Below the pieces are notes generated by a model, which worked only from the letters and a program-made list of their open reading frames with translations, did not search any database and was not told the DNA's origin. A stretch of 64,000 bases of DNA, taken from assembly GCA_016278485.1 (NCBI GenBank), contig JADQBT010000034.1:1-64000 (forward strand), given 5' to 3'. Below, piece by piece: positions 1 through 64,000 of this stretch (within the stretch, counting starts at the first letter, position 1; every line of letters starts with the position of its first letter). A program made the position numbers and the translations under genes. Origin of the DNA: Halanaerobiales bacterium (lineage in GTDB: Bacteria; Bacillota; Halanaerobiia; Halanaerobiales; Halanaerobiaceae).

Positions 1-47
1 GACTGTTAATCACTTTGTCGCAAGTTCGAGTCTTGCTCGGGGAGCCA
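1..47 (+). tRNA. tRNA-Asn(GUU), 3' part only
   Basis: The window opens inside a tRNA. The anticodon loop CTGTTAA is visible at 3-9, giving anticodon GTT (5-7). The T arm has a five-pair stem GCAAG/CTTGC around TTCGAGT (about 20-36). The acceptor 3' strand TCGGGGA, discriminator G and an encoded CCA end at 47. The 5' half lies before the window. The anticodon reads Asn codons. Confidence 0.88.
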
Positions 48-99
48 TTTTTATTAATTTGATTGGATAATATTGACTCTATTAATATTATTTTGAAAA

Positions 100-145
100 T
101 GGTATAATATAAGTAAGTTAGAGTTTGATCGGTAATTTACCGATC
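100..145 (+). promoter_or_regulatory. Extended -10 promoter and inverted repeat ahead of the foldase gene
   Basis: TGGTATAAT at 100-108 is an extended -10 element, and no good -35 lies at 17 bases. Just downstream, GATCGGTAATTTACCGATC (127-145) is a perfect inverted repeat followed by ATTTT. It could be an operator or a short terminator for the tRNA transcript. A second TATAAT lies at 163-168, so the repeat would sit over its -35 position. Otherwise 48-291 holds no gene. Confidence 0.5.
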
Positions 146-291
146 ATTTTCCATGTTATAGATATAATATTAAAATAAGATTAGAATTTTAATATGGAAG
201 CAGTTATTGCGTTGAAAAAGAAGGTATTAACCTTATTTTCTTGAATTATGAATACAGTGATTTCAAATTATTAAAACAGGAGAGTGAAAAG

Positions 292-1311
292 ATGCGTTTA
301 AGAAAGAATATTTTAGTTATTGCAGCAGTTCTTTTGCTTTTAGTTGTTCCTACAATTTTTGCACAGGATGCTGAACAGACACAGGCAAATGTTACTCCAA
401 AAGTAGCCGCAGTTGTTAATGGTGAAGAAATAAGTATGACAGAATTAGATCAGTTTGCAAATATAAGACAGTTAATGATGAAATTATTACAGACTGATCA
501 AGAGTTTGCATCTGTATTGTTACAGAGTAAACCAGGCCAGGAAGTAATTAATGAGTATCGCAAATTAAAGGTTAATCAGTTGATTATTAATAAGTTATTG
601 GTTCAAGAAGCTAAGAAAAAAGGCATTAAAATATCTGATAAAGAAAAAGAAAAGTTATTTAATGATCAAGTTAGTGCTCTTAAACAACAAAACAAACTGA
701 ATGATGAACAATTAGAAAAAGCTCTTGCTCAGGAAGGTATTGAGTCACTTGATCAGTATCGTGATGTTTTCTTTGAGCGTAATGAAGATAATTTTTTAGT
801 GGAAAAACTTCAGAAAGAAGCTGTAGCTGATGTTAGTGTTACAGATGAAGAACTAAAAAAGTTTTATGAAGACAATAAAAAACAGTTCCAAGTTCCAGCT
901 CAGAAAAAAGTAAGTCATATTCTTTTTGAAGATAAAAGTAAAGCAGAAGAAGTATTAAAAGAAATTAATAAGGGAGGATCTTTTGCTGAAATAGCTAAAG
1001 CAAATTCTACTGGACCATCAGCTAAAAATGGTGGAGATATTGGCTATATTACAGAAAACCAACAAGGTCTTGATGCGACTTTCGCTAAAGCAGCTTTTGC
1101 GTTAGAGGTTGGAGAAGTTAGTGAAATTGTTAAGACACAATTTGGCTATCATATTATTAAAGTAACTGATAGTAAAGCTTCTGGAGTTAAATCTTTTGCT
1201 GAAGTAAAAGATCAATTAAGAAAACAACTTTTAAATCAAAAACAAAGCCAAGCCTGGTCAAAATATGTTCAGGATTTAAGAGAAAATGCTGATATAACAA
1301 TTAATATCTAA
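292..1311 (+). CDS. Periplasmic parvulin-type peptidyl-prolyl isomerase (PrsA/SurA-like foldase)
   Basis: This 339-residue protein should help exported proteins fold by isomerising prolyl bonds. Residues 1-24 form a signal peptide (basic start, Leu/Val core, cleavage near IFA-QD). A SurA-type N-terminal helical chaperone region spans about 38-180. A parvulin domain spans about 205-300, with the family's SHILF start and FGYHII end. The start chosen is ATG 292, preceded by ACAGGAGAG; an upstream in-frame TTG at 241 has no ribosome site. There is no lipobox cysteine, unlike monoderm PrsA lipoproteins, so a soluble periplasmic protein in an outer-membrane organism is inferred. The gene is a single transcription unit closed by the terminator at 1332. 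Confidence 0.88.
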   Translation: MRLRKNILVIAAVLLLLVVPTIFAQDAEQTQANVTPKVAAVVNGEEISMTELDQFANIRQLMMKLLQTDQEFASVLLQSKPGQEVINEYRKLKVNQLIINKLLVQEAKKKGIKISDKEKEKLFNDQVSALKQQNKLNDEQLEKALAQEGIESLDQYRDVFFERNEDNFLVEKLQKEAVADVSVTDEELKKFYEDNKKQFQVPAQKKVSHILFEDKSKAEEVLKEINKGGSFAEIAKANSTGPSAKNGGDIGYITENQQGLDATFAKAAFALEVGEVSEIVKTQFGYHIIKVTDSKASGVKSFAEVKDQLRKQLLNQKQSQAWSKYVQDLRENADITINI

Positions 1312-1331
1312 GTAGTTAAAAAAGTGAAAAT

Positions 1332-1368
1332 AGAAAAAGAGCCTATCATAATGATAGGCTCTTTTTCT
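1332..1368. terminator. Bidirectional rho-independent terminator
   Basis: An 18-base perfect inverted repeat runs 1332-1349 against 1351-1368. Its GC-containing core is GAGCCTATCAT, with an A run on the left and a T run on the right. It separates the foldase gene (+) from the XRE gene (-) and should work for both. Confidence 0.9.
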
Positions 1369-1371
1369 ATT

Positions 1372-1686
1372 TTAAGATTCATTTAGACTGGTAATAAAAT
1401 TTGTAAGATGTTTAACCTGAACTGGAGTCATGTATTTCAATCTTTTAAATAATGGTTTGAGATGTTCTGGTATTGTCACTTCACTCTGGTTGAAAAAATC
1501 AGCCAGGTCAATGCCAAGAAAAAAGCAGAGTCTTTCTAAAGAATTAACAGTAGGTGATTGTTTATTAGATTCAATTGAACTAATAAAAGATTGACTAATA
1601 CCTGTCTTTTCAGCCAATTTTTTTTGACTTAAATTCCGTTCTCTCCTAAGTAATCTAAGGCGATTTCCTACATTAATTTTAATCAC
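1372..1686 (-). CDS. XRE-family transcriptional regulator
   Basis: This is a 104-residue DNA-binding protein. Residues about 6-60 form a lambda-repressor-type helix-turn-helix (LSQKKLAEKTGISQSFISSIE). The remaining about 40 residues form a short C-terminal region ending in a helix, possibly for dimerisation. It is transcribed away from a second small XRE gene at 1883. The intergenic region between them carries palindromes, so cross- or autoregulation is likely. No ligand domain is visible, and the targets are unknown. It is of SinR-like size, but nothing proves that role. Confidence 0.85.
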   Translation of the reverse strand: MIKINVGNRLRLLRRERNLSQKKLAEKTGISQSFISSIESNKQSPTVNSLERLCFFLGIDLADFFNQSEVTIPEHLKPLFKRLKYMTPVQVKHLTNFITSLNES

Positions 1687-1693
1687 CTTCCTT

Positions 1694-1830
1694 TATCATT
1701 ATAATGATATTTTTATTATATCACTTTTTATAAAGTTTAGTAACCCTAAACTAGGACTTTTGTCCTAGTTGATTTTGGCTATTTTTGTTAAAAAAATAAA
1801 AATTTTGGCTCAAATAAACATTATAATGAT
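1694..1830. promoter_or_regulatory. Palindromic sites between divergent XRE genes
   Basis: TATCATTATAATGATA (1694-1709) is a perfect 16-base palindrome beside the start of the minus-strand XRE gene. Its core CATTATAATG recurs at 1819-1828, ahead of a TATAAT at 1845-1850 facing the plus-strand XRE gene. Between them AACTAGGAC-TTTT-GTCCTAGTT (1749-1770) forms a 9-bp hairpin. The arrangement fits repressor operators over both promoters. Binding is inferred only. Confidence 0.5.
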
Positions 1831-1882
1831 TGAAAACTATTGTCTATAATGGTAGAATAACATGGAAAGGGGGAAGATGTAA

Positions 1883-2077
1883 ATGGCAAAAATTGGTGAG
1901 AATATAAGAAAAATAAGATTAATAAATGAATTAACCCAGAATTCTCTAGCCAAAAATGCAGAAATAGCCCAGTCCTTTTTAAGTAATATAGAAAATGGTT
2001 TGCAGAGTCCAAATATAAAAAATCTTCAAAAGATAGCTAGAGCTCTAAACGTGCCTTTAGAAATGTTAATTAAATAG
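1883..2077 (+). CDS. Small XRE-family transcriptional regulator
   Basis: This 64-residue protein is little more than a helix-turn-helix domain. The HTH reads through LTQNSLAKNAEIAQSFLSNIE, and the following INKL-like segment closes the five-helix fold. The start ATG is preceded by AAAGGGGGAAG. It is divergent from the larger XRE gene at 1372 and lies 75 bases upstream of the c-di-GMP gene at 2153, so it could regulate either. Proteins this short usually act as dimers on palindromic operators; candidate sites lie just upstream. Confidence 0.8.
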   Translation: MAKIGENIRKIRLINELTQNSLAKNAEIAQSFLSNIENGLQSPNIKNLQKIARALNVPLEMLIK

Positions 2078-2152
2078 ATAGTTTGCAAAGGTTGTGTGGA
2101 ATCTTATGTGGTACTCTAGAAATAATTTCTGAGAGGAAAATCGGTGAAATAA

Positions 2153-3835
2153 ATGAATCAGCATAATATTTTATTATTAATGGAACACCAGGAAAATCGT
2201 TACTTATTAAAAAAATTATTAAAGAAAAAATATAAAAATGTTTTTAATGATTTAATTAAGTTAGAGAGAAAAACCGACTTAATAATAATTGACGAAAATT
2301 CTATATTTAAACATGAATCCTGGCTTGAAGAGTATAAAAAACAGGCAGAACCTTACTATCTACCAATTTTGTTGATAAGTTCAAATATGCCTGTTGCTGA
2401 TATCTATGCTCAATATTCTATTATTATAGATGATCTGATTAAAACGCCAGTAGGAAAAGAAGTACTTTTAAATCGTATTGAAAACTTGCTGAATATTCGG
2501 AGTTTATCCAGGTTGGCAGAAGAAAATTACTATGCTCTTGCTGAAAGTAGTCCAGCGGGGATCTGTATTGTACAGGCAACAAAAATTATTTATGCTAATG
2601 ATCTGTTTTCGGAAATAGTCGATCTACCAAAAAGTGAAGTCATTGGCAAAAAAATTACGAATTTTATCAAAAATAATTCTAATGGCGGAACAAGATTACT
2701 TAATTTTCCTACTGAAAAGTGGGTTGATTGCCGACAGTCAATTATTACATATAAAGGTAGAAAAGCTCATTTATATTTTTTATTAGATATTACTGAACAA
2801 AAAAAATTGCAAGGAAAGCTGGAGTATTTAAGTTTCCATGATAAATTGACCGGATTATATAATAGGGCTTTTTTTGAAGAAGAGTTAAAACGATTAAATA
2901 CGGAAAGGCAATTCCCCTTATCTATTATAATGGGAGATATGAATAGTCTAAAACTTGTAAATGATGCATTTGGACATCAAAAAGGAAACTTTTTTTTAAA
3001 AAAAGCTGGTCAAATTTTAAAAAATTGTTGTCGAAAAGAAGATATTATTGCCCGTCTGGGTGGTGATGAATTTGCAGTTTTGCTTCCAAAGACCAATCCA
3101 AAAACTGCTAATGAAATCTGTAATAGAATAGAAGAATCTTGTTCACAGACTGATACAAGTCCTATTAAACTTAGTATTGCCCTTGGTATTGCTACTGTGA
3201 AAGAGGAAACAGATAATATAGATCAAGTTCTCAAGGAAGTTGAAGATAATATGTATAGAAATAAAATTGCTGAGAGTGAGAGTATCAGTAATTCGATTAT
3301 TTCTACACTTGAGATAACATTACATGAAAAAACTCATGAAACAGCTGCCCATGCTAAAAGAATGATCAATCTGGCAGTTAAATTTGGTACAAGGATTAAC
3401 CTGAGTGCTAATAAATTAAATGAATTAAAGTTATTGGCTAAATTACATGATATTGGGAAGGTAGCAATTCCGGAAAATATTCTAACTAAACCCGGTAGAT
3501 TAACAGAGGAAGAATATGAGATAGTAAAAGGTCATCCTGAAAGTGGCTATAGGATTGTGAAATCAGTACCGGCTTTAGCAGCAGTAGCAGATGGAGTTTT
3601 ATCACATCACGAAAGATGGGATGGTAAAGGATATCCCAGGGGAATTAAAGGAAATATGATACCTTTAATTGCCAAAATGATTGCGATTGTGGATACTTTT
3701 GATGTAATGACACATGATCGTTCATATAAGCAGGCTGCAAGTAAAGAAGAAGCATTAATTGAAATTAAGAAATGTTCTGGCACACAATTTGATCCAAAAT
3801 TAGTTAATATTTTTTTAAAATTAATGAGAGCTTAA
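2153..3835 (+). CDS. REC-PAS-GGDEF-HD-GYP cyclic-di-GMP signalling protein
   Basis: This is a 560-residue cytoplasmic protein. Residues 1-115 resemble a response-regulator receiver: IIIDENS holds the candidate phospho-acceptor Asp and IKTPV the conserved Lys-Thr/Pro. A PAS domain follows (about 122-220). A GGDEF domain (about 230-375) has an intact RLGGDEF active site. An HD-GYP phosphodiesterase (about 385-560) has LHDIGK and [11 protein letters not shown]. The protein carries both a c-di-GMP synthase motif and a hydrolase domain, so net activity cannot be read from sequence. GGTG precedes the ATG. The chemoreceptor gene follows after 22 bases, suggesting co-transcription and a role in motility or surface behaviour. 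Confidence 0.88.
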
Positions 3836-3857
3836 TATACATTCAGGGGGTAATGAA

Positions 3858-5828
3858 ATGAAAGCCAAGCAAAAATTATCGGGGATGATGGGTAAAGTAA
3901 ATATTAGACAAAGTATAAATACAAAAATTATTTTATTGATCTTTATCATCTTAGCCTTAACAATGCTGGGCATGGGTTGGCAAATAAACAATACTGTCTC
4001 AAAAGAAATAACTGAGCTTGCCAGGGAACGCAACTTAGGTATTGCAGAAGGTTTAGAAGGGGAAGTGGAAGCGCTTCTGCTGGAAGTTGAAAATGTTGTA
4101 AACCTTGTCTCACATCAGGAAGCAATAATTGAAGGCGGGGAACAAGATTCAGCAGCCAATTTTTTTGCAATTTTAAAAGAAGATTATCAAGTGCTCGATG
4201 ATATCTACTTTTTAACTTCACCCGACAGTAGTGACTGGTATCAGTCTGCTGTTAATAAGGGGGATTTAGTATGGAGCAATGTACGTAGAGAGAGCGGTAC
4301 AGACAAATTATTAATAACTGCCGCTAAACCAGTATTTAATGAAAATAATAATTTAGTTGGGGTCATTGGAGCAGACCTGGCATTAGCTACCATTAATAAT
4401 ATTGTTGAGCAGATTGAAATAGGGGAAAAAGGGTATGCTTTTATTGTTAATGAGCAAGGTGAAATTATTGCCCATAAAGACAACCATTATGTAGAGGATA
4501 GATATGACCTTTCTCAGGAATTTAATCTTGAAACAGTTTTAGGTAATGAAAATGGCCATCTAGAATATGAATTTAATGGTGAAGTAAGATTGGCATCGTA
4601 TACATATTTACCAAGGATAGAAGGGGCAGTAATGGCACAAATTCCCGTAGAGGAAGCATATCAGGCAACGGCAAATGTAAGGACACAGATTTTAGTTACA
4701 TCATTAATTATTATGCTTATAACCAGCTTGACAATTTTATTTGTTATTAGAAGATATTTAATTAAACCAATTTTAATGTTAACAGAGAAGATGGAAAAAG
4801 TAGCTGAAGGTGATTTAACCTTTGAAATGAAGATGGAAAGAAAAGATGAAATTGGTATTCTTATTGCCAATTTTAATGATATGGTCAATCAACTGCAGGA
4901 TCTTGTAGAAAATATTAAAGATACTTCAGATGATGTAATTGATACAGCTAATAACTTGGAGGCTATTTCAGAAGAAACAGGTGCTACTTCACAACAGGTG
5001 GCAAGTTCTATTCAAGAAGTAGCTGTTGGTGCTGAAGATCAAGCTAAAAGTGTAGAAAATGTAACTGCAAAAGTGCAGAGTTTATCAAGTGGTTTAGAGA
5101 GACTTAATAGTATAAATAAAAGAATAGAAAAAATTTCTGACCAGACAACCAGGGCATCCAGTACAGGTCGGAAAGATATGAAAGAAGTAAAAGATCAGAT
5201 GAATAGAATCAACGCATCAATTACAGAAGTTGCTAAAGATATTTCACAACTTAAAAAACTTTCTGATGAGATTGATGCTATTATCGATATTATTAATAAT
5301 ATTGCAGGGCAGACTAATCTTCTGGCATTAAATGCTGCTATTGAGGCAGCCCGGGCTGGAGAAGCTGGAAGAGGTTTTAGCGTTGTAGCTGATGAAATTC
5401 GAGAACTGGCTGAAGAATCAGCAGATTCTGCAGATAAAATTAAAAGTTTAATTGTCCAGATTAAAGAAAAGACTAATGAAGCTGGAGAACAGATGGAGAT
5501 AGGTACCAGAGAAGTTCAAACCGGTCAGAATGTGGTAGATTCAGCAGATAAATCTTTTGATGAAATAAATGAAAAAGTAAAAGAAATTGATGGGGTAATT
5601 GATGATTCTGTTGAAGTTATAAAAAAGTCAAATGTATTTAGTGATGAAATTGTATCAAACATTGAAAATATAGCAGCTATTTCTGAAGAAACGGCAGCCG
5701 GTGCTGAAGAGGTTGCAGCAGCAGGCCAGGAACAGAGTGCTTCTGTAGAAGAAGTTGCTGCAAGAGCAGATAATCTTTCAAATAGAGCGTTTCGGTTAGA
5801 GAAGTTAATAGAAAAATTTGAGATTTAA
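3858..5828 (+). CDS. Methyl-accepting chemotaxis protein with Cache-type sensor
   Basis: This is a 656-residue membrane chemoreceptor. A transmembrane helix lies near residues 23-45, followed by a periplasmic dCache-like sensor (about 48-270) containing the [19 protein letters not shown] segment typical of such domains. A second helix lies at about 275-297, then HAMP (about 298-350). A long signalling coiled coil ends the protein, with the conserved hairpin tip around [16 protein letters not shown]. Cache sensors in this family often bind amino acids or organic acids. The amino acid transporter next door makes that attractive but unproven. GGGGG precedes the ATG. No CheR/CheB tether is obvious at the C terminus. 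Confidence 0.92.
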
Positions 5829-5866
5829 ATCTTTATTCTAAATAATTAAAGTTTAGATTTATAATA

Positions 5867-5898
5867 GAGACCAGGCTGTGGTAAAGGTCTGGTTTTTA
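5867..5898 (+). terminator. Probable terminator after chemoreceptor gene
   Basis: ACCAG (5870-5874) can pair with CTGGT (5889-5893), or alternatively AGACC with GGTCT, followed directly by TTTTTA. The stem is short, so this is a moderate call. Confidence 0.5.
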
Positions 5899-5937
5899 AC
5901 TATTTATTATCTGAATATTTAAACTTTTATATTTTAC

Positions 5938-5966
5938 TTGCATTGTTATGAGTTTATGTGTATAAT
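5938..5966 (+). promoter_or_regulatory. Promoter of the T-box/amino acid transporter operon
   Basis: TTGCAT (5938-5943) and TATAAT (5961-5966) are separated by 17 bases. They place the transcript start near 5973, just ahead of the T-box stem I. The serS T-box promoter uses the same TTGCAT-17-TATAAT pattern. Confidence 0.8.
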
Positions 5967-5972
5967 TATTTA

Positions 5973-6225
5973 AAATCTAAATAGCATTTAATAAAACCTG
6001 TGAAGGGAAGAGTAGATCAGCTAAAAGAAAAGCGAGCTGGAGTTGGTGAAAGTCCAGACTTTAATCTGATTGAACCGCATCCTGAAGGTGTTTTACTGAA
6101 TTTAGTAGGTAAAATCGCTTTGCGGCGTTATAGTAATGAGTGGACAATAATATTATTGTTAATCAGAGTGGTACCACGGGAAAAACCCCCGTCTCTATTT
6201 TAGAGGCGGGGGTTTGTTGTTATTT
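5973..6225 (+). promoter_or_regulatory. T-box riboswitch, probably tRNA-Arg responsive
   Basis: This leader RNA should sense uncharged tRNA and allow read-through when the amino acid is scarce. Visible parts are stem I with the AGTA (6011-6014)/GAA (6072-6074) specifier-loop pair flanked by GATCAG/CTGATT, the AGCGAG and GGTGAAAG conserved elements, the T-box AGAGTGGTACCACGG (6165-6179), and a strong terminator (AAACCCCCG.../...CGGGGGTTT, 6183-6215). Specifier readings are CGC (Arg, 6076-6078), which needs one extra loop base, or CCG (Pro, 6075-6077) directly after GAA. The C-ending codon and the arginine/ornithine context favour Arg. The T-box accounts for most of the 437-base gap before the transporter gene. 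Confidence 0.9.
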
Positions 6226-6265
6226 ATTGTTGTATTTTAAGGGATAATTAAAAGGAGGATTTATA

Positions 6266-7063
6266 ATGAAAAAAATTGGATTAGTAATGGTATTAGTATT
6301 AATGGTGATGACCTTGGTAGGTTCAGTAGTTATGGCAGAAGAAATGAGTAAATTAGATCAGATTAAGGAAAAGGGAAAATTGGTTTTAGGAACTGCTGCA
6401 GATTATCCACCATATGAGTTTCATAAACAAATTGATGGGAAAGACACTATTGTAGGTTTTGATATTGATATTGCTAAAGAAATAGCAAAAGAGATAGGTG
6501 TTGAACTTGAAATTAAAGATATGAAATTTGATGGATTATTAGCTGCACTTAAGACAGGTAATATAGATTTAATAATTGCTGGTATGGTACCAACTGAAGA
6601 AAGAAAAAAGAGTGTGGATTTTTCAACTCAATATTATCAAGCTGAACAGAAATTTTTAGCTAAAGCAGATCAGGCAGAAGAATTAGTAACCATAGAAGAT
6701 TTAGCAGGTCTTAAAATTGGAGCTCAAAAAGCAACTGTTCAGGAAAAAATAGCTAAGACAAAAGTTGATGCAGGTGAAGTAAAAGCTTTAAGTAAAATTA
6801 CAGATCTAGTAATGGAGTTAAAGTATAATAAAATAGATGGCATTATATTAGTAAAACCTGTGGCAACTGCTTATGCAAGTGCAAATGATGATTTGGCAGT
6901 GGCACCTGTTTCTCTTGGCAAAGAAGACGGTATTGCTGTAGCAGTAGAACAGAACACACCTGAATTATTAGCATCAATAAATCAAACTCTAGAAAAATTA
7001 ATGGCTGAAGACAAGGTTAATGAATTTATTCAGGCTGCTACAGAATTAACAGAATCTAATTAA
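6266..7063 (+). CDS. Periplasmic polar amino acid-binding protein of ABC transporter
   Basis: This is a 265-residue family-3 solute-binding protein for a polar, probably basic, amino acid. Residues 1-24 are a signal peptide ending VVMA-EE, with no lipobox cysteine, so it is predicted soluble in a periplasm. The mature part shows the bilobed family pattern: GKLVLGTAADYPPYEF at the start, then VGFDIDIAKEIA, then FDGLLAALKTGNIDLIIAGM. AAAGGAGG lies 7 bases before the ATG. It is the first gene after the T-box, with the permease and ATPase three and four genes downstream. Arginine or ornithine is the inferred ligand, from the T-box and the neighbouring catabolic genes. Confidence 0.9.
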   Translation: MKKIGLVMVLVLMVMTLVGSVVMAEEMSKLDQIKEKGKLVLGTAADYPPYEFHKQIDGKDTIVGFDIDIAKEIAKEIGVELEIKDMKFDGLLAALKTGNIDLIIAGMVPTEERKKSVDFSTQYYQAEQKFLAKADQAEELVTIEDLAGLKIGAQKATVQEKIAKTKVDAGEVKALSKITDLVMELKYNKIDGIILVKPVATAYASANDDLAVAPVSLGKEDGIAVAVEQNTPELLASINQTLEKLMAEDKVNEFIQAATELTESN

Positions 7064-7078
7064 AGTGGTGATTTATCA

Positions 7079-8257
7079 ATGAAATCTATGTTGGCTAAAA
7101 AATATCAAATTAATAATAAGACTTTTATTTCTGGGGTTAATGATTTGCTAAATAATCAAGCTAATTTAATTAATCTAACTATAGGTGATCTTGACTTAGA
7201 TACAGCCGCTGCTGTTATTGAAGAAGCAACTGCTGATGCTCTAGCTGGATATACTCATTATAGTCATCCTCAAGGTGATAAGGAATTATGTCAGGCAATA
7301 ATTAATTATCATTTTAAAAAAGACGGTATCACAATAAATGAAGATGAGTTAATGATAACAGTAGGAGCCTGTCATGGGACTTACTTGACATTAGAAGCAA
7401 TCCTTGACCCAGATGATGAGGTTATTATACCTGCTCCTTATTTCCCCCCATATATTTCACAAGTAGAATTAGCAGGTGGTAAAGCTGTGCTAGCAGAGAC
7501 TAATGCTGCAAATGGTTATCAACTAGATCTAGCCAACATAGATGATTTGATTAATAAAAATACAAAAGCTATTTTAATAAATAGTCCTCATAATCCAACA
7601 GGTGTAATTCAGTCAAATGAGGTCTTAGATAAATTAATTGATTTAGCAAAAAAGCATCAAATAATTATATTATCTGATGAAGTATATGCAAATTTTGATT
7701 ACTTAAATAAGTTTAAATCAATTAAATCACTAGCCCAAGCTAAATATCAAAAAACAATTATTTTTAATAGTTTTTCTAAAATATTTGCTATGACTGGTTG
7801 GCGAGTTGGTTATGTAATAGCACCTGCAGAGATTATAGATGCTATTAAACAGATTAACGAAGGAGTTTGTTATTCAGCACCAACTATTTCACAGCGGGCT
7901 GCACTAGCTGCTTTAAGGCAAGAAAAATCAATTAGTCGAGAAATAGTTAATAAATTTGCTAAGCGGGTAGAAAAGACCTGGCAGTTCATAAAAAGCTCAA
8001 AGTGGTTAAAATCAGTAAAAGCTGAGGGAGCTTTCTATTATTTTATTGATATATCCGCTAGTGGATTAAAAAGTACTGAGTTTACTTTAAAGTTGTTAAA
8101 AACCAAGCATGTTTTTGTTCTACCAGGTTCAGATTTTGGAGACCAGACTGGTAATTTCGTAAGAATTGCTTGTACCAAAGATATTGCTTTAATTAAAGAA
8201 GCTTTAATTAGAATTGATGATTTTATTGGTGAACTTAGGGAAAAGTTGGTGGTTTAA
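7079..8257 (+). CDS. PLP-dependent class I/II aminotransferase
   Basis: This is a 392-residue fold-type I aminotransferase of the aspartate/aromatic aminotransferase superfamily. It has the cofactor-binding NSPHNPTG loop, the SDEVYANF segment, and the Schiff-base lysine in SFSKIFAMTGWRVGY. The length is normal. It lies 15 bases after the binding-protein gene and 2 bases before the LarA-like gene, inside a transporter operon. It probably acts on the imported amino acid or a product of it, giving a 2-oxo acid. The exact donor is not readable from sequence. It could equally be a branched-chain or alanine-type enzyme. Confidence 0.88.
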   Translation: MKSMLAKKYQINNKTFISGVNDLLNNQANLINLTIGDLDLDTAAAVIEEATADALAGYTHYSHPQGDKELCQAIINYHFKKDGITINEDELMITVGACHGTYLTLEAILDPDDEVIIPAPYFPPYISQVELAGGKAVLAETNAANGYQLDLANIDDLINKNTKAILINSPHNPTGVIQSNEVLDKLIDLAKKHQIIILSDEVYANFDYLNKFKSIKSLAQAKYQKTIIFNSFSKIFAMTGWRVGYVIAPAEIIDAIKQINEGVCYSAPTISQRAALAALRQEKSISREIVNKFAKRVEKTWQFIKSSKWLKSVKAEGAFYYFIDISASGLKSTEFTLKLLKTKHVFVLPGSDFGDQTGNFVRIACTKDIALIKEALIRIDDFIGELREKLVV

Positions 8258-8259
8258 AG

Positions 8260-9558
8260 ATGAGTTACTTTAACCTTAAGTATGGCAAAGAGAAAGTCAA
8301 ATTTATAAGTGATAACTGGCAGGGTTCTATAAAAATTGATAAACTAATTAATAATCAAGTTGAGACTGAGAGTAGATCTTTAACTAAAATAGTTGAACAT
8401 GCACTTAATAATCCTATTGGATCTCCAAAGCTAAAAAATATGCTAAAAAAAGACGACAAAATTGCCATAATTATATCTGATATTACAAGAAGTTGGCAGC
8501 AGATTAACATTTTCTTACCAATCCTTATTGAAAGAATTAATAAATTAGGTATTCCAGATCAAAACATTAAATTGATTGCAGCTACTGGTTCACACAGAAA
8601 ACACAGTGAAGCTGAAAAGGAAAAATTGATAGGAAAAGATCTAGCTAAAAGGTTTGTATTAATTGATCACGATTGCAATGATAAAAGTCAATTAGTTTGG
8701 CTTGGCCAGACTTCTTTGGGAACACCACTCTGGTTTAATAAAGATGTATATGGAGCTGATCAAATTATTGTAACTGGTGGGATAGTTTATCATGATTTGG
8801 CAGGTTGGTCTGGTGGAAGAAAATCAATACTACCTGGTATAGCAGGTTATCAGACTATCATGGCTAACCATGCACTCGCTTTAACCGATGCAGGGGAAAT
8901 CAAAGAGACTGTCAAAAGCGGCAATTTAAAAACAAATCCTGTGCATTTAGATATGATGGAAGCAACTAATTTTATTAGACCTAGTTTTATTTTGAATGTA
9001 ATACCAAATGCAAAAGGAGAGATAGATGCAGTCGTGGCAGGTGACTTTCTTAAAGCACATCAAGAAGGTTGTAAGATAGTAAGTAAAAACTTTGATTATT
9101 CAATAGATAAAAAAGCAGATCTTGTAATTGCTTCTTGTGGTGGATTTCCAAAGGATATCAATCTCTATCAAGCTTCAAAGGGACTAATCAATGCAGCCAG
9201 TGTTGTTAAAAAGAATGGCTATGTAATTTTACTAGCTAAATGTAGTGAAGGTTTTGGCCATCCTGGAGTAGAGAAAATGATTAATGACTTTTCCAACAAT
9301 AGACAAAGAGAAGCATTTATGTTGGATAACTTTACAATAGCATATTATTCAGGTTATTTAATTACTAAAGCTATGGAAAAAATTAATTTAATATTAGTAA
9401 GTGATAATCAGGCAATTAAAAAGACAAATTTGAAAGTTGTGGAAAATTTAAAAAGTGCAATGGAAATAGTGACTGAGGGTGTGGAGGCTAAATTAACTAC
9501 GTATTTAATGCCAGATGCAGCTAGTATATTACCAGTCGAGAAGGAGAGGGATTTATAA
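8260..9558 (+). CDS. LarA-family nickel-pincer (lactate racemase-like) racemase/epimerase
   Basis: This 432-residue protein belongs to the LarA/DUF2088 family. Its founder interconverts D- and L-lactate with a nickel-pincer nucleotide. The catalytic set is present with the same spacing as in the Lactobacillus enzyme: His112 (SHRKHS), His178 (YHDLAGW), Lys188 (GGRKS) and His204 (MANH) correspond to His108, His174, Lys184 and His200. It should therefore be active, but the family accepts many 2-hydroxy acids, so the substrate is open. Cofactor genes larB, larC and larE are not in the window. It sits between an aminotransferase and the transporter permease, suggesting a 2-hydroxy acid derived from the transported amino acid. 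Confidence 0.85.
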   Translation: MSYFNLKYGKEKVKFISDNWQGSIKIDKLINNQVETESRSLTKIVEHALNNPIGSPKLKNMLKKDDKIAIIISDITRSWQQINIFLPILIERINKLGIPDQNIKLIAATGSHRKHSEAEKEKLIGKDLAKRFVLIDHDCNDKSQLVWLGQTSLGTPLWFNKDVYGADQIIVTGGIVYHDLAGWSGGRKSILPGIAGYQTIMANHALALTDAGEIKETVKSGNLKTNPVHLDMMEATNFIRPSFILNVIPNAKGEIDAVVAGDFLKAHQEGCKIVSKNFDYSIDKKADLVIASCGGFPKDINLYQASKGLINAASVVKKNGYVILLAKCSEGFGHPGVEKMINDFSNNRQREAFMLDNFTIAYYSGYLITKAMEKINLILVSDNQAIKKTNLKVVENLKSAMEIVTEGVEAKLTTYLMPDAASILPVEKERDL

Positions 9559-9559
9559 A

Positions 9560-10246
9560 GTGGATTTTTCATTTTTAACAAATTATCATATGTTTTTTAT
9601 AAATGGAGCAAAAATAACAATACTACTGGCATTGTTTACTGTTGCTTTGGGAACTGTCATTGGAGTATTTTTGGCTCTTATGAAAATATCTAAAAATATT
9701 TTATTAAAAGGAGTAGCTTCTATTTATATTGAATTTATTAGAGGTACTCCTCTTTTAGTGCAATTATTTATTATTTATTATGGTCTACCTATGATCGGCA
9801 TTCATTTTCCAGATATACCAGCACTTGGACAAAATTTTGGTGATTTTATGGCTGGAGCAGTTGCTTTATCTATTAATAGTGGTGCTTATGTGGCCGAGAT
9901 AATTAGAGCAGGAATTCAGGCTGTAGATAAGGGGCAGATGGAAGCCGCTCGTTCACTTGGTATGCCCCATGGCTTATCAATGAAAAAAATAGTTTTACCG
10001 CAGGCATTTAAAAATATACTTCCTGCACTAGGCAATGAATTTATTGCTGTCATTAAAGAGTCAGCCATTGTTTCTATTATTGGTATTCATGATTTAATGT
10101 ATAATGCAGATACAGTTAGGGGTAATACATTTCAGCCTTTTGAACCTTTAATAGTAGCTGCTTTAATATATTTTGTAATAACATTTACTTTTTCTAAACT
10201 GATAGGTATGCTTGAAAGGAGAATGAATACAGATGCCCGAACTTAA
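9560..10246 (+). CDS. Polar amino acid ABC transporter permease
   Basis: This is a 228-residue inner-membrane permease of the HisM/GlnP type. It has several hydrophobic helices, an [17 protein letters not shown] segment typical of the family, and the EAA loop [22 protein letters not shown] that contacts the ATPase. GTG 9560 is chosen because AAGGAGAGG lies 10 bases upstream and the previous gene ends at 9558. An upstream in-frame start at 9515 would overlap larA-like coding sequence without its own ribosome site. It overlaps the ATPase gene by 14 bases. A single permease gene implies a homodimer. Confidence 0.92.
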
Positions 10247-10979
10247 GCCATTAATTGAAATTAAGCAGTTAAACAAGCATTTTGGGAAATTACACGTACT
10301 AAAAAATATAGATTTAACTATTCACCAGGGAGAAGTTGTGGTTGTGATAGGACCCAGTGGTTCTGGTAAAAGTACTTTGCTTAGATGTTTAAATAGACTA
10401 GAAGAACCAACAGGGGGAGAAATAATATTTGAAGGAATATCGATTACAGATAATGAGCATGATATTAACAAATTAAGAGAGAATATGGGGATGGTATTTC
10501 AACAGTTTAATTTGTTTAGTCATATGAATGTCTTAGAAAATATTACACTTGCACCTAAAAAATTAAAAAAAATTACATCTGAGCAGGCTGAAAAAAGAGC
10601 GATTAGTTTATTGGAAAAAGTAGGTTTGGTAGAAAAAGCAACCAGTTATCCAGCTCAGCTATCAGGTGGTCAGAAACAAAGAATAGCAATTGCCAGAGCC
10701 TTAGCGATGGAACCTGATGTTATGCTCTTCGATGAACCTACTTCAGCGCTTGACCCTGAGATGGTGGGAGATGTTCTTTCGGTTATGAATGATCTTGCTG
10801 CTGAGGGAATGACAATGGCAATTGTAACACACGAAATGGGATTTGCTAGAGAAGCAGCAGATCGAGTTATCTTTATGGATGAAGGAAAAATTGTGGAAGA
10901 GGGTCATCCGGAGAAAATATTTGATAAGCCAGAACATTCCAGAACAAAAGATTTTTTACACCGTGTAATTCATATTTAA
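10233..10979 (+). CDS. Polar amino acid ABC transporter ATPase
   Basis: This 248-residue ATP-hydrolysing subunit energises uptake by the permease it overlaps. Walker [10 protein letters not shown], the Q-loop region MVFQQFNLF, signature LSGGQKQR, Walker [15 protein letters not shown] and the H-loop VTHEM are all intact. The length matches GlnQ/HisP proteins. AAAGGAG precedes the ATG within the permease gene, so translational coupling is likely. It is the last gene of the T-box operon and is closed by the terminator at 10982. Confidence 0.94.
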
Positions 10980-10981
10980 TT

Positions 10982-11022
10982 AACTGCCTGTGATATATTT
11001 TTAATATTACAGGCAGTTTTTT
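10982..11022 (+). terminator. Terminator of transporter operon
   Basis: AACTGCCTGT (10982-10991) pairs with ACAGGCAGTT (11009-11018), with a T run following. This is a clear rho-independent terminator 3 bases after the ATPase stop. Confidence 0.9.
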
Positions 11023-11043
11023 GTCAGAATTTTGTACAAATGC

Positions 11044-11073
11044 TTGACATTCAATTTATAGAAACTATATAAT
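11044..11073 (+). promoter_or_regulatory. Promoter of carbamate kinase gene
   Basis: TTGACA (11044-11049) and TATAAT (11068-11073) are separated by 18 bases, about 70 bases upstream of the arcC start. This is a near-consensus housekeeping promoter. Confidence 0.8.
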
Positions 11074-11144
11074 CAAATAGGATACTTTATATAAGTAATT
11101 AATAAGATTGCTTAGAAAATAATTTTTAAAAGGAGAATGATATT

Positions 11145-12065
11145 ATGTCAAGAATAGTAATCGCACTAGGTGGTAACGCTTTAGGTAAAACTCCATTAGA
11201 GCAAAGAGAAGCAGTAAAACATACTGCTAAGCCAATTGTCGATCTAATTGAAGATGGTCATGAAATTATTATGGCACATGGTAATGGTCCACAAGTAGGT
11301 ATGATTAACTTAGCATTTGAAAGTGCTGGTGAAGCGCCTGAGATGCCTTTTCCAGAATGTGGAGCTATGAGCCAGGGTTATATTGGTTTTCACTTACAGA
11401 ATGCAATAGGTGAAGAATTACACGCTAGAAATATAAATAAATCAGTAGCCGCAATTGTGACACAAGTTGTTGTGGATGAAAAGGATCAAGCATTTAAAAA
11501 TCCTTCTAAGCCAATTGGTAGTTTTTATACAAAAGAAGAATCAGATAAAATGGCTGAAGAAAAAGGTTATGATATGATTGAAGATGCTGGTCGAGGCTAT
11601 AGAAGAGTAGTACCTAGTCCAATTCCAGTTGACATAGCCGAAAAAGATATTATAAGAAACTTAGTTGATAATGGTCAGGTAGTAATTGCCTGTGGTGGTG
11701 GTGGAGTACCAGTAATAAGAGAAGGACATAGCTTAAAAGGTGTTCCTGCAGTTATAGATAAAGATTTTGCCAGTGAAAAAATTGCTGAATTACTTGATGC
11801 TGATCTGCTCGTTATTTTAACTGCTGTCGAAAAAGTAGCTATTAATTTTGGCACAGAAGACGAAGAATGGTTATCAGAACTTGATATTCCAACTGCTGAA
11901 AAGTATATTGAAGAAGGTCATTTTGCACCGGGTAGTATGTTACCAAAAGTTAGAGCTGCCATGAAGTTTGCTAATGCTAAAACAGGCCGAAAATCTTTAA
12001 TTACTTCATTAGAAAAAGCAAAAGATGGCTTAGCCGGAAAAACAGGTACAATAATAAAAAAATAA
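11145..12065 (+). CDS. arcC: Carbamate kinase
   Basis: This 306-residue amino-acid-kinase-fold enzyme makes ATP from carbamoyl phosphate, the last step of arginine deiminase or citrulline fermentation. Recognisable parts are the N-terminal VIALGGNALG, the AHGNGPQVG loop, VIACGGGGVPVI, the Lys/Asp-containing GVPAVIDKDFASE, and the C-terminal PGSMLPKVRAAMKF. The length is typical. It has its own promoter and is followed by ald after 85 bases. Arginine deiminase and ornithine carbamoyltransferase genes are not in the window and must be elsewhere if the pathway is complete. The setting between an arginine-type importer and ornithine catabolism supports the role. Confidence 0.95.
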   Translation: MSRIVIALGGNALGKTPLEQREAVKHTAKPIVDLIEDGHEIIMAHGNGPQVGMINLAFESAGEAPEMPFPECGAMSQGYIGFHLQNAIGEELHARNINKSVAAIVTQVVVDEKDQAFKNPSKPIGSFYTKEESDKMAEEKGYDMIEDAGRGYRRVVPSPIPVDIAEKDIIRNLVDNGQVVIACGGGGVPVIREGHSLKGVPAVIDKDFASEKIAELLDADLLVILTAVEKVAINFGTEDEEWLSELDIPTAEKYIEEGHFAPGSMLPKVRAAMKFANAKTGRKSLITSLEKAKDGLAGKTGTIIKK

Positions 12066-12150
12066 GCTAGCAGGAGTATTCTTACTTTTCAAGAATAAGA
12101 TAAGTAAGTAAGTGGTCATAAGAACATTATCATTAAGGAGATGATTTATA

Positions 12151-13278
12151 GTGATCATTGGTGTGCCAAAGGAGATAAAGAATAACGAGAACCGAGTAGC
12201 TATTACTCCAGCTGGTGTTGAAGGTTTTAAAAAGTCAGGTCATGAAGTACTTGTGCAAGAAAATGGAGGACTCGGTAGTGGCATTAGTGATCAGGAATAT
12301 ATTTCAGCTGGTGCTGAAATAGTTAAAAATCCTGAAGATATTTTTGCTAGAGCAGATATGATTATGAAAGTGAAAGAACCCCTGCCAGTAGAATATGATT
12401 ATTTTAAAGAAGGACAAATTCTCTTTACATATTTACATCTGGCTGCAGAAGAAAATTTAACAAAAGCTTTGCGTGAAAAGAAAGTTGTTTCAATTGCGTA
12501 TGAGACTATCCAGTTAAGAGATGGCTCACTGCCTCTTTTAACACCGATGAGTGAGGTTGCAGGTCGATTGGCAACTCAAGAAGGTGCCCGCTTTTTAGAA
12601 AAACCACAAGGTGGTAGTGGAGTACTTTTAGGAGGAGTTCCTGGTGTCAAGCCAGCTAAAGTAGTTGTTATTGGTGGTGGAATCGTTGGTATGAATGCTG
12701 CGAAAATGGCAGTTGGTCTTGGTGCTGATGTAACAATTATGGATATTAATGCAGAAAAAATGCGTTATATTGATGATGTTTTTAATGGTCGAGTAAAAAC
12801 AGTAATGTCAAATCCTTATCATATTTTAGAAGAAATTGAAGATGCCGATTTAGTAATTGGAGCTGTCTTAATTCCTGGAGCAAAAGCACCACATCTTGTT
12901 ACAGAAGATATGATTAAAGAGATGAAAGAGGGTTCTGTTATTGTTGATGTTGCAATAGATCAAGGTGGTTGTATTGAAACTACTCATCCAACAACACATG
13001 ATGATCCGGTCTTTACTAAACATGGGGTAATCCATTATTCAGTAGCAAATATGCCAGGTGCTGTGGCTCGGACATCTACCTATGCTTTGACAAATGTAAC
13101 ACTTCCTTATGCATATCAGTTAGCAAATAAGGGGTATAAAAAGGCTATGTTAGATGACTATTCTCTTGCTTTAGGTTTAAATGTTTATGATGGTAAAATA
13201 ACTTATCGCGCAGTAGCTGAGGCTTTTGACATGGACTATCTAGCACTGACTGATGTATTAGATACCTGGAGCGAATAA
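12151..13278 (+). CDS. ald: Alanine dehydrogenase
   Basis: This 375-residue NAD-dependent enzyme interconverts L-alanine and pyruvate plus ammonia. It has the N-terminal [17 protein letters not shown] signature, catalytic Lys and His in KVKEPLP and YLHLAA, and the Rossmann motif [16 protein letters not shown]. The C-terminal [13 protein letters not shown] is characteristic. The GTG start is preceded by AAGGAGATG. Placed between carbamate kinase and the ornithine genes, it is well suited to oxidise the alanine that the OrtAB thiolase reaction and a racemase would supply, or to make alanine as a fermentation product. Confidence 0.96.
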
Positions 13279-13310
13279 AGATAATAAAACTTAATAAGTT
13301 GCAAGTAGAG

Positions 13311-13342
13311 GGGGAAGGCAATTTGCTTTCCTTCTTTTTTTA
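13311..13342 (+). terminator. Terminator after ald
   Basis: GGAAGGCAA (13313-13321) pairs with TTGCTTTCC (13323-13331), with one G-U pair, followed by TTCTTTTTTT. The intergenic region also has an AGTCGA-CAA-TCGACT repeat further on. Confidence 0.75.
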
Positions 13343-13461
13343 TGGTTATTACATTTAAATATATAAAGTTAAAAATAGGAAAAATAGTCAAAAAACTTGC
13401 AGGATTTTTTTGGTTATTAATGAATAATAGTAATATAAAAGATATTATCAAATATAATTTT

Positions 13462-13476
13462 AGTCGACAATCGACT
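13462..13476. promoter_or_regulatory. Inverted repeat upstream of M20 hydrolase operon
   Basis: AGTCGA-CAA-TCGACT is a 6-bp inverted repeat with a 3-base spacer, about 30 bases before the start codon. Its size suits a dimeric repressor site. No regulator can be assigned. Confidence 0.35.
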
Positions 13477-13505
13477 TTAAAAATATCATAATTAGGAGGG
13501 TGGTT

Positions 13506-14783
13506 ATGAGAGAAGAAGTTGTCGGAAATATAATTGAAAAAGCAGAGAAAATGCAAGAGAAATTAATTGAATACAGAAGAAAAATTCATCAAAATCCTGA
13601 ACCAGGTCTCTGCGAACATGAAACGGCAAAATTCATCGTGCAAGAATTAGAAAAAATGAATATTAAAGTTCAAAAAAACCTTTATACTAGAAAAGATATT
13701 AAAGAAGAACTAGATAAATTAGGAGAAAATATTAAAAAAGAGCATGGTCCTACCGGAGTAGTTGGTATTATTGAAGGGACTAAGGTTGCTACTGAAGAAA
13801 AAACAATTGCTTTGCGAACGGATATGGATGCACTTTTAGTGAATGAATCTAATTCAGCTAAGCATCTCCCTGCTCGAGAAGGATTTAGATCTAATAATGA
13901 GGGTTTAATGCATGCTTGTGGTCATGATGCACATATTGCCATGTTACTTGGTGCAGCGCAAATATTAGTAGAATTGAAAAGCGAGTTTGCTGGTCAAGTT
14001 AAATTAATTTTTCAGCCAGATGAGGAACGAGGTTGTGGTGCAAAGTTAATCTGTAAGGCAGGTGTTTTAGATGATGTTGATGCTATCTATGGTTTACATG
14101 TCTGGTCACCTATTGAATCGGGTAAGGTAATGATTAATGATGGAGCGATGATGGCATCTGTTGATAATTTTTGGTTAAGCCTAATCGGTGGAGGTGGGCA
14201 TAGTTCAATGCCCCATGAGACAAGTGATCCGCTGCTAGCGGCAACTGAATTAGTTAATCATATTTATAAGATGAATGCAAGAGAAGTAGATACTCGTGAT
14301 CCTTCTCTAGTTAGTGTTGAGATGTTTGATTCTAAAGCAGATTGGGGAGTAATACCAGATAAAGCGGAGTTAAGAGGTACGATTAGGACTTTTGATAAAA
14401 AAGTACGGAAAAATATTATTAATAAAATAATAAAGATTGGTAACTCAGTAGCTGATCAACATGGTCTGGAATTTAGTTTTAAGAACCTTTATGCTTTTCC
14501 TCCCACAATTAATACAATAAAGGAGACTGAAATAGCTAGAAAAGCAGCCCAAAATTTATTTAAAAAGCAGCATGTTTTTTCAGATAAACCAGTTATGTCG
14601 GGAGAAGATTTTGCCTATTATCAAGAAAAAATACCTGGTACATTTATGTTTTTGGGTATAAGTGATCAAACAAAAGGTAGTAATAATCCTCATCATAATC
14701 CTGATTTTGATGTTGATGAATCTGTTTTAAAAAAGGGTACAGCATTACATGTTTTAACTGCCCTTAATTACCTTGAAAAATAA
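13506..14783 (+). CDS. M20-family amidohydrolase (N-acyl amino acid/aminobenzoyl-glutamate type)
   Basis: This 425-residue zinc-dependent hydrolase of the M20D (AbgB/HipO-like) group should cleave an amide bond to release an amino acid. It shows RRKIHQNPEPGLCEHETA at the start, the ALRTDMDAL and HACGHDAHIAMLLGAA metal motifs, QPDEERGCGA with the catalytic Glu, and the late GEDFAYY segment. ATG 13506 follows TAGGAGGG by 5 bases; the in-frame GTG at 13500 lies inside that ribosome site. The RocB-like gene starts 19 bases downstream. Deacylation of N-acyl ornithine or arginine would fit the setting, but the substrate is not visible. Confidence 0.9.
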   Translation: MREEVVGNIIEKAEKMQEKLIEYRRKIHQNPEPGLCEHETAKFIVQELEKMNIKVQKNLYTRKDIKEELDKLGENIKKEHGPTGVVGIIEGTKVATEEKTIALRTDMDALLVNESNSAKHLPAREGFRSNNEGLMHACGHDAHIAMLLGAAQILVELKSEFAGQVKLIFQPDEERGCGAKLICKAGVLDDVDAIYGLHVWSPIESGKVMINDGAMMASVDNFWLSLIGGGGHSSMPHETSDPLLAATELVNHIYKMNAREVDTRDPSLVSVEMFDSKADWGVIPDKAELRGTIRTFDKKVRKNIINKIIKIGNSVADQHGLEFSFKNLYAFPPTINTIKETEIARKAAQNLFKKQHVFSDKPVMSGEDFAYYQEKIPGTFMFLGISDQTKGSNNPHHNPDFDVDESVLKKGTALHVLTALNYLEK

Positions 14784-14802
14784 TTTGCAGGAGGTTAATT
14801 TA

Positions 14803-16455
14803 ATGTTTAGTAATTTAGCAAAAAATATTGAAGAATTAACAATTGAACTTACAAATATAAAAAGCGTGGTTGGAACAAAAAGCGAATTGGATATGACGGC
14901 AAAGGTTTATGAAAAGCTAAGTCAACTTCCCTACTTTAAAAATAATCCTGATTACTTATACAAGCTAAATTTTATTGATGATGACCTAAATAGGGATAGT
15001 ATAGTATCTATGGTTAAAGGAGAAAAAGATGAAAATAATAAAACATTAATTTTAATTGCTCATACAGATACAGTGGGTATTTCAGATTATGGAGCATTTA
15101 AAGATTATGCAACTGATCCACTGCAACTGACTGATAAACTAAAAGAAGTTACCTTAGCTAAAGAAGCAAAAGCAGACTTAGCTTCAGGTGATTATCTCTT
15201 TGGACGAGGTATCTTTGATATGAAGTGTGGAGTTGCCACTTTTATCAGTATCATTGAGGCTATCACTAAAAATATTAAAGAATTCTCTGGTAACTTAATT
15301 TTTGCTGCAGTCGGTGATGAAGAAGGTAATTCAGGAGGTATGCTTTCTGTTGTGCCTGAATTAGTCGAATTGCGAGAGAAAGAAGGATTTGAATATCAGG
15401 CAGTAATTGATAATGATTATATGGCTCCACGTTTTAAAGGAGATGAAAATAAATATATCTACATTGGCACAGTTGGTAAACTTCTACCTGCTTTTTATGT
15501 GGTTGGTAAAGAAACACATGTAGGTGAACCATATAATGGCATAGATCCAAATCAATTAGCAGGTGCTATTACAAATAGAATCAATTTAAATGTTGACTTT
15601 TGTGATATTGCTGAAGGAGAAGTCTCATTACCTCCAGTCACTTTAAGGCAACGTGATTTAAAGCCAGAATATTCAGCACAGACCGGTAGAACTGCTACTC
15701 TATATTTTAACTATGCAACCCATCAAAAAACACCTGATCAAGTCTTAGAGTTATTGATTAATAGCGCTGATGAAGCATTTGCGAGCGTGATTGAAGATTT
15801 AAATAAACAGTATAAAATATTCTGTCAAAAGAGTAACTATCCTATAAAGGAACTTCCCTGGAAGTCTAGGGTCATTTCGTATCAAACACTTTATAATAAG
15901 GTGAAAGAAGAAATAGGTGTTGAACTTGACCAAAAAATAGAAAAACTAGCTAATGAACTCATAGAAAGGGAAGAATTAGATGATCGAGATATTAGTTTAA
16001 AGATAGTAGAAGAAGTTCATAAATTATGGTCAGATAAAGAACCAGTTATTATAGTATATTATGCCCCTCCCTATTACCCACACATTTTTGTAGAAGGTCA
16101 AAATAAGAAAGAAAAAAATCTATTAGATTCTGTTAACAAAGCAGTTGATGAAGTTGATTGTGAATATCGTCTTGTTAGCAGAAAGTTTTATCCCTATATT
16201 TCAGATCTAAGCTTCGTTTCTGCACCTAAAGATGACGGAGTAATTAATACACTTAAAGAAAACATGCCAGCATTAGGGAAATCATATGATCTACCACTTA
16301 AAGAGATGCAGCAGTTGAGCTTGCCTGTTGTTAATATTGGTCCATTTGGTAAAGATGCACATCAATTTACAGAAAGACTGCAAAAAGAATATTCTTTTCA
16401 AGTTGCACCTAAGCTCGTTTATAAGACAATATTTAATCTCTTAGAAAATGACTAG
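14803..16455 (+). CDS. RocB-like M20-family peptidase (arginine utilisation type)
   Basis: This 550-residue M20 metallohydrolase has the length and layout of Bacillus RocB, an arginine-utilisation protein of unknown reaction. Zinc-site motifs are LIAHTDTVG, GRGIFDMKCG and GDEEGNSGG, with a large inserted dimerisation domain and GPFGKDAHQFTE near the end. ATG 14803 is chosen because GCAGGAGG lies 8 bases before it; an in-frame TTG at 14773 overlaps the previous gene. Together with the upstream M20 amidohydrolase it forms a two-gene hydrolase pair preceding the alanine symporter. Its substrate is probably an arginine- or ornithine-containing amide or peptide, by context only. Confidence 0.82.
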   Translation: MFSNLAKNIEELTIELTNIKSVVGTKSELDMTAKVYEKLSQLPYFKNNPDYLYKLNFIDDDLNRDSIVSMVKGEKDENNKTLILIAHTDTVGISDYGAFKDYATDPLQLTDKLKEVTLAKEAKADLASGDYLFGRGIFDMKCGVATFISIIEAITKNIKEFSGNLIFAAVGDEEGNSGGMLSVVPELVELREKEGFEYQAVIDNDYMAPRFKGDENKYIYIGTVGKLLPAFYVVGKETHVGEPYNGIDPNQLAGAITNRINLNVDFCDIAEGEVSLPPVTLRQRDLKPEYSAQTGRTATLYFNYATHQKTPDQVLELLINSADEAFASVIEDLNKQYKIFCQKSNYPIKELPWKSRVISYQTLYNKVKEEIGVELDQKIEKLANELIEREELDDRDISLKIVEEVHKLWSDKEPVIIVYYAPPYYPHIFVEGQNKKEKNLLDSVNKAVDEVDCEYRLVSRKFYPYISDLSFVSAPKDDGVINTLKENMPALGKSYDLPLKEMQQLSLPVVNIGPFGKDAHQFTERLQKEYSFQVAPKLVYKTIFNLLEND

Positions 16456-16567
16456 TATTTAAGGGGGTGATTTATTAGGAGAATCCATTGTAGGGTAAGG
16501 TAGAAAATAAGTTGGAAGAGAAGAGACTGTTTGCAAACTTATTTAAATTATTTTAGGAGGGAAAAGA

Positions 16568-17953
16568 ATGGATGCTTTTTTAGACATTATCGCTAAAATT
16601 TCTGGTTGGTTATGGGGACTACCTCTAATATTACTTTTAGGTCTAGGTGGAATTTATTTAACAATTAGAATGGGTTTTTTCCAATTTAAATATGCTGGGT
16701 ATATTTTAAAACAGACCTTTGGTAGTATCTTCAAAGAAAGTAAAGGGGAAGGAACTGTAACACCATTTCAAGCATTGACTGCTGCTTTAGCATCTACCGT
16801 AGGTGCGGCAAACATTGTTGGTGTTCCAGCAGCTATTATGTTCGGTGGTCCAGGCGCAATTTTTTGGATGTGGTTTATTGCTGTGATGGGTATGGCCTCC
16901 AAATTTACTGAAACAACTCTTGCTATTAAATACCGAGAAAAAAATGACGAAGGTGAATTTGTAGGTGGACCAATGTATTACATAACAAAAGGGCTTAATA
17001 TGAAATGGCTTGGTGTCTGGTTTGCAGCAGGACTTATGTTTGAAATTATTCCAAGTACAATGGTGCAAGCAAACTCAGTGGCATCATCAGCATTTGAAGC
17101 CTGGAATCTTAGTCCAGTAATTTCAGGATTAATAATGATGGTCCTAGTTGGTTTAGTTGTTATTGGTGGAATTAAGAGAATTGGTAAATTTGCAGAAAAA
17201 TTCGTACCATTTATGGCAACTTTATATGTAGGCGCTGCTTTAATAATTTTATTTATGAATTTAGGTAAAGTACCTGAAGTTTTAGGTTTAATTTTTGGTC
17301 ATGCTTTCCAACCAATGGCACCTGTAGGCGGTTTTGTTGGTGCAGCAGTAGCGGCAGCGGTTAGATGGGGTTTTGCTAGAGGAGTATACTCTAATGAAGC
17401 TGGTTTAGGTACAGCACCAATTGCCCATGCCGCAGCTACAACAGACCACCCAGTTAGACAGGGAATCTGGGCAATGTCAGGTATTATCATTGATACCTTA
17501 ATTATTTGTTCTGCAACAGCTTTTGTTGTGCTTTCTACTGATGTTTGGAAACAACCTGGTGCAATAGACAATCCTTCGGCACTGACTGCGCAAGCATTTG
17601 CACTTAATTTTGGTAGTATTGGTAGTAATCTAGTTACCCTCTCACTAGTCTTTTTTGTAATATCTACCGTAATAACTTTAGTATATTATGGTGAAAAGCA
17701 AGCAGAATTTTTGTTTGGTACTAAAGGTGGTAAAATTATGAAATATGTCTATGTGCTTTCAGTATTTGTTGGGGCTTTAGGTGGAGGTAGAATATTGTGG
17801 CAATTCCTTGATATATCCCTTGCTGCTATTGTAATTCCTAATATGATAGCTATCTTATTATTAAGTGGAGAAGTCAAGAAATTAAAAGACGAGTTCTTTA
17901 CCTCTGAAGATTATTATTTAAAAGATATTAATGAAACTACAACAAGTGTTTAA
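16568..17953 (+). CDS. Sodium/alanine symporter (AGCS family)
   Basis: This 461-residue inner-membrane transporter moves alanine or glycine with sodium. It has about ten hydrophobic segments, beginning at residue 15. The family signatures are FQALTAALASTVGAANIVG, GPGAIFWMW and the GGPMYYI loop. TTAGGAGGG lies 6 bases before the ATG. The 112-base gap before it holds a weak 9-bp hairpin (AAATAAGTT/AACTTATTT, 16505-16544). A sodium-coupled alanine carrier suits a halophile and could export alanine made by this catabolic region or import it for ald. Confidence 0.93.
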   Translation: MDAFLDIIAKISGWLWGLPLILLLGLGGIYLTIRMGFFQFKYAGYILKQTFGSIFKESKGEGTVTPFQALTAALASTVGAANIVGVPAAIMFGGPGAIFWMWFIAVMGMASKFTETTLAIKYREKNDEGEFVGGPMYYITKGLNMKWLGVWFAAGLMFEIIPSTMVQANSVASSAFEAWNLSPVISGLIMMVLVGLVVIGGIKRIGKFAEKFVPFMATLYVGAALIILFMNLGKVPEVLGLIFGHAFQPMAPVGGFVGAAVAAAVRWGFARGVYSNEAGLGTAPIAHAAATTDHPVRQGIWAMSGIIIDTLIICSATAFVVLSTDVWKQPGAIDNPSALTAQAFALNFGSIGSNLVTLSLVFFVISTVITLVYYGEKQAEFLFGTKGGKIMKYVYVLSVFVGALGGGRILWQFLDISLAAIVIPNMIAILLLSGEVKKLKDEFFTSEDYYLKDINETTTSV

Positions 17954-17954
17954 T

Positions 17955-17999
17955 TAATAATAAGGGGGGGACCTTTTTGGGGGGTCCCTCTTCCATTAT
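17955..17999 (+). terminator. Probable terminator after alanine symporter
   Basis: GGGACC (17967-17972) pairs with GGTCCC (17982-17987), inside a looser outer pairing of AATAAT with ATTATT. The T tract is poor, so strength is uncertain. Confidence 0.6.
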
Positions 18000-18026
18000 T
18001 ATAATTTATTTAATAGTAGATGTTAA

Positions 18027-18055
18027 TTGAATCATGAGCTAGTAGCAGGTATAAT
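18027..18055 (+). promoter_or_regulatory. Promoter of the ornithine degradation operon
   Basis: TTGAAT (18027-18032) and TATAAT (18050-18055) are separated by 17 bases, about 40 bases before the first ord gene. This would drive the eight-gene operon to 27031. Confidence 0.7.
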
Positions 18056-18095
18056 TAAAGTATGAAATAATTAGATCGATATTAGGAGGCTAACA

Positions 18096-19106
18096 ATGGA
18101 TGAAATAAAAATTATATCCTGGGGTCTTGGTGCTATGGGAGCTGGGATAGCTAAGACAATTGCCACAAAAAAAGGAATTAGAGTTGTGGGAGCAATTGAT
18201 AACCATCAAGCTAAAATTGCAAAGGATTTAGGAGAAGTAATAGGTACAAATAAGACAGGTGTCATCATTGAAGATGAATTTGACTTCTCTAAATCTGAAG
18301 CTGATTTAGTTCTACTTGCTACTAGTTCATTTACAAAAGAAGTATATCCGTTTATTGAAAAGATATTAAATGCAGGTCTAAATGTGATTACAATTGCAGA
18401 AGAGATGGCCTACCCATGGGCTCAAAACAAAGAGCTAGCTGGCGAAATAGATAAACTTGCCATTAAAAATAATGTGAGTGTACTGGGAACTGGCATTAAT
18501 CCTGGTTTTGTGTTAGATACATTAATTTTAACTATGACAGGTGCCTGTCTTGATGTAGAAAAAATTATGGCATCTCGAATTAATGACCTTTCACCTTTTG
18601 GACCGACAGTGATGAAAACACAAGGAGTGGGTATCACACCGGAAGAGTTTAAAAAAGGAATTGACGCAGGAACGATTGTGGGTCATATTGGATTTCCTGA
18701 ATCAATACATATGATAGCTGATAGTTTAGGTTGGAAGTTGGATAGTATAGAAGAGACAAGAGAAGCAATTATTTCAGAGACATATCGGGAAACACCACAT
18801 GTAAAAGTGGAACCTGGTATGGTTGCAGGTTGTAAGCATATTGCTTATGGAATAGTGAATGGAGAAAAAGTAATTACACTTGAACATCCACAACAGATTC
18901 ATCCAGGAAAAGAAAAGATTGAAACAGGCGATTATATTAAGATTATTGGTGACCCTGATATAAATTTAGGTATTACACCTGAAATATTAGGTGGAAAAGG
19001 TACACAAGCTATTGCAGTAAATATGATTCCGACAGTTGTTAATGCTAAAGCAGGATTATTAACAATGAAAGAACTTCCAATACCATATTTTTTACCAAAA
19101 GAATAA
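18096..19106 (+). CDS. ord: 2,4-diaminopentanoate dehydrogenase, copy 1
   Basis: This 336-residue NAD(P)-dependent DapB-like dehydrogenase is the family that oxidatively deaminates 2,4-diaminopentanoate to 2-amino-4-oxopentanoate in ornithine fermentation. The Rossmann loop is GLGAMGAGIA near residue 10. Conserved blocks include TGINPGFVLDTL, RINDLSPFGPTVM and ETPHVKVEPGMVAGCKH. It is first in the ornithine operon. A paralogue follows directly at 19147 and is clearly similar along its whole length, but the two differ at the last dozen residues. Whether the two form a mixed oligomer or have different cofactor preference cannot be told. Confidence 0.9.
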   Translation: MDEIKIISWGLGAMGAGIAKTIATKKGIRVVGAIDNHQAKIAKDLGEVIGTNKTGVIIEDEFDFSKSEADLVLLATSSFTKEVYPFIEKILNAGLNVITIAEEMAYPWAQNKELAGEIDKLAIKNNVSVLGTGINPGFVLDTLILTMTGACLDVEKIMASRINDLSPFGPTVMKTQGVGITPEEFKKGIDAGTIVGHIGFPESIHMIADSLGWKLDSIEETREAIISETYRETPHVKVEPGMVAGCKHIAYGIVNGEKVITLEHPQQIHPGKEKIETGDYIKIIGDPDINLGITPEILGGKGTQAIAVNMIPTVVNAKAGLLTMKELPIPYFLPKE

Positions 19107-19146
19107 TTTTTTTGCAGGGTCTCTAAAATATAAGGAGGTTAAATTT

Positions 19147-20184
19147 ATGGAAAAAATTAAAGTTGGCTTATGGGGTTTAGGCTCAATGGGGAGTGGCATG
19201 GCAAAATTTCTTGTTGATAAAAAAGGAATTGAAATCCGTGCAGCTGTAGCAAATCGTGAGAGTAAAGCCGGGAAGGATCTTGGTGAGTTGCTTGGATTAG
19301 ATAAAAAGTTAAATGTAAAAGTATCAAATCAACCAGCAGAAGTTTTTACGGAGGAATTAGATGTTGTTTTACACGCAACAACCTCTTTTGTTAGAGAAGC
19401 TTTTCCTCAGTTGGAATTATTAATTAATAAAAAGATAAATGTAATTAGTATTGCAGAAGAGCTTGCTTATCCGGCTGCTGTGGATGAAAAGCTAGCTAAT
19501 AAACTTGCTGAAATTGCAAAAGAAAATGATGTCTCAGTTTTAGGAACTGGTATAAATCCTGGTTTTGTGCTTGATCTTTTAATTATTACTATGTCTGGTG
19601 CTTGTGCAGTAGTAAATAAAATTTCTGCTTCACGGGTAAATGATCTTTCACCTTTTGGCCCAACGGTAATGCGGACACAGGGTGTAGGTACAACAGTAGA
19701 AGAGTTTGAAAAGGGTGTAAAAGAAGGTAAAATTGTGGGCCATATCGGATTTCAACAGTCTATTAATATGATTGCAGATCGATTAGGTTGGGAACTTGAT
19801 GAAATTGTTGAAACTAGAGAAGCAATTATTTCTAATACTGAAAGAGAAACACCACATGTTAAAGTAAAACCGGGTATGGTTGCAGGCTGTAAACATATTG
19901 CCCGGGGAATAAAAGATGGTGAAGAATTAATTGTGCTGGAACATCCTCAGCAAATTCAACCAGAAAAAGAAGGTACAGATACAGGCGATTATATTAAAAT
20001 TGAAGGTGAACCTGATATTAATTTAGCAAATAAGCCAGAAATACCTGGCGGGATAGGTACGATGGCGACAGCAATAAATATGATTCCTCAGATTATCAAT
20101 GCTGAAGCCGGGATGTTAACTATGAAAGATCTGCCAGTACCTTCAGCGATGATGGGAGATTTACGCAAACTCCTTAAAAAATAA
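19147..20184 (+). CDS. ord: 2,4-diaminopentanoate dehydrogenase, copy 2
   Basis: This 345-residue paralogue of the preceding gene has Rossmann loop GLGSMGSGMA, GTGINPGFVLDLL, RVNDLSPFGPTVM and ETPHVKVKPGMVAGCKH. Its C terminus is longer (DLRKLLKK). TAAGGAGG lies 8 bases before the ATG, and the gene sits 40 bases after copy 1 and 34 bases before ortA. Because ortA and ortB follow immediately, this copy is placed as in the known ornithine clusters; copy 1 looks like the extra one. The tandem arrangement suggests local duplication with divergence. Confidence 0.9.
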   Translation: MEKIKVGLWGLGSMGSGMAKFLVDKKGIEIRAAVANRESKAGKDLGELLGLDKKLNVKVSNQPAEVFTEELDVVLHATTSFVREAFPQLELLINKKINVISIAEELAYPAAVDEKLANKLAEIAKENDVSVLGTGINPGFVLDLLIITMSGACAVVNKISASRVNDLSPFGPTVMRTQGVGTTVEEFEKGVKEGKIVGHIGFQQSINMIADRLGWELDEIVETREAIISNTERETPHVKVKPGMVAGCKHIARGIKDGEELIVLEHPQQIQPEKEGTDTGDYIKIEGEPDINLANKPEIPGGIGTMATAINMIPQIINAEAGMLTMKDLPVPSAMMGDLRKLLKK

Positions 20185-20218
20185 TTATTGTTTTTGTATA
20201 TAAAGGAGGTTGGTCTAG

Positions 20219-20527
20219 ATGAATAAAGCAACTGCAGGTAGTTGGGTAGAAATATTTCAAACTGTATTAGAAGCTGACAAAAGAGCACCACAAGTACCTG
20301 ATGATACCAAAAAAGTTCCACTTGAGCTTAAGGTAAAGGGCTTTTTGGTAGAAGCAGCAGAGTTAGGTGAAGAGGTGGAGATAAAGACTTTTGCCGGCAG
20401 AAAGTTAAAAGGTAAACTAAATAAAATTGAACCAGCTTATGAACATAAATTTGGCAGACCAATATTAGAAATTTTAAAAGTTGGTCCACAAATCAGAGAA
20501 ATTTTAGCAGAAAATGAGGTGGAATAA
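20219..20527 (+). CDS. ortA: 2-amino-4-oxopentanoate thiolase, alpha subunit
   Basis: This 102-residue small subunit of the PLP-dependent thiolase uses CoA to split 2-amino-4-oxopentanoate into acetyl-CoA and alanine. It has the family's opening ATAGSWVEIFQTVLEADKRAP and a short beta-rich body ending in EILAENEVE. AAAGGAGG precedes the ATG. Its stop overlaps the start of ortB by one base, so the two subunits are translationally coupled. The length and position between ord and ortB match characterised clusters of amino-acid-fermenting clostridia. Confidence 0.92.
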   Translation: MNKATAGSWVEIFQTVLEADKRAPQVPDDTKKVPLELKVKGFLVEAAELGEEVEIKTFAGRKLKGKLNKIEPAYEHKFGRPILEILKVGPQIREILAENEVE

Positions 20528-21954
20528 TGCCAGTTAATGATTATCAAGCAGTGATGGCGAGAAAAAATGAAATCATGAAGAAAGCTGTTGGTATTAACTA
20601 TGAACAATTTTCTCAGAGTGAGATAGCTTTTGATTATGAATTGATGATGTCAGAAGTGGGTTATCAACTTTCAGAAATAAGAAATATCCAAAATGAGACT
20701 GGTGTTGGCAATACACCTTTACTAGAGTTAAAAAATATTACTAAACTTGCACGAAAAATGGCTCCTCCCGGAAAAGGGGCACGTATTTTTCTTAAAGATG
20801 AAGCAGCAAATCCATCAGGAAGTTTTAAAGCAAGAAGGGCTTCGGTATCAGTTTATCATGCCCAAAAACATGGCTATCCTGGAGTAGTTGCTGCTACAAG
20901 TGGAAATTATGGTGCAGCAGTAGCTTCCCAAGCCGCTATGCGGGGTTTGAAATCTATTATTGTACAGGAAGTATTTGATAGTCGAGGCCAAGGCCAGCCA
21001 GAAATTTTAGAAAAAGGCAGAAAGTGTGAAGCCTATGGTGCAGAAGTTTTACAACTATCAGTTGGGCCTGAGTTGTTCTATACTTTTTTGCGAGTACTTG
21101 AAGATACAGGTTACTTTAATGCCTCTCTTTATACTCCTTTTGGTATTGCTGGAGTGGAGACACTTGGCTATGAAATTATTGAGCAATTAAAAGAAAAAGA
21201 AGATAAAGAACCTGATGCAGTGATAATTACTAATGCAGGGGGCGGAAATTTAACCGGTACAACACGAGGCATGATAAAAGCAGGTGCTGTAAATACAGAA
21301 ATTATTGCTGCAAGTGTAGATTTAAGTGGTTTACATATGGCAAGTGATTATGATTTTAATCGCAAATCATTTACAACAGGTCATACTGGTTTTGGTATTC
21401 CCTTTGCAACCTGGCCAGATAGAGCAGATGTTCCTTATAATGCAGCACGAGCTCTAAGATATATGGATCGTTATCTGACTGTAAAGCAGGGGGAAGTCTT
21501 TTATATTACAGAAGCATTAGCCCAGATTGAAGGTCTGGAAAGAGGACCTGCTGGCAATACCTCACTGGCTGCAGCGTTTTCTCTAGCACAAGAGATGGAT
21601 GAGGAGCAGATTATTGTTGTACAGGAGACTGAATATACAGGTGCTGGTAAACATCCTTATGCTCAGCTTAATTTTGCTCGAGAAAATGGAATTATAGTAA
21701 AAAATGGTGACCCTGAACTTGAAGAGGCTGGTAAATCTGTAATTATTCCGGAACATCCAGCTCAGATTAAGGCAAAAGAGTTAGATTTGGATAGTATTAA
21801 GTTATCTTATTTGAAAAACTTAGCTAAAAAAGCAGATTTAAAAAATATTAATAATTTTGAACTTGAATTTATAGCTGCTGAGATTAAGAAAACTGTTGGG
21901 GAAGTCAAAGAATTATTAAAGCAAGAATTAAAGCTTGCAATAGACGGGGGTTAA
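20527..21954 (+). CDS. ortB: 2-amino-4-oxopentanoate thiolase, beta subunit
   Basis: This 475-residue fold-type II PLP enzyme resembles threonine synthase. The Schiff-base lysine lies in NPSGSFKARRA, after the FLKDEAA segment. The phosphate-binding region is ATSGNYGAAVASQA, and a second glycine-rich loop reads ITNAGGGNLTG. With OrtA it converts 2-amino-4-oxopentanoate and CoA to acetyl-CoA and D-alanine, the family's known products. That makes a racemase and alanine dehydrogenase necessary to reach pyruvate, and both are encoded nearby. ATG 20527 shares a base with the ortA stop. Confidence 0.93.
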   Translation: MPVNDYQAVMARKNEIMKKAVGINYEQFSQSEIAFDYELMMSEVGYQLSEIRNIQNETGVGNTPLLELKNITKLARKMAPPGKGARIFLKDEAANPSGSFKARRASVSVYHAQKHGYPGVVAATSGNYGAAVASQAAMRGLKSIIVQEVFDSRGQGQPEILEKGRKCEAYGAEVLQLSVGPELFYTFLRVLEDTGYFNASLYTPFGIAGVETLGYEIIEQLKEKEDKEPDAVIITNAGGGNLTGTTRGMIKAGAVNTEIIAASVDLSGLHMASDYDFNRKSFTTGHTGFGIPFATWPDRADVPYNAARALRYMDRYLTVKQGEVFYITEALAQIEGLERGPAGNTSLAAAFSLAQEMDEEQIIVVQETEYTGAGKHPYAQLNFARENGIIVKNGDPELEEAGKSVIIPEHPAQIKAKELDLDSIKLSYLKNLAKKADLKNINNFELEFIAAEIKKTVGEVKELLKQELKLAIDGG

Positions 21955-21958
21955 GTTG

Positions 21959-23320
21959 ATGAAAATAGATCTCCTCATTGCTGAAATAGGAAGTACTACT
22001 ACCTTGGTAAATGGATTTATGGGTATGCATTCTGGGAAGGCAGAATTTATCGGTCAAGGATTGGCGCCCACTTCAGTCCTGGCAGGTGATGTAATGGAAG
22101 GTCTTTTGCGTGCAATTGAGGATTTAAAGCAGAAGTTAGCAATAGATAAACTAGAATGGGAAGAATTTATGGCAACAAGTAGTGCTGCAGGAGGCTTAAA
22201 GATGACTGTGCACGGTCTTGTGAAAGATATGACTGTTAAAGCGGCAAGAGAAGCTGCACTTGGTGCCGGTGCAGTGATCCGTAAGGTAACTGCTGGCAAG
22301 TTAAAAGAATATCATTTAAAAGAAATTGAAGAGATAAATCCTAATATAATTTTACTGGCAGGTGGAGTTGATTATGGAGAAGAAGAGGTAATTTTACATA
22401 ATGCCAGTCTTCTAAAGAAATTAAAAATTAATCCACCTCTTATCTATGCTGGTAATAGTGCACTTCAATCAGAAATAAAAGAATTGTTTGCCGGAACAGA
22501 AAAGAGATTATTGATCACAGAAAATGTTTATCCAGAGATCGACCGCTTAAATGTGGAAGCAGCTAGAAAAGTAATTCACCAGATATTTGCAAAACATATT
22601 GTAAAAGCACCAGGGATGAACAAGATTAAAGATATGTTAAGTAGTCCGATGTTACCTACCCCAGGAGCAGTTATGGAAATTTCTAAAATATTATATCAAA
22701 AAATATCCAATCTAGTTACAATTGATGTCGGGGGAGCGACAACTGATGTACATTCAGTCACTGAAGATTCAGCTTCAGTTGGCAGAATTCTAATTAGTCC
22801 AGAACCATTGGCTAAAAGAACAGTGGAAGGTGATCTTGGTGTCTTTTTAAATGCTGACCAGGTTTTTGAAATTTTAAAAAAAGAGAAAATAATTGATAAA
22901 AGAGTAGATTTGGCACCATTGCCAAGAGACGAAGCAGAAGCAGAATATATTTATCAATTAGCAGAAATAGCGGCAAAGACAGCTGTCAATAGACATGCTG
23001 GCCAATTAAGAGATTTTTATGGTGCAGGTGGCCGTCAGACTGTTGCTGAAGGGAAAGATCTAACGGCAGTCAAATGGATTATTGGTACTGGTGGTGCTTT
23101 AACTCGTCTAACTGATGGTGAAAAAATATTGAATAAAGTAAAGGGAGAAGCGATAAAAAAACTAATCCCTCCTGAAGAAGCACGAATTCTTATAGATCAT
23201 AACTATATTATGGCATCACTTGGTGTGATGGGTCAAAAATATCCTGAACAAGCATTACAGCTTGGTTTAAAATCAATTGCTAGAGAAGATATATTAGAAA
23301 GATTTGTAGAAAGGAAGTGA
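21959..23320 (+). CDS. GlmL/MutL-family ATPase, putative aminomutase reactivase
   Basis: This 453-residue protein of the actin/ASKHA-like GlmL family is found beside B12-dependent mutases and thought to reactivate them. The opening IDLLIAEIGSTTTLVNGF and the later VTIDVGGATTDVHSV are phosphate-binding motifs of this fold, and IGTGGALTRL closes it. ATG 21959 is chosen over the adjacent TTG 21956; GGGGG lies upstream. It sits between the thiolase and the aminomutase genes, which supports a role in repairing OraSE after loss of adenosylcobalamin. Direct evidence for this homologue is not known to me. Confidence 0.85.
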   Translation: MKIDLLIAEIGSTTTLVNGFMGMHSGKAEFIGQGLAPTSVLAGDVMEGLLRAIEDLKQKLAIDKLEWEEFMATSSAAGGLKMTVHGLVKDMTVKAAREAALGAGAVIRKVTAGKLKEYHLKEIEEINPNIILLAGGVDYGEEEVILHNASLLKKLKINPPLIYAGNSALQSEIKELFAGTEKRLLITENVYPEIDRLNVEAARKVIHQIFAKHIVKAPGMNKIKDMLSSPMLPTPGAVMEISKILYQKISNLVTIDVGGATTDVHSVTEDSASVGRILISPEPLAKRTVEGDLGVFLNADQVFEILKKEKIIDKRVDLAPLPRDEAEAEYIYQLAEIAAKTAVNRHAGQLRDFYGAGGRQTVAEGKDLTAVKWIIGTGGALTRLTDGEKILNKVKGEAIKKLIPPEEARILIDHNYIMASLGVMGQKYPEQALQLGLKSIAREDILERFVERK

Positions 23321-23324
23321 TAGA

Positions 23325-23702
23325 ATGGGAATTAAAAGAGACGATGATTTTGCAGAAAGAAGAAAAGACCTGGCTAATCTGTCAGATGAAGAGTTAAAAC
23401 AAAAATTTTGGAATTTAACGGAAAAAATTGTCGATCCATTACTTGAACAGGCAAAAACACATACTTCGCCTTCAATTGAAAGATCAGTGCTTTTGCGCAT
23501 GGGATTTGATAGCCTGGCTGCTAAAGCAATTGCAGATAAAGTCTATGAAGCTGAATTGCTCGGTAAAGGAGCTGGTCATGTTGTAATTAAACTGGCTGAA
23601 AAAGAAGAAATATCTTATCAAAAAGCGGGTCAAGCTATTGCTAACGGAGAATATGAGCTTAAAACTTTAAGATCCCTTTTTGAAAGAGGTGAGCAAAGAT
23701 GA
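23325..23702 (+). CDS. oraS: D-ornithine 4,5-aminomutase, small (alpha) subunit
   Basis: This is the 125-residue partner of the large B12 subunit. It has the family's DDFAERRKDLANLSDEELKQ start and a central PSIERSVLLRMGFDSLAAKAI block. The length matches characterised OraS. It overlaps oraE by four bases (ATGA), ensuring equal production. With OraE it shifts the terminal amino group of D-ornithine from C5 to C4, giving 2,4-diaminopentanoate. Confidence 0.94.
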   Translation: MGIKRDDDFAERRKDLANLSDEELKQKFWNLTEKIVDPLLEQAKTHTSPSIERSVLLRMGFDSLAAKAIADKVYEAELLGKGAGHVVIKLAEKEEISYQKAGQAIANGEYELKTLRSLFERGEQR

Positions 23703-25900
23703 AACTTAATCCAGCAGAAAAAATAGATATAGAAGCAGTTTTAGATAACCTTGAGAATTATCGACCGCGTCGAAAAGGTTGGACCTGGCGCAAAGTAGTG
23801 CCAGAACAAAAAATTGGAGATTTTACTTATTTTGATACTTCAAAAAACTTGCTTAATAATGTCCCATTACCTGCATCCAGGAGTTTTAATGGGATTGATC
23901 CTCAACCTGAACCAGTGATTACCACTGAAATTGCCTCAGGCCGTTTTGAAGATGATATTCGGAGAATGAGAATGGCTGCCTGGCATGGCGCAGATCATCT
24001 GATGGTAATTCGGACTGCTGGTCAGAGCCACTTTGATGGTTTAATTGAAGGGACCCCAGAGGGTGTTGGGGGCATACCAATTACTCGCAAACAAATTAGA
24101 GCGACCAGAAAGGCTTTAGATTATATTGAAGATGAGGTAGGACGTCCTTTGAATTTTCACTCATATGTAAGTGGGGTTGCCGGACCGGAGATCGCAGTTC
24201 TTTTTGCAGAAGAAGGAGTTAATGGAGCCCATCAAGATCCTCAATATAATGTGCTTTACCGTAATGTTAATATGTACAGATCATTTGTTGATGCTGCTGT
24301 AGCTAAAAAATTAATGGCAGGTGTCGATATGTTGCAGATTGATGGTGCACATAATGCTAATGCAACTGCCAGGAAAGCTTGGAATGTAATGCCTGAGCTC
24401 TTTGTGCAGCATGCAATCAACTCATTATTTTCTCTGAAAGTGGGTATCCCTAAAGATAAAATTGCCCTATCAACAGTCCCTCCCGCAGCAGCACCTGCAC
24501 CAGATTTAAGAATGAATTTACCTTATGCAGTTGCGCTTAGGGAGTTATTTGCAGGATTTCGTTTTCGGGCTCAACAGAATACCAAATATATTGAATCATC
24601 TGTAAGAGAAGCAACTGTTACACATACCATGAACTTATTGTTATCCAAACTCACTTCTGCTGATATTCAAAGTACTATTACACCTGATGAAGGCAGAAAT
24701 GTGCCCTGGCATTACTATAATATCCAGGCAGTTGATACAGCTAAACAGGCTTTTGCAGCTATGGATGGTATGCAAGAAATGATTGAATTAAAAAAGGATG
24801 GCTCTTTAAAAGAAGAAGCGAGGGAGCTTAAAGAAAGATCTATATTGTTTTTGCAAGAGATAATTGATAATGGAGGATATTTTCAGGCTGTTGCAGATGG
24901 ATTTTTTGTTGATTCTGGTCGTTATCCAGAGCGTAATGGTGACGGAATCTCCAGAGAAATGGATGGTGGAGTGGCAGCTTCTTCAATTGTGCCAAGAGAT
25001 GATGATTATCTGGCCCCAGTCTGTGATCACTTTGGCTATAATAACTTGCCAGAAGAGATTGATAAACCATGTGATTTAATTGATGGTTGTACATTAGATA
25101 AACCAGAAAAAATTACTTATATTGATGAATTGGATCAAGAAGATAATGTGGAGAAGAGACTAGCAGAAAATAGGCCATATCGCAAGGGTAATCTCCTTAA
25201 ACCAGAGGTAGAATGGTCAGCCGATGGGTGGGTTAATACAACTCTTTTTCTGGCCGCTTCGGAAGATGTTGCTGAAGTAGCAGCCCTAAAAATTGCTGAG
25301 AAAATGAATCTTAAAAATGCAGAAGTTATTCATAAAGAAGTGATGCATCCAGCGGAGGGAACACTTGTTGAAGTAAAGGGACGAGTAGATTTTGCTATTG
25401 ATATAGAAAATCTTGAGATACCAGAGAAAAAAGAGGCACTCCCTGATGATCAGTTGCGTGAATATGTGGATAATAACCCAATTAATATTGTAGCTGCTAC
25501 GGTCGGTAATGATGAACATTCTGTTGGGATGCGCGAGATTATTGATATTAAGCATGGTGGAATTGAAAAGTATGGGATTAAAGTGACTTATCTGGGTACA
25601 TCTGTACCAATTAAAAAGGTTGTGGATGCGGCTATCGAGGTAAATGCGGATGCTGTTTTAATTTCCACTATTATTACCCATAATGACATTCACCGTACAA
25701 ATATGAAAAAACTACACGATCTCTGTGTTGAGAAGGGAATAAGAGATAAGCTAATACTTATTGCTGGTGGTACACAGGTAAATAATGATATTGCTATCGC
25801 CTCAGGCATGGATGCTGGATTCGGGCGTGGAACACATGGTAATGATGTGGCCACCTTTATAGTTGAACAAAAAAAGAAAGAAACTAAAGAGGAGGGGTAG
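23699..25900 (+). CDS. oraE: D-ornithine 4,5-aminomutase, large (beta) subunit
   Basis: This 733-residue adenosylcobalamin- and PLP-dependent catalytic subunit has a TIM-barrel (about 80-470) followed by a B12-binding Rossmann domain. The base-off cobalamin motif DxHxxG is DEHSVG at 605-610, with His607 as the cobalt ligand. Lys618 lies 11 residues after it, the spacing of the PLP Schiff-base lysine in OraE and lysine 5,6-aminomutase. The length is full. Its substrate is the D isomer, so a racemase is required; a candidate is the next gene, 3 bases on. Confidence 0.95.
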   Translation: MKLNPAEKIDIEAVLDNLENYRPRRKGWTWRKVVPEQKIGDFTYFDTSKNLLNNVPLPASRSFNGIDPQPEPVITTEIASGRFEDDIRRMRMAAWHGADHLMVIRTAGQSHFDGLIEGTPEGVGGIPITRKQIRATRKALDYIEDEVGRPLNFHSYVSGVAGPEIAVLFAEEGVNGAHQDPQYNVLYRNVNMYRSFVDAAVAKKLMAGVDMLQIDGAHNANATARKAWNVMPELFVQHAINSLFSLKVGIPKDKIALSTVPPAAAPAPDLRMNLPYAVALRELFAGFRFRAQQNTKYIESSVREATVTHTMNLLLSKLTSADIQSTITPDEGRNVPWHYYNIQAVDTAKQAFAAMDGMQEMIELKKDGSLKEEARELKERSILFLQEIIDNGGYFQAVADGFFVDSGRYPERNGDGISREMDGGVAASSIVPRDDDYLAPVCDHFGYNNLPEEIDKPCDLIDGCTLDKPEKITYIDELDQEDNVEKRLAENRPYRKGNLLKPEVEWSADGWVNTTLFLAASEDVAEVAALKIAEKMNLKNAEVIHKEVMHPAEGTLVEVKGRVDFAIDIENLEIPEKKEALPDDQLREYVDNNPINIVAATVGNDEHSVGMREIIDIKHGGIEKYGIKVTYLGTSVPIKKVVDAAIEVNADAVLISTIITHNDIHRTNMKKLHDLCVEKGIRDKLILIAGGTQVNNDIAIASGMDAGFGRGTHGNDVATFIVEQKKKETKEEG

Positions 25901-25903
25901 CTA

Positions 25904-27031
25904 ATGGAAAATAAACCTACCCGGCCAGTCTGGGCAGAAATAGATCTTGGTCTGCTGAAAGATAATTTTTTGAAATTAAAAGAAAATGTTCCACGTAAAA
26001 CACTAATTATGGCAGTTGTAAAGGCAGATGCCTATGGTCATGGAGTATTAGAAGTTGCTAAAACCTTAGTTACACTTGGTGTAGATAGGTTGGCAGTTGC
26101 TATTCCAGAAGAAGGAGCAGAGTTGCGTCAGGCTGGTGTAGAAGTTCCCATTCAGGTATTAGGAGAAATTTTTCCTGAGCAATATCCAGTTGTTTTAGAT
26201 AACGATTTAATACAAACAGTAGCTAGTGAGGCTACTTTAGTGGAGTTAAATGAAGCAGCTAGAGAAGCAAAGAAAAAACTAAAAATACATGTTAAAATTG
26301 ACACAGGAATGGGACGTTTAGGTCTATTAGCAGAAGATGCAGTTCCATTTATCAAAAAAGCAGCAAATTGTCCTTTTTTAGAGTTAGAAGGCCTTTTAAC
26401 TCATTTTGCAAGAGCAGATGAGAAAGATAAAAGTTATACAAAGATGCAGTGGAATAAATTTTTGCAGGTGCTAAACCGTTTGGAAAAGGAAGGAATTCAA
26501 ATACCAATTAAACACGTAGCAAATAGTGCGGCTATTATAGATCAACAAGAGTTGGCTCTTGATATGGTAAGACCAGGTATTATGCTCTTTGGTATGCAGC
26601 CCTCAGTTGAGGTTGGTAAAGAATATGGTCTAAAGCCAATCCTTAACTGGAAAGCAAGAATTTCTCATTTGAAAAAGCTACCACCTGACCACGGAGTTAG
26701 TTATAGTACTATTTATTTTACTGAAAAAGAGGAAAGAATAGCGATAATCCCGGTTGGTTATGCAGATGGATATAATAGGTTGCTCTCTAATAAGGGTGAA
26801 GTTTTAATAAATGGCAGAAGGGCACCTATTAGAGGAAGAATCTGTATGGATAGATTTATGGTTAGTGTTGATCATCTTCCAGAAGCTAAAGTAGGAGATG
26901 AGGTAGTTTTAATTGGAAGACAGGGGAATGAAGAGATTTCTGTTGTAGAAATGGCTGATTGGGCAAATACTATCAATTATGATATAACCTGTGGAATAAC
27001 AAAGAGAGTACCTAGAGTTTATAAAAAATGA
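25904..27031 (+). CDS. alr: Alanine racemase-fold PLP racemase (alanine and/or ornithine)
   Basis: This 375-residue fold-type III racemase has Lys40 in VVKADAYGHG, which binds PLP, and Tyr267 in GVSYSTIYF, the second catalytic base. The C-terminal beta domain has GYADGYNR and GRICMDRFMV. It lies 3 bases after oraE, in the position held by ornithine racemase in other clusters. By sequence it looks like an ordinary Alr, so it may make D-ornithine for OraSE, convert the D-alanine from OrtAB to L-alanine, make D-alanine for the wall, or all three. The serS T-box promoter begins at its stop codon. Confidence 0.88.
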   Translation: MENKPTRPVWAEIDLGLLKDNFLKLKENVPRKTLIMAVVKADAYGHGVLEVAKTLVTLGVDRLAVAIPEEGAELRQAGVEVPIQVLGEIFPEQYPVVLDNDLIQTVASEATLVELNEAAREAKKKLKIHVKIDTGMGRLGLLAEDAVPFIKKAANCPFLELEGLLTHFARADEKDKSYTKMQWNKFLQVLNRLEKEGIQIPIKHVANSAAIIDQQELALDMVRPGIMLFGMQPSVEVGKEYGLKPILNWKARISHLKKLPPDHGVSYSTIYFTEKEERIAIIPVGYADGYNRLLSNKGEVLINGRRAPIRGRICMDRFMVSVDHLPEAKVGDEVVLIGRQGNEEISVVEMADWANTINYDITCGITKRVPRVYKK

Positions 27032-27032
27032 C

Positions 27033-27061
27033 TTGCATTTACCAGAATGATATAATATAAT
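27033..27061 (+). promoter_or_regulatory. Promoter of serS T-box leader
   Basis: TTGCAT (27033-27038) and TATAAT (27056-27061) have 17-base spacing. The -35 begins 2 bases after the preceding stop codon. Confidence 0.75.
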
Positions 27062-27065
27062 TGTT

Positions 27066-27320
27066 AACAAATTAATAATAACAACTTTGATACAAGCATA
27101 GTAGGCTAGAAAACTGAAATGCAGAGAGCTGATGGTTGCTGAAAATCAGCCAGTGATTAGCTGAATCCTCTTGTGAGTTGGCAGAAGGAAAATTTTAAGT
27201 AATTCTGTTCGGTCAGGTACCGTTATAAACCTTCTGAGTGGCAGTTTAGTTGTCATCAGGGTGGTACCACGGGTATTTAACTCTCGTCCCTGTTTTATTA
27301 AGGGCGGGGGTTTTTTTATT
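27066..27320 (+). promoter_or_regulatory. T-box riboswitch for serS (tRNA-Ser, UCC)
   Basis: The leader fills the gap before serS. The specifier loop shows AGTA (27100-27103) opposite GAA (27163-27165), followed directly by TCC (27166-27168), a Ser codon, with closing stem ACAAG/CTTGT. The T-box AGGGTGGTACCACGGG lies at 27258-27273, and a G-rich terminator with a T run ends near 27318. Uncharged tRNA-Ser(GGA) should turn on the gene. The clean reading here helps interpret the ambiguous first T-box. Confidence 0.93.
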
Positions 27321-27358
27321 TAGTCAATGAGATATAATAAGAAAAGGAGGTTTTGCTG

Positions 27359-28639
27359 ATGTTAGATATGAGGTTTATTAGAGAAAATCCAGCAATTGTA
27401 GAAAAGGCTATTAAGAAGAGGGGTAAAGATATCTCTTTAGACGAATTTAAAAAGCTTGATGATAAAAGAAGGGATATTTTATATGAATCTGAACAATTAA
27501 AACATAGGCGCAATGTTACTTCTGATAAGATTGGTCAGTTGAAAAGAAATGGTGAAGATGCATCACATCTGATAACTGAGATGAGAGAAGTTTCTAATAG
27601 AATTAAAGCTTATGATGAAGAATTAACAGAAATTGAAGCGAAAATGGAACAAATATTACTTATAATTCCAAATGTTCCGCATGAAAGTGTTCCAGTTGGT
27701 CAAGATGAAAGTGATAATCTTGAAGTTAAAAAATGGGGAGAGCCAAGGAAATTTGAGTTTGCATCTCAGGCCCACTGGGATCTGGGCGAAGAACTTGATA
27801 TTCTTGATTTTGAAAGAGGCGGTAAAGTTACCGGGACCAGATTTACATTTTTAAAAGGTGCGGGAGCAAGGTTAGAGAGAAGCCTTATTAACTTTATGCT
27901 TGATCTACATACTGATGAACATGGTTATAAAGAGGTTTTTCCACCTTTTATAGCAAATGCTGACAGTATGACAGGAACTGGCCAATTACCTAAATTTGCA
28001 GACGATATGTTTAAATTAGAAGGACATGATTATTATTTAATTCCAACTGCAGAAGTCCCAGTTACTAATATGTATCGAGATGAAATACTTGATGCAGCAC
28101 AGTTACCAGAATATCTATGTGCTTATAGTGCTTGTTTTAGAGCAGAAGCTGGTGCACATGGTCGTGATACAAGAGGAATTATTAGACAACATCAGTTTAA
28201 TAAGGTTGAGATGGTTAAGTTTGTTAAACCTGAAGATTCTTATGATGAGCTCGAAAAAATTACTGCTGACGCGGAAGAAGTTCTACAAAAACTAGAATTA
28301 CCTTATCGAGTAGTTACTCTTTGTACAGGTGATCTTACTTTCTCTTCTGCTAAAACTTATGATATTGAAGTTTGGATGCCAGCTTTTGATACTTATCGTG
28401 AAATATCATCGTGTAGTAATTTTGAAGATTTTCAAGCTAGAAGAGCTCGTATTAAATATCGACCTGAACCTGATGTGAGCGCAGAGTTTGTGCATACATT
28501 AAATGGATCCGGGCTAGCGATTGGGCGAACAGTTGCAGCAATTTTAGAAAATTATCAGAATGAAGATGGGACGATTACTGTACCTGAGGTTTTAAGACCA
28601 TATATGGGTATGGAGAAAATTACTTTTCCAAGTAAATAA
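27359..28639 (+). CDS. serS: Seryl-tRNA synthetase
   Basis: This 426-residue class II synthetase charges tRNA-Ser. The N-terminal coiled-coil arm spans about 1-105. The catalytic core has motif 1 near [11 protein letters not shown], motif 2 [21 protein letters not shown], and motif 3 [14 protein letters not shown] 27359 follows AAAGGAGG by 8 bases; a TTG at 27353 is too close to that site. It is expressed as its own unit from the T-box leader and stops at the terminator at 28662. Confidence 0.97.
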
Positions 28640-28661
28640 ATAGCCAAAACAAAAGATTGAG

Positions 28662-28686
28662 AAGCCGCCGCAAGGCGGTTTTTTCA
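28662..28686 (+). terminator. Terminator after serS
   Basis: AAGCCGCC and GGCGGTTT pair around a GCAA tetraloop (28670-28673), followed by TTTTTC. Confidence 0.9.
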
Positions 28687-28756
28687 TTGTTAAAAAGGAT
28701 TTTTTTACATTTAAGGTGAATTATATAAATAAGAATATATTAAAGGGAGGATTCCT

Positions 28757-29902
28757 GTGAAAATATTAATTGCACCAGATTCATTTAAAGGCTCACTAAC
28801 AGCTTTACAAGCAGCTCAAGCAATAGAAAATGGTATTAAACATGTAATGCCAGATGCAGAGACAATTAAGTTGCCAATGGCTGATGGAGGAGAAGGGACT
28901 ATTCAATCTTTAGTTGACGCTACAGATGGAGAAATAATTAATTGTGAGGTGATTGGTCCTCTTGGAAATAAACTAACAGGTTATTTTGGTCTGCTGGGTA
29001 CTACAAATACTGCTGTTGTAGAGATGGCAGTTGCTTCTGGTCTTCCGCTCATACCTGAAGCTAAAAGAGATCCCTCAAAAACTACAACCTATGGTACAGG
29101 TGAGTTAATAAAAAAAGCGCTTGACCATGGTGCTGAAAAAATAATTGTAGGAATTGGTGGGAGTGCTACAACTGATGCCGGGATGGGTATGGCCCAGGCC
29201 TTAGGTGTCAAGTTTTTAGATAAAGAAGATAACGAATTAGGATATGGTGGAGAAGAATTAAGTCGTTTACATAAAATAGATTTGAAAGATATTGATCAAC
29301 GAGTCAAGAATACAGAGTTTGTAGTTGCCTGTGATGTAGATAACCCTCTTTATGGCAAAAAAGGAGCAGCTTATGTATATGGACCGCAAAAAGGAGCTGA
29401 CAATGAAATGGTCAAGATGTTGGATAATAATTTAAAGCATTTTGCCAAAATTGTTAAAAATGAACTAGAAATTGAAATAGAAGAAATTCCAGGTGCAGGA
29501 GCTGCAGGAGGGTTAGGTGCAGGGTTACTTGCTTTTCTGAGTGCTAAGTTAAAGCCAGGAATAGAAATTATATTAAATACATCTAAATTTGAAAGTTATC
29601 TAGATAATGTTGATCTTATTTTTACTGGTGAAGGTATGATTGATGAACAGACAGTCTATGGTAAAACGCCTATCGGGGTTGCAAAAAAAGCAAAAAAATA
29701 CCAAATACCTGTAATTGGCCTGGCTGGTAGTCTAGGAAACAAAGCAGAACTAGTACTTACAGAAGGAATTGATGCTGTTTTTAGCATTTTAAACCTACCC
29801 ATATCTCTCAATGAAGCTCAAAATAAAACTGCTGAATGGTTAGAAAAATTGGCTGAGCAGGTGATGAGAGTTTATCTGCTAGGAGGTGATAAAAACAAAT
29901 AA
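28757..29902 (+). CDS. Glycerate 2-kinase (GlxK/GarK type)
   Basis: This 381-residue kinase phosphorylates D-glycerate to 2-phosphoglycerate (family knowledge). It has the family's opening KILIAPDSFKGSLTALQAA, PMADGGEGT, GIGGSATTDAGMGMAQALG and TGEGMIDEQTVYGKTPIGVA. The start is GTG with AGGGAGG upstream. The GntP-family permease gene follows after 36 bases, so uptake and phosphorylation of glycerate or a related sugar acid form one unit. The product enters lower glycolysis. Confidence 0.93.
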   Translation: MKILIAPDSFKGSLTALQAAQAIENGIKHVMPDAETIKLPMADGGEGTIQSLVDATDGEIINCEVIGPLGNKLTGYFGLLGTTNTAVVEMAVASGLPLIPEAKRDPSKTTTYGTGELIKKALDHGAEKIIVGIGGSATTDAGMGMAQALGVKFLDKEDNELGYGGEELSRLHKIDLKDIDQRVKNTEFVVACDVDNPLYGKKGAAYVYGPQKGADNEMVKMLDNNLKHFAKIVKNELEIEIEEIPGAGAAGGLGAGLLAFLSAKLKPGIEIILNTSKFESYLDNVDLIFTGEGMIDEQTVYGKTPIGVAKKAKKYQIPVIGLAGSLGNKAELVLTEGIDAVFSILNLPISLNEAQNKTAEWLEKLAEQVMRVYLLGGDKNK

Positions 29903-29938
29903 AGTTGTTGGAGTAGTTGGGCAATTAAGGAGGTAAAA

Positions 29939-31273
29939 ATGGTTTCTGGTCCTGTATTATTAGTTATTTTGGTTATTGCGATTTTATTTATTATTTACAT
30001 GACCGCGCGTATTAAGATGCATGCATTTCTTGTTTTATTGCTGGCTGCTTTTGGGGTAGGTATTTTATCAGGTATGCCTTTGTTGGATGTAATAAGTACC
30101 ATAACAGGTGGATTTGGTGGAATATTAAGCTATATTGGGATTGTTATAATTGCTGGAACTATTATTGGTACTCTATTGGAAAAGTCCAGAGGGACGTTAA
30201 CACTGGCAAATACTGTTTTAAAGTTTGTGGGAAAGACTAGGTCAGCACTTGCAATGTCTTTAACAGGTGCAATTGTTTCTATTCCTGTTTTTTGTGATAG
30301 TGGATTTGTCATTTTGTCATCCTTAAATAAGTCACTTGCAAAAAAAGCTAATATTTCAATGGCTACTATGGCAGTTGCTTTATCTACTGGACTTTACGCC
30401 ACCCATACTCTTATTCCTCCAACACCTGGACCAATTGCAGCAGCAGGACAGATTGGGGCTGATCTTGGTTTAGTTATTCTCTTTGGAGTTATTACAGCAA
30501 TTCCAGCAATAGCTGTCGGATATTTTTGGGCAACAAAAGTTTCATCTAGATACTGGGTAGATTCTGATATTAAAGTGGAAGTTCAGGATGAAGAGGTAGA
30601 TTTACCTGCTACTTTTGATGCTTTTGCTCCAATTTTAATTCCAATTCTATTAATTACTTTAAAATCAATTGCAGACTTTCCTGCCCATGTTTTTGGAGAA
30701 GGTAGTTTTAAAATATTCTTAGACTTTATTGGAGATCCAACGGTAGCACTAATTATTGGTATCTTTTTGGCTTTTAGATTATTACCTGCCTGGGAAGAAA
30801 AATATATCAGTGGTTGGGTAGGAGAAGGAATGAAAAATGCTGCTATTATCATCATGATTACTGGAGCAGGTGGAGCATTTGGATCTATTTTAAAGGCTAC
30901 TCCAATTGGTGATTATTTAGGTTCTACCCTTGCTTCATATAATTTAGGTATCTTTTTACCTTTCATTATTGCAGCAGCTTTAAAGACGGCTCAGGGTTCA
31001 TCAACAGTAGCATTGATCACAACATCAGCATTAGTAGCTCCTTTATTACCTGCACTTGGTTTAGCGACCCCTGTGGCAAAAGCACTTGTAGTAATGTCTA
31101 CTGGTGCTGGAGCAATGACAATTTCTCATGCAAATGATAGTTATTTCTGGGTAGTAAGTCAGTTTTCGAACATGGATACTTCAACTGCTTACAAAACTCA
31201 CTCGATGGCCACACTAGCGCAAGGGATTACAACAATTATTTTTGTAGGCATATTAGCCGCAATATTTATCTAA
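29939..31273 (+). CDS. GntP-family gluconate/glycerate permease
   Basis: This 444-residue inner-membrane transporter has about 12 hydrophobic segments and the GntP signature region STGLYATHTLIPPTPGPIAAAG. Paired with glycerate kinase, its cargo is probably D-glycerate rather than gluconate. TAAGGAGG lies 5 bases before the ATG. The unit ends at a strong bidirectional terminator. Confidence 0.92.
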   Translation: MVSGPVLLVILVIAILFIIYMTARIKMHAFLVLLLAAFGVGILSGMPLLDVISTITGGFGGILSYIGIVIIAGTIIGTLLEKSRGTLTLANTVLKFVGKTRSALAMSLTGAIVSIPVFCDSGFVILSSLNKSLAKKANISMATMAVALSTGLYATHTLIPPTPGPIAAAGQIGADLGLVILFGVITAIPAIAVGYFWATKVSSRYWVDSDIKVEVQDEEVDLPATFDAFAPILIPILLITLKSIADFPAHVFGEGSFKIFLDFIGDPTVALIIGIFLAFRLLPAWEEKYISGWVGEGMKNAAIIIMITGAGGAFGSILKATPIGDYLGSTLASYNLGIFLPFIIAAALKTAQGSSTVALITTSALVAPLLPALGLATPVAKALVVMSTGAGAMTISHANDSYFWVVSQFSNMDTSTAYKTHSMATLAQGITTIIFVGILAAIFI

Positions 31274-31285
31274 AAATTAGTAAAT

Positions 31286-31335
31286 AAAAACTGCAGGTTA
31301 GCTGAACTGACCCATATCAAGTCCTGCAGTTTTTT
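31286..31335. terminator. Bidirectional terminator between GntP and PfoR-like genes
   Basis: AAAAACTGCAGG (31286-31297) pairs with CCTGCAGTTTTT (31323-31334), a 12-bp stem with A and T runs at its ends, between two converging genes. Confidence 0.9.
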
Positions 31336-31338
31336 AAT

Positions 31339-32352
31339 TTAACTATTTAATTTCATATCACCGTATTTAATTAAATTTCTTTTTCTCATTAATTCTGATA
31401 TAAATATATTTAATATTGCCGGGAAAATGAAGTGGAGTAATATGATACCTGTTAATCCACTGTTGCCCATAACTTCCAGGGTTCCGAATTGACCGACTAA
31501 ACCACTTGTCCCCATTCCTGCTCCTATTTTGTTATTTTCCATCTCAAAAATAACTGTAGCTACAGGGCCTAAAATAGCGGAAGATATTATTGGAGGTATC
31601 CAGATTATTGGGTTTTTAATTATATTTGGGATCTGTAGCATCGATGTACCTAAACCTTGAGCAAAAAAACCTCCTAATCCATTTTCTCTATAACTAGCAA
31701 CAGCAAAGCCGATCATCTGGGCTGAACAACCTACTGTGGCAGCTCCAGCAGCCAAACCGGAAAGACCCAGAGAAATAGCTAAAGCGGCACTACTGATAGG
31801 GAGAGTTAAAATTATGCCCATCAATGCTGAGACAACGATTCCCATGGGTAGAGGATGTAATTGGGTAGCTACATTTATTAAATTGCCCAACCAATACATA
31901 ATCTGAATTACAAATGGGCCAATAATTAAACCAATAATGCCCCCTACAATTATTGTACCTGCTGGAACTAAAATAATATCAAATTTAGTCTTCCCTTGAA
32001 CCAATCTGGAAAATTCTGCACCTAATAGTGAAGCTATTAATGCTCCTACCGGTTCACCTATTTGCATAATTTCAACACCAGTTGCACTTGTTATTGTCCC
32101 TGCCCCAATAGCACCAGTAATTATAGATGCGAAAATACCTAAAGGGGAAATACCAATACTATAGGCAACACCAGCACCAATTGCTGGACCCATCATATAT
32201 TGTGCAATCTGACCAAATCTAATTAAAAAATCTAAGTCAACTAAAGTACCCAGTTGTTTCATAATTAGACCAATTATTAGTGATGAAAATAGACCTAAGG
32301 CCATTCCATTTAAAATTTTGGCTAAATACTCTTTAATTTTATTATTAATCAT
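31339..32352 (-). CDS. PfoR-like PTS EIIC-type membrane protein
   Basis: This 337-residue integral membrane protein of the PTS_EIIC_2/PfoR family (COG3641 type) has about eight to ten hydrophobic segments rich in Gly, Ala and Ile. Family members resemble the membrane part of a sugar phosphotransferase but lack the phosphorylated domains; one was described as a toxin-gene regulator. No IIA or IIB gene is nearby, so a transport role is unproven. It is a single gene transcribed toward the GntP permease. Confidence 0.75.
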   Translation of the reverse strand: MINNKIKEYLAKILNGMALGLFSSLIIGLIMKQLGTLVDLDFLIRFGQIAQYMMGPAIGAGVAYSIGISPLGIFASIITGAIGAGTITSATGVEIMQIGEPVGALIASLLGAEFSRLVQGKTKFDIILVPAGTIIVGGIIGLIIGPFVIQIMYWLGNLINVATQLHPLPMGIVVSALMGIILTLPISSAALAISLGLSGLAAGAATVGCSAQMIGFAVASYRENGLGGFFAQGLGTSMLQIPNIIKNPIIWIPPIISSAILGPVATVIFEMENNKIGAGMGTSGLVGQFGTLEVMGNSGLTGIILLHFIFPAILNIFISELMRKRNLIKYGDMKLNS

Positions 32353-32393
32353 ATAGTTCTCCTTTACAATAATAATTTAGGAATAATAGAAAT

Positions 32394-32512
32394 AAGACTC
32401 ACTTTTTGTTAAATTGTTTTTAGCGACAAAAACAAACAGAAAGGTGAGTCTTCTTATGAAATATTATACAACAAAGCCCAGAAAAAATCATGTTAAATAT
32501 GAAAAAAATTAG
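32394..32512 (+). other. Long hairpin and 18-codon open frame, possible element remnant
   Basis: AAGACTCAC (from 32394) pairs with GTGAGTCTT (to 32452). The long imperfect stem encloses a second pair, TGTTTTT/AAAAACA. Right after it, with AGAAAGGTGAG before it, an ATG opens an 18-codon frame (32456-32512) rich in Lys and Tyr. It may be a decayed insertion-sequence end or a leader. The whole 309-base gap 32353-32661 holds no longer gene. Confidence 0.3.
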
Positions 32513-32661
32513 ATATGGTGTTTGAAGCTAAAAATAATTTTCTCAGGAAGATAATTAAAATTTAGCTGCAAATTAAAAGCAAAGCAAAACAGCAAACTTT
32601 TTAAACCTCTTGAAACAAGTGGGAATAATTGATAATATGTAATTAGCATAGAGGTGATATA

Positions 32662-33852
32662 ATGAAAATTAATAACACAAAAATTCTTAAAAAGAATAAT
32701 CAATTTTTAGTTCTCAATGAAATAATTGATAATCAGCCAATCTCACGGGCAGAGTTGACCGGAAAACTAAATGTTTCTCACACAACAATATTTACCATTG
32801 TGAAAGAGTTGATGGACCAAGGCTTGGTAGTTGAAACAGGATATTCTGAATCATCAGGTGGTAGGCGCTCTAAACTACTATCTTTTAATGGAAAACATAA
32901 GTATGTAATAGGAGTTGAAATAGAAGAAAAAGAAGTTTTGTATGCTATCTATGATTTAAATTTTGACCTGATAATGAAAGATATATTTTCTGTTAAAGGT
33001 TTGGAGTTAGATGGATTAATTGATAAATTAGATCAAAAGATTAGAGCAGCTGTTACAGATTTAGACTTGGAATATAATAAAATAATTGGCATGGGAGTTT
33101 CAATACCGGGCATCTATAAAGAAGAAAATGATGAAGTAATTGATGCCACAAATAAAATTATAGAAGCTAAAGGGATTAGGAAGAAATTTAGAAGAAAATT
33201 TATGATACCAGTTTATCTTGAAAATGATGCTAACCTGGCTGCGTATTATGAGTGGAGTTATGGCCAGGCACAAGGATTTAATAATATTATATATATATAT
33301 TTAGGAGAAGGCATTGGTGGAGGAATAGTAATTAATAATTCTCTTTATAGAGGAGGGCACGGTAATGCTGGTGAGATTGGCCATATCAAAGTTAAAGCCA
33401 GTGGGAAGAAGTGTGCCTGTGGTGGTGTTGGTTGCCTTGAGTCGATAGCATCAATTACAGCTATTGAAGATCAATTTAATGAAAGAATAGAAAAAGGAGA
33501 AGATAGTCTACTTGTTGATATTAAAAAAGGGCCTTATAGTTTTACTGATATATTTACGATAGCACAACGTAATGATTATCTAGCTATTAACGTATTAGAA
33601 GAAGCATACAAATATTTAGTTATTGGAATTTCTAGTCTGGTTAATATCTTTGATCCTGATTTAATTTTTCTGGGAGGTTCTTTCAACAAGTTTAATAATG
33701 AGTTGTATATTCATTTAAAAGAGGAATTAGGCGAAATATCATTTAAAAATATTGTAAATGAACTAGAGATAAGGACATCTTCACATGATAACCTTTATCA
33801 GCGTTTAGCAGCATCATTACTTGCTTTTGATAAATGGAAACGACGTATTTAA
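32662..33852 (+). CDS. ROK-family transcriptional regulator
   Basis: This is a 396-residue NagC/XylR-type regulator. A winged helix lies at residues about 15-65 (ISRAELTGKLNVSHTTIFTIV). A sugar-kinase-like ROK domain follows, with GEGIGGGIV and the zinc motif CACGGVGCLE. Such proteins usually repress sugar uptake genes and release DNA on binding a sugar or sugar phosphate. It directly precedes the ABC operon at 33943, which has its own promoter, and is its likely regulator. GAGGTGAT precedes the ATG. Confidence 0.9.
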   Translation: MKINNTKILKKNNQFLVLNEIIDNQPISRAELTGKLNVSHTTIFTIVKELMDQGLVVETGYSESSGGRRSKLLSFNGKHKYVIGVEIEEKEVLYAIYDLNFDLIMKDIFSVKGLELDGLIDKLDQKIRAAVTDLDLEYNKIIGMGVSIPGIYKEENDEVIDATNKIIEAKGIRKKFRRKFMIPVYLENDANLAAYYEWSYGQAQGFNNIIYIYLGEGIGGGIVINNSLYRGGHGNAGEIGHIKVKASGKKCACGGVGCLESIASITAIEDQFNERIEKGEDSLLVDIKKGPYSFTDIFTIAQRNDYLAINVLEEAYKYLVIGISSLVNIFDPDLIFLGGSFNKFNNELYIHLKEELGEISFKNIVNELEIRTSSHDNLYQRLAASLLAFDKWKRRI

Positions 33853-33876
33853 TTATTAAAATAATTTTTAAAAGTC

Positions 33877-33906
33877 TTGACAAAAGTATTTTTATAATTG
33901 TATAAT
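33877..33906 (+). promoter_or_regulatory. Promoter of sugar-type ABC operon
   Basis: TTGACA (33877-33882) and TATAAT (33901-33906) have 18-base spacing, 37 bases before the binding-protein start. Confidence 0.85.
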
Positions 33907-33942
33907 AATTATGATAAATTAAAAAAATGGAGGGGTATAATA

Positions 33943-35202
33943 ATGAAAAAATTAATAATGATTTTATTGGTTATGTTATTAGCTTTTGGATTCACGTTTT
34001 CGGCAGCTGCAGAAAAAGTAGAGATTACTTATTGGCAGTATTATTATGAAACAAAAGAAGAGACTATTAATGAATTGATTGATATGTTTGAAAAGGAAAA
34101 TCCCGATATTGAGGTAAAGCATGAGACTTTTCCTTATGAAAATTATAATACAAAGGTCGCAGCTTCGGTACCATCAGGATCAGGACCAAATATAATTAAC
34201 CTATATTATGGTTGGTTACCGCTTTATATTAATGCAGGCTATTTAAAACCACTACCACATGATGAATTTGCGCCAGCTGATATAGAAGAAGAGTTTTTCT
34301 CTCTAGTTTCAGCAGCTAAAATTGATAATCACTACTATGCTCTACCAACTGCTGTAAGATCACTTGCTCTGATTTATAACAAACGTCTTTTTAAAGAAGC
34401 AGGTTTAGATCCTGAGCAGCCACCAAAAACTTTGGAAGAGTTAGTTGATTATGCTGTTAAATTAACTAAAAGAGATAAAGCAGGTAATTTAATACAAGAA
34501 GGTATGACAATGGCTCTACGTGGCCAATTGCATCACTGGGTCAGAGAAGTTTTAATTAGACAATATGGTGGTCAACCATATAGTGAAGATAACCGTGAAG
34601 TAATGTATGACAGTGAAGCAGGATATGATGCATTTGGTTATTTCATGGATCTAGCACGAGAGCATAAGATTGGAGAACCTAACTTTATGACTGATGATGT
34701 TACTGCATTTAAATCACAAAGAGCAGCAATGACAATAGATGGTTCTTTCAGAATTGGTACATTAGATAAAGTTGGAAATTTAGATTATGGTATTGCTGAG
34801 TTACCAACTCATAATGGAATCAAATCTAACTTTGCATCTTTTTGGGCAAATGGAATCACAAGCTTTACTGAAGGAAAAGAGCTTGAAGCATCAATTAAAT
34901 TCTTGAAGTTCTTAACTTCTGATCAGGCAATGCAACTTTGGTTAACAAATGTTGGTGAATTACCAGCAAAACCATCTGCTGCTTTTACTGATGAAAATAG
35001 AAATGATCCAAAATATGGTCCCTTTATAAGAGGATTAGAATATGCACATGCAACTTACTTTGTTGATGAAATGTCACAACGTCAGGTATGGACAGATGCC
35101 TATGATCGAGTAATGTTAGAAGGAAAGTCTGTTAAAGAGGCTGTTGATAAAGCAGCTCAAGAAGAACAAAAAGTATTAGATGAGTATTACGAAGGTAAGT
35201 AA
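33943..35202 (+). CDS. Carbohydrate ABC transporter substrate-binding protein
   Basis: This 419-residue family-1 extracellular binding protein is of the MalE/UgpB type. Residues 1-24 form a signal peptide ending SAAA-EK, with no lipobox cysteine. The mature start EITYWQYYYE, the lobe segment IINLYYGWLPLYI and the helix near FMDLAREHKIGE are typical. ATG 33943 follows TGGAGGGG by 8 bases; an upstream in-frame start overlaps the promoter. A terminator directly after the gene probably makes it more abundant than the downstream permeases. The ligand is unknown; an amino- or N-substituted sugar is a guess from the operon. Confidence 0.9.
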   Translation: MKKLIMILLVMLLAFGFTFSAAAEKVEITYWQYYYETKEETINELIDMFEKENPDIEVKHETFPYENYNTKVAASVPSGSGPNIINLYYGWLPLYINAGYLKPLPHDEFAPADIEEEFFSLVSAAKIDNHYYALPTAVRSLALIYNKRLFKEAGLDPEQPPKTLEELVDYAVKLTKRDKAGNLIQEGMTMALRGQLHHWVREVLIRQYGGQPYSEDNREVMYDSEAGYDAFGYFMDLAREHKIGEPNFMTDDVTAFKSQRAAMTIDGSFRIGTLDKVGNLDYGIAELPTHNGIKSNFASFWANGITSFTEGKELEASIKFLKFLTSDQAMQLWLTNVGELPAKPSAAFTDENRNDPKYGPFIRGLEYAHATYFVDEMSQRQVWTDAYDRVMLEGKSVKEAVDKAAQEEQKVLDEYYEGK

Positions 35203-35214
35203 AGTAAATTACTC

Positions 35215-35241
35215 GGGGGAGGGTAATCCTCCCCCTTTTTT
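35215..35241 (+). terminator. Intra-operon terminator/attenuator
   Basis: GGGGGAGG (35215-35222) and CCTCCCCC (35228-35235) pair around GTAAT, followed by TTTTTT. It lies between the binding-protein and permease genes, so partial read-through is expected. Confidence 0.9.
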
Positions 35242-35259
35242 AGTTATGGGGTGAAGTAA

Positions 35260-36165
35260 ATGTTTAAAAAACTTTTTTCAAAACTAACTATTAAACAAAA
35301 ACAGGCTTTATGGGGATATTTATTTTTAATAGTACCCATGATTTTTTATTTAGGAGTCAGATTTTATCCAACTTTAAATTCTTTTTATATTTCATTGACA
35401 GATTGGGATATTGTTTCAAAAAACAAAAATTTTATTGGTATTAGTAATTATATTGAACTATTTCATGATGAAGTTTTTTGGAAAACTCTTGGTAATACCT
35501 TTGAATATATTATTTATGGTCTGCCATTAAATCTATTTCTTAGCTTTGTTATTGCTTATAATATTAATAAATTAAGATATGGTTTAACAATTTATCGTAC
35601 ATTATATTTTATTCCATATTTGACATCACTTGTCGCAGTTTCTTGGGTCTGGAGATGGCTATATCAACCAATTCCTTTAGGCATTTTTAATAATTTTCTT
35701 GCCCAGTTTGGCATAGCACAACAACCGTTTTTGGAATCTACTTCCCAGGCACTTCCTTCAATTTTAGCACCAACCATCTGGGTTCAAATAGGTTTTCAGG
35801 TGATTATTTTCCTAGCTGGATTAAAAGGGGTTCCGAAATATTTATATGAAGCTGCTGATATAGATGGAGCTAGTAATATGCAGAAGTTATTTCGAATTAC
35901 AATCCCACTTTTGCGGCCGACAATTGTCTTTTTGGTGGTAACAGGCTCAATCAGGTATTTGCGTATTTTTACCCAGGTTTATAACATGACTTATCAGGGT
36001 GAAGGTGGCCCACTTAATTCAACAAAACCCCTGGTTTTATATATTTATAATAGTGCTTTTAGGAGATTTGAGATGGGTTATGCATCAGCAATGACAGTGA
36101 TATTATTTGTCATCATTTTGGTAATCACTTTATTTCAGTTGAAGGTGTTGAATAAACATGATTAA
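35260..36165 (+). CDS. Carbohydrate ABC transporter permease (MalF/UgpA type)
   Basis: This is a 301-residue inner-membrane permease with six predicted helices, starting at residue about 20. The EAA loop EAADIDGASNMQKLFRITIPLL near residue 205 contacts the ATPase. It overlaps the next permease gene by 8 bases. No ATPase gene is present in the operon, so a shared MsmX/MsiK-type ATPase encoded elsewhere is inferred. Confidence 0.92.
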   Translation: MFKKLFSKLTIKQKQALWGYLFLIVPMIFYLGVRFYPTLNSFYISLTDWDIVSKNKNFIGISNYIELFHDEVFWKTLGNTFEYIIYGLPLNLFLSFVIAYNINKLRYGLTIYRTLYFIPYLTSLVAVSWVWRWLYQPIPLGIFNNFLAQFGIAQQPFLESTSQALPSILAPTIWVQIGFQVIIFLAGLKGVPKYLYEAADIDGASNMQKLFRITIPLLRPTIVFLVVTGSIRYLRIFTQVYNMTYQGEGGPLNSTKPLVLYIYNSAFRRFEMGYASAMTVILFVIILVITLFQLKVLNKHD

Positions 36166-36979
36166 GTTTATTAAAGAAAATCATATTATTGCATATATTA
36201 TATTAGGTATTGGCGGATTAGCAATGATTTTTCCTTTTGTTTGGATGGTTTCTACATCATTTAAAGAACCATGGGATGTTTTTAATTTAGCAATAATCCC
36301 ACCTAATCCTACCTTGAACAATTATGTTAGGTTATTAACAGTAAGTAATTTTTCGCGATGGTTTTTCAATTCCTTTTTAGTTGGTTTATCAGTAACCGTT
36401 TCAGTTATCTTTTTTGATTCATTAGTGGGTTATACATTATGCAAGTTTTCGTTCAAAGGTAAGAATGTCATATTTATTTTGATTTTATCAACAATGATGA
36501 TTCCTACAGAGATGTTGGTAATACCATGGTATAATATGTCACGTGAACTTGGTTGGATAAATAATTATTGGGGAATTATGTTTCCTGGTCTGATGACAGG
36601 ATTTGGTACGTTTTTGATGAGACAGTTTTTTTACAGTGTGCCAGATGATTTGATTGATGCGGGGAGAATAGATGGACTTAATGAATTTCAGATTTGGTAT
36701 AAAGTAGCGATGCCACTTGTTAAACCTGCAGTTTCAGCTTTAGCAATTTTCACTTTTCTTGGTAACTGGAATGCATTTTTGTGGCCGTTAATTGTCATTA
36801 GTGATAATAATTTATATACTTTACCAGTTGGTCTGGCCTTTTTCTCGGGAGAGTTTCAGACAGAATGGGAAATGGTTATGACTGGAGCCTCAGTTGCAAC
36901 GATTCCCGTTTTAATTATCTTTTTAATCTTCCAAAAACAAATTGTAGAAGGTATTGCATTAACAGGCTTGAAAGGATAG
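36158..36979 (+). CDS. Carbohydrate ABC transporter permease (MalG/UgpE type)
   Basis: This 273-residue second permease forms a heterodimer with the preceding protein. It has an N-terminal helix at about 12-33, and the EAA-like loop DAGRIDGLNEFQIWYKVAMPLV near residue 168. The C terminus IVEGIALTGLKG is the family's usual ending. It overlaps the upstream gene by 8 bases and is followed after 8 bases by the amidohydrolase gene, so the five genes from here are one transcript. Confidence 0.92.
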   Translation: MIKFIKENHIIAYIILGIGGLAMIFPFVWMVSTSFKEPWDVFNLAIIPPNPTLNNYVRLLTVSNFSRWFFNSFLVGLSVTVSVIFFDSLVGYTLCKFSFKGKNVIFILILSTMMIPTEMLVIPWYNMSRELGWINNYWGIMFPGLMTGFGTFLMRQFFYSVPDDLIDAGRIDGLNEFQIWYKVAMPLVKPAVSALAIFTFLGNWNAFLWPLIVISDNNLYTLPVGLAFFSGEFQTEWEMVMTGASVATIPVLIIFLIFQKQIVEGIALTGLKG

Positions 36980-36987
36980 TGATAAAT

Positions 36988-37926
36988 ATGTTCGCAGGAA
37001 TTAAAGTTATTGACTCGCATTCGCATTTTCCAGTAAATGAATCACCAATGCGCTATATGGTTAGTGAAAAAAAGTATGATGAACTAAAAAGAATGAATAA
37101 TAATAGAAAGAAGTCTGATGCCCAGGTTCAGTGGCAGAAGGCTTGGAATTTTGCTAGTTCAGCCCCGGATCAAAAAGAGCTATCTGATCAGGAACTTGCT
37201 CAAAAATGGGTAGGGGAGCTTGACCAGTATGGTATTGATAAAATAGTCTGGGTAACAGGTGGTGGCAATGAAAGACTAGCAAAAATCATAAATTATGCTC
37301 CTGAACGGTTTATTGGTTATGCACATCACAATCTTTTTGGACCAAATGCTGCTGATAAATTGAGAAAAGCTTATAAAGAACAAGGGCTAAAAGGGTATAA
37401 GATAATTGCTCCTGTGCTTGATAAGCCAATTACAGATAAATCAGCTTATCCGGTCTGGGAAGTCTGCGCTGAACTTGGTATACCTGTTTTAATTCATTTT
37501 GGTATATTAGGAGCAGGTGGTGGTATTGCTTATAATAAGAATATTAATCCACAGAATTTAGAACCTGTAGCAAAAGATTTTCCAAAAGTAAACTTCATTA
37601 TACCTCATTTTGGTTGTGGACATCCTAGAGAACTATTATTTTTAGGCTGGGTAGCAGAGAATATTTATGTTGATACCTCAGGTTCTAATCAATGGATGCG
37701 CTGGATGCCTTATGAAGTAACTATTAGATCTAGTTTCCAGAAGTTTTATGAAACATTTGGTCCAGAGAGGATTATCTTTGGTACGGATTCATCCCATTTT
37801 CCTCGTGGATTCGCAATTGATTACCTAAAAGAACAAAATAGAGTTTTGCGGTTTATGAATATGTCGGATAAAGAAGTGGAACTGATTATGAGTGGTAACA
37901 TTAACCGTTTGTTAGGTTTAAATTAA
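36988..37926 (+). CDS. Amidohydrolase-2 family TIM-barrel hydrolase/decarboxylase
   Basis: This 312-residue metal-dependent TIM-barrel protein has VIDSHSHFP for the first metal-binding histidines (normally HxH), LIHFG, FIIPHFGCGHP and the late Asp in IFGTDSSHFPRG. These fit the ACMS-decarboxylase/amidohydrolase-2 family, which hydrolyses or decarboxylates ring compounds and lactones. ATG 36988 is preceded by GAAAGGATAG; longer in-frame starts would lie inside the permease gene. In this operon it may open a lactone or cleave an amide in the imported compound. The reaction is not known. Confidence 0.82.
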   Translation: MFAGIKVIDSHSHFPVNESPMRYMVSEKKYDELKRMNNNRKKSDAQVQWQKAWNFASSAPDQKELSDQELAQKWVGELDQYGIDKIVWVTGGGNERLAKIINYAPERFIGYAHHNLFGPNAADKLRKAYKEQGLKGYKIIAPVLDKPITDKSAYPVWEVCAELGIPVLIHFGILGAGGGIAYNKNINPQNLEPVAKDFPKVNFIIPHFGCGHPRELLFLGWVAENIYVDTSGSNQWMRWMPYEVTIRSSFQKFYETFGPERIIFGTDSSHFPRGFAIDYLKEQNRVLRFMNMSDKEVELIMSGNINRLLGLN

Positions 37927-37939
37927 GGAGAGGTAGATA

Positions 37940-39424
37940 ATGAGCAATCAGAAGTTTCCAGCAGCTAGTTATAAAAAAGCAGTATTAGAACCTATTTTTG
38001 CTGATTTCAAGAAACATTTTTATCAAGAGTTGATGCAGATAAATTATGCCCACACCATAATGTTAACTGAAGAAAAGGTTATTAAGCAATCAGAAGCTGA
38101 AGAAATAATACGTGGGTTAAAGGAGATTCAAAACAATCTAAATTTAGAAGAACTAGCTTATACTGGAGAATATGAAGATCTTTTCTTTTATATAGAATCA
38201 GCTTTAACCAAAAAAGTTGGTGCTGATATTGCTGGTAAAATGCATACTGGTAGAAGTAGAAACGATATGGATTTAACAATGTACAAAATGAAACTAAAAG
38301 ATAAAATCTTGCAGTTGATGGAAAATCTGCTTAGTCTAATTGAAAAAATGCTCGTTAAGGCAAATGAAAATTTAGAAACAATTGTTGTAGCATATACACA
38401 TGGCCAGCCGGCTCAACCAACAACCTTTGCCCATTATCTAGGGGCATTAATTGAAATCTTGTTAAGAGATTATGAACGGTTAAGCCAGTCATATAGCTTT
38501 GCTGATCATTCGAGTATGGGGGCAGCAGCAATTACAACCTCTGGTTTTTGTTTAAATAGAAAGAGAATGGCAGAGTTACTAGGTTTTGCAAATGTTCAAG
38601 AGAATTCTTATGGTGCAATAGCTGCAGTTGATTATCTTAATGATATTTATTCATCATTGAAAATTATGTTAGTTAATATTGGTCGTTTTGTCCAGGATTT
38701 AATTTATTTAACAGGTTATGATGCTAATCATTTAAAACTGGGTAAGGCATTTGTACAGATTAGTTCAATTATGCCTCAAAAAAGAAATCCAGTTGCTTTA
38801 GAACATTTGCGAGTTATGTCTTCTCTGGCCAGTGGATACTGTGATAACGTTATTAACACAACCCACAATACGCCTTTTACAGATATGAATGATAGTGAAG
38901 ATGCAACACAGGTGGTTGGATTCCAGGCATTTTCTTATGCCGAAAAAGTACTTGCTTTGCTGGAGGATGTTATCAGTGATATAGAAATTAATGAGGAAAA
39001 ACAAATAGAAGATATTCTTAAAAGCTATGTCTCTATTACTGAATTGGCAGACACTCTGGTCAGAAAAGAGTCAATATCATTTAGACAAGCCCATGAAATT
39101 ACTTCTCAGTTAGTTGAGAAAATGAATCCGATTGGGAAAAAAATTAACGAGCTAAATGTTGATGATTTTAGAGAGCTATTTAAAGATGTAATTGGCAGAG
39201 AACCAGATCTATTAGATGAAGAAATAAAAGAATGTGTAACTCCAGAACATTTTATAGAAGTTAGAAAGATGACCGGTGGACCAGCCCCTGTAGAAATGAA
39301 AAAAAGTATTTTAGGATATAGAAGTAAATACAGTAAATATTTAAAAAGAACCATTTCTTTGCAGGAAAAAAGGGATGCAGTTCGTTTAAATTTAAATAAA
39401 GAAGTCGAGGCCTTTTTGATATAA
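37940..39424 (+). CDS. Argininosuccinate lyase-like protein of the fumarase/aspartase superfamily
   Basis: This 494-residue member of the ArgH branch removes fumarate or a similar acid from a C-N adduct. Catalytic and fumarate-side motifs are kept: HTGRSRND, YTHGQPAQPTT and SSIMPQKRNP with the catalytic Ser. The segment after it, which in true ArgH reads like KDMQEDKE, is here TPFTDMNDSED, so the amine side of the substrate is probably different. There is no argG or other arginine gene nearby; it lies between an amidohydrolase and a kinase in a sugar-type uptake operon. A catabolic C-N lyase is more likely than arginine synthesis. AAGGAGAGG precedes the ATG. Confidence 0.8.
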   Translation: MSNQKFPAASYKKAVLEPIFADFKKHFYQELMQINYAHTIMLTEEKVIKQSEAEEIIRGLKEIQNNLNLEELAYTGEYEDLFFYIESALTKKVGADIAGKMHTGRSRNDMDLTMYKMKLKDKILQLMENLLSLIEKMLVKANENLETIVVAYTHGQPAQPTTFAHYLGALIEILLRDYERLSQSYSFADHSSMGAAAITTSGFCLNRKRMAELLGFANVQENSYGAIAAVDYLNDIYSSLKIMLVNIGRFVQDLIYLTGYDANHLKLGKAFVQISSIMPQKRNPVALEHLRVMSSLASGYCDNVINTTHNTPFTDMNDSEDATQVVGFQAFSYAEKVLALLEDVISDIEINEEKQIEDILKSYVSITELADTLVRKESISFRQAHEITSQLVEKMNPIGKKINELNVDDFRELFKDVIGREPDLLDEEIKECVTPEHFIEVRKMTGGPAPVEMKKSILGYRSKYSKYLKRTISLQEKRDAVRLNLNKEVEAFLI

Positions 39425-39453
39425 GATAATTGTGATAAAGGTTGGTGTTGAAG

Positions 39454-40365
39454 ATGAACAATTATATAGGTATAGATGGAGGCGGGACTAAAACTAGATT
39501 AACATTATTTAATCATGAGTTAGCTGTTTTAGAAGATAAAACATTGCCTCCTTTTCATTTTCTCTGCATGGCAAATAATAATATTTTAAAAAATGTTTTC
39601 AGTGAGATTGAAGAACTGCAGAAAAGATATAATATTGAAGCAATCGGAATGGGTATAGCTGGTATTGACTCTGAAAAGGAAAGATTAAAATTATTTAATC
39701 TGGTTAATGATTATTTTGAAGATCAAAAAGTTATAGTTGTAAATGATGCTATAGCAAGTTTAGCCGGAGCACTGCTGGGAGCTGAAGGTATTTTAATTAA
39801 TGCAGGTACAGGCTCAATTGCATATGGAAAAGACCGTGAAGGTAAATTATTTAGATCAGGTGGTTGGGATTATCTACTTGGGGATGAAGGAAGTGGATAT
39901 TGGATTGCTATCCAATATATAAAGAATGCTTTATATTATTTTGATGGTGGTGAAGAAGATAAATCTATTGAATTAGTTAAAGAGCATTTTCAGTTAGCTA
40001 ATTTAAATGATCTGATTAGTTATATTTATGGTGCCAAATTTAATAAAGAAAGAGTAGCAGCTTTAGCAGCAGAAATTGCTTTACTTGCGCAAAATGGAGA
40101 TTTACTTGCTTTGGATATTTACAAAGAAGCAGGAAAAGAATTGGCAAAACTGGCTGAGTTAGTCTATAAACATGGAAATTTTTCTGATCCAGTTAAACTG
40201 ACTTATAGTGGTAGCATATTTAAGTCTTTTGAACTATTTAGTGATAGTTTTTCAACTTATCTTGATAAACGTGAGATAGCTTATGAGTGGCATATTCCTG
40301 AGAGATCGCCGGAGGCGGGGGCAGCGTTATTAGCAAAAGAAATAACTGGTAAAGTAAAGTATTAA
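39454..40365 (+). CDS. BadF/BadG/BcrA/BcrD-type ATPase, N-acetylglucosamine kinase-like
   Basis: This 303-residue ASKHA-fold kinase has the phosphate-1 loop GIDGGGTKTRLTLF near residue 6, the adenosine-site segment INAGTGSIAYG, and GGWDYLLGDEGSGYWIA as in N-acetylglucosamine kinases. ATG 39454 is chosen from several clustered TTG/GTG/ATG codons, with AAAGG and GGTG upstream. As last gene of the ABC operon it probably phosphorylates the sugar part left after the lyase and hydrolase act. A benzoyl-CoA-reductase activator role is unlikely in this context. Confidence 0.85.
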   Translation: MNNYIGIDGGGTKTRLTLFNHELAVLEDKTLPPFHFLCMANNNILKNVFSEIEELQKRYNIEAIGMGIAGIDSEKERLKLFNLVNDYFEDQKVIVVNDAIASLAGALLGAEGILINAGTGSIAYGKDREGKLFRSGGWDYLLGDEGSGYWIAIQYIKNALYYFDGGEEDKSIELVKEHFQLANLNDLISYIYGAKFNKERVAALAAEIALLAQNGDLLALDIYKEAGKELAKLAELVYKHGNFSDPVKLTYSGSIFKSFELFSDSFSTYLDKREIAYEWHIPERSPEAGAALLAKEITGKVKY

Positions 40366-40366
40366 A

Positions 40367-40395
40367 TTGCATAATTTTGTCTTTTCATATACAAT
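40367..40395 (+). promoter_or_regulatory. Promoter of GAF-HD-GYP gene
   Basis: TTGCAT (40367-40372) and TACAAT (40390-40395) have 17-base spacing, directly after the kinase stop codon. Confidence 0.7.
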
Positions 40396-40442
40396 AAACT
40401 TGTAAAAATGTTAATTTACGTCAAATTACAGCAGGTGAAAAT

Positions 40443-41801
40443 ATGCAATTAAATGAAGAGAGAAAAATAATATTACTTTACCTTATTTTTGGTATATTGT
40501 GGATTGCTTTTTCTGATTATATTTTAGCAGCAATTATAATTAGTCAGGCAGGGATTAATCGACTGCAAACTTATAAAGGATTAATTTTTATTATCGTTAC
40601 TTCTATTATTTTTTATCAAATTATTCATCAATCAATGGTAAATAATCGAGCTAAACATCAAGAATTAGAAAATTATTATTGTAGAGAAGCAAAAGCACTT
40701 AATAATTTAGAGCGATTAATAGAATTAATGACTGATGTTAGGATGGATAATGCAGAAAACGAGGAAGATTTTTTAGCCAAGTTATTTCATACAGTCTTCA
40801 ATATTTTGCCGAAAGCAGATTATGGAAGTGTATATTTTTTTGAAGGGGACAAAGTAAAATTTATTGAAACAATTGGTCATGATAAGGATATGTTAAATAG
40901 TTTAAACCTGTCAAAAGAATTATTTGATAAGACAGGCAGAAAAATAGAAATTATTAATAATATTGACCAACATACAAGGATTAGGTTAGAAACAGAACGA
41001 AATAAGGCAGAATTATTTGAAGAGGCCAGCTTAAAGATTAAGCAATCAGTGATCTTTGGTATTTATGTTAATGATCAGCGTATAGCCGGAATAAGTCTTG
41101 ATATTGCCCAAAATAGCGAAAATGAGTTTGATCAGCAATCAATAAGGACGTTGAAAGGGTTTAGAAATTTAGCGACGGCTTTTTATACAATTGCTCGCTA
41201 TAGTAGTCTACAAAATAAATTTCAAGATGAAATTATATATTCTATGCTTGAAATGCTTGAAATACATGATTCCTATACTAGTGGTCATTCTAAAAATGTT
41301 GCAATGGTATCAAAAAAAATTGCGGAAACAATGGGGTTGTCTAAAAAGCAAATTAGCGATATCTATTGGACAGGATTATTGCACGATATTGGTAAAACTG
41401 TTGTACCAGATTATGTGTTAAATAAACCGACTAGACTCTCGGCTCAAGAGTTTGATATTATCAAACAACATCCAGTTTGGGGTTATCAGGTATTAAAAAA
41501 ATCGGACCAATTAAAGAGAATTGCTTATTATGTACTTTATCATCATGAGAGTTGGGATGGAAAAGGGTACCCAAATAGTCTCAAAGGGGAAGAGATACCT
41601 CAGTTGTCTAGAATTATTACCCTGGCTGATGCCTGGGATGCAATGACATCTGAAAGATCATATCGAGAAGCTTTGACGCAAGAAGAAGCAATTGAAGAGA
41701 TTAAAAATAATCGTGGAAGTCAATTTGATCCAGTTGTTGTAGATATATTTTTAACAATTGTCAATGAATGTGAAATAAATGTTGATAATAGCCAGCAATA
41801 A
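40443..41801 (+). CDS. Membrane-anchored GAF-HD-GYP cyclic-di-GMP phosphodiesterase
   Basis: This is a 452-residue protein. Two N-terminal transmembrane helices lie at about 8-32 and 44-62, then a GAF-like sensor at about 85-250. An HD-GYP domain at about 262-445 has HDSYTSGHS, LLHDIGKTVVP and HHESWDGKGYP. It should degrade c-di-GMP in response to a signal bound by the GAF or membrane part. CAGGTGA precedes the ATG. It stands alone and is the second HD-GYP protein in the window. Confidence 0.88.
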   Translation: MQLNEERKIILLYLIFGILWIAFSDYILAAIIISQAGINRLQTYKGLIFIIVTSIIFYQIIHQSMVNNRAKHQELENYYCREAKALNNLERLIELMTDVRMDNAENEEDFLAKLFHTVFNILPKADYGSVYFFEGDKVKFIETIGHDKDMLNSLNLSKELFDKTGRKIEIINNIDQHTRIRLETERNKAELFEEASLKIKQSVIFGIYVNDQRIAGISLDIAQNSENEFDQQSIRTLKGFRNLATAFYTIARYSSLQNKFQDEIIYSMLEMLEIHDSYTSGHSKNVAMVSKKIAETMGLSKKQISDIYWTGLLHDIGKTVVPDYVLNKPTRLSAQEFDIIKQHPVWGYQVLKKSDQLKRIAYYVLYHHESWDGKGYPNSLKGEEIPQLSRIITLADAWDAMTSERSYREALTQEEAIEEIKNNRGSQFDPVVVDIFLTIVNECEINVDNSQQ

Positions 41802-41839
41802 TTAACAGCAATTATAAATTTAATTTTCCGGTTTCTTAC

Positions 41840-41868
41840 TTGACAAGTGTCTGTATATATAGTAAAAT
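41840..41868 (+). promoter_or_regulatory. Promoter of tRNA-Ser gene
   Basis: TTGACA (41840-41845) and TAAAAT (41863-41868) have 17-base spacing, placing the start about 10 bases before the tRNA. Confidence 0.85.
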
Positions 41869-41886
41869 GAAGGTCGTGACAAAAGT

Positions 41887-41974
41887 GGAGAGATGTCCGA
41901 ATTGGCTAAGGAGCCGGACTTGAAATCCGGTGAAGCCGAAAGGTGTCAGGGTTCGAGTCCCTGTCTCTCCGCCA
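41887..41974 (+). tRNA. tRNA-Ser(UGA)
   Basis: The acceptor GGAGAGA (41887-41893) pairs with TCTCTCC. The anticodon stem CCGGA/TCCGG encloses loop CTTGAAA with anticodon TGA (41921-41923). A long variable arm typical of Ser follows (GTGAAGCCGAAAGGTGTC region). The T loop is GGTTCGAGTCC, the discriminator is G, and CCA is encoded (41972-41974). It reads UCA codons, and UCG by wobble. Confidence 0.97.
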
Positions 41975-42003
41975 TTTATATTTTAGGGTATATAGCCCTT
42001 TTC

Positions 42004-42029
42004 AACCTGCCTAGGAGGCGGGTTTTTTG
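42004..42029 (+). terminator. Terminator after tRNA-Ser
   Basis: AACCTGCCT (42004-42012) and AGGCGGGTT (42016-42024) pair, with one G-U, followed by TTTTT. Confidence 0.88.
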
Positions 42030-42112
42030 TGTTTTAGGGGTAAATCCTAACATTTAATTTGTAGTTACTTACCGAATGGTCGTGCACGGGAGCCATATTC
42101 TTGGTAGTATGA
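42030..42112 (+). other. Unassigned GC-richer intergenic stretch, possible small RNA
   Basis: Between two terminators lies a stretch (about 42062-42112) noticeably less AT-rich than other spacers, including GTCGTGCACGGG and TTGGTAGTATGAGAGG. It has no open frame or clear promoter, and it runs straight into a strong hairpin. It may be part of a small RNA or a decayed RNA gene. I could not identify it. Confidence 0.3.
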
Positions 42113-42148
42113 GAGGAAGACGGGGAGACCCCGTCTCCTCATTTTTTT
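42113..42148. terminator. Strong terminator before PRC-barrel gene
   Basis: AGACGGGG and CCCCGTCT pair around AGA, extended by GAGG/CCTC with one bulged A (42113-42140), followed by ATTTTTTTT. The T run favours plus-strand transcripts. It also stands directly at the end of the minus-strand PRC-barrel gene. Confidence 0.88.
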
Positions 42149-42927
42149 TATAAATTCCAGTATTTTAATTCATTGTAATGTTCATATATTTCATTTTCAT
42201 ATTTACGATCAATTGGAATATCAGGATTATATTCTGGTGCATTTTTAATAGTCGCTTGATCCTTATTTATTATTATTTTTTCTTTATTCCAACTAATATT
42301 TTTAATCCACTCTGGTGCAATAACTACATCTTTACCGGGAAGCCAGTTGCGGGTATCTATTAATAAGTATCTGATGATCCATGATTCTTCTTCAGCAAAT
42401 AAATTTTCTAAGTGTCCAATTTCACCATCATTAGCCTGAATATGATAGCCAGTAACTTCATTAAAACTTCTTAGATTTGTTTTGATTATCTCTTCATTAG
42501 TATTTTGTTCAGTAGGTTGATAATCAAAATCGAGTGGATTTTTTCTGATAACATAACCAGGCTGCATTGCTGCTGGCGCAACAACTTGATTTGTTCCATA
42601 ACCTGTCCAGTATAATGGCCAATTAAAATGTTTAGTAAGTCTTTCTTCCATAACCTTTGAAACTGGCTTGTTTTTCTTTAAACTTGGCCCTCTTTCCAGT
42701 TCTTCAGTTGTTAATTCTACTTCAATTTTTTCATGAACATGATCAATATTAGCAAAACTATCAGTTGAAATAAGGGTTTTTTCATCTATTAGCCAATTGC
42801 CTGTATCGACAACAATATAACGTAGAATCCATTCTTTTTGATCAAAATATAAGTCTTTAACCTTGCCAAAATCATTATCTTTTCCATTAACTTGATAACC
42901 TTTTAAAACTGAAAGTTTTCTTAACAT
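42148..42927 (-). CDS. PRC-barrel domain protein (two barrels)
   Basis: This 259-residue cytoplasmic protein has two PRC-barrel repeats, at about 5-75 and 148-220. Each has the pattern G-x-I/V-x-D-L-x-F/L then WxIRYxxxDTxxWL, readable as WILRYIVVDTGNWL and WIIRYLLIDTRNWL. Between them is a less conserved linker. PRC-barrels occur in stress and RNA-processing proteins; the function of this two-repeat type is not established. It lies 16 bases after the site-2 protease gene and is probably co-transcribed with it. Confidence 0.85.
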   Translation of the reverse strand: MLRKLSVLKGYQVNGKDNDFGKVKDLYFDQKEWILRYIVVDTGNWLIDEKTLISTDSFANIDHVHEKIEVELTTEELERGPSLKKNKPVSKVMEERLTKHFNWPLYWTGYGTNQVVAPAAMQPGYVIRKNPLDFDYQPTEQNTNEEIIKTNLRSFNEVTGYHIQANDGEIGHLENLFAEEESWIIRYLLIDTRNWLPGKDVVIAPEWIKNISWNKEKIIINKDQATIKNAPEYNPDIPIDRKYENEIYEHYNELKYWNL

Positions 42928-42943
42928 TTGTAAGACCTCCTTA

Positions 42944-44056
42944 TTATTTCGCTGATTCTTTTAATTTTTTTGCTTGAAAACCTTTTAAAATGTCAGAGCG
43001 TGTAATAATACCAACAAGTGAATTATCATTGATCACTACTAATCTACCAATATCCTTTTCAAATAATAGTTGAAAAGCTTGATAAAGGTCATCATCTGGG
43101 TGAACTTTTTGTATATCTGATGCCATTACTTGTTTAACAGGTATAGTATGATATTTATCAGAATTTGCTTTTTGAATATCTTCCATTGTAATTATTCCAG
43201 TTACCTTCTTATTCTTAAGTACGGGAAAACCAGAATGGCGTTTTGTAAACATGGTATCCAGTACAGACTGTAGACTATCTGTTTCAGCAACGGATGTAAC
43301 ATTTTTACTCATTAAATCTGAAACATTTAAGTCTGATAAGGTAGTTTTTATATTATTAAATCTCTTTTCCTGTGAAGCACTTATATATAGATAGAAGCCA
43401 ACAAACATAAGTAAAATATTACCGATAATAATTCCGACCAGCCCAAAAATAATGGCAAATCCTTTACCAATTGTGGTAGCAATCCGAGTTGCTTTTTCCT
43501 GGGAAGTTTTTTGTGCAATAATTGCTCGTGTAACACGCCCCCCATCTGTAGGGAAAGCGGGTAATAGGTTAAAAATTGCCAGCACAATATTCAATTGGCC
43601 TGTATAGAGAAAAATTAGTTGTAAATCTTCTGGAATACTGTCAGGTAGTATGGTATGAAACTGTAACAAGAGAAAACCAAGGACAAGACTTAAAGCAGGA
43701 CCGCTTAAGGAAATTATTGCTTCATCAGAAGGTTTTTCAGAAAAATCATCTAAATGGGAAATACCTCCCAGTAGCATTAGAGTGATATCTTCAATTTCAA
43801 TATTACGGTGCCTGGCAACCAGCGAGTGAGCCATCTCATGGAACAAAACACTGATAAATAGCAAGATTGCCATTATAAAGCCGAGTACATAGGGGCTTAA
43901 AACGAGGTTTTCATTAATGATGTTTGTATTTTGGGTAAAATACTGAATATTGTTAGCAAAAACCCAGACTAAAAAAGGTAAGGCTAATAAAAAAGTAAAG
44001 TGGATGCGAATTGGAATTCTGAATAAATTCCCAATAGTTAGAGAACGTTTATTCAT
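42944..44056 (-). CDS. Site-2-type M50 metalloprotease with CBS domains
   Basis: This 370-residue intramembrane zinc protease of the SpoIVFB-like/Rip group has several membrane helices. The HExxH motif is His73-Glu74-xx-His77 (FHEMAHSL), and the third zinc ligand lies in NLLPAFPTDGGR near residue 170. Two C-terminal CBS domains (about 250-365) probably bind adenine nucleotides and control activity. It cleaves membrane-embedded substrates. It is first of a two-gene minus-strand unit with the PRC-barrel protein. Its target is unknown. Confidence 0.92.
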   Translation of the reverse strand: MNKRSLTIGNLFRIPIRIHFTFLLALPFLVWVFANNIQYFTQNTNIINENLVLSPYVLGFIMAILLFISVLFHEMAHSLVARHRNIEIEDITLMLLGGISHLDDFSEKPSDEAIISLSGPALSLVLGFLLLQFHTILPDSIPEDLQLIFLYTGQLNIVLAIFNLLPAFPTDGGRVTRAIIAQKTSQEKATRIATTIGKGFAIIFGLVGIIIGNILLMFVGFYLYISASQEKRFNNIKTTLSDLNVSDLMSKNVTSVAETDSLQSVLDTMFTKRHSGFPVLKNKKVTGIITMEDIQKANSDKYHTIPVKQVMASDIQKVHPDDDLYQAFQLLFEKDIGRLVVINDNSLVGIITRSDILKGFQAKKLKESAK

Positions 44057-44377
44057 ATGAATGCCTCCTCGTATAATCTATCTGAAAAAAATATTTGTCG
44101 TTTACTATATATTTTTATTATAAGAAAGCTTAGAATAAGATGCAAGAATATACGATTATTGTAAAGTATTTTACATATATTTATTGATTTGGCGGTATTC
44201 TTATTAAGTTTGAGTTTTTTTGATGTAAGAAATTAGATATCCATGAAACCAATAAGATATAATTTCCTGGATATTAAAAAAGGGAATTTAATTTAATTTA
44301 ATAATGTGTTGATAATTAAAGTGTAATATGTAAAAATATTATGATATATTATAATAATAAAATCGAGGAGGGAGAAT
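44057..44377. other. Intergenic region between divergent genes
   Basis: This 321-base, very AT-rich gap lies between the site-2 protease gene (-) and the gamma-glutamyltransferase gene (+). I see no gene. It has a small inverted repeat ATATCCA/TGGATAT (44237-44274), GTAAA-GTAT-TTTAC near 44160, and several -10-like TATAAT strings close to 44350. It should hold both promoters, but none has a convincing -35. Confidence 0.4.
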
Positions 44378-45988
44378 ATGGAGTTTAATTATCAGGATTA
44401 TCCATTTTCATCACAGAGGATGACTACTTTTGCTAAAAAGGGCATGGTGGCAACATCCCAACCATTAGCTTCTCAGGCGGGATTAAATATTTTACGTCAG
44501 GGAGGTAATGCTATTGACGCAGCAATTGCTACAGCAGCCACTTTAACCGTTGTTGAACCGACTTCAAATGGTATTGGCTCTGATGCGTTTGCCCTTGTTT
44601 GGGTAAAAGAAAAATTATATGGACTAAACTCTAGTGGGCCATCTCCGGCTAGTATTTCAATTGATGCCGTAAAAAAGAGAGGATATAAAACTATGCCTAA
44701 ATATGGTTTTATTCCTGTAACGGTATCTGGCGCACCAGGAGCCTGGGCGGAATTATCACGTCGGTTTGGGAAACTGTCACTTTCAGAAGTGCTACAACCG
44801 GCTATTGAGTATGCAAGAGAAGGATTCCCAGTTTCACCAGTTACAGCCGCTGCCTGGCAGAAAGCATTTAATAATTATAAGGAAAAACTAAAAGGTGAGC
44901 AATTTAAAGAATGGTTTCGTATTTTTGCTCCAGTAGGGAAGGCTCCCAGAGCAAGTCAGGTTTGGAGTTCAAAAGAGCATGCTAAGACCTTAGCAGAAAT
45001 AGGAGATACAGAAGCAGAAAGTTTTTATCGTGGACAGTTAGCCGAAAAAATCGTAAAATTTTCTGAAAAGCATAATGGCTTTCTTGCCTTAAGAGATTAT
45101 GCAAATTTTAGACCTGAATGGGTAGAACCAATTAGTATTAATTATCGAGGATATGAGGTATGGGAAATTCCTCCAAATGGACAAGGCTTAGTAGCTTTAA
45201 TGACCTTAAATATATTAAATCAATTTGATATATCAGATTATTCATTAGCAGATAGATATCATATAGCTATTGAGGCATTGAAATTATCTTTTTCTGATGG
45301 GAAAAAATATATAACTGACAGAAAGGAAATGTCAGTAAAAATTAATGATCTATTAGCAAAAGAATATGCTATAGAAAGAAAAAAACTAATAGGTGAAAAA
45401 GCAATAAAACCTATGCCAGGCCAGCCCCCTAAAGGTGGGACGGTCTATCTTGCAACTGCTGACAATCAAGGTAATTATGTTTCATATATACAGAGTAATT
45501 ATATGGGGTTTGGTTCAGGGTTAGTTGTACCGGGAACAGGTATCTCATTACAGAATAGAGGTCATAATTTTAGTCTTGATCCAGAACATGATAATGCGCT
45601 CGCTCCTGCAAAGAAGACGTATCACACAATTATACCAGGCTTTTTAAGTAAAGATAATAAACCTATAGGGCCTTTTGGTGTAATGGGAGGTTTTATGCAG
45701 CCACAGGGACATGTTCAAGTAGTAATGAATACAGTTGATTATAAATTCAATCCACAATCAAGTCTTGATGCTCCACGCTGGCAATGGATTGAAGATAAAA
45801 TAGTAAAAGTTGAAAATAATTTTCCAATCAGAGAGGCAGAGTTATTAGCTGCTAAAGGTCATCAAGTAGAAATTGAACTTTCAGCATCAACTTTTGGTAG
45901 AGGTCAAATAATTTGGCGAGATGAAGCAAATAATGTATTGATCGGAGCGACTGAACCTCGAGCAGATGGTTCTGTTGCTGGTTATTAA
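44378..45988 (+). CDS. Gamma-glutamyltransferase family protein
   Basis: This is a 536-residue Ntn-hydrolase proenzyme that would self-cleave before a Thr, probably in PPKGGTVYLATADNQGN, giving a large and a small subunit. The start GMVATSQPLASQAGLNILRQGGNA and the GAPGAWAELSRRFG region are typical. There is no signal peptide, so a cytoplasmic YwrD-like enzyme is predicted rather than a secreted one. It may hydrolyse gamma-glutamyl amides or acylated compounds. Family members differ widely in substrate. It is monocistronic, with GAGGAGGGAG before the ATG and a terminator after. Confidence 0.88.
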   Translation: MEFNYQDYPFSSQRMTTFAKKGMVATSQPLASQAGLNILRQGGNAIDAAIATAATLTVVEPTSNGIGSDAFALVWVKEKLYGLNSSGPSPASISIDAVKKRGYKTMPKYGFIPVTVSGAPGAWAELSRRFGKLSLSEVLQPAIEYAREGFPVSPVTAAAWQKAFNNYKEKLKGEQFKEWFRIFAPVGKAPRASQVWSSKEHAKTLAEIGDTEAESFYRGQLAEKIVKFSEKHNGFLALRDYANFRPEWVEPISINYRGYEVWEIPPNGQGLVALMTLNILNQFDISDYSLADRYHIAIEALKLSFSDGKKYITDRKEMSVKINDLLAKEYAIERKKLIGEKAIKPMPGQPPKGGTVYLATADNQGNYVSYIQSNYMGFGSGLVVPGTGISLQNRGHNFSLDPEHDNALAPAKKTYHTIIPGFLSKDNKPIGPFGVMGGFMQPQGHVQVVMNTVDYKFNPQSSLDAPRWQWIEDKIVKVENNFPIREAELLAAKGHQVEIELSASTFGRGQIIWRDEANNVLIGATEPRADGSVAGY

Positions 45989-46056
45989 ATATAAAATTAT
46001 GGTTTTATCTTTAAGAATGGATGAATCTGAATAAAAGATAATATAATAATTGCTAG

Positions 46057-46092
46057 CAAAACACCCTAGTATTTAAATACCAAGGTGTTTTG
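46057..46092. terminator. Bidirectional terminator between ggt-like and transpeptidase genes
   Basis: CAAAACACC (46057-46065) and GGTGTTTTG (46084-46092) pair, enclosing an inner GTATTTAAATAC palindrome. It lies between convergent genes. Confidence 0.85.
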
Positions 46093-46110
46093 TGTAATGG
46101 TGATTATTGT

Positions 46111-47313
46111 TTATTTATTATAGATATTTTCTCTAAAATGGACTAGGCCATCTTCTGTAGCCCAGACTGTCCAGTAGACCATATATATTGGGAGTGGTTG
46201 TGCTAAGTTAATAAATTTTCTTTGCCCACTGTCAAGAAATGAGTTTATTTTTTCTGGTGGCCAATCTATGTGATCTCTTAATACATATTTAGCTAATTTA
46301 ATTGGTTCTTCTATTCGTACACAGCCTGCACTAAAGGTTCTTACTTTTTTAGCAAATAAATGTTGTTTTGGAGTACCATGGAGATAGACATTATATTTAT
46401 TTGGAAACTTAAATTTGACAAGTCCCATCGGATTTGAAGGGCCTTGTATTTGCACAAATCTATATTGCAAACTATTTTTGTTTACTTTTGACCAATCTAT
46501 CGAAGTAGAGCTAACTTCTACTGATTCATCCCCCCATCCTTTAAAAACTTTGATATTATTTTCTTGCAAATAATTTGGATCTTTATGGATACGAGGTAGG
46601 ATGTTAACAATGGAACTATTATAGGGTATAATCCAGGTTGGGTTTAAGACTAAATATGTTATTTTCCGATTGAATACAGGAGTAGGACTGCGAGTGCTTC
46701 CAGTAATGACTTTCATTTTCATTACTGCTTTTTCATTTTCAACTACCTTTAATTTAAAATCAGGTATATTTACGATAATATAATTTCCTGGTAATTTACC
46801 TTCATAATTTTTCATTCTTCTCAAATTTTTTTTAATTTGTAGAATTCTAGTTTCAACAGGAATATTTAATTGTTGAAGCGTTTTTTCATCTACAATTCCA
46901 GAGACAGTCAGGCCATGTCTTCGTTGAAATTTTTTAACTGCTCTTTCTAATGTATCATTAAATAGTTTTTGATCTTCTGTGAGACTAGCTTTAGACAGAT
47001 CACCTGAAAGGAGTAACCTTTTTCTTAATAAAAGAATATTTTCCCCATAATCATTTTTTTGCCATTCTTGCTCATTAGAAATTGATTTCCAATCCCCATT
47101 ATGAGCTATATTTTCATATTTATTTAATGCCTTTTCTAGTTGTAATAAATTAAAATATTTGTATTGTTTAGATGCCAAAACAGATTCTGTTTGCAAAAGA
47201 GTAAAAAATATAAGCAGAATTATGAGAGTTAAGCTAAAAATTTTTAATTTATTTGTATTTTTCTTCAACTTTTTCACCTTTTCTAGAACTATTTTATATA
47301 TCATATGTAACAC
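46111..47313 (-). CDS. L,D-transpeptidase, YcbB/LdtD type
   Basis: This is a 400-residue envelope enzyme that makes 3-3 peptidoglycan cross-links or attaches proteins to the wall. A membrane anchor or signal lies at about 23-47. A peptidoglycan-binding domain lies at about 100-155 (FQRRHGLTVSGIVDEKTL). The YkuD catalytic domain (about 175-350) has the HGTP histidine and the nucleophile Cys in FSAGCVRIE. The TPVFNRKITYLVLNPTW segment and the insert before the active site resemble YcbB of Gram-negative bacteria rather than the short Bacillus enzymes. A downstream ATG (MIYK) is an alternative start. Confidence 0.88.
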   Translation of the reverse strand: MLHMIYKIVLEKVKKLKKNTNKLKIFSLTLIILLIFFTLLQTESVLASKQYKYFNLLQLEKALNKYENIAHNGDWKSISNEQEWQKNDYGENILLLRKRLLLSGDLSKASLTEDQKLFNDTLERAVKKFQRRHGLTVSGIVDEKTLQQLNIPVETRILQIKKNLRRMKNYEGKLPGNYIIVNIPDFKLKVVENEKAVMKMKVITGSTRSPTPVFNRKITYLVLNPTWIIPYNSSIVNILPRIHKDPNYLQENNIKVFKGWGDESVEVSSTSIDWSKVNKNSLQYRFVQIQGPSNPMGLVKFKFPNKYNVYLHGTPKQHLFAKKVRTFSAGCVRIEEPIKLAKYVLRDHIDWPPEKINSFLDSGQRKFINLAQPLPIYMVYWTVWATEDGLVHFRENIYNK

Positions 47314-47371
47314 TTCTACTCTTGTTCTTTTTTGTTACTAAAAGGGAGTGTTTTCTAAATATAAAAGTAAC

Positions 47372-47434
47372 TTGACACTATCGTGTAAAGTAGCAAATTG
47401 ACACTAAAAGCTATAGTTGTTATTATAGTGCCAA
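47372..47434 (+). promoter_or_regulatory. otsA promoter with three TTGrCACTA repeats
   Basis: TTGACA (47398-47403) and TATTAT (47421-47426) with 17-base spacing form the promoter. TTGACACTA occurs at 47372-47380 and 47398-47406, and its inverse TAGTGCCAA at 47426-47434 overlaps the -10. The regular 26-28 base spacing suggests a repressor or activator binding on one helix face. Confidence 0.6.
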
Positions 47435-47465
47435 ATATATAACTGTAAGGGGTGTAATAGTAGAT

Positions 47466-48884
47466 ATGGAGAAAAAGATTAATAAACAGAGGCTAATACT
47501 TATCTCTAATGGAGAACCTTATGCACATCGGAACACTGGAAATGAGATAGAATGCGTAAAATTGGCAGGTGGTTTAACTACCGGTCTTGACCCTTTGATG
47601 AAGAAAGATAAAGGTTTATGGATTGCCTGGGGGAGAGGAGAAGCTGATTTTGAAGTAGTGGACAAAGATGACAAGGTTAGAGTTCCTGATGAAAATGGAT
47701 ATACATTAAAAAGGATTAATTTAAGCAAAAAAGAACAAGCTGGTTTTTACTATGGATTTTCTAATGAAGTAATGTGGCCAATATGTCATAACTTTATTAC
47801 TAAGGCTAATTTTAAGCAAAATTATTGGGAAACATATAAAAAAGTTAATGAAAAATATGCTCTTTCTGCATTAGAAGAAATAACAGAAGATGATCTGGTC
47901 TGGATACATGATTATCAATTAGCTTTAATACCTGGTTTTATTAAAGAGAAAAAGAAAAATACAAAAGTAGCAATGTTTTGGCACATACCCTGGCCAGCCT
48001 GGGAAGCGTTTAGAACGATTCCTTGGCAAGAAATAATTCTTAAAAAAATGTTAAAATCCGACTTTATTGCTTTCCATACACCTTTATTTGTAAATAACTT
48101 TATTGATTGTACGGAAAAGCTAGGTGCAGATGTAGATCGAACTGAAAATATAGTAAATTTCCAGGGGCAAGCTACTAAAGTAATGAGTATTCCGTTAGGT
48201 ATTGACTATCAACAATTTCAAAGACAAATTAATGAAAATAGTTTAAATGAAAAAGCGAAGAAGATTAAAGAAGATTATCATGCAGAAAAGATAGTCTTTG
48301 CTGTGGATAGATTAGATTATACCAAAGGTATTTTAAAGAGACTAAAGGCGATGGACAAGCTATTTGAAAGATATCCAGAACATATTGGCAAAGTGACTAT
48401 GGTACAAAGAATTTCACCTAGCAGGACAGAAGTTGAGGAATACCAGCAGATGAGGGAATCAATTAATAAAAAAATTGCTGAAATTAACGGTAAATATCAA
48501 AAAGATGAATGGGTACCGATTAAATACTTTTATGGTTCTGTACCACAAAAGGAGTTATTACCATACTTTAGAGCGGCAGATATTGCTTTAATCACACCTT
48601 TGATCGATGGTATGAATTTAGTAGCGAAAGAGTTTTTGGCAGTGCAAAATAAGGGAATGCTGATATTATCTGAATTTGCTGGAGCGGCAATCTACCTTGA
48701 TGATGCATTGCTAGTAAATCCTTATGATATTAATGCAGTCACAGAAGCTATTCAGCAAGGTTTGGAGATGTCTCAGAAAGAAAAAGAATTAAAATTAACA
48801 AAACTAAAAGAGGAAATATCTAAATATGATATTAACTGGTGGCGGAATAAATTTCTAGCTGAATGGGTTAAAAGATATGACTAA
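47466..48884 (+). CDS. otsA: Trehalose-6-phosphate synthase
   Basis: This 472-residue GT20 glycosyltransferase makes trehalose 6-phosphate from UDP-glucose (or another NDP-glucose) and glucose 6-phosphate. It has the N-terminal glycine-rich segment, VWIHDYQLALIPGF, FWHIPWP, the VDRLDYTKGI nucleotide-sugar loop, and PLIDGMNLVAKEF near the end. AAGGGGTG lies upstream of the ATG. It overlaps otsB by 8 bases. Trehalose is a compatible solute, in keeping with a salty habitat. Confidence 0.95.
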   Translation: MEKKINKQRLILISNGEPYAHRNTGNEIECVKLAGGLTTGLDPLMKKDKGLWIAWGRGEADFEVVDKDDKVRVPDENGYTLKRINLSKKEQAGFYYGFSNEVMWPICHNFITKANFKQNYWETYKKVNEKYALSALEEITEDDLVWIHDYQLALIPGFIKEKKKNTKVAMFWHIPWPAWEAFRTIPWQEIILKKMLKSDFIAFHTPLFVNNFIDCTEKLGADVDRTENIVNFQGQATKVMSIPLGIDYQQFQRQINENSLNEKAKKIKEDYHAEKIVFAVDRLDYTKGILKRLKAMDKLFERYPEHIGKVTMVQRISPSRTEVEEYQQMRESINKKIAEINGKYQKDEWVPIKYFYGSVPQKELLPYFRAADIALITPLIDGMNLVAKEFLAVQNKGMLILSEFAGAAIYLDDALLVNPYDINAVTEAIQQGLEMSQKEKELKLTKLKEEISKYDINWWRNKFLAEWVKRYD

Positions 48885-49671
48885 AAAATATTTGTTAAAT
48901 GATAAGTATAAAAATAAAGTTTTAAGCGAAATAAAAAAATACCAGAAGGTATTGTTGTTTTTAGATTATGATGGTACACTAGCGCCATTTAAAAGTGATC
49001 CTGCTAAAGCTTTTCCTTTTCCGGGGAGTATAGATTTGCTAAGAAAAATTGAGGAAAAAAATAATTATTATATCAGCTTGATTTCGGGAAGAAGTTTAAG
49101 TGATTTAGAAAAAATGGTTGATTTTCCAGAAATAAATTATGCTGGTAACCATGGACTTGAAATAAAGCTAGCTAATGGAGAGAATTTTAACTGCTTAGAT
49201 AAGAAAGAAATAGATTATTCTAGTTATGATAGAGCTAAAAAGATAATAAAAGAGGAATATAGAGCTAAAAAAGGGTTTAGAATGGAAGATAAAGGCGCGG
49301 GTTTTGCCCTTCATTTGTCAGTGGATGATGAGCAACAAGCTGAAATTAAAAAACAAGTTAAGCAATTAATCAATGATAAATATTTTGAAGTATTATCAGG
49401 CAGAAAAGTTATTGAAGTCCGTCCTGTTGGTTGGGATAAGGGTAAAGCTGTTCAATTAATCTGCAAACATATTATTAGGCAAGATCCTGTTGAAAATTAT
49501 CTCCCAATTTATATGGGGGATGATAGTACAGATGAAGATGTATTTAAAATACTTAATCATGGAATAGGTATTTACATTAAAAATGAAGGTAAAATAGTTA
49601 CAAAAGCAGATTATTATCTAAATAATCCAGCTGATGTATTTCTTTTTTTAAATAATATATTGACATATTAG
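48877..49671 (+). CDS. otsB: Trehalose-6-phosphate phosphatase
   Basis: This 264-residue HAD-superfamily phosphatase removes phosphate to give trehalose. Motif I is LDYDGTLAPF near residue 29, motif II lies in LISGRS, and motif IV is GDDSTDEDVF near residue 213. AGNHGLEI and EVRPVGWDKGKAV are family blocks. It overlaps otsA, so the two are translated together. A separate promoter starts inside its last codons and reads into the small gene downstream. Confidence 0.95.
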   Translation: MTKKYLLNDKYKNKVLSEIKKYQKVLLFLDYDGTLAPFKSDPAKAFPFPGSIDLLRKIEEKNNYYISLISGRSLSDLEKMVDFPEINYAGNHGLEIKLANGENFNCLDKKEIDYSSYDRAKKIIKEEYRAKKGFRMEDKGAGFALHLSVDDEQQAEIKKQVKQLINDKYFEVLSGRKVIEVRPVGWDKGKAVQLICKHIIRQDPVENYLPIYMGDDSTDEDVFKILNHGIGIYIKNEGKIVTKADYYLNNPADVFLFLNNILTY

Positions 49672-49716
49672 CAAATTAGGTATATACTAATAGTAATAGT
49701 AATAGTTATCATTATC
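49660..49716 (+). promoter_or_regulatory. Promoter with Fur-box-like site
   Basis: TTGACA (49660-49665) and TATACT (49683-49688) have 17-base spacing. Starting about 10 bases after, 49698-49716 reads on the minus strand GATAATGATAACTATTACT, matching 15 of 19 positions of the classic Fur box. A repressor there would cover the transcript start. Confidence 0.7.
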
Positions 49717-49737
49717 AACCAAAATCGAGGTGATATA

Positions 49738-49845
49738 ATGGCTAATAAGTGCTCAGAAAACATTGGAACCAGAATTAATTATTTAGGCATAACAGATAAA
49801 AAAAGATATGAAGAGATTTTACAAAAAAATAAGTGCAAAGATTAA
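49738..49845 (+). CDS. Small 35-residue protein behind Fur-box promoter
   Basis: This tiny frame begins MANKCSENIGTRINY and ends in KCKD. It is basic, with two cysteines and no membrane segment. GAGGTGAT lies 4-5 bases before the ATG, a strong ribosome site. Its own promoter, a Fur-like operator and a terminator 15 bases after the stop make it a self-contained transcription unit of about 190 bases. I do not recognise the protein. It may be an iron-related peptide, or the transcript may act as an iron-responsive small RNA that also carries a short coding sequence. Confidence 0.55.
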   Translation: MANKCSENIGTRINYLGITDKKRYEEILQKNKCKD

Positions 49846-49860
49846 TTATCGATTATTAGA

Positions 49861-49893
49861 AGCCCAGCATTAACCTGCTGGGTATTTTTTTAA
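49861..49893 (+). terminator. Terminator after the small gene
   Basis: CCCAGCA (49863-49869) and TGCTGGG (49876-49882) pair around TTAACC, followed by TATTTTTTT. The T run overlaps the end of the converging LysE gene. Confidence 0.9.
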
Positions 49894-50474
49894 ATAATTC
49901 CAGCAATAGATAACGCACTATAAAATAACAGGATACTCATCGAAATGTTAAATGTTTTTCTGTGATTGCTAAGTATTTTTTTAAAACCTACCCCAAATAA
50001 AGCCCAACAAGTTAAGGGAATGAATGCATAGAACCCCAAAAAAAGAGCAATTAAGGCTAGATTAATTTTATTATCTACATATGGGATTATAAAATTTGCC
50101 ATTACACTTAAGCCAAAAATAATAGCTTTGGGATTAACTAATTGCATTAATAGCCCGGTTTTAAAACTATTAAGATTAATTTTTTGACCGCTTGTGTGAT
50201 TAGTATTTTGTAAAATTCTCACTGCCAGATATGTTAAATATATTCCACCGATAGTACCGATATATGTTTCTAATTGAGGAATAATATCTAATAATAATAA
50301 ATTAAAATATGCGCTTGATGCTAAAATTATTATTAAACCAGTCATTACACCTAACATAAATTTGATAGTTTGTTTAAAACCATAGTGATTAGCATTGGTC
50401 ATTGTCATAATATTATTAGGCCCGGGAGTAAAAGTCATGACAAACACATACGAAATTAATGGAATGAGAGGCAT
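49890..50474 (-). CDS. LysE/RhtB-family amino acid exporter
   Basis: This 194-residue inner-membrane protein has about six helices. The N-terminal FVMTFTPGPNNIMTMTNANHYG block is the family signature (TPGPN). A later stretch reads LLMQLVNPKAIIFGLSVMANFI. Such exporters remove excess amino acids such as lysine, arginine, homoserine or threonine. Given the heavy amino acid traffic in this window, export of a basic amino acid or alanine is possible but unproven. AAGGAGAA precedes the start on the minus strand. It is monocistronic. Confidence 0.9.
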   Translation of the reverse strand: MPLIPLISYVFVMTFTPGPNNIMTMTNANHYGFKQTIKFMLGVMTGLIIILASSAYFNLLLLDIIPQLETYIGTIGGIYLTYLAVRILQNTNHTSGQKINLNSFKTGLLMQLVNPKAIIFGLSVMANFIIPYVDNKINLALIALFLGFYAFIPLTCWALFGVGFKKILSNHRKTFNISMSILLFYSALSIAGII

Positions 50475-50571
50475 TTTATTCTCCTTAAAAAATTAGTTTA
50501 AAAGACTATCTGTTTTTATTGTATTTTTAAAGATTCATTTTGTCAATATTGCTTTTAAACTTGCCAGATTA

Positions 50572-50580
50572 TGTTATAAT
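50572..50580 (+). promoter_or_regulatory. Extended -10 promoter of subtilase gene
   Basis: TGTTATAAT (50572-50580) fits an extended -10 element, 40 bases before the GTG start. No strong -35 is seen. Confidence 0.55.
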
Positions 50581-50620
50581 TAGTTTAACTTAAATGGTTA
50601 TTTGGGAAAGGAGGCAAGTT

Positions 50621-52594
50621 GTGCAATATCGCAATAAATTACTTATATTATCTATACTTATTGTTATGCTAATACTAACTGGTTGTTCTACCAATACTGA
50701 TCGCACTGCAAACCTTTTGAAATTGAGTGGACGCATTACAGATTATTCTACTAACAACAATGGAATAAGTAATGTAAATATATCAGTAAATGATGGGGAA
50801 TATAAGACTGAGACAAATAGTAAGGGTCAGTTTAGTTTATATCTTCCCAGAGGTAATGCAGAGATAATTATTAAAAAGGATGGTTACTGGAGAGAGCAAG
50901 AGAATATCTATTTATATACCGATTATACAACAAATTATTATTTAAAGGATAAGCTAGAATATTCAGGGATGGTCTCAGGTTATTTGAATATTAACCAATT
51001 AACTAGTACAAATAAAATGCAAGTTATGCAAGTTAATAACAAGCCTGATTTTAACAGGGCAAATACATATAGTACAAATTTAGATAATGATTATGTTGAA
51101 GGTGAATTATTAGTTGAATATGAGGATAGCAAAGCAAAAAATTCAATTTTAAAAAGCGATTTAAGATTAAATAATAATTTACATAAGGTTAGCGTTCCTG
51201 CGGGTAAATCAACGGAAGAGTATTATCAGGAAATTAAAAATTCAGAAGAGGTAAAATCAGTATCATATAATTATAAAGGTTATTTGATGACAGTTCCAAA
51301 TGATGAGTATCTATTTAAACAATGGACATTAGAAAAATTAGATCTTTATAAAGCTTGGAATTTTCAAACAGGTTCTGATGCGATTTCTGTAGCAGTTATT
51401 GATACAGGCTATTTAGCTCATCCAGATATTGAAGATAATCTTGATTTAGTTAATGGCAAGGATTTTGTAGATGGTGATGAATATGCTATAGATGAAGATG
51501 CAAATGGAAATAGGATGAGTCACGGGACGCATGTGGCAGGGATCATAGGTGCAGAAGGAAATAATGGGAGTGGAATATCTGGTGTCAATTGGGATATCAA
51601 TATCATTCCAATTAGAATTTTTAGTCTGGATAGTAATGGTCAACAATATTTTACAACTGATAGGCTAATTAAGGCAATTAAATATGCAATAGAGGAAAAG
51701 GCTGATATTATTAATTTGAGTTTAGCATATGTAGACGATAATAATCCTAATTTTAAGATTGAAAATGTAGAGGAAATATTAAAAGAAGCTGTAGTAGAAC
51801 ATGGAATAATAATAACAGCATCGGCGGGAAATAGTGAATTAGGTTTTCCTTATTATCCGGCTTCATCAGAATATACAATTGCAGTTGGAGCAACAGGTCC
51901 GACAGGTGAAATCGCTTCTTATTCAAATTATGGGAATGGAATAGATATTTATGCACCAGGCGGAGATGTTGCTTATTTAGCTCCTGGTTCATTTAATATT
52001 AATGGGGCTATTTATGGGTTAGATGGTAATTATGATACTTCAAATTATAATCAGTACACTTATTCGGAGGGAACATCAATGGCAGCACCACATGTAGCTG
52101 GAGTAGCCGCACTTTTGTTAGCTGAAAATGTTTCGGCAAAAGATGTGAGGGAACGTTTAGTATCTACGGCTGAGTGGATAGATGATCCAAGGGCTGGCAG
52201 GGGTGGGCTATTAAATGCTAATCTTGCTTTGAGTACAGTATTTGCTAATCATAATCAGTTTGAAGAATATCTTGTGGCTGGAACAATAAAAGAAGATAAT
52301 ACTTATTATATTATGAGTGATTTAGGTCAGGTTGATAACTCAGGTAAATATATAATACCTCATGTGAAAGTTGGAGAAGGGATTACAATAATTGGCTGGC
52401 AAGATATAAACAATAGTGAGGAGATAGATACAGGTGATATGTTTGGTGAGATATTTATTGCCAATTACTTAAATAAAGATGAACATCTTAGTAATTTAGA
52501 TTTTACTTTAACTGAAATACCAGCTTATCAAGTGCAATCTCCAGAAGAAAGACCAGAAATTATTTTTGGACCTCCACCTGGCTATTACGAATAA
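50621..52594 (+). CDS. Lipoprotein subtilisin-like serine protease (S8)
   Basis: This is a 657-residue exported protease. The GTG start at 50621 follows AAAGGAGG; a longer in-frame ATG at 50594 runs through that site. Residues 1-23 are a lipoprotein signal (LILTGC). A carboxypeptidase-regulatory-like beta domain lies at about 30-100, and a fervidolysin-type propeptide at about 150-225 (VEGELLVEYEDSKAK). The catalytic domain carries Asp261 (VIDTGY), His301 (SHGTHVAG) and Ser486 (GTSMAAPHVAG). A C-terminal beta region of about 100 residues ends it. It is anchored outside the cytoplasm. The BsuPI-domain gene follows 14 bases later. Confidence 0.92.
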   Translation: MQYRNKLLILSILIVMLILTGCSTNTDRTANLLKLSGRITDYSTNNNGISNVNISVNDGEYKTETNSKGQFSLYLPRGNAEIIIKKDGYWREQENIYLYTDYTTNYYLKDKLEYSGMVSGYLNINQLTSTNKMQVMQVNNKPDFNRANTYSTNLDNDYVEGELLVEYEDSKAKNSILKSDLRLNNNLHKVSVPAGKSTEEYYQEIKNSEEVKSVSYNYKGYLMTVPNDEYLFKQWTLEKLDLYKAWNFQTGSDAISVAVIDTGYLAHPDIEDNLDLVNGKDFVDGDEYAIDEDANGNRMSHGTHVAGIIGAEGNNGSGISGVNWDINIIPIRIFSLDSNGQQYFTTDRLIKAIKYAIEEKADIINLSLAYVDDNNPNFKIENVEEILKEAVVEHGIIITASAGNSELGFPYYPASSEYTIAVGATGPTGEIASYSNYGNGIDIYAPGGDVAYLAPGSFNINGAIYGLDGNYDTSNYNQYTYSEGTSMAAPHVAGVAALLLAENVSAKDVRERLVSTAEWIDDPRAGRGGLLNANLALSTVFANHNQFEEYLVAGTIKEDNTYYIMSDLGQVDNSGKYIIPHVKVGEGITIIGWQDINNSEEIDTGDMFGEIFIANYLNKDEHLSNLDFTLTEIPAYQVQSPEERPEIIFGPPPGYYE

Positions 52595-52608
52595 AAGGAG
52601 CGGAAAAA

Positions 52609-53358
52609 ATGTTAAAAAAAATTATATTTACAGGAGTTTTATGCTTACTTTTAATTTTATTGATTAATAACTTAACAATGGCTGCAAATGTGCTGAAAGG
52701 AAACTTTTTCATTGAAAATAATAAAAAAATTAAGTTTACAAACAGAGAATTAGCCCCTTTTACGGATGTTGCTAAAATATTAGATTATAATCATAATTGG
52801 GAGCTAGATAAAGGTGAGATAAGAGGACATTTGAGAAGCAATTATTTTAAAACAGATGATTTTGTAATCGCTTATGGTGATTTATTTTTACCAGTGGAAT
52901 TTTATGAAAATAAGTTTGGGATAGAGATTGTTATCAGAGGAAATAATTATTTTATTTATGTCTCTGAAAAATTTAATAAATCAGAGAGGTATGATCAATT
53001 TGAACTAGTAATAAATCTTAACAAAAAAAATTATGATAGGTATGAACCAATTGCTGTGACCGTATTATTGTTAAATAAAAGTAATGAGAAGCAGTTGCTT
53101 AAATTTAGTTCTGGTCAAAAGTATGATATAGTCATGGAACGCTATGGTCGGGAAATATGGCGCTTATCTGAGGGAAGAGGTTATCTGCAGTCGATATCTG
53201 TCAGTGAATTGGATGCTCATGACTATTTATTATATACTAATCTAATCAAACCAGGTAGTGATAGATATTTAGCAGAGGCAGAATATACTCTTTTTGCTGA
53301 AATTAATACAACAGAGGGTAGCATTATTAGTAATCAAGTAGAAATAGATATTAATTAA
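52609..53358 (+). CDS. Secreted BsuPI-domain protein, possible protease inhibitor
   Basis: This 249-residue exported protein has a signal peptide at 1-24 (cleavage near TMA-AN). A small region at about 25-110 resembles a stalk/copper-amine-oxidase-like repeat (FFIENNKKIKFTNRELAPFTD). A BsuPI-type beta-sandwich spans about 125-248, with IAVTVLLLNKSNEKQLLKFSSGQKYD. BsuPI is a Bacillus inhibitor of an intracellular subtilisin. Here the domain is secreted and encoded directly after a secreted subtilase with AAAGGAG spacing. A protease-inhibitor pair is the simplest inference, though BsuPI domains also occur without known inhibitory role. Confidence 0.78.
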   Translation: MLKKIIFTGVLCLLLILLINNLTMAANVLKGNFFIENNKKIKFTNRELAPFTDVAKILDYNHNWELDKGEIRGHLRSNYFKTDDFVIAYGDLFLPVEFYENKFGIEIVIRGNNYFIYVSEKFNKSERYDQFELVINLNKKNYDRYEPIAVTVLLLNKSNEKQLLKFSSGQKYDIVMERYGREIWRLSEGRGYLQSISVSELDAHDYLLYTNLIKPGSDRYLAEAEYTLFAEINTTEGSIISNQVEIDIN

Positions 53359-53457
53359 TCATTCATTATAAACTGGTGATGTAGAGAAGAATGATGCCAA
53401 TACGGCTAAAGCAGGTAAAATAATCATTACAAGCAAAATTTCATGGTAACCACAAAA

Positions 53458-53492
53458 ATAGTGTCATCTGCACTAAAGGCAGATGACACTAT
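53458..53492 (-). terminator. Terminator of ferritin-like gene
   Basis: ATAGTGTCATCTGC (53458-53471) pairs with GCAGATGACACTAT (53479-53492), 14 bp. The T run (TTTTT) is on the minus strand, so it serves the minus-strand gene. Confidence 0.88.
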
Positions 53493-53502
53493 GCAATTAT
53501 TA

Positions 53503-54021
53503 TTACTCATTATTACTTTCTTCATTTTCTAATAATTCAGGTCTAGAGTTAAGTTCAATTAAATACATTAATCGCATTGCATGATAGGCTTCATCGTGCA
53601 TTATGTTGAAGAAAATATCTCTTAGAATAAGATTATCTGTCATCAAATAATAGCTTTTATATTTTTTGAAATCGGCTGTTTCTGCCAGTAAACGGCGATC
53701 TAATGATTCAATAAAATTTAGAGAGTAAGATTCGCCAAGTTCTTCTTCTGCATAAGGTTCTCCTGAGAGTGCCTCATAAGCTTTTTTAAGGTCATAGGCA
53801 TGTTCTCGTTCGTCTCTAGCAAATTCTCTTAGCATTTCTGCTTGAAACTGGTCTGGTGCTTTTTCTGCTAATTCATTATAGTACTCTACATCATTTAGCT
53901 CACCTTCAATACCAAGATAGATGTTTCTTAGAAGGGTATCCATTTCCTCGCGCTGAATTTCCCGTTTGATAGTTCGACGTAGATGATGTATTTTCTTATC
54001 AGAAACGTTATGAGTAAACAT
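53503..54021 (-). CDS. Ferritin-like/rubrerythrin-type diiron protein
   Basis: This 172-residue four-helix protein has a metal-ligand pattern: Glu in YLGIEGELNDVEYYNELAE, EREH in the second helix, and DEAYH in the last helix, with another Glu/Asp between. The start chosen is preceded by AGGAGGTGAA on the minus strand; an upstream in-frame start lacks a site. It has no rubredoxin domain, so it is a short rubrerythrin or DUF-type ferritin relative. In an anaerobe it may handle peroxide or iron. The length of the final acidic tail varies in this family. Confidence 0.82.
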   Translation of the reverse strand: MFTHNVSDKKIHHLRRTIKREIQREEMDTLLRNIYLGIEGELNDVEYYNELAEKAPDQFQAEMLREFARDEREHAYDLKKAYEALSGEPYAEEELGESYSLNFIESLDRRLLAETADFKKYKSYYLMTDNLILRDIFFNIMHDEAYHAMRLMYLIELNSRPELLENEESNNE

Positions 54022-54202
54022 TAATTCACCTCCTGTAAATAAATAGAAATCAGATGATATGTTTGACATTAAATATGACTGGTGTTATATTAAAATTATA
54101 AATTTTTTGGTCTTATAACAGCTTATGAGAATAGGTCATTAAATAGTGATAAATTTAAATAATAAGTTTTAGGTAACAGACATACAGTTTTCCCATATTA
54201 TA

Positions 54203-54208
54203 TATAAT
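54203..54208 (+). promoter_or_regulatory. -10 element of the CDF gene
   Basis: TATAAT at 54203-54208, immediately before an in-frame ATG at 54209. A transcript from here would start downstream of that ATG, so the true start is ATG 54236, which has GGGGTGAG upstream. Confidence 0.55.
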
Positions 54209-54235
54209 ATGATTAATAAAAATTGGGGTGAGATA

Positions 54236-55135
54236 ATGCATGGAGATGAAAGATATCAGGCCGGTAAAAGGGTTAGTATTATTAGCTTAGTAATTAACTT
54301 ATTTTTATCAGTTATAAAAATTACAGTAGGTTTTCTTTATAACAGTAAAGCTTTAATAGCAGATGGTTTTCATTCAGTATCAGATATGGCTTCAACCTTT
54401 GTGGTGATGTTAAGTATGAAATATTCTAAGGTGCCTCCAGATGAGAATCATCCCTATGGTCATGGAAAGGCCGAAGCTGTTGGAACAATAATTTTGTCGG
54501 TTACCCTAATTATTACGGGCTTTATTATCGCTAAAGATTCAATAAGTAGTATTTTTTCTGGTGCCATTGCTATGCCTGGGAATATAACCTTAATTGCTGC
54601 ATTAATATCTATTGGGGCAAAAGAAGCTCTTTATCAATATACTGTCAAGATTGGAGAAAAAATTAATAGTAAAGGTTTAATTGCAGATGCTCATCATCAC
54701 CGCTCAGATGCTTTTTCTTCAGTAGCAGCTTTAATTGGTATTGGTGGGGCTAGGCTAGGATATAAATTTTTCGATCCACTGGCTGGCCTTGTAGTTGCAA
54801 TATTGATTTTAAAGGTAGGGATAGAAATTTTAATTGATGCTTCTCATGAGCTAATGGATGGTATGCCTAATCAAGAAAAAATAGATAATATTTCACAACA
54901 TGCAAGTGAAATTAAAGGAGTTTTGACAGTAAGCGATGTGAAGGTGAGAAGTTATGGCCCAAGGACCGTTGTTGATTTAACTTTAGTGGTTAAGGATACA
55001 CTTTCTGTAATAGAAGGTCATGCTATTGCAAGCAAAGTTAAAGAAAAAATAATAGAAAAGCATGAAAATGTGGAGGAAGTGATGGTTCATGTTGATCCAG
55101 AAAAAATATACCTTCAGAACAAAGATAATCATTAA
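54236..55135 (+). CDS. Cation diffusion facilitator (CDF) metal exporter
   Basis: This 299-residue inner-membrane proton/metal antiporter has six helices. The metal site motifs are ALIADGFHSVSD (helix 2) and GLIADAHHHRSDAFSS (helix 5), with His/Asp ligands. A cytoplasmic domain from about 205 ends in a His-containing VMVHVDPEKIY segment. It exports zinc, iron or manganese, or cobalt in relatives. The DnaA-box-rich spacer follows, then corA, so this stretch of the window is rich in metal transport genes. Confidence 0.93.
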   Translation: MHGDERYQAGKRVSIISLVINLFLSVIKITVGFLYNSKALIADGFHSVSDMASTFVVMLSMKYSKVPPDENHPYGHGKAEAVGTIILSVTLIITGFIIAKDSISSIFSGAIAMPGNITLIAALISIGAKEALYQYTVKIGEKINSKGLIADAHHHRSDAFSSVAALIGIGGARLGYKFFDPLAGLVVAILILKVGIEILIDASHELMDGMPNQEKIDNISQHASEIKGVLTVSDVKVRSYGPRTVVDLTLVVKDTLSVIEGHAIASKVKEKIIEKHENVEEVMVHVDPEKIYLQNKDNH

Positions 55136-55145
55136 ATAATATAAG

Positions 55146-55378
55146 TTATCCACAATCTACTAACAATACGACTACCTTATCCACAGCTTTTACACAAAAA
55201 ATTCACAACAATTGTGGATTTTTCTTTGCTTATCAACAGGTTATTAACAAACTGTTGATTAATGCAAATGATTATTATTAATAATTAGACAAAAATATTA
55301 AGATTATGACAATTTGGTTAGGTGTTGAAGCTATTTATGTCAGATAACTGTTTTTTATGACAGAGAGGGATATCCACA
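55146..55378. other. DnaA-box cluster in CDF-corA spacer
   Basis: Perfect TTATCCACA boxes lie at 55146-55154 and 55177-55185. Single-mismatch boxes lie at 55230-55238 (TTATCAACA) and 55370-55378 (ATATCCACA). Weaker ones include 55213-55221 on the minus strand and 55253-55261. An inverted repeat ATCAACAG/CTGTTGAT and an AT-rich stretch (55261-55310) lie between. The 291-base spacer 55136-55426 holds no gene. The last box overlaps the likely -35 of corA, whose TATAAT is at 55391-55396. No dnaA or dnaN lies in the window, so an origin-like or DnaA-titrating site is inferred. Confidence 0.6.
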
Positions 55379-55426
55379 GTTTTCTGGAATTATAATTGTA
55401 GTAATTAATCGAAAAGAGGTGCGCAA

Positions 55427-56482
55427 ATGAGAAGATTTTCTCGTGTAAAATCAAGTGAGATTGGACGAGCTCCTGGTCTTTTAGTTGAAATGAATAATAA
55501 ACTGGCAGATTCAGAGATTGAAATAATCGAATATAATGGACAAGAGTATAATAAAACTAAAGTTGACAAGCTTTCTCAATACAATTTTTCGGATGATGAT
55601 CAAACAGTTACCTGGATTAATATCATTGGACTAAACGATATTGATCTAATTAAAAAAACAGGAGAGATATTTGGCTTACATTCTCTAACACTTGAAGATA
55701 TCATAAATACTAGACAACGACCTAAAAAAGAGGATTTTGACAATTATATGTTTATAGTCTTAGATATGCTCAATTATGGTGGAGATTTTATAGATTCTGA
55801 GCAGGTGAGTATAATTCTTGCTAAAAATTGGGTGATTTCATTTCAAGAACATTCTGGTGACAATTTTGATCAGATCAGGGAAAGGATTGCTATCGGAAAC
55901 GGACAGATCAGAAATAGAAAAGCAGATTATCTTGTTTATGCTCTTCTTGACTCAATTGTTGATAATTATTTTAGTGTATTAGAGAAAATTGAAGAACAAA
56001 TTGAAAAAATTGATGAAAAAGTTCTCGATGATCCTGGTCCGAAAGCTTTAGAAGTTATTCAAACTATGAAACAGGAAATAATATTTTTAAAAAAAACAAT
56101 TTGGCCACTTAGTCCTTTATTTAATAGCCTTCTGAGAATAGAATCTTCATTAATTAGGAACTCTACTGATATCTATTTGCGGGATATTTATGATCATGTG
56201 GGTCAAATTATTGATGAAATAGAGGTGGCTAGGGACATGTTGGGTTCAATGCTAGATATTTATTTAGTAACTAAAAGTAATAGAATGAATGAAGTAATGA
56301 AGGTATTAACTATCATTTCAACTATATTTATTCCTTTAACTTTTATTGTAGGAGTTTATGGTATGAACTTTAGCAATATGCCTGAACTAAGCTCAAAATG
56401 GGGTTATCCAACTGTCTGGATAGTAATGGTAGTAATAGCTGTTGTTCAGTTAATATATTTCAAGTGGAAGAATTGGTTATAA
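55427..56482 (+). CDS. corA: CorA-family magnesium/cobalt channel
   Basis: This 351-residue pentameric divalent-cation channel has a large cytoplasmic N-terminal domain to about 285. Two C-terminal helices are separated by the invariant YGMNF pore-mouth motif (VGVYGMNFSNMPE). The tail is positively charged (KWKNWL). AAAGAGGTG precedes the ATG. Its stop codon overlaps the start of the DUF445 gene by one base, so the two are translationally coupled. Confidence 0.94.
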   Translation: MRRFSRVKSSEIGRAPGLLVEMNNKLADSEIEIIEYNGQEYNKTKVDKLSQYNFSDDDQTVTWINIIGLNDIDLIKKTGEIFGLHSLTLEDIINTRQRPKKEDFDNYMFIVLDMLNYGGDFIDSEQVSIILAKNWVISFQEHSGDNFDQIRERIAIGNGQIRNRKADYLVYALLDSIVDNYFSVLEKIEEQIEKIDEKVLDDPGPKALEVIQTMKQEIIFLKKTIWPLSPLFNSLLRIESSLIRNSTDIYLRDIYDHVGQIIDEIEVARDMLGSMLDIYLVTKSNRMNEVMKVLTIISTIFIPLTFIVGVYGMNFSNMPELSSKWGYPTVWIVMVVIAVVQLIYFKWKNWL

Positions 56483-59400
56483 TGAGTCAAATAGTTAGTA
56501 TATTATCAAAAATTTTGGCTGGTGGAGTGACTGGTTATATTACTAATAATTTAGCAGTCAAAATGATTTTCAAAAAATACGGACCGTTTGGTGGAGTAGT
56601 TTTAAAGACTAAAGATGAGTTCATTAGTAGTATTGCAGAGCTTGTAGAGTCAGATTTAATTAATCATGAAACATTAGAAGATGAGTTTGCTGATCCTAAA
56701 TTCAAAAAACAAATAGTGAATCTGGTAGATGATTTTTTAAATAAATATCTATTAGATAATTTAGGTGAAAAGAGATTGGGTCAGATACCTGGTATAGAAA
56801 AAAGCAAAGCATTGCTTGTTGATTATTTGTTGGAAAATGGAGAAGAGACTTTTTCGGCTCTATTTACGCCAGTCTGGGAAGAAGTGGCAGTAGATGAATT
56901 AATATTGGAGAAACAATGCCAACATATTTTAACTCAATTATATAATCAATTGCTGATGTTGATAAGTGATGACTTTATTGAAGATAATATGTACAATATC
57001 TATCAAGAAATTGCAGATTATAAATTGGCAGAGTTGCTAGATGATCAAATCATTGAACAAGTTGAGAATGAACTTTTTGATTTCTTCAATTTAACAATTA
57101 ATGATCTAGCTGAATTTAAGATTTCAAATTATTTATCCTTAGAAGAATTTATAGACAAAATTAAAGAGCTTTTACTTTCAGATAAATTTAACTACCAAAA
57201 TCTATTAAATGAAATATGGGTTGAAATTAAAACTTCTTTAGATGATTCACCATATAAATTATCATATCTTTTGAATGGGCAAGAACAAAAATTACTAAGT
57301 GATGATTTAGTCGAATGGTTACCACAATTAGTTGATGAATCATATATTTACTTAAATGATATACAGTCTGAAATAGAGGTTGAATTAGATGAGATTATAT
57401 TAGAAGAATTACAGTCTGGGTCTGGCCTGCAGAGAATGGTAAAAGGGAAAATAGAAGAAATTTATCAGTCAAAAAAAGAGGCGGGATGGACAGTTACAGA
57501 GGTCTTGTTGGATCAACTTTACCAAAAGTATCCTCCAAATAGTTTTGCTAATAAAAGGGTAAATGTTCTTTTAAAGCAAATATTAGAAACTCCAATTGGC
57601 GAGGTGGTAAAGGAGTTTCCTGAGAAGTTAAATTGTAAGACTGATATTTTAATAGATCATTTTGCTAATAATGAATTTGATAATTTTTCTGAAAAAATTG
57701 ATGCTTTAGTAATTTACATATTGAAAATTTTAGTCCAAGATAAAGAATCGATTTCAAAGTTAATCAGAATATTAAAAGATAAAAAGATAAAGAGTTATCT
57801 AACTGAAGAACAATTTGCGGAACTTGCTCCTGTGTTAAGGGATTTAATAGTACGAACTCTTACTGAAAAAAAATCAGAAATTGTAAATCATCTTAACGGG
57901 CAAATTTATAGGAAGCTTTCTGGAGTTAAGTTGATAGATCTATTTGAGCAGATTGAGCATTTAGATATCAATCAGGAACTTAATTCAATAATTATTAATA
58001 AGATTAAGAATTATAATTTTTCAAGTAGTAATCAACCACTTTATCAATATCTAATTGAGTTTACTGCAGATAAAGATTTCCCTGCTAAACTAACTGATTT
58101 TTTATTAGATCTCTTTTATGAAAATTTACCTGAAATGTTGGAAGGGAAAATTGCTAATACAGTAGCTGCTAATTTAAATAAATTAAGTGAACAAGAGGTC
58201 CAAGCAACTGTGGAAGAGTTTATGGGGAAAGAATTACAACCAATCACCTATTTTGGTGCTTTGTTGGGTATGCTAGCAGGATTATTATTTGCTATATTTG
58301 GAGGAGTAGACCTTAACTATCTAGGATCATTTTTGCTTTATGGTATGGTTGGTTGGTTAACAAATGTGATAGCAATTTGGATGGTCTTTCAACCTTATGA
58401 AAAAAAGAATTTGTTGGGGGTTGATATACCTTTGACACCAGGATTGGTTGCTAAAAATAAAGCCAATTTTGCAAAATCTCTGGCCAAATTTATTGACAAG
58501 AAATTATTGACGGCAGGTTCAATAGCAGAAAACTTTAAAAATAATCGAGCAAAGTTAGAAAAAAATATTTTAGCAGATATCAATAAGAATAATTTCAAAT
58601 TGCTGGATAGAATATTACAAAACAATACTAATTTTGCTGCTGATAGAACAGCTGATATATTGCTAGAATTTCCTGAAAAAAACGCTGAACAATTAGTTGC
58701 AATATTAAACAAACAGAGTAGTCATATTATGCAAGATAAATTACCAGAGTTGATAGATGATCTTACTATAAAAGGTAAACAAGAAGTCTTTTTGTCTTTT
58801 CTACCTGATGAAATAGAGATTGATTTAAATGGGTTAATACAAAAAAATACTAATAATATAAAAAAGTTTTTAAATAAAATAATTAAATTAATTAGCAAAG
58901 ATTTAGAAGTGAATAATCTGGAAATTACCCAAAAATATTTTAATGGTTTTGTACAAGTATATTCTGAAAAAAAATTAAATAGTTTTTTAAATGAAGAAGA
59001 TCTAATTAATTTAATTAGAAAAGAATTTATTGGTAATTTTAAGATAAATCCTGCTAATCTAATAAAAGATAATAGTGATAGTCTAGCCGAATATAGTTTT
59101 GAGGCTGGTTGGAAAGTGTTAATTGAAAATAAAGAGATTATTAAAAAAAATGCAAGGCGTCAAATTTTTGCTTTAATTGAAAAAGAAAAAGAAAATCAGA
59201 AAACGGGTATTTTAAGTGGGATTTTATTTGATGGAGCAATAGCGTTGGCTGGTGTAGATCAAATGGTTGATAGAATAATTGATCGCTTTTTTAAGGAAAA
59301 GTTGCCTATTTTATTAAACAGACATCAGAGTAAATTGCAAGATATCATTATAAAACAAATTAAAGAAGGACTATTAAGAAAAGAAGAACTTGGTTTTATT

Positions 59401-60195
59401 AATCAGAGCTGGCAGCCTGGAGAAAATTTATTAGATATAATTGAAGAACCAATCCTGAATTATTATCAAACATTAAAGTTCGTGAATTTATTTGATCTAT
59501 TCTTTCAAGATGAGAGTGGAATGAATAATTTTTCTAGGCAAACTTTAGCTCCTTTAGTCGAAAATATTGCGAGACAAATAAATAATAATGCAAATCTGAT
59601 CAGTGAGCAGTTTGTCGTTTATAGCAAGGAGAAAATTGCTAGTAACAATTTTAAACCTGGGGTTAATATAAGTGACCGTCAAGTTGCTGATCTTGTTAAA
59701 AAGATCATTAAAAAAGGCTTATCTGAAGAGGTGCTTAGCCAGTTTAAAGATAATTTTGTGCGATTAATAAGGGGAAAGAGAGAGCAGTTTAATGTTAACA
59801 TATTTTCAGAGCAAATATTAATGGGATCATTAGAAAATATTTTTAACTCCACTCGTAAAGATAAATTAAAGCAAAAATGGGTAGCAAATCTTGACCAGGA
59901 ATATGAGCGTTTGTTTACTAATATGTTTAGAGAATTACCACCTGAACTTCACTTATACGTTAGTGAATTGTTACTGAGAAGTGGTTTTGATAGCTTAGAA
60001 AATAATATTGTAAGTATTTTTAACAGTGTTAAAATCAAAGAGATTGCTGTTGCTGAAGTAGAGGCAATGCAGGCAGAGGAGATTGAGATTTTATTTAATT
60101 CTTTTGCAGGAAAATATTTTAAGAGATTAAAGCAATATGGTTGGTTTGGTGGAGGTTTTGGCCTGTTGGCTGAGCTATTACGCTCCTACTTTTAG
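56482..60195 (+). CDS. Very large DUF445-family membrane protein with internal duplication
   Basis: This is a 1237-residue protein, about three times the usual DUF445 length. Two family-type modules are visible. One starts at residue about 8 (GGVTGYITNNLAVKMIFKKYGPFGG...). The second starts at about 590 (LLGMLAGLLFAIFGG, then GWLTNVIAIWMVFQPYEKK). The parts between are long, charged, predicted helical repeats. A third membrane-active helix (YGWFGGGFGLLAELL) ends it. DUF445 (YheB/YtxB-like) has no firm function. ATG 56482 overlaps the corA stop. The alternative in-frame start lies inside corA in another frame and is not used. Confidence 0.8.
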   Translation: MSQIVSILSKILAGGVTGYITNNLAVKMIFKKYGPFGGVVLKTKDEFISSIAELVESDLINHETLEDEFADPKFKKQIVNLVDDFLNKYLLDNLGEKRLGQIPGIEKSKALLVDYLLENGEETFSALFTPVWEEVAVDELILEKQCQHILTQLYNQLLMLISDDFIEDNMYNIYQEIADYKLAELLDDQIIEQVENELFDFFNLTINDLAEFKISNYLSLEEFIDKIKELLLSDKFNYQNLLNEIWVEIKTSLDDSPYKLSYLLNGQEQKLLSDDLVEWLPQLVDESYIYLNDIQSEIEVELDEIILEELQSGSGLQRMVKGKIEEIYQSKKEAGWTVTEVLLDQLYQKYPPNSFANKRVNVLLKQILETPIGEVVKEFPEKLNCKTDILIDHFANNEFDNFSEKIDALVIYILKILVQDKESISKLIRILKDKKIKSYLTEEQFAELAPVLRDLIVRTLTEKKSEIVNHLNGQIYRKLSGVKLIDLFEQIEHLDINQELNSIIINKIKNYNFSSSNQPLYQYLIEFTADKDFPAKLTDFLLDLFYENLPEMLEGKIANTVAANLNKLSEQEVQATVEEFMGKELQPITYFGALLGMLAGLLFAIFGGVDLNYLGSFLLYGMVGWLTNVIAIWMVFQPYEKKNLLGVDIPLTPGLVAKNKANFAKSLAKFIDKKLLTAGSIAENFKNNRAKLEKNILADINKNNFKLLDRILQNNTNFAADRTADILLEFPEKNAEQLVAILNKQSSHIMQDKLPELIDDLTIKGKQEVFLSFLPDEIEIDLNGLIQKNTNNIKKFLNKIIKLISKDLEVNNLEITQKYFNGFVQVYSEKKLNSFLNEEDLINLIRKEFIGNFKINPANLIKDNSDSLAEYSFEAGWKVLIENKEIIKKNARRQIFALIEKEKENQKTGILSGILFDGAIALAGVDQMVDRIIDRFFKEKLPILLNRHQSKLQDIIIKQIKEGLLRKEELGFINQSWQPGENLLDIIEEPILNYYQTLKFVNLFDLFFQDESGMNNFSRQTLAPLVENIARQINNNANLISEQFVVYSKEKIASNNFKPGVNISDRQVADLVKKIIKKGLSEEVLSQFKDNFVRLIRGKREQFNVNIFSEQILMGSLENIFNSTRKDKLKQKWVANLDQEYERLFTNMFRELPPELHLYVSELLLRSGFDSLENNIVSIFNSVKIKEIAVAEVEAMQAEEIEILFNSFAGKYFKRLKQYGWFGGGFGLLAELLRSYF

Positions 60196-60227
60196 TTGTA
60201 TATTAAAAAAATGATATATTTGGTATA

Positions 60228-60285
60228 TTGACACTGCTAATTGCCTATCCTATAATGGAAACAGATTAAATGCAAATCATTTGCA
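60228..60285 (+). promoter_or_regulatory. Promoter and 7-1-7 operator of metal importer operon
   Basis: TTGACA (60228-60233) and TATAAT (60251-60256) have 17-base spacing. TGCAAAT-C-ATTTGCA (60271-60285), a perfect 7-1-7 inverted repeat, lies about +8 to +22, just before the ribosome site. The geometry matches Fur/Zur/PerR operators, and a Fur-family gene closes the operon. Confidence 0.75.
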
Positions 60286-60301
60286 GAAAGGATAGTTGAA
60301 A

Positions 60302-61186
60302 ATGCAATTTATAAATAAGCAGTTCCAAGTAGTGTCTCTGATTATGTTTTTATTATTTTTTGTTTTAATATTTACTAATATGGCTGTTGCTGCTAAGCCC
60401 GTTGTAGCAGTCGGTATTGTTCCACAACAAAATTTTGTTGAAAAGATAGCTGGTGATAGGGTAGATATAGTAACGATGATACCTTCAGGTTATAGCCCTG
60501 GTAATTATGCTCCTTCACCAAAAGAAATGTTAAAGTTTAGTGAGGCTGATCTCTACTTTATGATGGGAGTGCCAGCCGAAAGAGATAATATTTTAACTAA
60601 AGCTAAAGATATGAATCCGGATTTAAAAATAATTAGATTAGATAAAATGGTTGCAGAAAAATTTCCTGTGCGTGAGTTTGCTCCAGGGAAAAGGGACCCG
60701 CATATTTGGCTTTCTCCTCTAAGAACAAGTTTTATGTTGAAAGTAATCGCAACTGAGTTAGCAAGGCTGGATCCAGCTAATCAAGCATTATATGAAGAAA
60801 ACTTAGCAGGTTATTTAAAAGATTTACAAGAGACTGATCAGCATATTAAAGAGCAGTTGTTAGAACATAAAGAAAAGACAATTCTTGTTTTTCATCCTGC
60901 CATAGGTTATTTCACAGATGAATATGGATTGAACTTGCTGACAATTGAAGAAGGTGGAAAAGAAGCAACTCCCAGAAGGATGCAAGAAGTGATTGATCAA
61001 GCTAGAGAAAAAGGAATTAAGAATGTTTTTTATCAGCAAGAAATAGATAGCAGGAAAACTCTTGCTGTAGCCAATGAATTAGGAGGAAAGACAATCCAAA
61101 TTAATCCTCTGGCTGCAAATTATTTAGCTAATTTAGAAGAAATGGCATATTTATTTCACAAAACTTTGCTTGGCAGGAATGATTAA
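60302..61186 (+). CDS. ZnuA/TroA-like metal-binding protein of ABC importer
   Basis: This 294-residue periplasmic binding protein for zinc or manganese has a signal peptide at 1-~31 (AVA-AK) without a lipobox. Metal ligands recognisable are His in DPHIWLSP, His in VFHPAIGYF and Asp/Glu in QQEIDSRK. The first ligand, usually in a PHxYEPSP motif, reads GNYAPSP here, so the histidine is missing. There is no His-rich loop. ATG 60302 has AAAGGA about 9 bases upstream; a TTG at 60296 is too close. The ATPase gene starts directly after the stop. Confidence 0.88.
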   Translation: MQFINKQFQVVSLIMFLLFFVLIFTNMAVAAKPVVAVGIVPQQNFVEKIAGDRVDIVTMIPSGYSPGNYAPSPKEMLKFSEADLYFMMGVPAERDNILTKAKDMNPDLKIIRLDKMVAEKFPVREFAPGKRDPHIWLSPLRTSFMLKVIATELARLDPANQALYEENLAGYLKDLQETDQHIKEQLLEHKEKTILVFHPAIGYFTDEYGLNLLTIEEGGKEATPRRMQEVIDQAREKGIKNVFYQQEIDSRKTLAVANELGGKTIQINPLAANYLANLEEMAYLFHKTLLGRND

Positions 61187-61957
61187 ATGAGATATGCAAT
61201 TGAATTAGAAGATGTTAGTGTCAAGCTGGGAGAACAACTTGTTTTAAGTAATATTTCGATGCAGATTCCAGAGAAGGATTTTTTGGGTATCATTGGACCA
61301 AATGGTGGAGGAAAGACTACTCTGTTAAAGACAATTTTAGGGATAATAAAACCTGTTAATGGCAATATAAAGATTTTGGGTGATAAAAATTATGATCGCA
61401 AGAAGATGATTGGTTATGTACCACAAGCTTCTTTATTTGACAATAATTTTCCAATTAGTGTTCTGGATGTAGTATTGATGGCCAGGTTGCCGAGTGGTTT
61501 AAACTGGTTTCATAATTACAGTAGAGATGATATCTTAGCAGCTGAATCAATTTTGGACAAACTTGATATTTTAGAATTAAAAGACAGGCAGATTGGTCAA
61601 TTATCGGGAGGGCAGCTACAACGGGTCCTGCTGGCCAGGGGACTTGCTGTTGATCCTGAGATTTTATTACTAGATGAACCTACGGCCAGTGTAGATGCTG
61701 CTAATACTTCACTAATTTATAGTCTTTTAAACGAACTAAATAGGGAGAAGACCATCATTGTAGTTACACATGACCTAGCAGCCGTTTCATCATATTTCAA
61801 TAATCTGGCCTGTTTAAATAGGAAGCTACACCATCATGGAAGTAAAGAACTTAATAAAGAGACAACAGACCGGGTTTATGGTTGTCCAGTTGATCTAATA
61901 GCACATGGACAACCCCATAGAGTTTTTGCGGCACATGAGGACTGGTTAGATGATTAA
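61187..61957 (+). CDS. Metal ABC importer ATPase (ZnuC-like)
   Basis: This 256-residue ATPase drives uptake by the adjacent permease. Walker A is GPNGGGKTT, the signature LSGGQLQR, Walker B ILLLDEPTASVD and the H-loop VVTHDL. The C-terminal tail after about 215 holds His-rich bits (LHHHGSKE and HGQPHRVFAAHEDW), common in ZnuC-type proteins. Start and stop abut znuA-like and overlap the permease by 8 bases. Confidence 0.93.
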   Translation: MRYAIELEDVSVKLGEQLVLSNISMQIPEKDFLGIIGPNGGGKTTLLKTILGIIKPVNGNIKILGDKNYDRKKMIGYVPQASLFDNNFPISVLDVVLMARLPSGLNWFHNYSRDDILAAESILDKLDILELKDRQIGQLSGGQLQRVLLARGLAVDPEILLLDEPTASVDAANTSLIYSLLNELNREKTIIVVTHDLAAVSSYFNNLACLNRKLHHHGSKELNKETTDRVYGCPVDLIAHGQPHRVFAAHEDWLDD

Positions 61958-62762
61958 AGCAATTTTTACGTATACATTTTTACAGAATGCTGTATTAGGT
62001 GCATTATTGACAAGTATTGTTTGTGGCTTAATTGGTACGATTATTGTGGAAAAAAAATTAGTGATGATGAGTGGTGGGATTGCACATACTTCTTTTGGTG
62101 GAATTGGCCTTGGCTATTATTTAGACATTGAACCAATCTTTGGGGCACTGTTTTTTTCAGTTCTGGCTTCAATGGGGATAGCTAGTATTAAACGTAACAG
62201 TAGGACCGGTTCAGATACTCTAATTGGGATATTCTGGGCAATAGGTATGGCTTTAGGAATTTTATTTATTTCCTTAACTCCTGGCTACCCACCTGATATT
62301 TCATCTTATCTCTTCGGAGATATCTTAACAATCACAACTTTAGATTTGCAGGTAATGTTAGCGGCAACCATTCTAATTTGTATTGTTATAGTCGGACTTT
62401 TTAATTACTGGAAGGCCTATCTTTTTGATGAAGAGTTTTTAGAGGTGCTAGGGGTTAATACTAAGTTCTTAGAGTATTTTTTATTTATCTTGATTGGTTT
62501 AACTATTGTAATTTTAATTAGACTAGTCGGGATTATTTTAGTAATAGCTATGTTGACAGCTCCTCCTGCTACTGCTCGTCTTTTTACTAATGATTTAAAA
62601 AAATTGATGTTTTATGCCAGCTTATTAGGAATCTTTTTTTCGATGACTGGTTTATGGTTTTCTTATAATCTTAATATCTCATCAGGAGCAGCTATTATCT
62701 TACTGGCAGGATTAAGTTATTTTCTTTCTTATTTTATTAAAAAATTGGTTAAACTAGATTAA
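61950..62762 (+). CDS. Metal ABC importer permease (ZnuB-like)
   Basis: This is a 270-residue ABC-3 family permease with about eight helices. The block SGGIAHTSFGGIGLGYYL near residue 41 and the helix VGIILVIAMLTAPPATARL near 193 are family signatures. It dimerises to form the pore. It overlaps the ATPase gene, and the Fur-family regulator follows after 14 bases. Confidence 0.93.
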   Translation: MIKAIFTYTFLQNAVLGALLTSIVCGLIGTIIVEKKLVMMSGGIAHTSFGGIGLGYYLDIEPIFGALFFSVLASMGIASIKRNSRTGSDTLIGIFWAIGMALGILFISLTPGYPPDISSYLFGDILTITTLDLQVMLAATILICIVIVGLFNYWKAYLFDEEFLEVLGVNTKFLEYFLFILIGLTIVILIRLVGIILVIAMLTAPPATARLFTNDLKKLMFYASLLGIFFSMTGLWFSYNLNISSGAAIILLAGLSYFLSYFIKKLVKLD

Positions 62763-62776
62763 AGTAGGTGAAATAA

Positions 62777-63193
62777 TTGCAGAAATTATTAGTCTGGGAA
62801 AATAAATTAAGGGATAAAAATATTAGGGTTACTAGTCAAAGGATTGCTATTATAGAAGTGCTCTTAAAAGAGGCTATTCCTTTAGCTGCAGGTGATATAT
62901 TTGCTAAAATAAAAAATAGACCTGAGCTGAAATTATCTACTGTTTACCGCAATTTAAATTTATTAGTAGATGAGAGATTGGTACGAAAACTAAATTTCAA
63001 AGGGAAGGGGACAGTCTTTGAATTATTAGAAGATCATCATCAGCATTTGATCTGTCTAGAATGTGGTGATGTAAAGTCAATTCAGTGTCCCTTACAAAAC
63101 TATGAAGAAGAGTTGCATAATGATACAGGGTATGAATTATATGATCATAATATAGAATTTTACGGTGTTTGTCCGGCCTGCAAAAACAGTTAA
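62777..63193 (+). CDS. Fur/Zur-family metal-dependent repressor
   Basis: This is a 138-residue winged-helix repressor. HTH region about 15-80 has LSTVYRNLNLLVDERLVRKL. The metal domain has DHHQHLICLECG followed by a second CPAC near the end, giving the two CxxC structural zinc sites. It starts with TTG 62777, 5 bases after GTAGGTGA. Encoded with a zinc-type importer and facing a 7-1-7 operator at the operon start, it is most likely Zur and autoregulated. Iron (Fur) or peroxide (PerR) sensing cannot be excluded by eye. Confidence 0.9.
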   Translation: MQKLLVWENKLRDKNIRVTSQRIAIIEVLLKEAIPLAAGDIFAKIKNRPELKLSTVYRNLNLLVDERLVRKLNFKGKGTVFELLEDHHQHLICLECGDVKSIQCPLQNYEEELHNDTGYELYDHNIEFYGVCPACKNS

Positions 63194-63283
63194 TGTTTAG
63201 TGAATTAATAAACTTTATATTTTAGGCAGGATTTTGTTAATAGATATTGAAATATTGATAGTAATATTAAGGAGGTCGCATGG

Positions 63284-64000
63284 ATGGCGCTTGCATATGT
63301 GAGAAAAAGGGATGGAAAAAAAGTTAACTTTGATAGGAAAAAAATAGAACAAGCAGTTTTAAAAGCTGCTCGTGCAGTTGGTATTAGTGATGTACATATA
63401 GGCCAGGAAATTACTCAGGATGTATTATCTTATTTAAAAATATTTTATCAGGATGAAGGAATACCTGAAGTAGAGCAAATTCAGGATCTGGTAGAAAAAG
63501 TTTTAATTGAAAAAGGTTATTCTGAAGTTGCTAAGGCTTATATACTTTATAGAGAACAACACAAAAAATTACGAGATACAAGAAAATTATTTCAGGATGC
63601 GGTTGGGGCAATGAATGATTATCTTGATCGTAGTGACTGGAAAGTTAATGAAAATAGTAATATGGGTTATTCCCTACAAGGACTTAATAATTTTATTGCT
63701 TCAGAAATTACCGGCCAATATTGGCTACAAGAGATTTATCCAGAGGAAATAGGTAAATTGCATAGTGAAGGTGACTTACATATTCATGATTTGGGTAATC
63801 TCAGTGTTTATTGTTGTGGTTGGGATCTGCAGGATTTATTATTAAAAGGTTTTAGAGGGGTAGCAACTAAGATTGAAAGTAAACCGCCCAAACACTTCAA
63901 AACTGCTTTAGGCCAGATTGTAAATTTTTATTATACTTTACAAGGAGAAGCGGCAGGAGCAATTGCCTTTTCAAATTTTGATACATATCTGGCTCCTTTT
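63284..64000 (+). CDS. nrdD: Anaerobic ribonucleoside-triphosphate reductase, N-terminal part
   Basis: The first 239 codons of a gene run off the window without a stop. An N-terminal ATP-cone (about 3-95, VRKRDGKKVNFDRKKIEQAVLKAA) is the allosteric site. The catalytic domain begins afterwards, with NENSNMGYSLQGLNNF, SEGDLHIHDLG and the Cys pair in SVYCCGWDL. The enzyme makes deoxynucleotides by glycyl radical chemistry, and its active site and radical Gly lie beyond the window. TAAGGAGG lies before ATG 63284; an earlier ATG at 63280 is out of frame and soon stops. It fits a strict anaerobe. Confidence 0.95.
   Translation, partial: MALAYVRKRDGKKVNFDRKKIEQAVLKAARAVGISDVHIGQEITQDVLSYLKIFYQDEGIPEVEQIQDLVEKVLIEKGYSEVAKAYILYREQHKKLRDTRKLFQDAVGAMNDYLDRSDWKVNENSNMGYSLQGLNNFIASEITGQYWLQEIYPEEIGKLHSEGDLHIHDLGNLSVYCCGWDLQDLLLKGFRGVATKIESKPPKHFKTALGQIVNFYYTLQGEAAGAIAFSNFDTYLAPF

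Follow-up and report, generated by a model that had tools for sequence, protein, structure and literature searches.

An array of DnaA boxes outside the replication origin, conserved upstream of DUF445 genes in a family of Halanaerobiales

Introduction

DnaA is the protein that starts chromosome copying. In a 64-kb stretch of DNA from a member of the Halanaerobiales, referred to here as the window, a dense group of DnaA boxes occupies the spacer between the gene for a CDF cation exporter (54209-55135, plus strand; PF01545, E 1.4e-48) and corA (55427-56482, plus strand; PF01544, E 7.9e-67). A sequence-only reading of this stretch took the group for a non-origin regulatory cluster or a displaced part of the origin, and thought that DnaA might control corA and the DUF445 gene behind it as well. 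Which of these the locus is, and whether its boxes owe anything to selection, are the questions addressed below. In Bacillus subtilis, according to two accounts (PMC5295017, PMC13220808), joint removal of six DnaA-box clusters outside oriC advances initiation; this bacterium lacks Hda, SeqA, IHF, datA and DARS (PMC13220808). A literature search turned up no paper linking Halanaerobium or Halanaerobiales with DnaA-box clusters.

Results

Content of the array

The array covers 55146-55286 on the plus strand (profile R1 match 55145-55286; alignment A3). It opens with an exact box, TTATCCACA, at 55146-55154 (offset 0) and holds a second exact copy at 55177-55185 (offset 31), both on the plus strand and both invariant in 14/14 genomes. 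Between them, at 55157-55165 (plus strand, offset 11), is a box position that reads TTAyTmACA in relatives and is degenerate in the window (CTACTAACA). A weak box with two mismatches, TTTTACACA, follows at 55188-55196 (plus strand, offset 42), and then an inverted box, also with two mismatches (TGTGGATTT; 55213-55221, minus strand, offset 67), in which TGTGGA is invariant in A3. The one-mismatch box TTATCAACA (55230-55238, plus strand, offset 84) precedes TTATTAACA (55241-55249, plus strand, offset 95), which has two mismatches here and is an exact TTATCCACA in 10 relatives. The last box, TGTTGATTA (55253-55261, minus strand, offset 107; two mismatches), closes the inverted repeat of box-like halves that had been described, which we find at 55232-55245/55246-55259. 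Next comes a conserved A/T-rich tail (AAAATGATTATTATT-like; 55262-55290, plus strand; mean column identity 0.81 in 13 relatives), and the AT-only stretch noticed earlier is present as a run at about 55271-55287.

When exact boxes are scored 3 and one-mismatch boxes 1 within 240 nt, the array reaches 8, against a maximum of 5 in 300 first-order Markov simulations of the 64-kb window; the cluster of two exact, two one-mismatch and weaker boxes is thus a real one. The exact 9-mer is not enriched genome-wide (32 copies, 38 for the reversed control). What is exceptional is its density: among the 32 copies, neighbours less than 200 bases apart occur only at oriC and in the array, whose pair is, apart from oriC, the sole exact one within 200 bases.

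Conservation and spacing

An initial DNA search with the locus showed that the spacer itself is kept in relatives, and the comparison was made over 14 genomes of the window's family. Profile R1 finds one ortholog in every one of them (E 1e-22 to 1e-35); outside the family it gives weak matches only, mostly at oriC. In 12 genomes of one genus, column identity is 0.86 in the array and falls to 0.45 in the upstream and 0.33 in the downstream spacer, flank values that partly include gene ends. Within the array the means over 13 genomes are 0.91 for the boxes, 0.68 for the other columns and 0.99 for a AAAACAGGTGTTTT stretch. The window's own copy has the lowest R1 score of the 14 and 62-72% identity to the others; it has lost AAAACAGGTGTTTT and some box letters and has retained the layout. 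A same-strand pair of the form TTATCCACA-N(8-38)-TTATCCACA occurs at exactly two loci in each of the 14 genomes, the array and a second locus that is the dnaA-linked oriC in every case, and the reversed control of this pattern has zero matches in the same genomes. Exact inverted box pairs are likewise confined to oriC and the array.

Order and spacing are fixed as well. Across the 14 genomes, forward boxes with at most two mismatches appear only at offsets 0, 11, 31, 41-42, 52, 84-85 and 95-96, except in G002, where a deletion shifts the last two to 80 and 91; inverted boxes stand at 66-67 and 107-108 (103 in G002). The seven same-strand positions are therefore separated by about one helical turn or multiples of it, with two further positions inverted. 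At a period of 10.5 bp the forward offsets gather on a single face of the helix (R 0.90), a suggestive but modest signal, noticed post hoc: with the period left free, 129 of 20,000 random spacings did equally well.

Outside the boxes, conservation is highest in AAAACAGGTGTTTT, a stretch that is no DnaA box itself and that lies between the second and third boxes in 13 of the 14 arrays (AAAACATGTGTTTT in G002). The window's own genome and genomes of families f5 and f7 carry this unit, as box-AAACAnnTGTTT-box, at oriC, and the strict form of the pattern has one copy in each of 17 genomes. The window's genome thus has the motif at oriC and lacks it at the array; the sister genus g2 shows the reverse. 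Even with one mismatch allowed, the motif does not occur at the oriCs of the main genus, and that of G002 has one copy with a single mismatch. One could picture the array as a family-specific DnaA-control element with a 30-bp module (DnaA box - AAACAnnTGTTT - DnaA box), read by DnaA plus a putative second protein, the module behaving as if it had moved between oriC and the control site while staying single. We regard this scheme as unlikely.

That the best-conserved non-box part is not a DnaA box might also mean that the locus is kept for some other reason, as the sites of another protein or as a structured leader RNA, its box-like words being incidental. To this we assign very little probability. 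The exact 9-mers are invariant at two sites in 14 genomes and close pairs of them are shared only with oriC, there is no Rfam match of note, and the predicted fold shows no compensatory change in 20 pairs and carries an unfavourable covariation term. A structured RNA or riboswitch in the corA leader, considered separately, was rejected (no notable Rfam match, no covariation). As far as sequence comparison can tell, the evidence favours an array selected for DnaA binding as such.

Position relative to the origin

The true oriC lies elsewhere in the genome: contig C13 carries dnaA, immediately preceded by six exact boxes, and a further exact box in the dnaA-dnaN spacer. In that spacer (L001 2680-2760), CTACTACTAGTACTACTAGT is followed by a TATATATA run, a TAG/TAC-type repeat, and an exact box; it looks like a DnaA-trio unwinding region, and oriC would then probably be bipartite as in Bacillus. 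GC skew is positive across the entire window. In two complete relatives the 19 kb around the array show no change of sign at the array itself; in one of them there is a local dip some kilobases off. Both records begin and end at oriC. The array stands at 218.6 kb in the 2.31-Mb genome and at 2460.3 kb in the 2.61-Mb genome, which puts 218 and 153 kb, or about 9.5% and 5.8% of the chromosome, between it and oriC. The two copies are on opposite arms and are oriented alike with respect to the replication fork. Because the skew does not flip and the distances are of this size, the array is not a displaced part of the origin, and this half of the earlier proposal falls. The other half, a non-origin cluster of DnaA boxes, is borne out by the placement of dnaA and its six boxes on contig C13 and by the conservation and genome-wide rarity of the array.

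If the array were a secondary or relic origin, perhaps copied long ago from a sub-array of oriC and using the A/T-rich tail for unwinding, several resemblances would be explained: the oriCs of the order share with it the box-AAACAnnTGTTT-box unit and a spacing of 31 bp between boxes, the best R1 matches outside the family fall at oriC, and the tail adjoins the boxes. Yet the array has no dnaA linkage in a genome with a normal dnaA-linked oriC, the skew is uniform in the window and keeps its sign through the array in the two complete genomes, and no run like the TAG/TAC-type repeat of the dnaA-dnaN spacer stands beside it. An origin of this kind therefore seems highly improbable.

Neighbouring genes

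The array persists while its neighbours change on both flanks. Among the 14 genomes, the gene upstream encodes the CDF exporter in G000, G001 and G002 and a PAS-GGDEF-HD protein in the others. Downstream lies either corA followed by the DUF445 gene or, in G002, G003, G004 and G006, the DUF445 gene directly. The latter, the constant downstream gene (56482-60195 in the window, plus strand; PF04286, E 6e-39), encodes there a protein in which three stretches are matched and which, at about 1,240 residues, far exceeds the 203-231 residues of the DUF445 frames in some other families of the order. Around the DUF445 matches of other families no box cluster was seen, in stretches that do not all reach upstream of the gene.

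The array is retained in four genomes where corA is missing from this place, and the next start codon stands at a varying distance from it; it is therefore not mainly a corA operator, and the strict form of that idea, an operator specific to corA, is ruled out by those four genomes. The suggestion that DnaA controls corA is weakened accordingly. A one-mismatch box that was said to overlap the corA promoter (ATATCCACA; 55370-55378, plus strand) does exist, but it lies outside the conserved array, in a stretch missing from relatives, and has no counterpart in them.

The DUF445 part of that suggestion fares better: local control of DUF445 remains the main rival to a role in holding DnaA, because DUF445 is the constant partner. 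Array-bound DnaA would here repress or activate the DUF445 operon (with corA where present), so that ion transport, or some function of the envelope, would be tied to the replication cycle. In 14/14 genomes either corA-DUF445 or DUF445 alone follows the array immediately and with unchanged orientation; so constant a placement is also what local regulation would predict, and it counts against titration. Moreover, DnaA is known to act as a transcription factor in B. subtilis, where promoter regions are among the regions that it binds (PMC4447404). Against this, a promoter operator could be much smaller and far less rigid than the array is, and four of the genomes have no corA beside it. The next ribosome-binding site starts anywhere from +135 (G004) to +270 (window) from the first box, and in G004 the tail runs straight into it, so that no promoter would fit between the two. 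A promoter search beside the array yielded no candidate standing out above chance. On balance an operator for the DUF445 operon appears possible, if rather doubtful.

DnaA boxes elsewhere in the order

Other families of the order have a non-oriC box pair, mostly with 20-bp spacing, within about 2 kb of lexA (L159 of G019, 4634-4915; L163 of G025, 4814-5060; L164 of G017, 4412-4615; L226 of G015, 579-628; L227 of G014, 109-137). These pairs adjoin a LysM (YneA-like) gene where genes were read, and in two complete genomes they lie near mid-chromosome, opposite oriC. In the window's family such boxes are missing from most lexA loci, and the locus of G001 has one exact box. Exact boxes recur every 11 bp (TTATCCACAGG repeated), in about six tandem copies, in a draft genome of family f6 (G021:C42:2940-3003).

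Discussion

The array is a further case of a known class, the DnaA-box cluster outside oriC. By analogy with the clusters of Bacillus, we think it probable that this non-coding, oriC-proximal site titrates or regulates DnaA. It would likely hold or alter DnaA and so set the timing of initiation. We infer that DnaA binds the strong boxes at offsets 0, 31 and, in relatives, 96, from which it would presumably go on to fill, cooperatively, the weaker boxes that share their face of the helix. Being fairly close to oriC, the array would be copied soon after initiation, and the number of sinks would double early; the pool of free (or ATP-bound) DnaA would then fall and the next initiation would be delayed. 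A further point against titration is that about nine boxes at one site make a small sink beside oriC.

Of the known systems, the B. subtilis clusters (DBCs; Okumura et al. 2012, via PMC5295017 and PMC13220808) offer a close parallel. These accounts describe several boxes outside oriC, in oriC-proximal positions, proposed to limit free DnaA; the array likewise gathers its boxes outside oriC and, in the two complete relatives, is oriC-proximal at the distances given above. The differences are that B. subtilis has six clusters and the family one, with a fixed nine-position architecture conserved family-wide, and that the array, unlike the DBCs, contains a conserved non-DnaA motif shared with oriC.

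In Escherichia coli, datA is likewise a non-coding group of DnaA boxes apart from oriC, and both its layout and its location are conserved (PMC4585315). Its boxes, however, are fewer and much more widely spaced (at 1178, 1245, 1407 and 1419 in locus L253, against an array of 117 bp), a layout that the array does not reproduce, and datA acts with IHF, whereas B. subtilis has neither IHF nor datA (PMC13220808). DARS1 and DARS2 of E. coli resemble the array as small non-coding clusters with an inverted box pair. DARS1 reads TTATCCACT-5 nt-TGTGGATAA (offset 14); the inverted pair of the array has a 3-nt gap (offset 12) and terminates a series of same-strand boxes, so that a core of two inverted boxes with a 5-nt gap is absent from it. 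Such a core does occur elsewhere in our material: a conserved non-oriC cluster in G020 (L160, 6135-6187) and G026 (L162, 7693-7745) contains GTTATCCACTTTTCCTGTGGATAAC, with one gap base different in G026, which is nearly identical to E. coli DARS1 GTTATCCACTATTCCTGTGGATAAC, the 5-nt gap and the mismatched box being common to both. On the contig of G020 the other box pair, probably oriC, is about 55 kb from this cluster. Judged by its sequence, this cluster is possibly a DARS-like site in a distant phylum.

With the Halanaerobiales oriC, finally, the array type shares exact boxes at 22- and 31-bp spacing as well as the box-AAACAnnTGTTT-box unit of the f5, f7 and window genomes. Unlike oriC, it has no dnaA linkage, no switch of GC skew and no second half at a dnaA-dnaN spacer.

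How replication is timed in bacteria like B. subtilis is unsettled, and the six partly redundant clusters of that species make a test less clear-cut. With exactly one non-origin DnaA array, itself rigidly conserved, the family described here would be a simple system in which to study the question. The same array exposes, in AAAACAGGTGTTTT, a candidate site for a putative partner of DnaA, shared with some oriCs.
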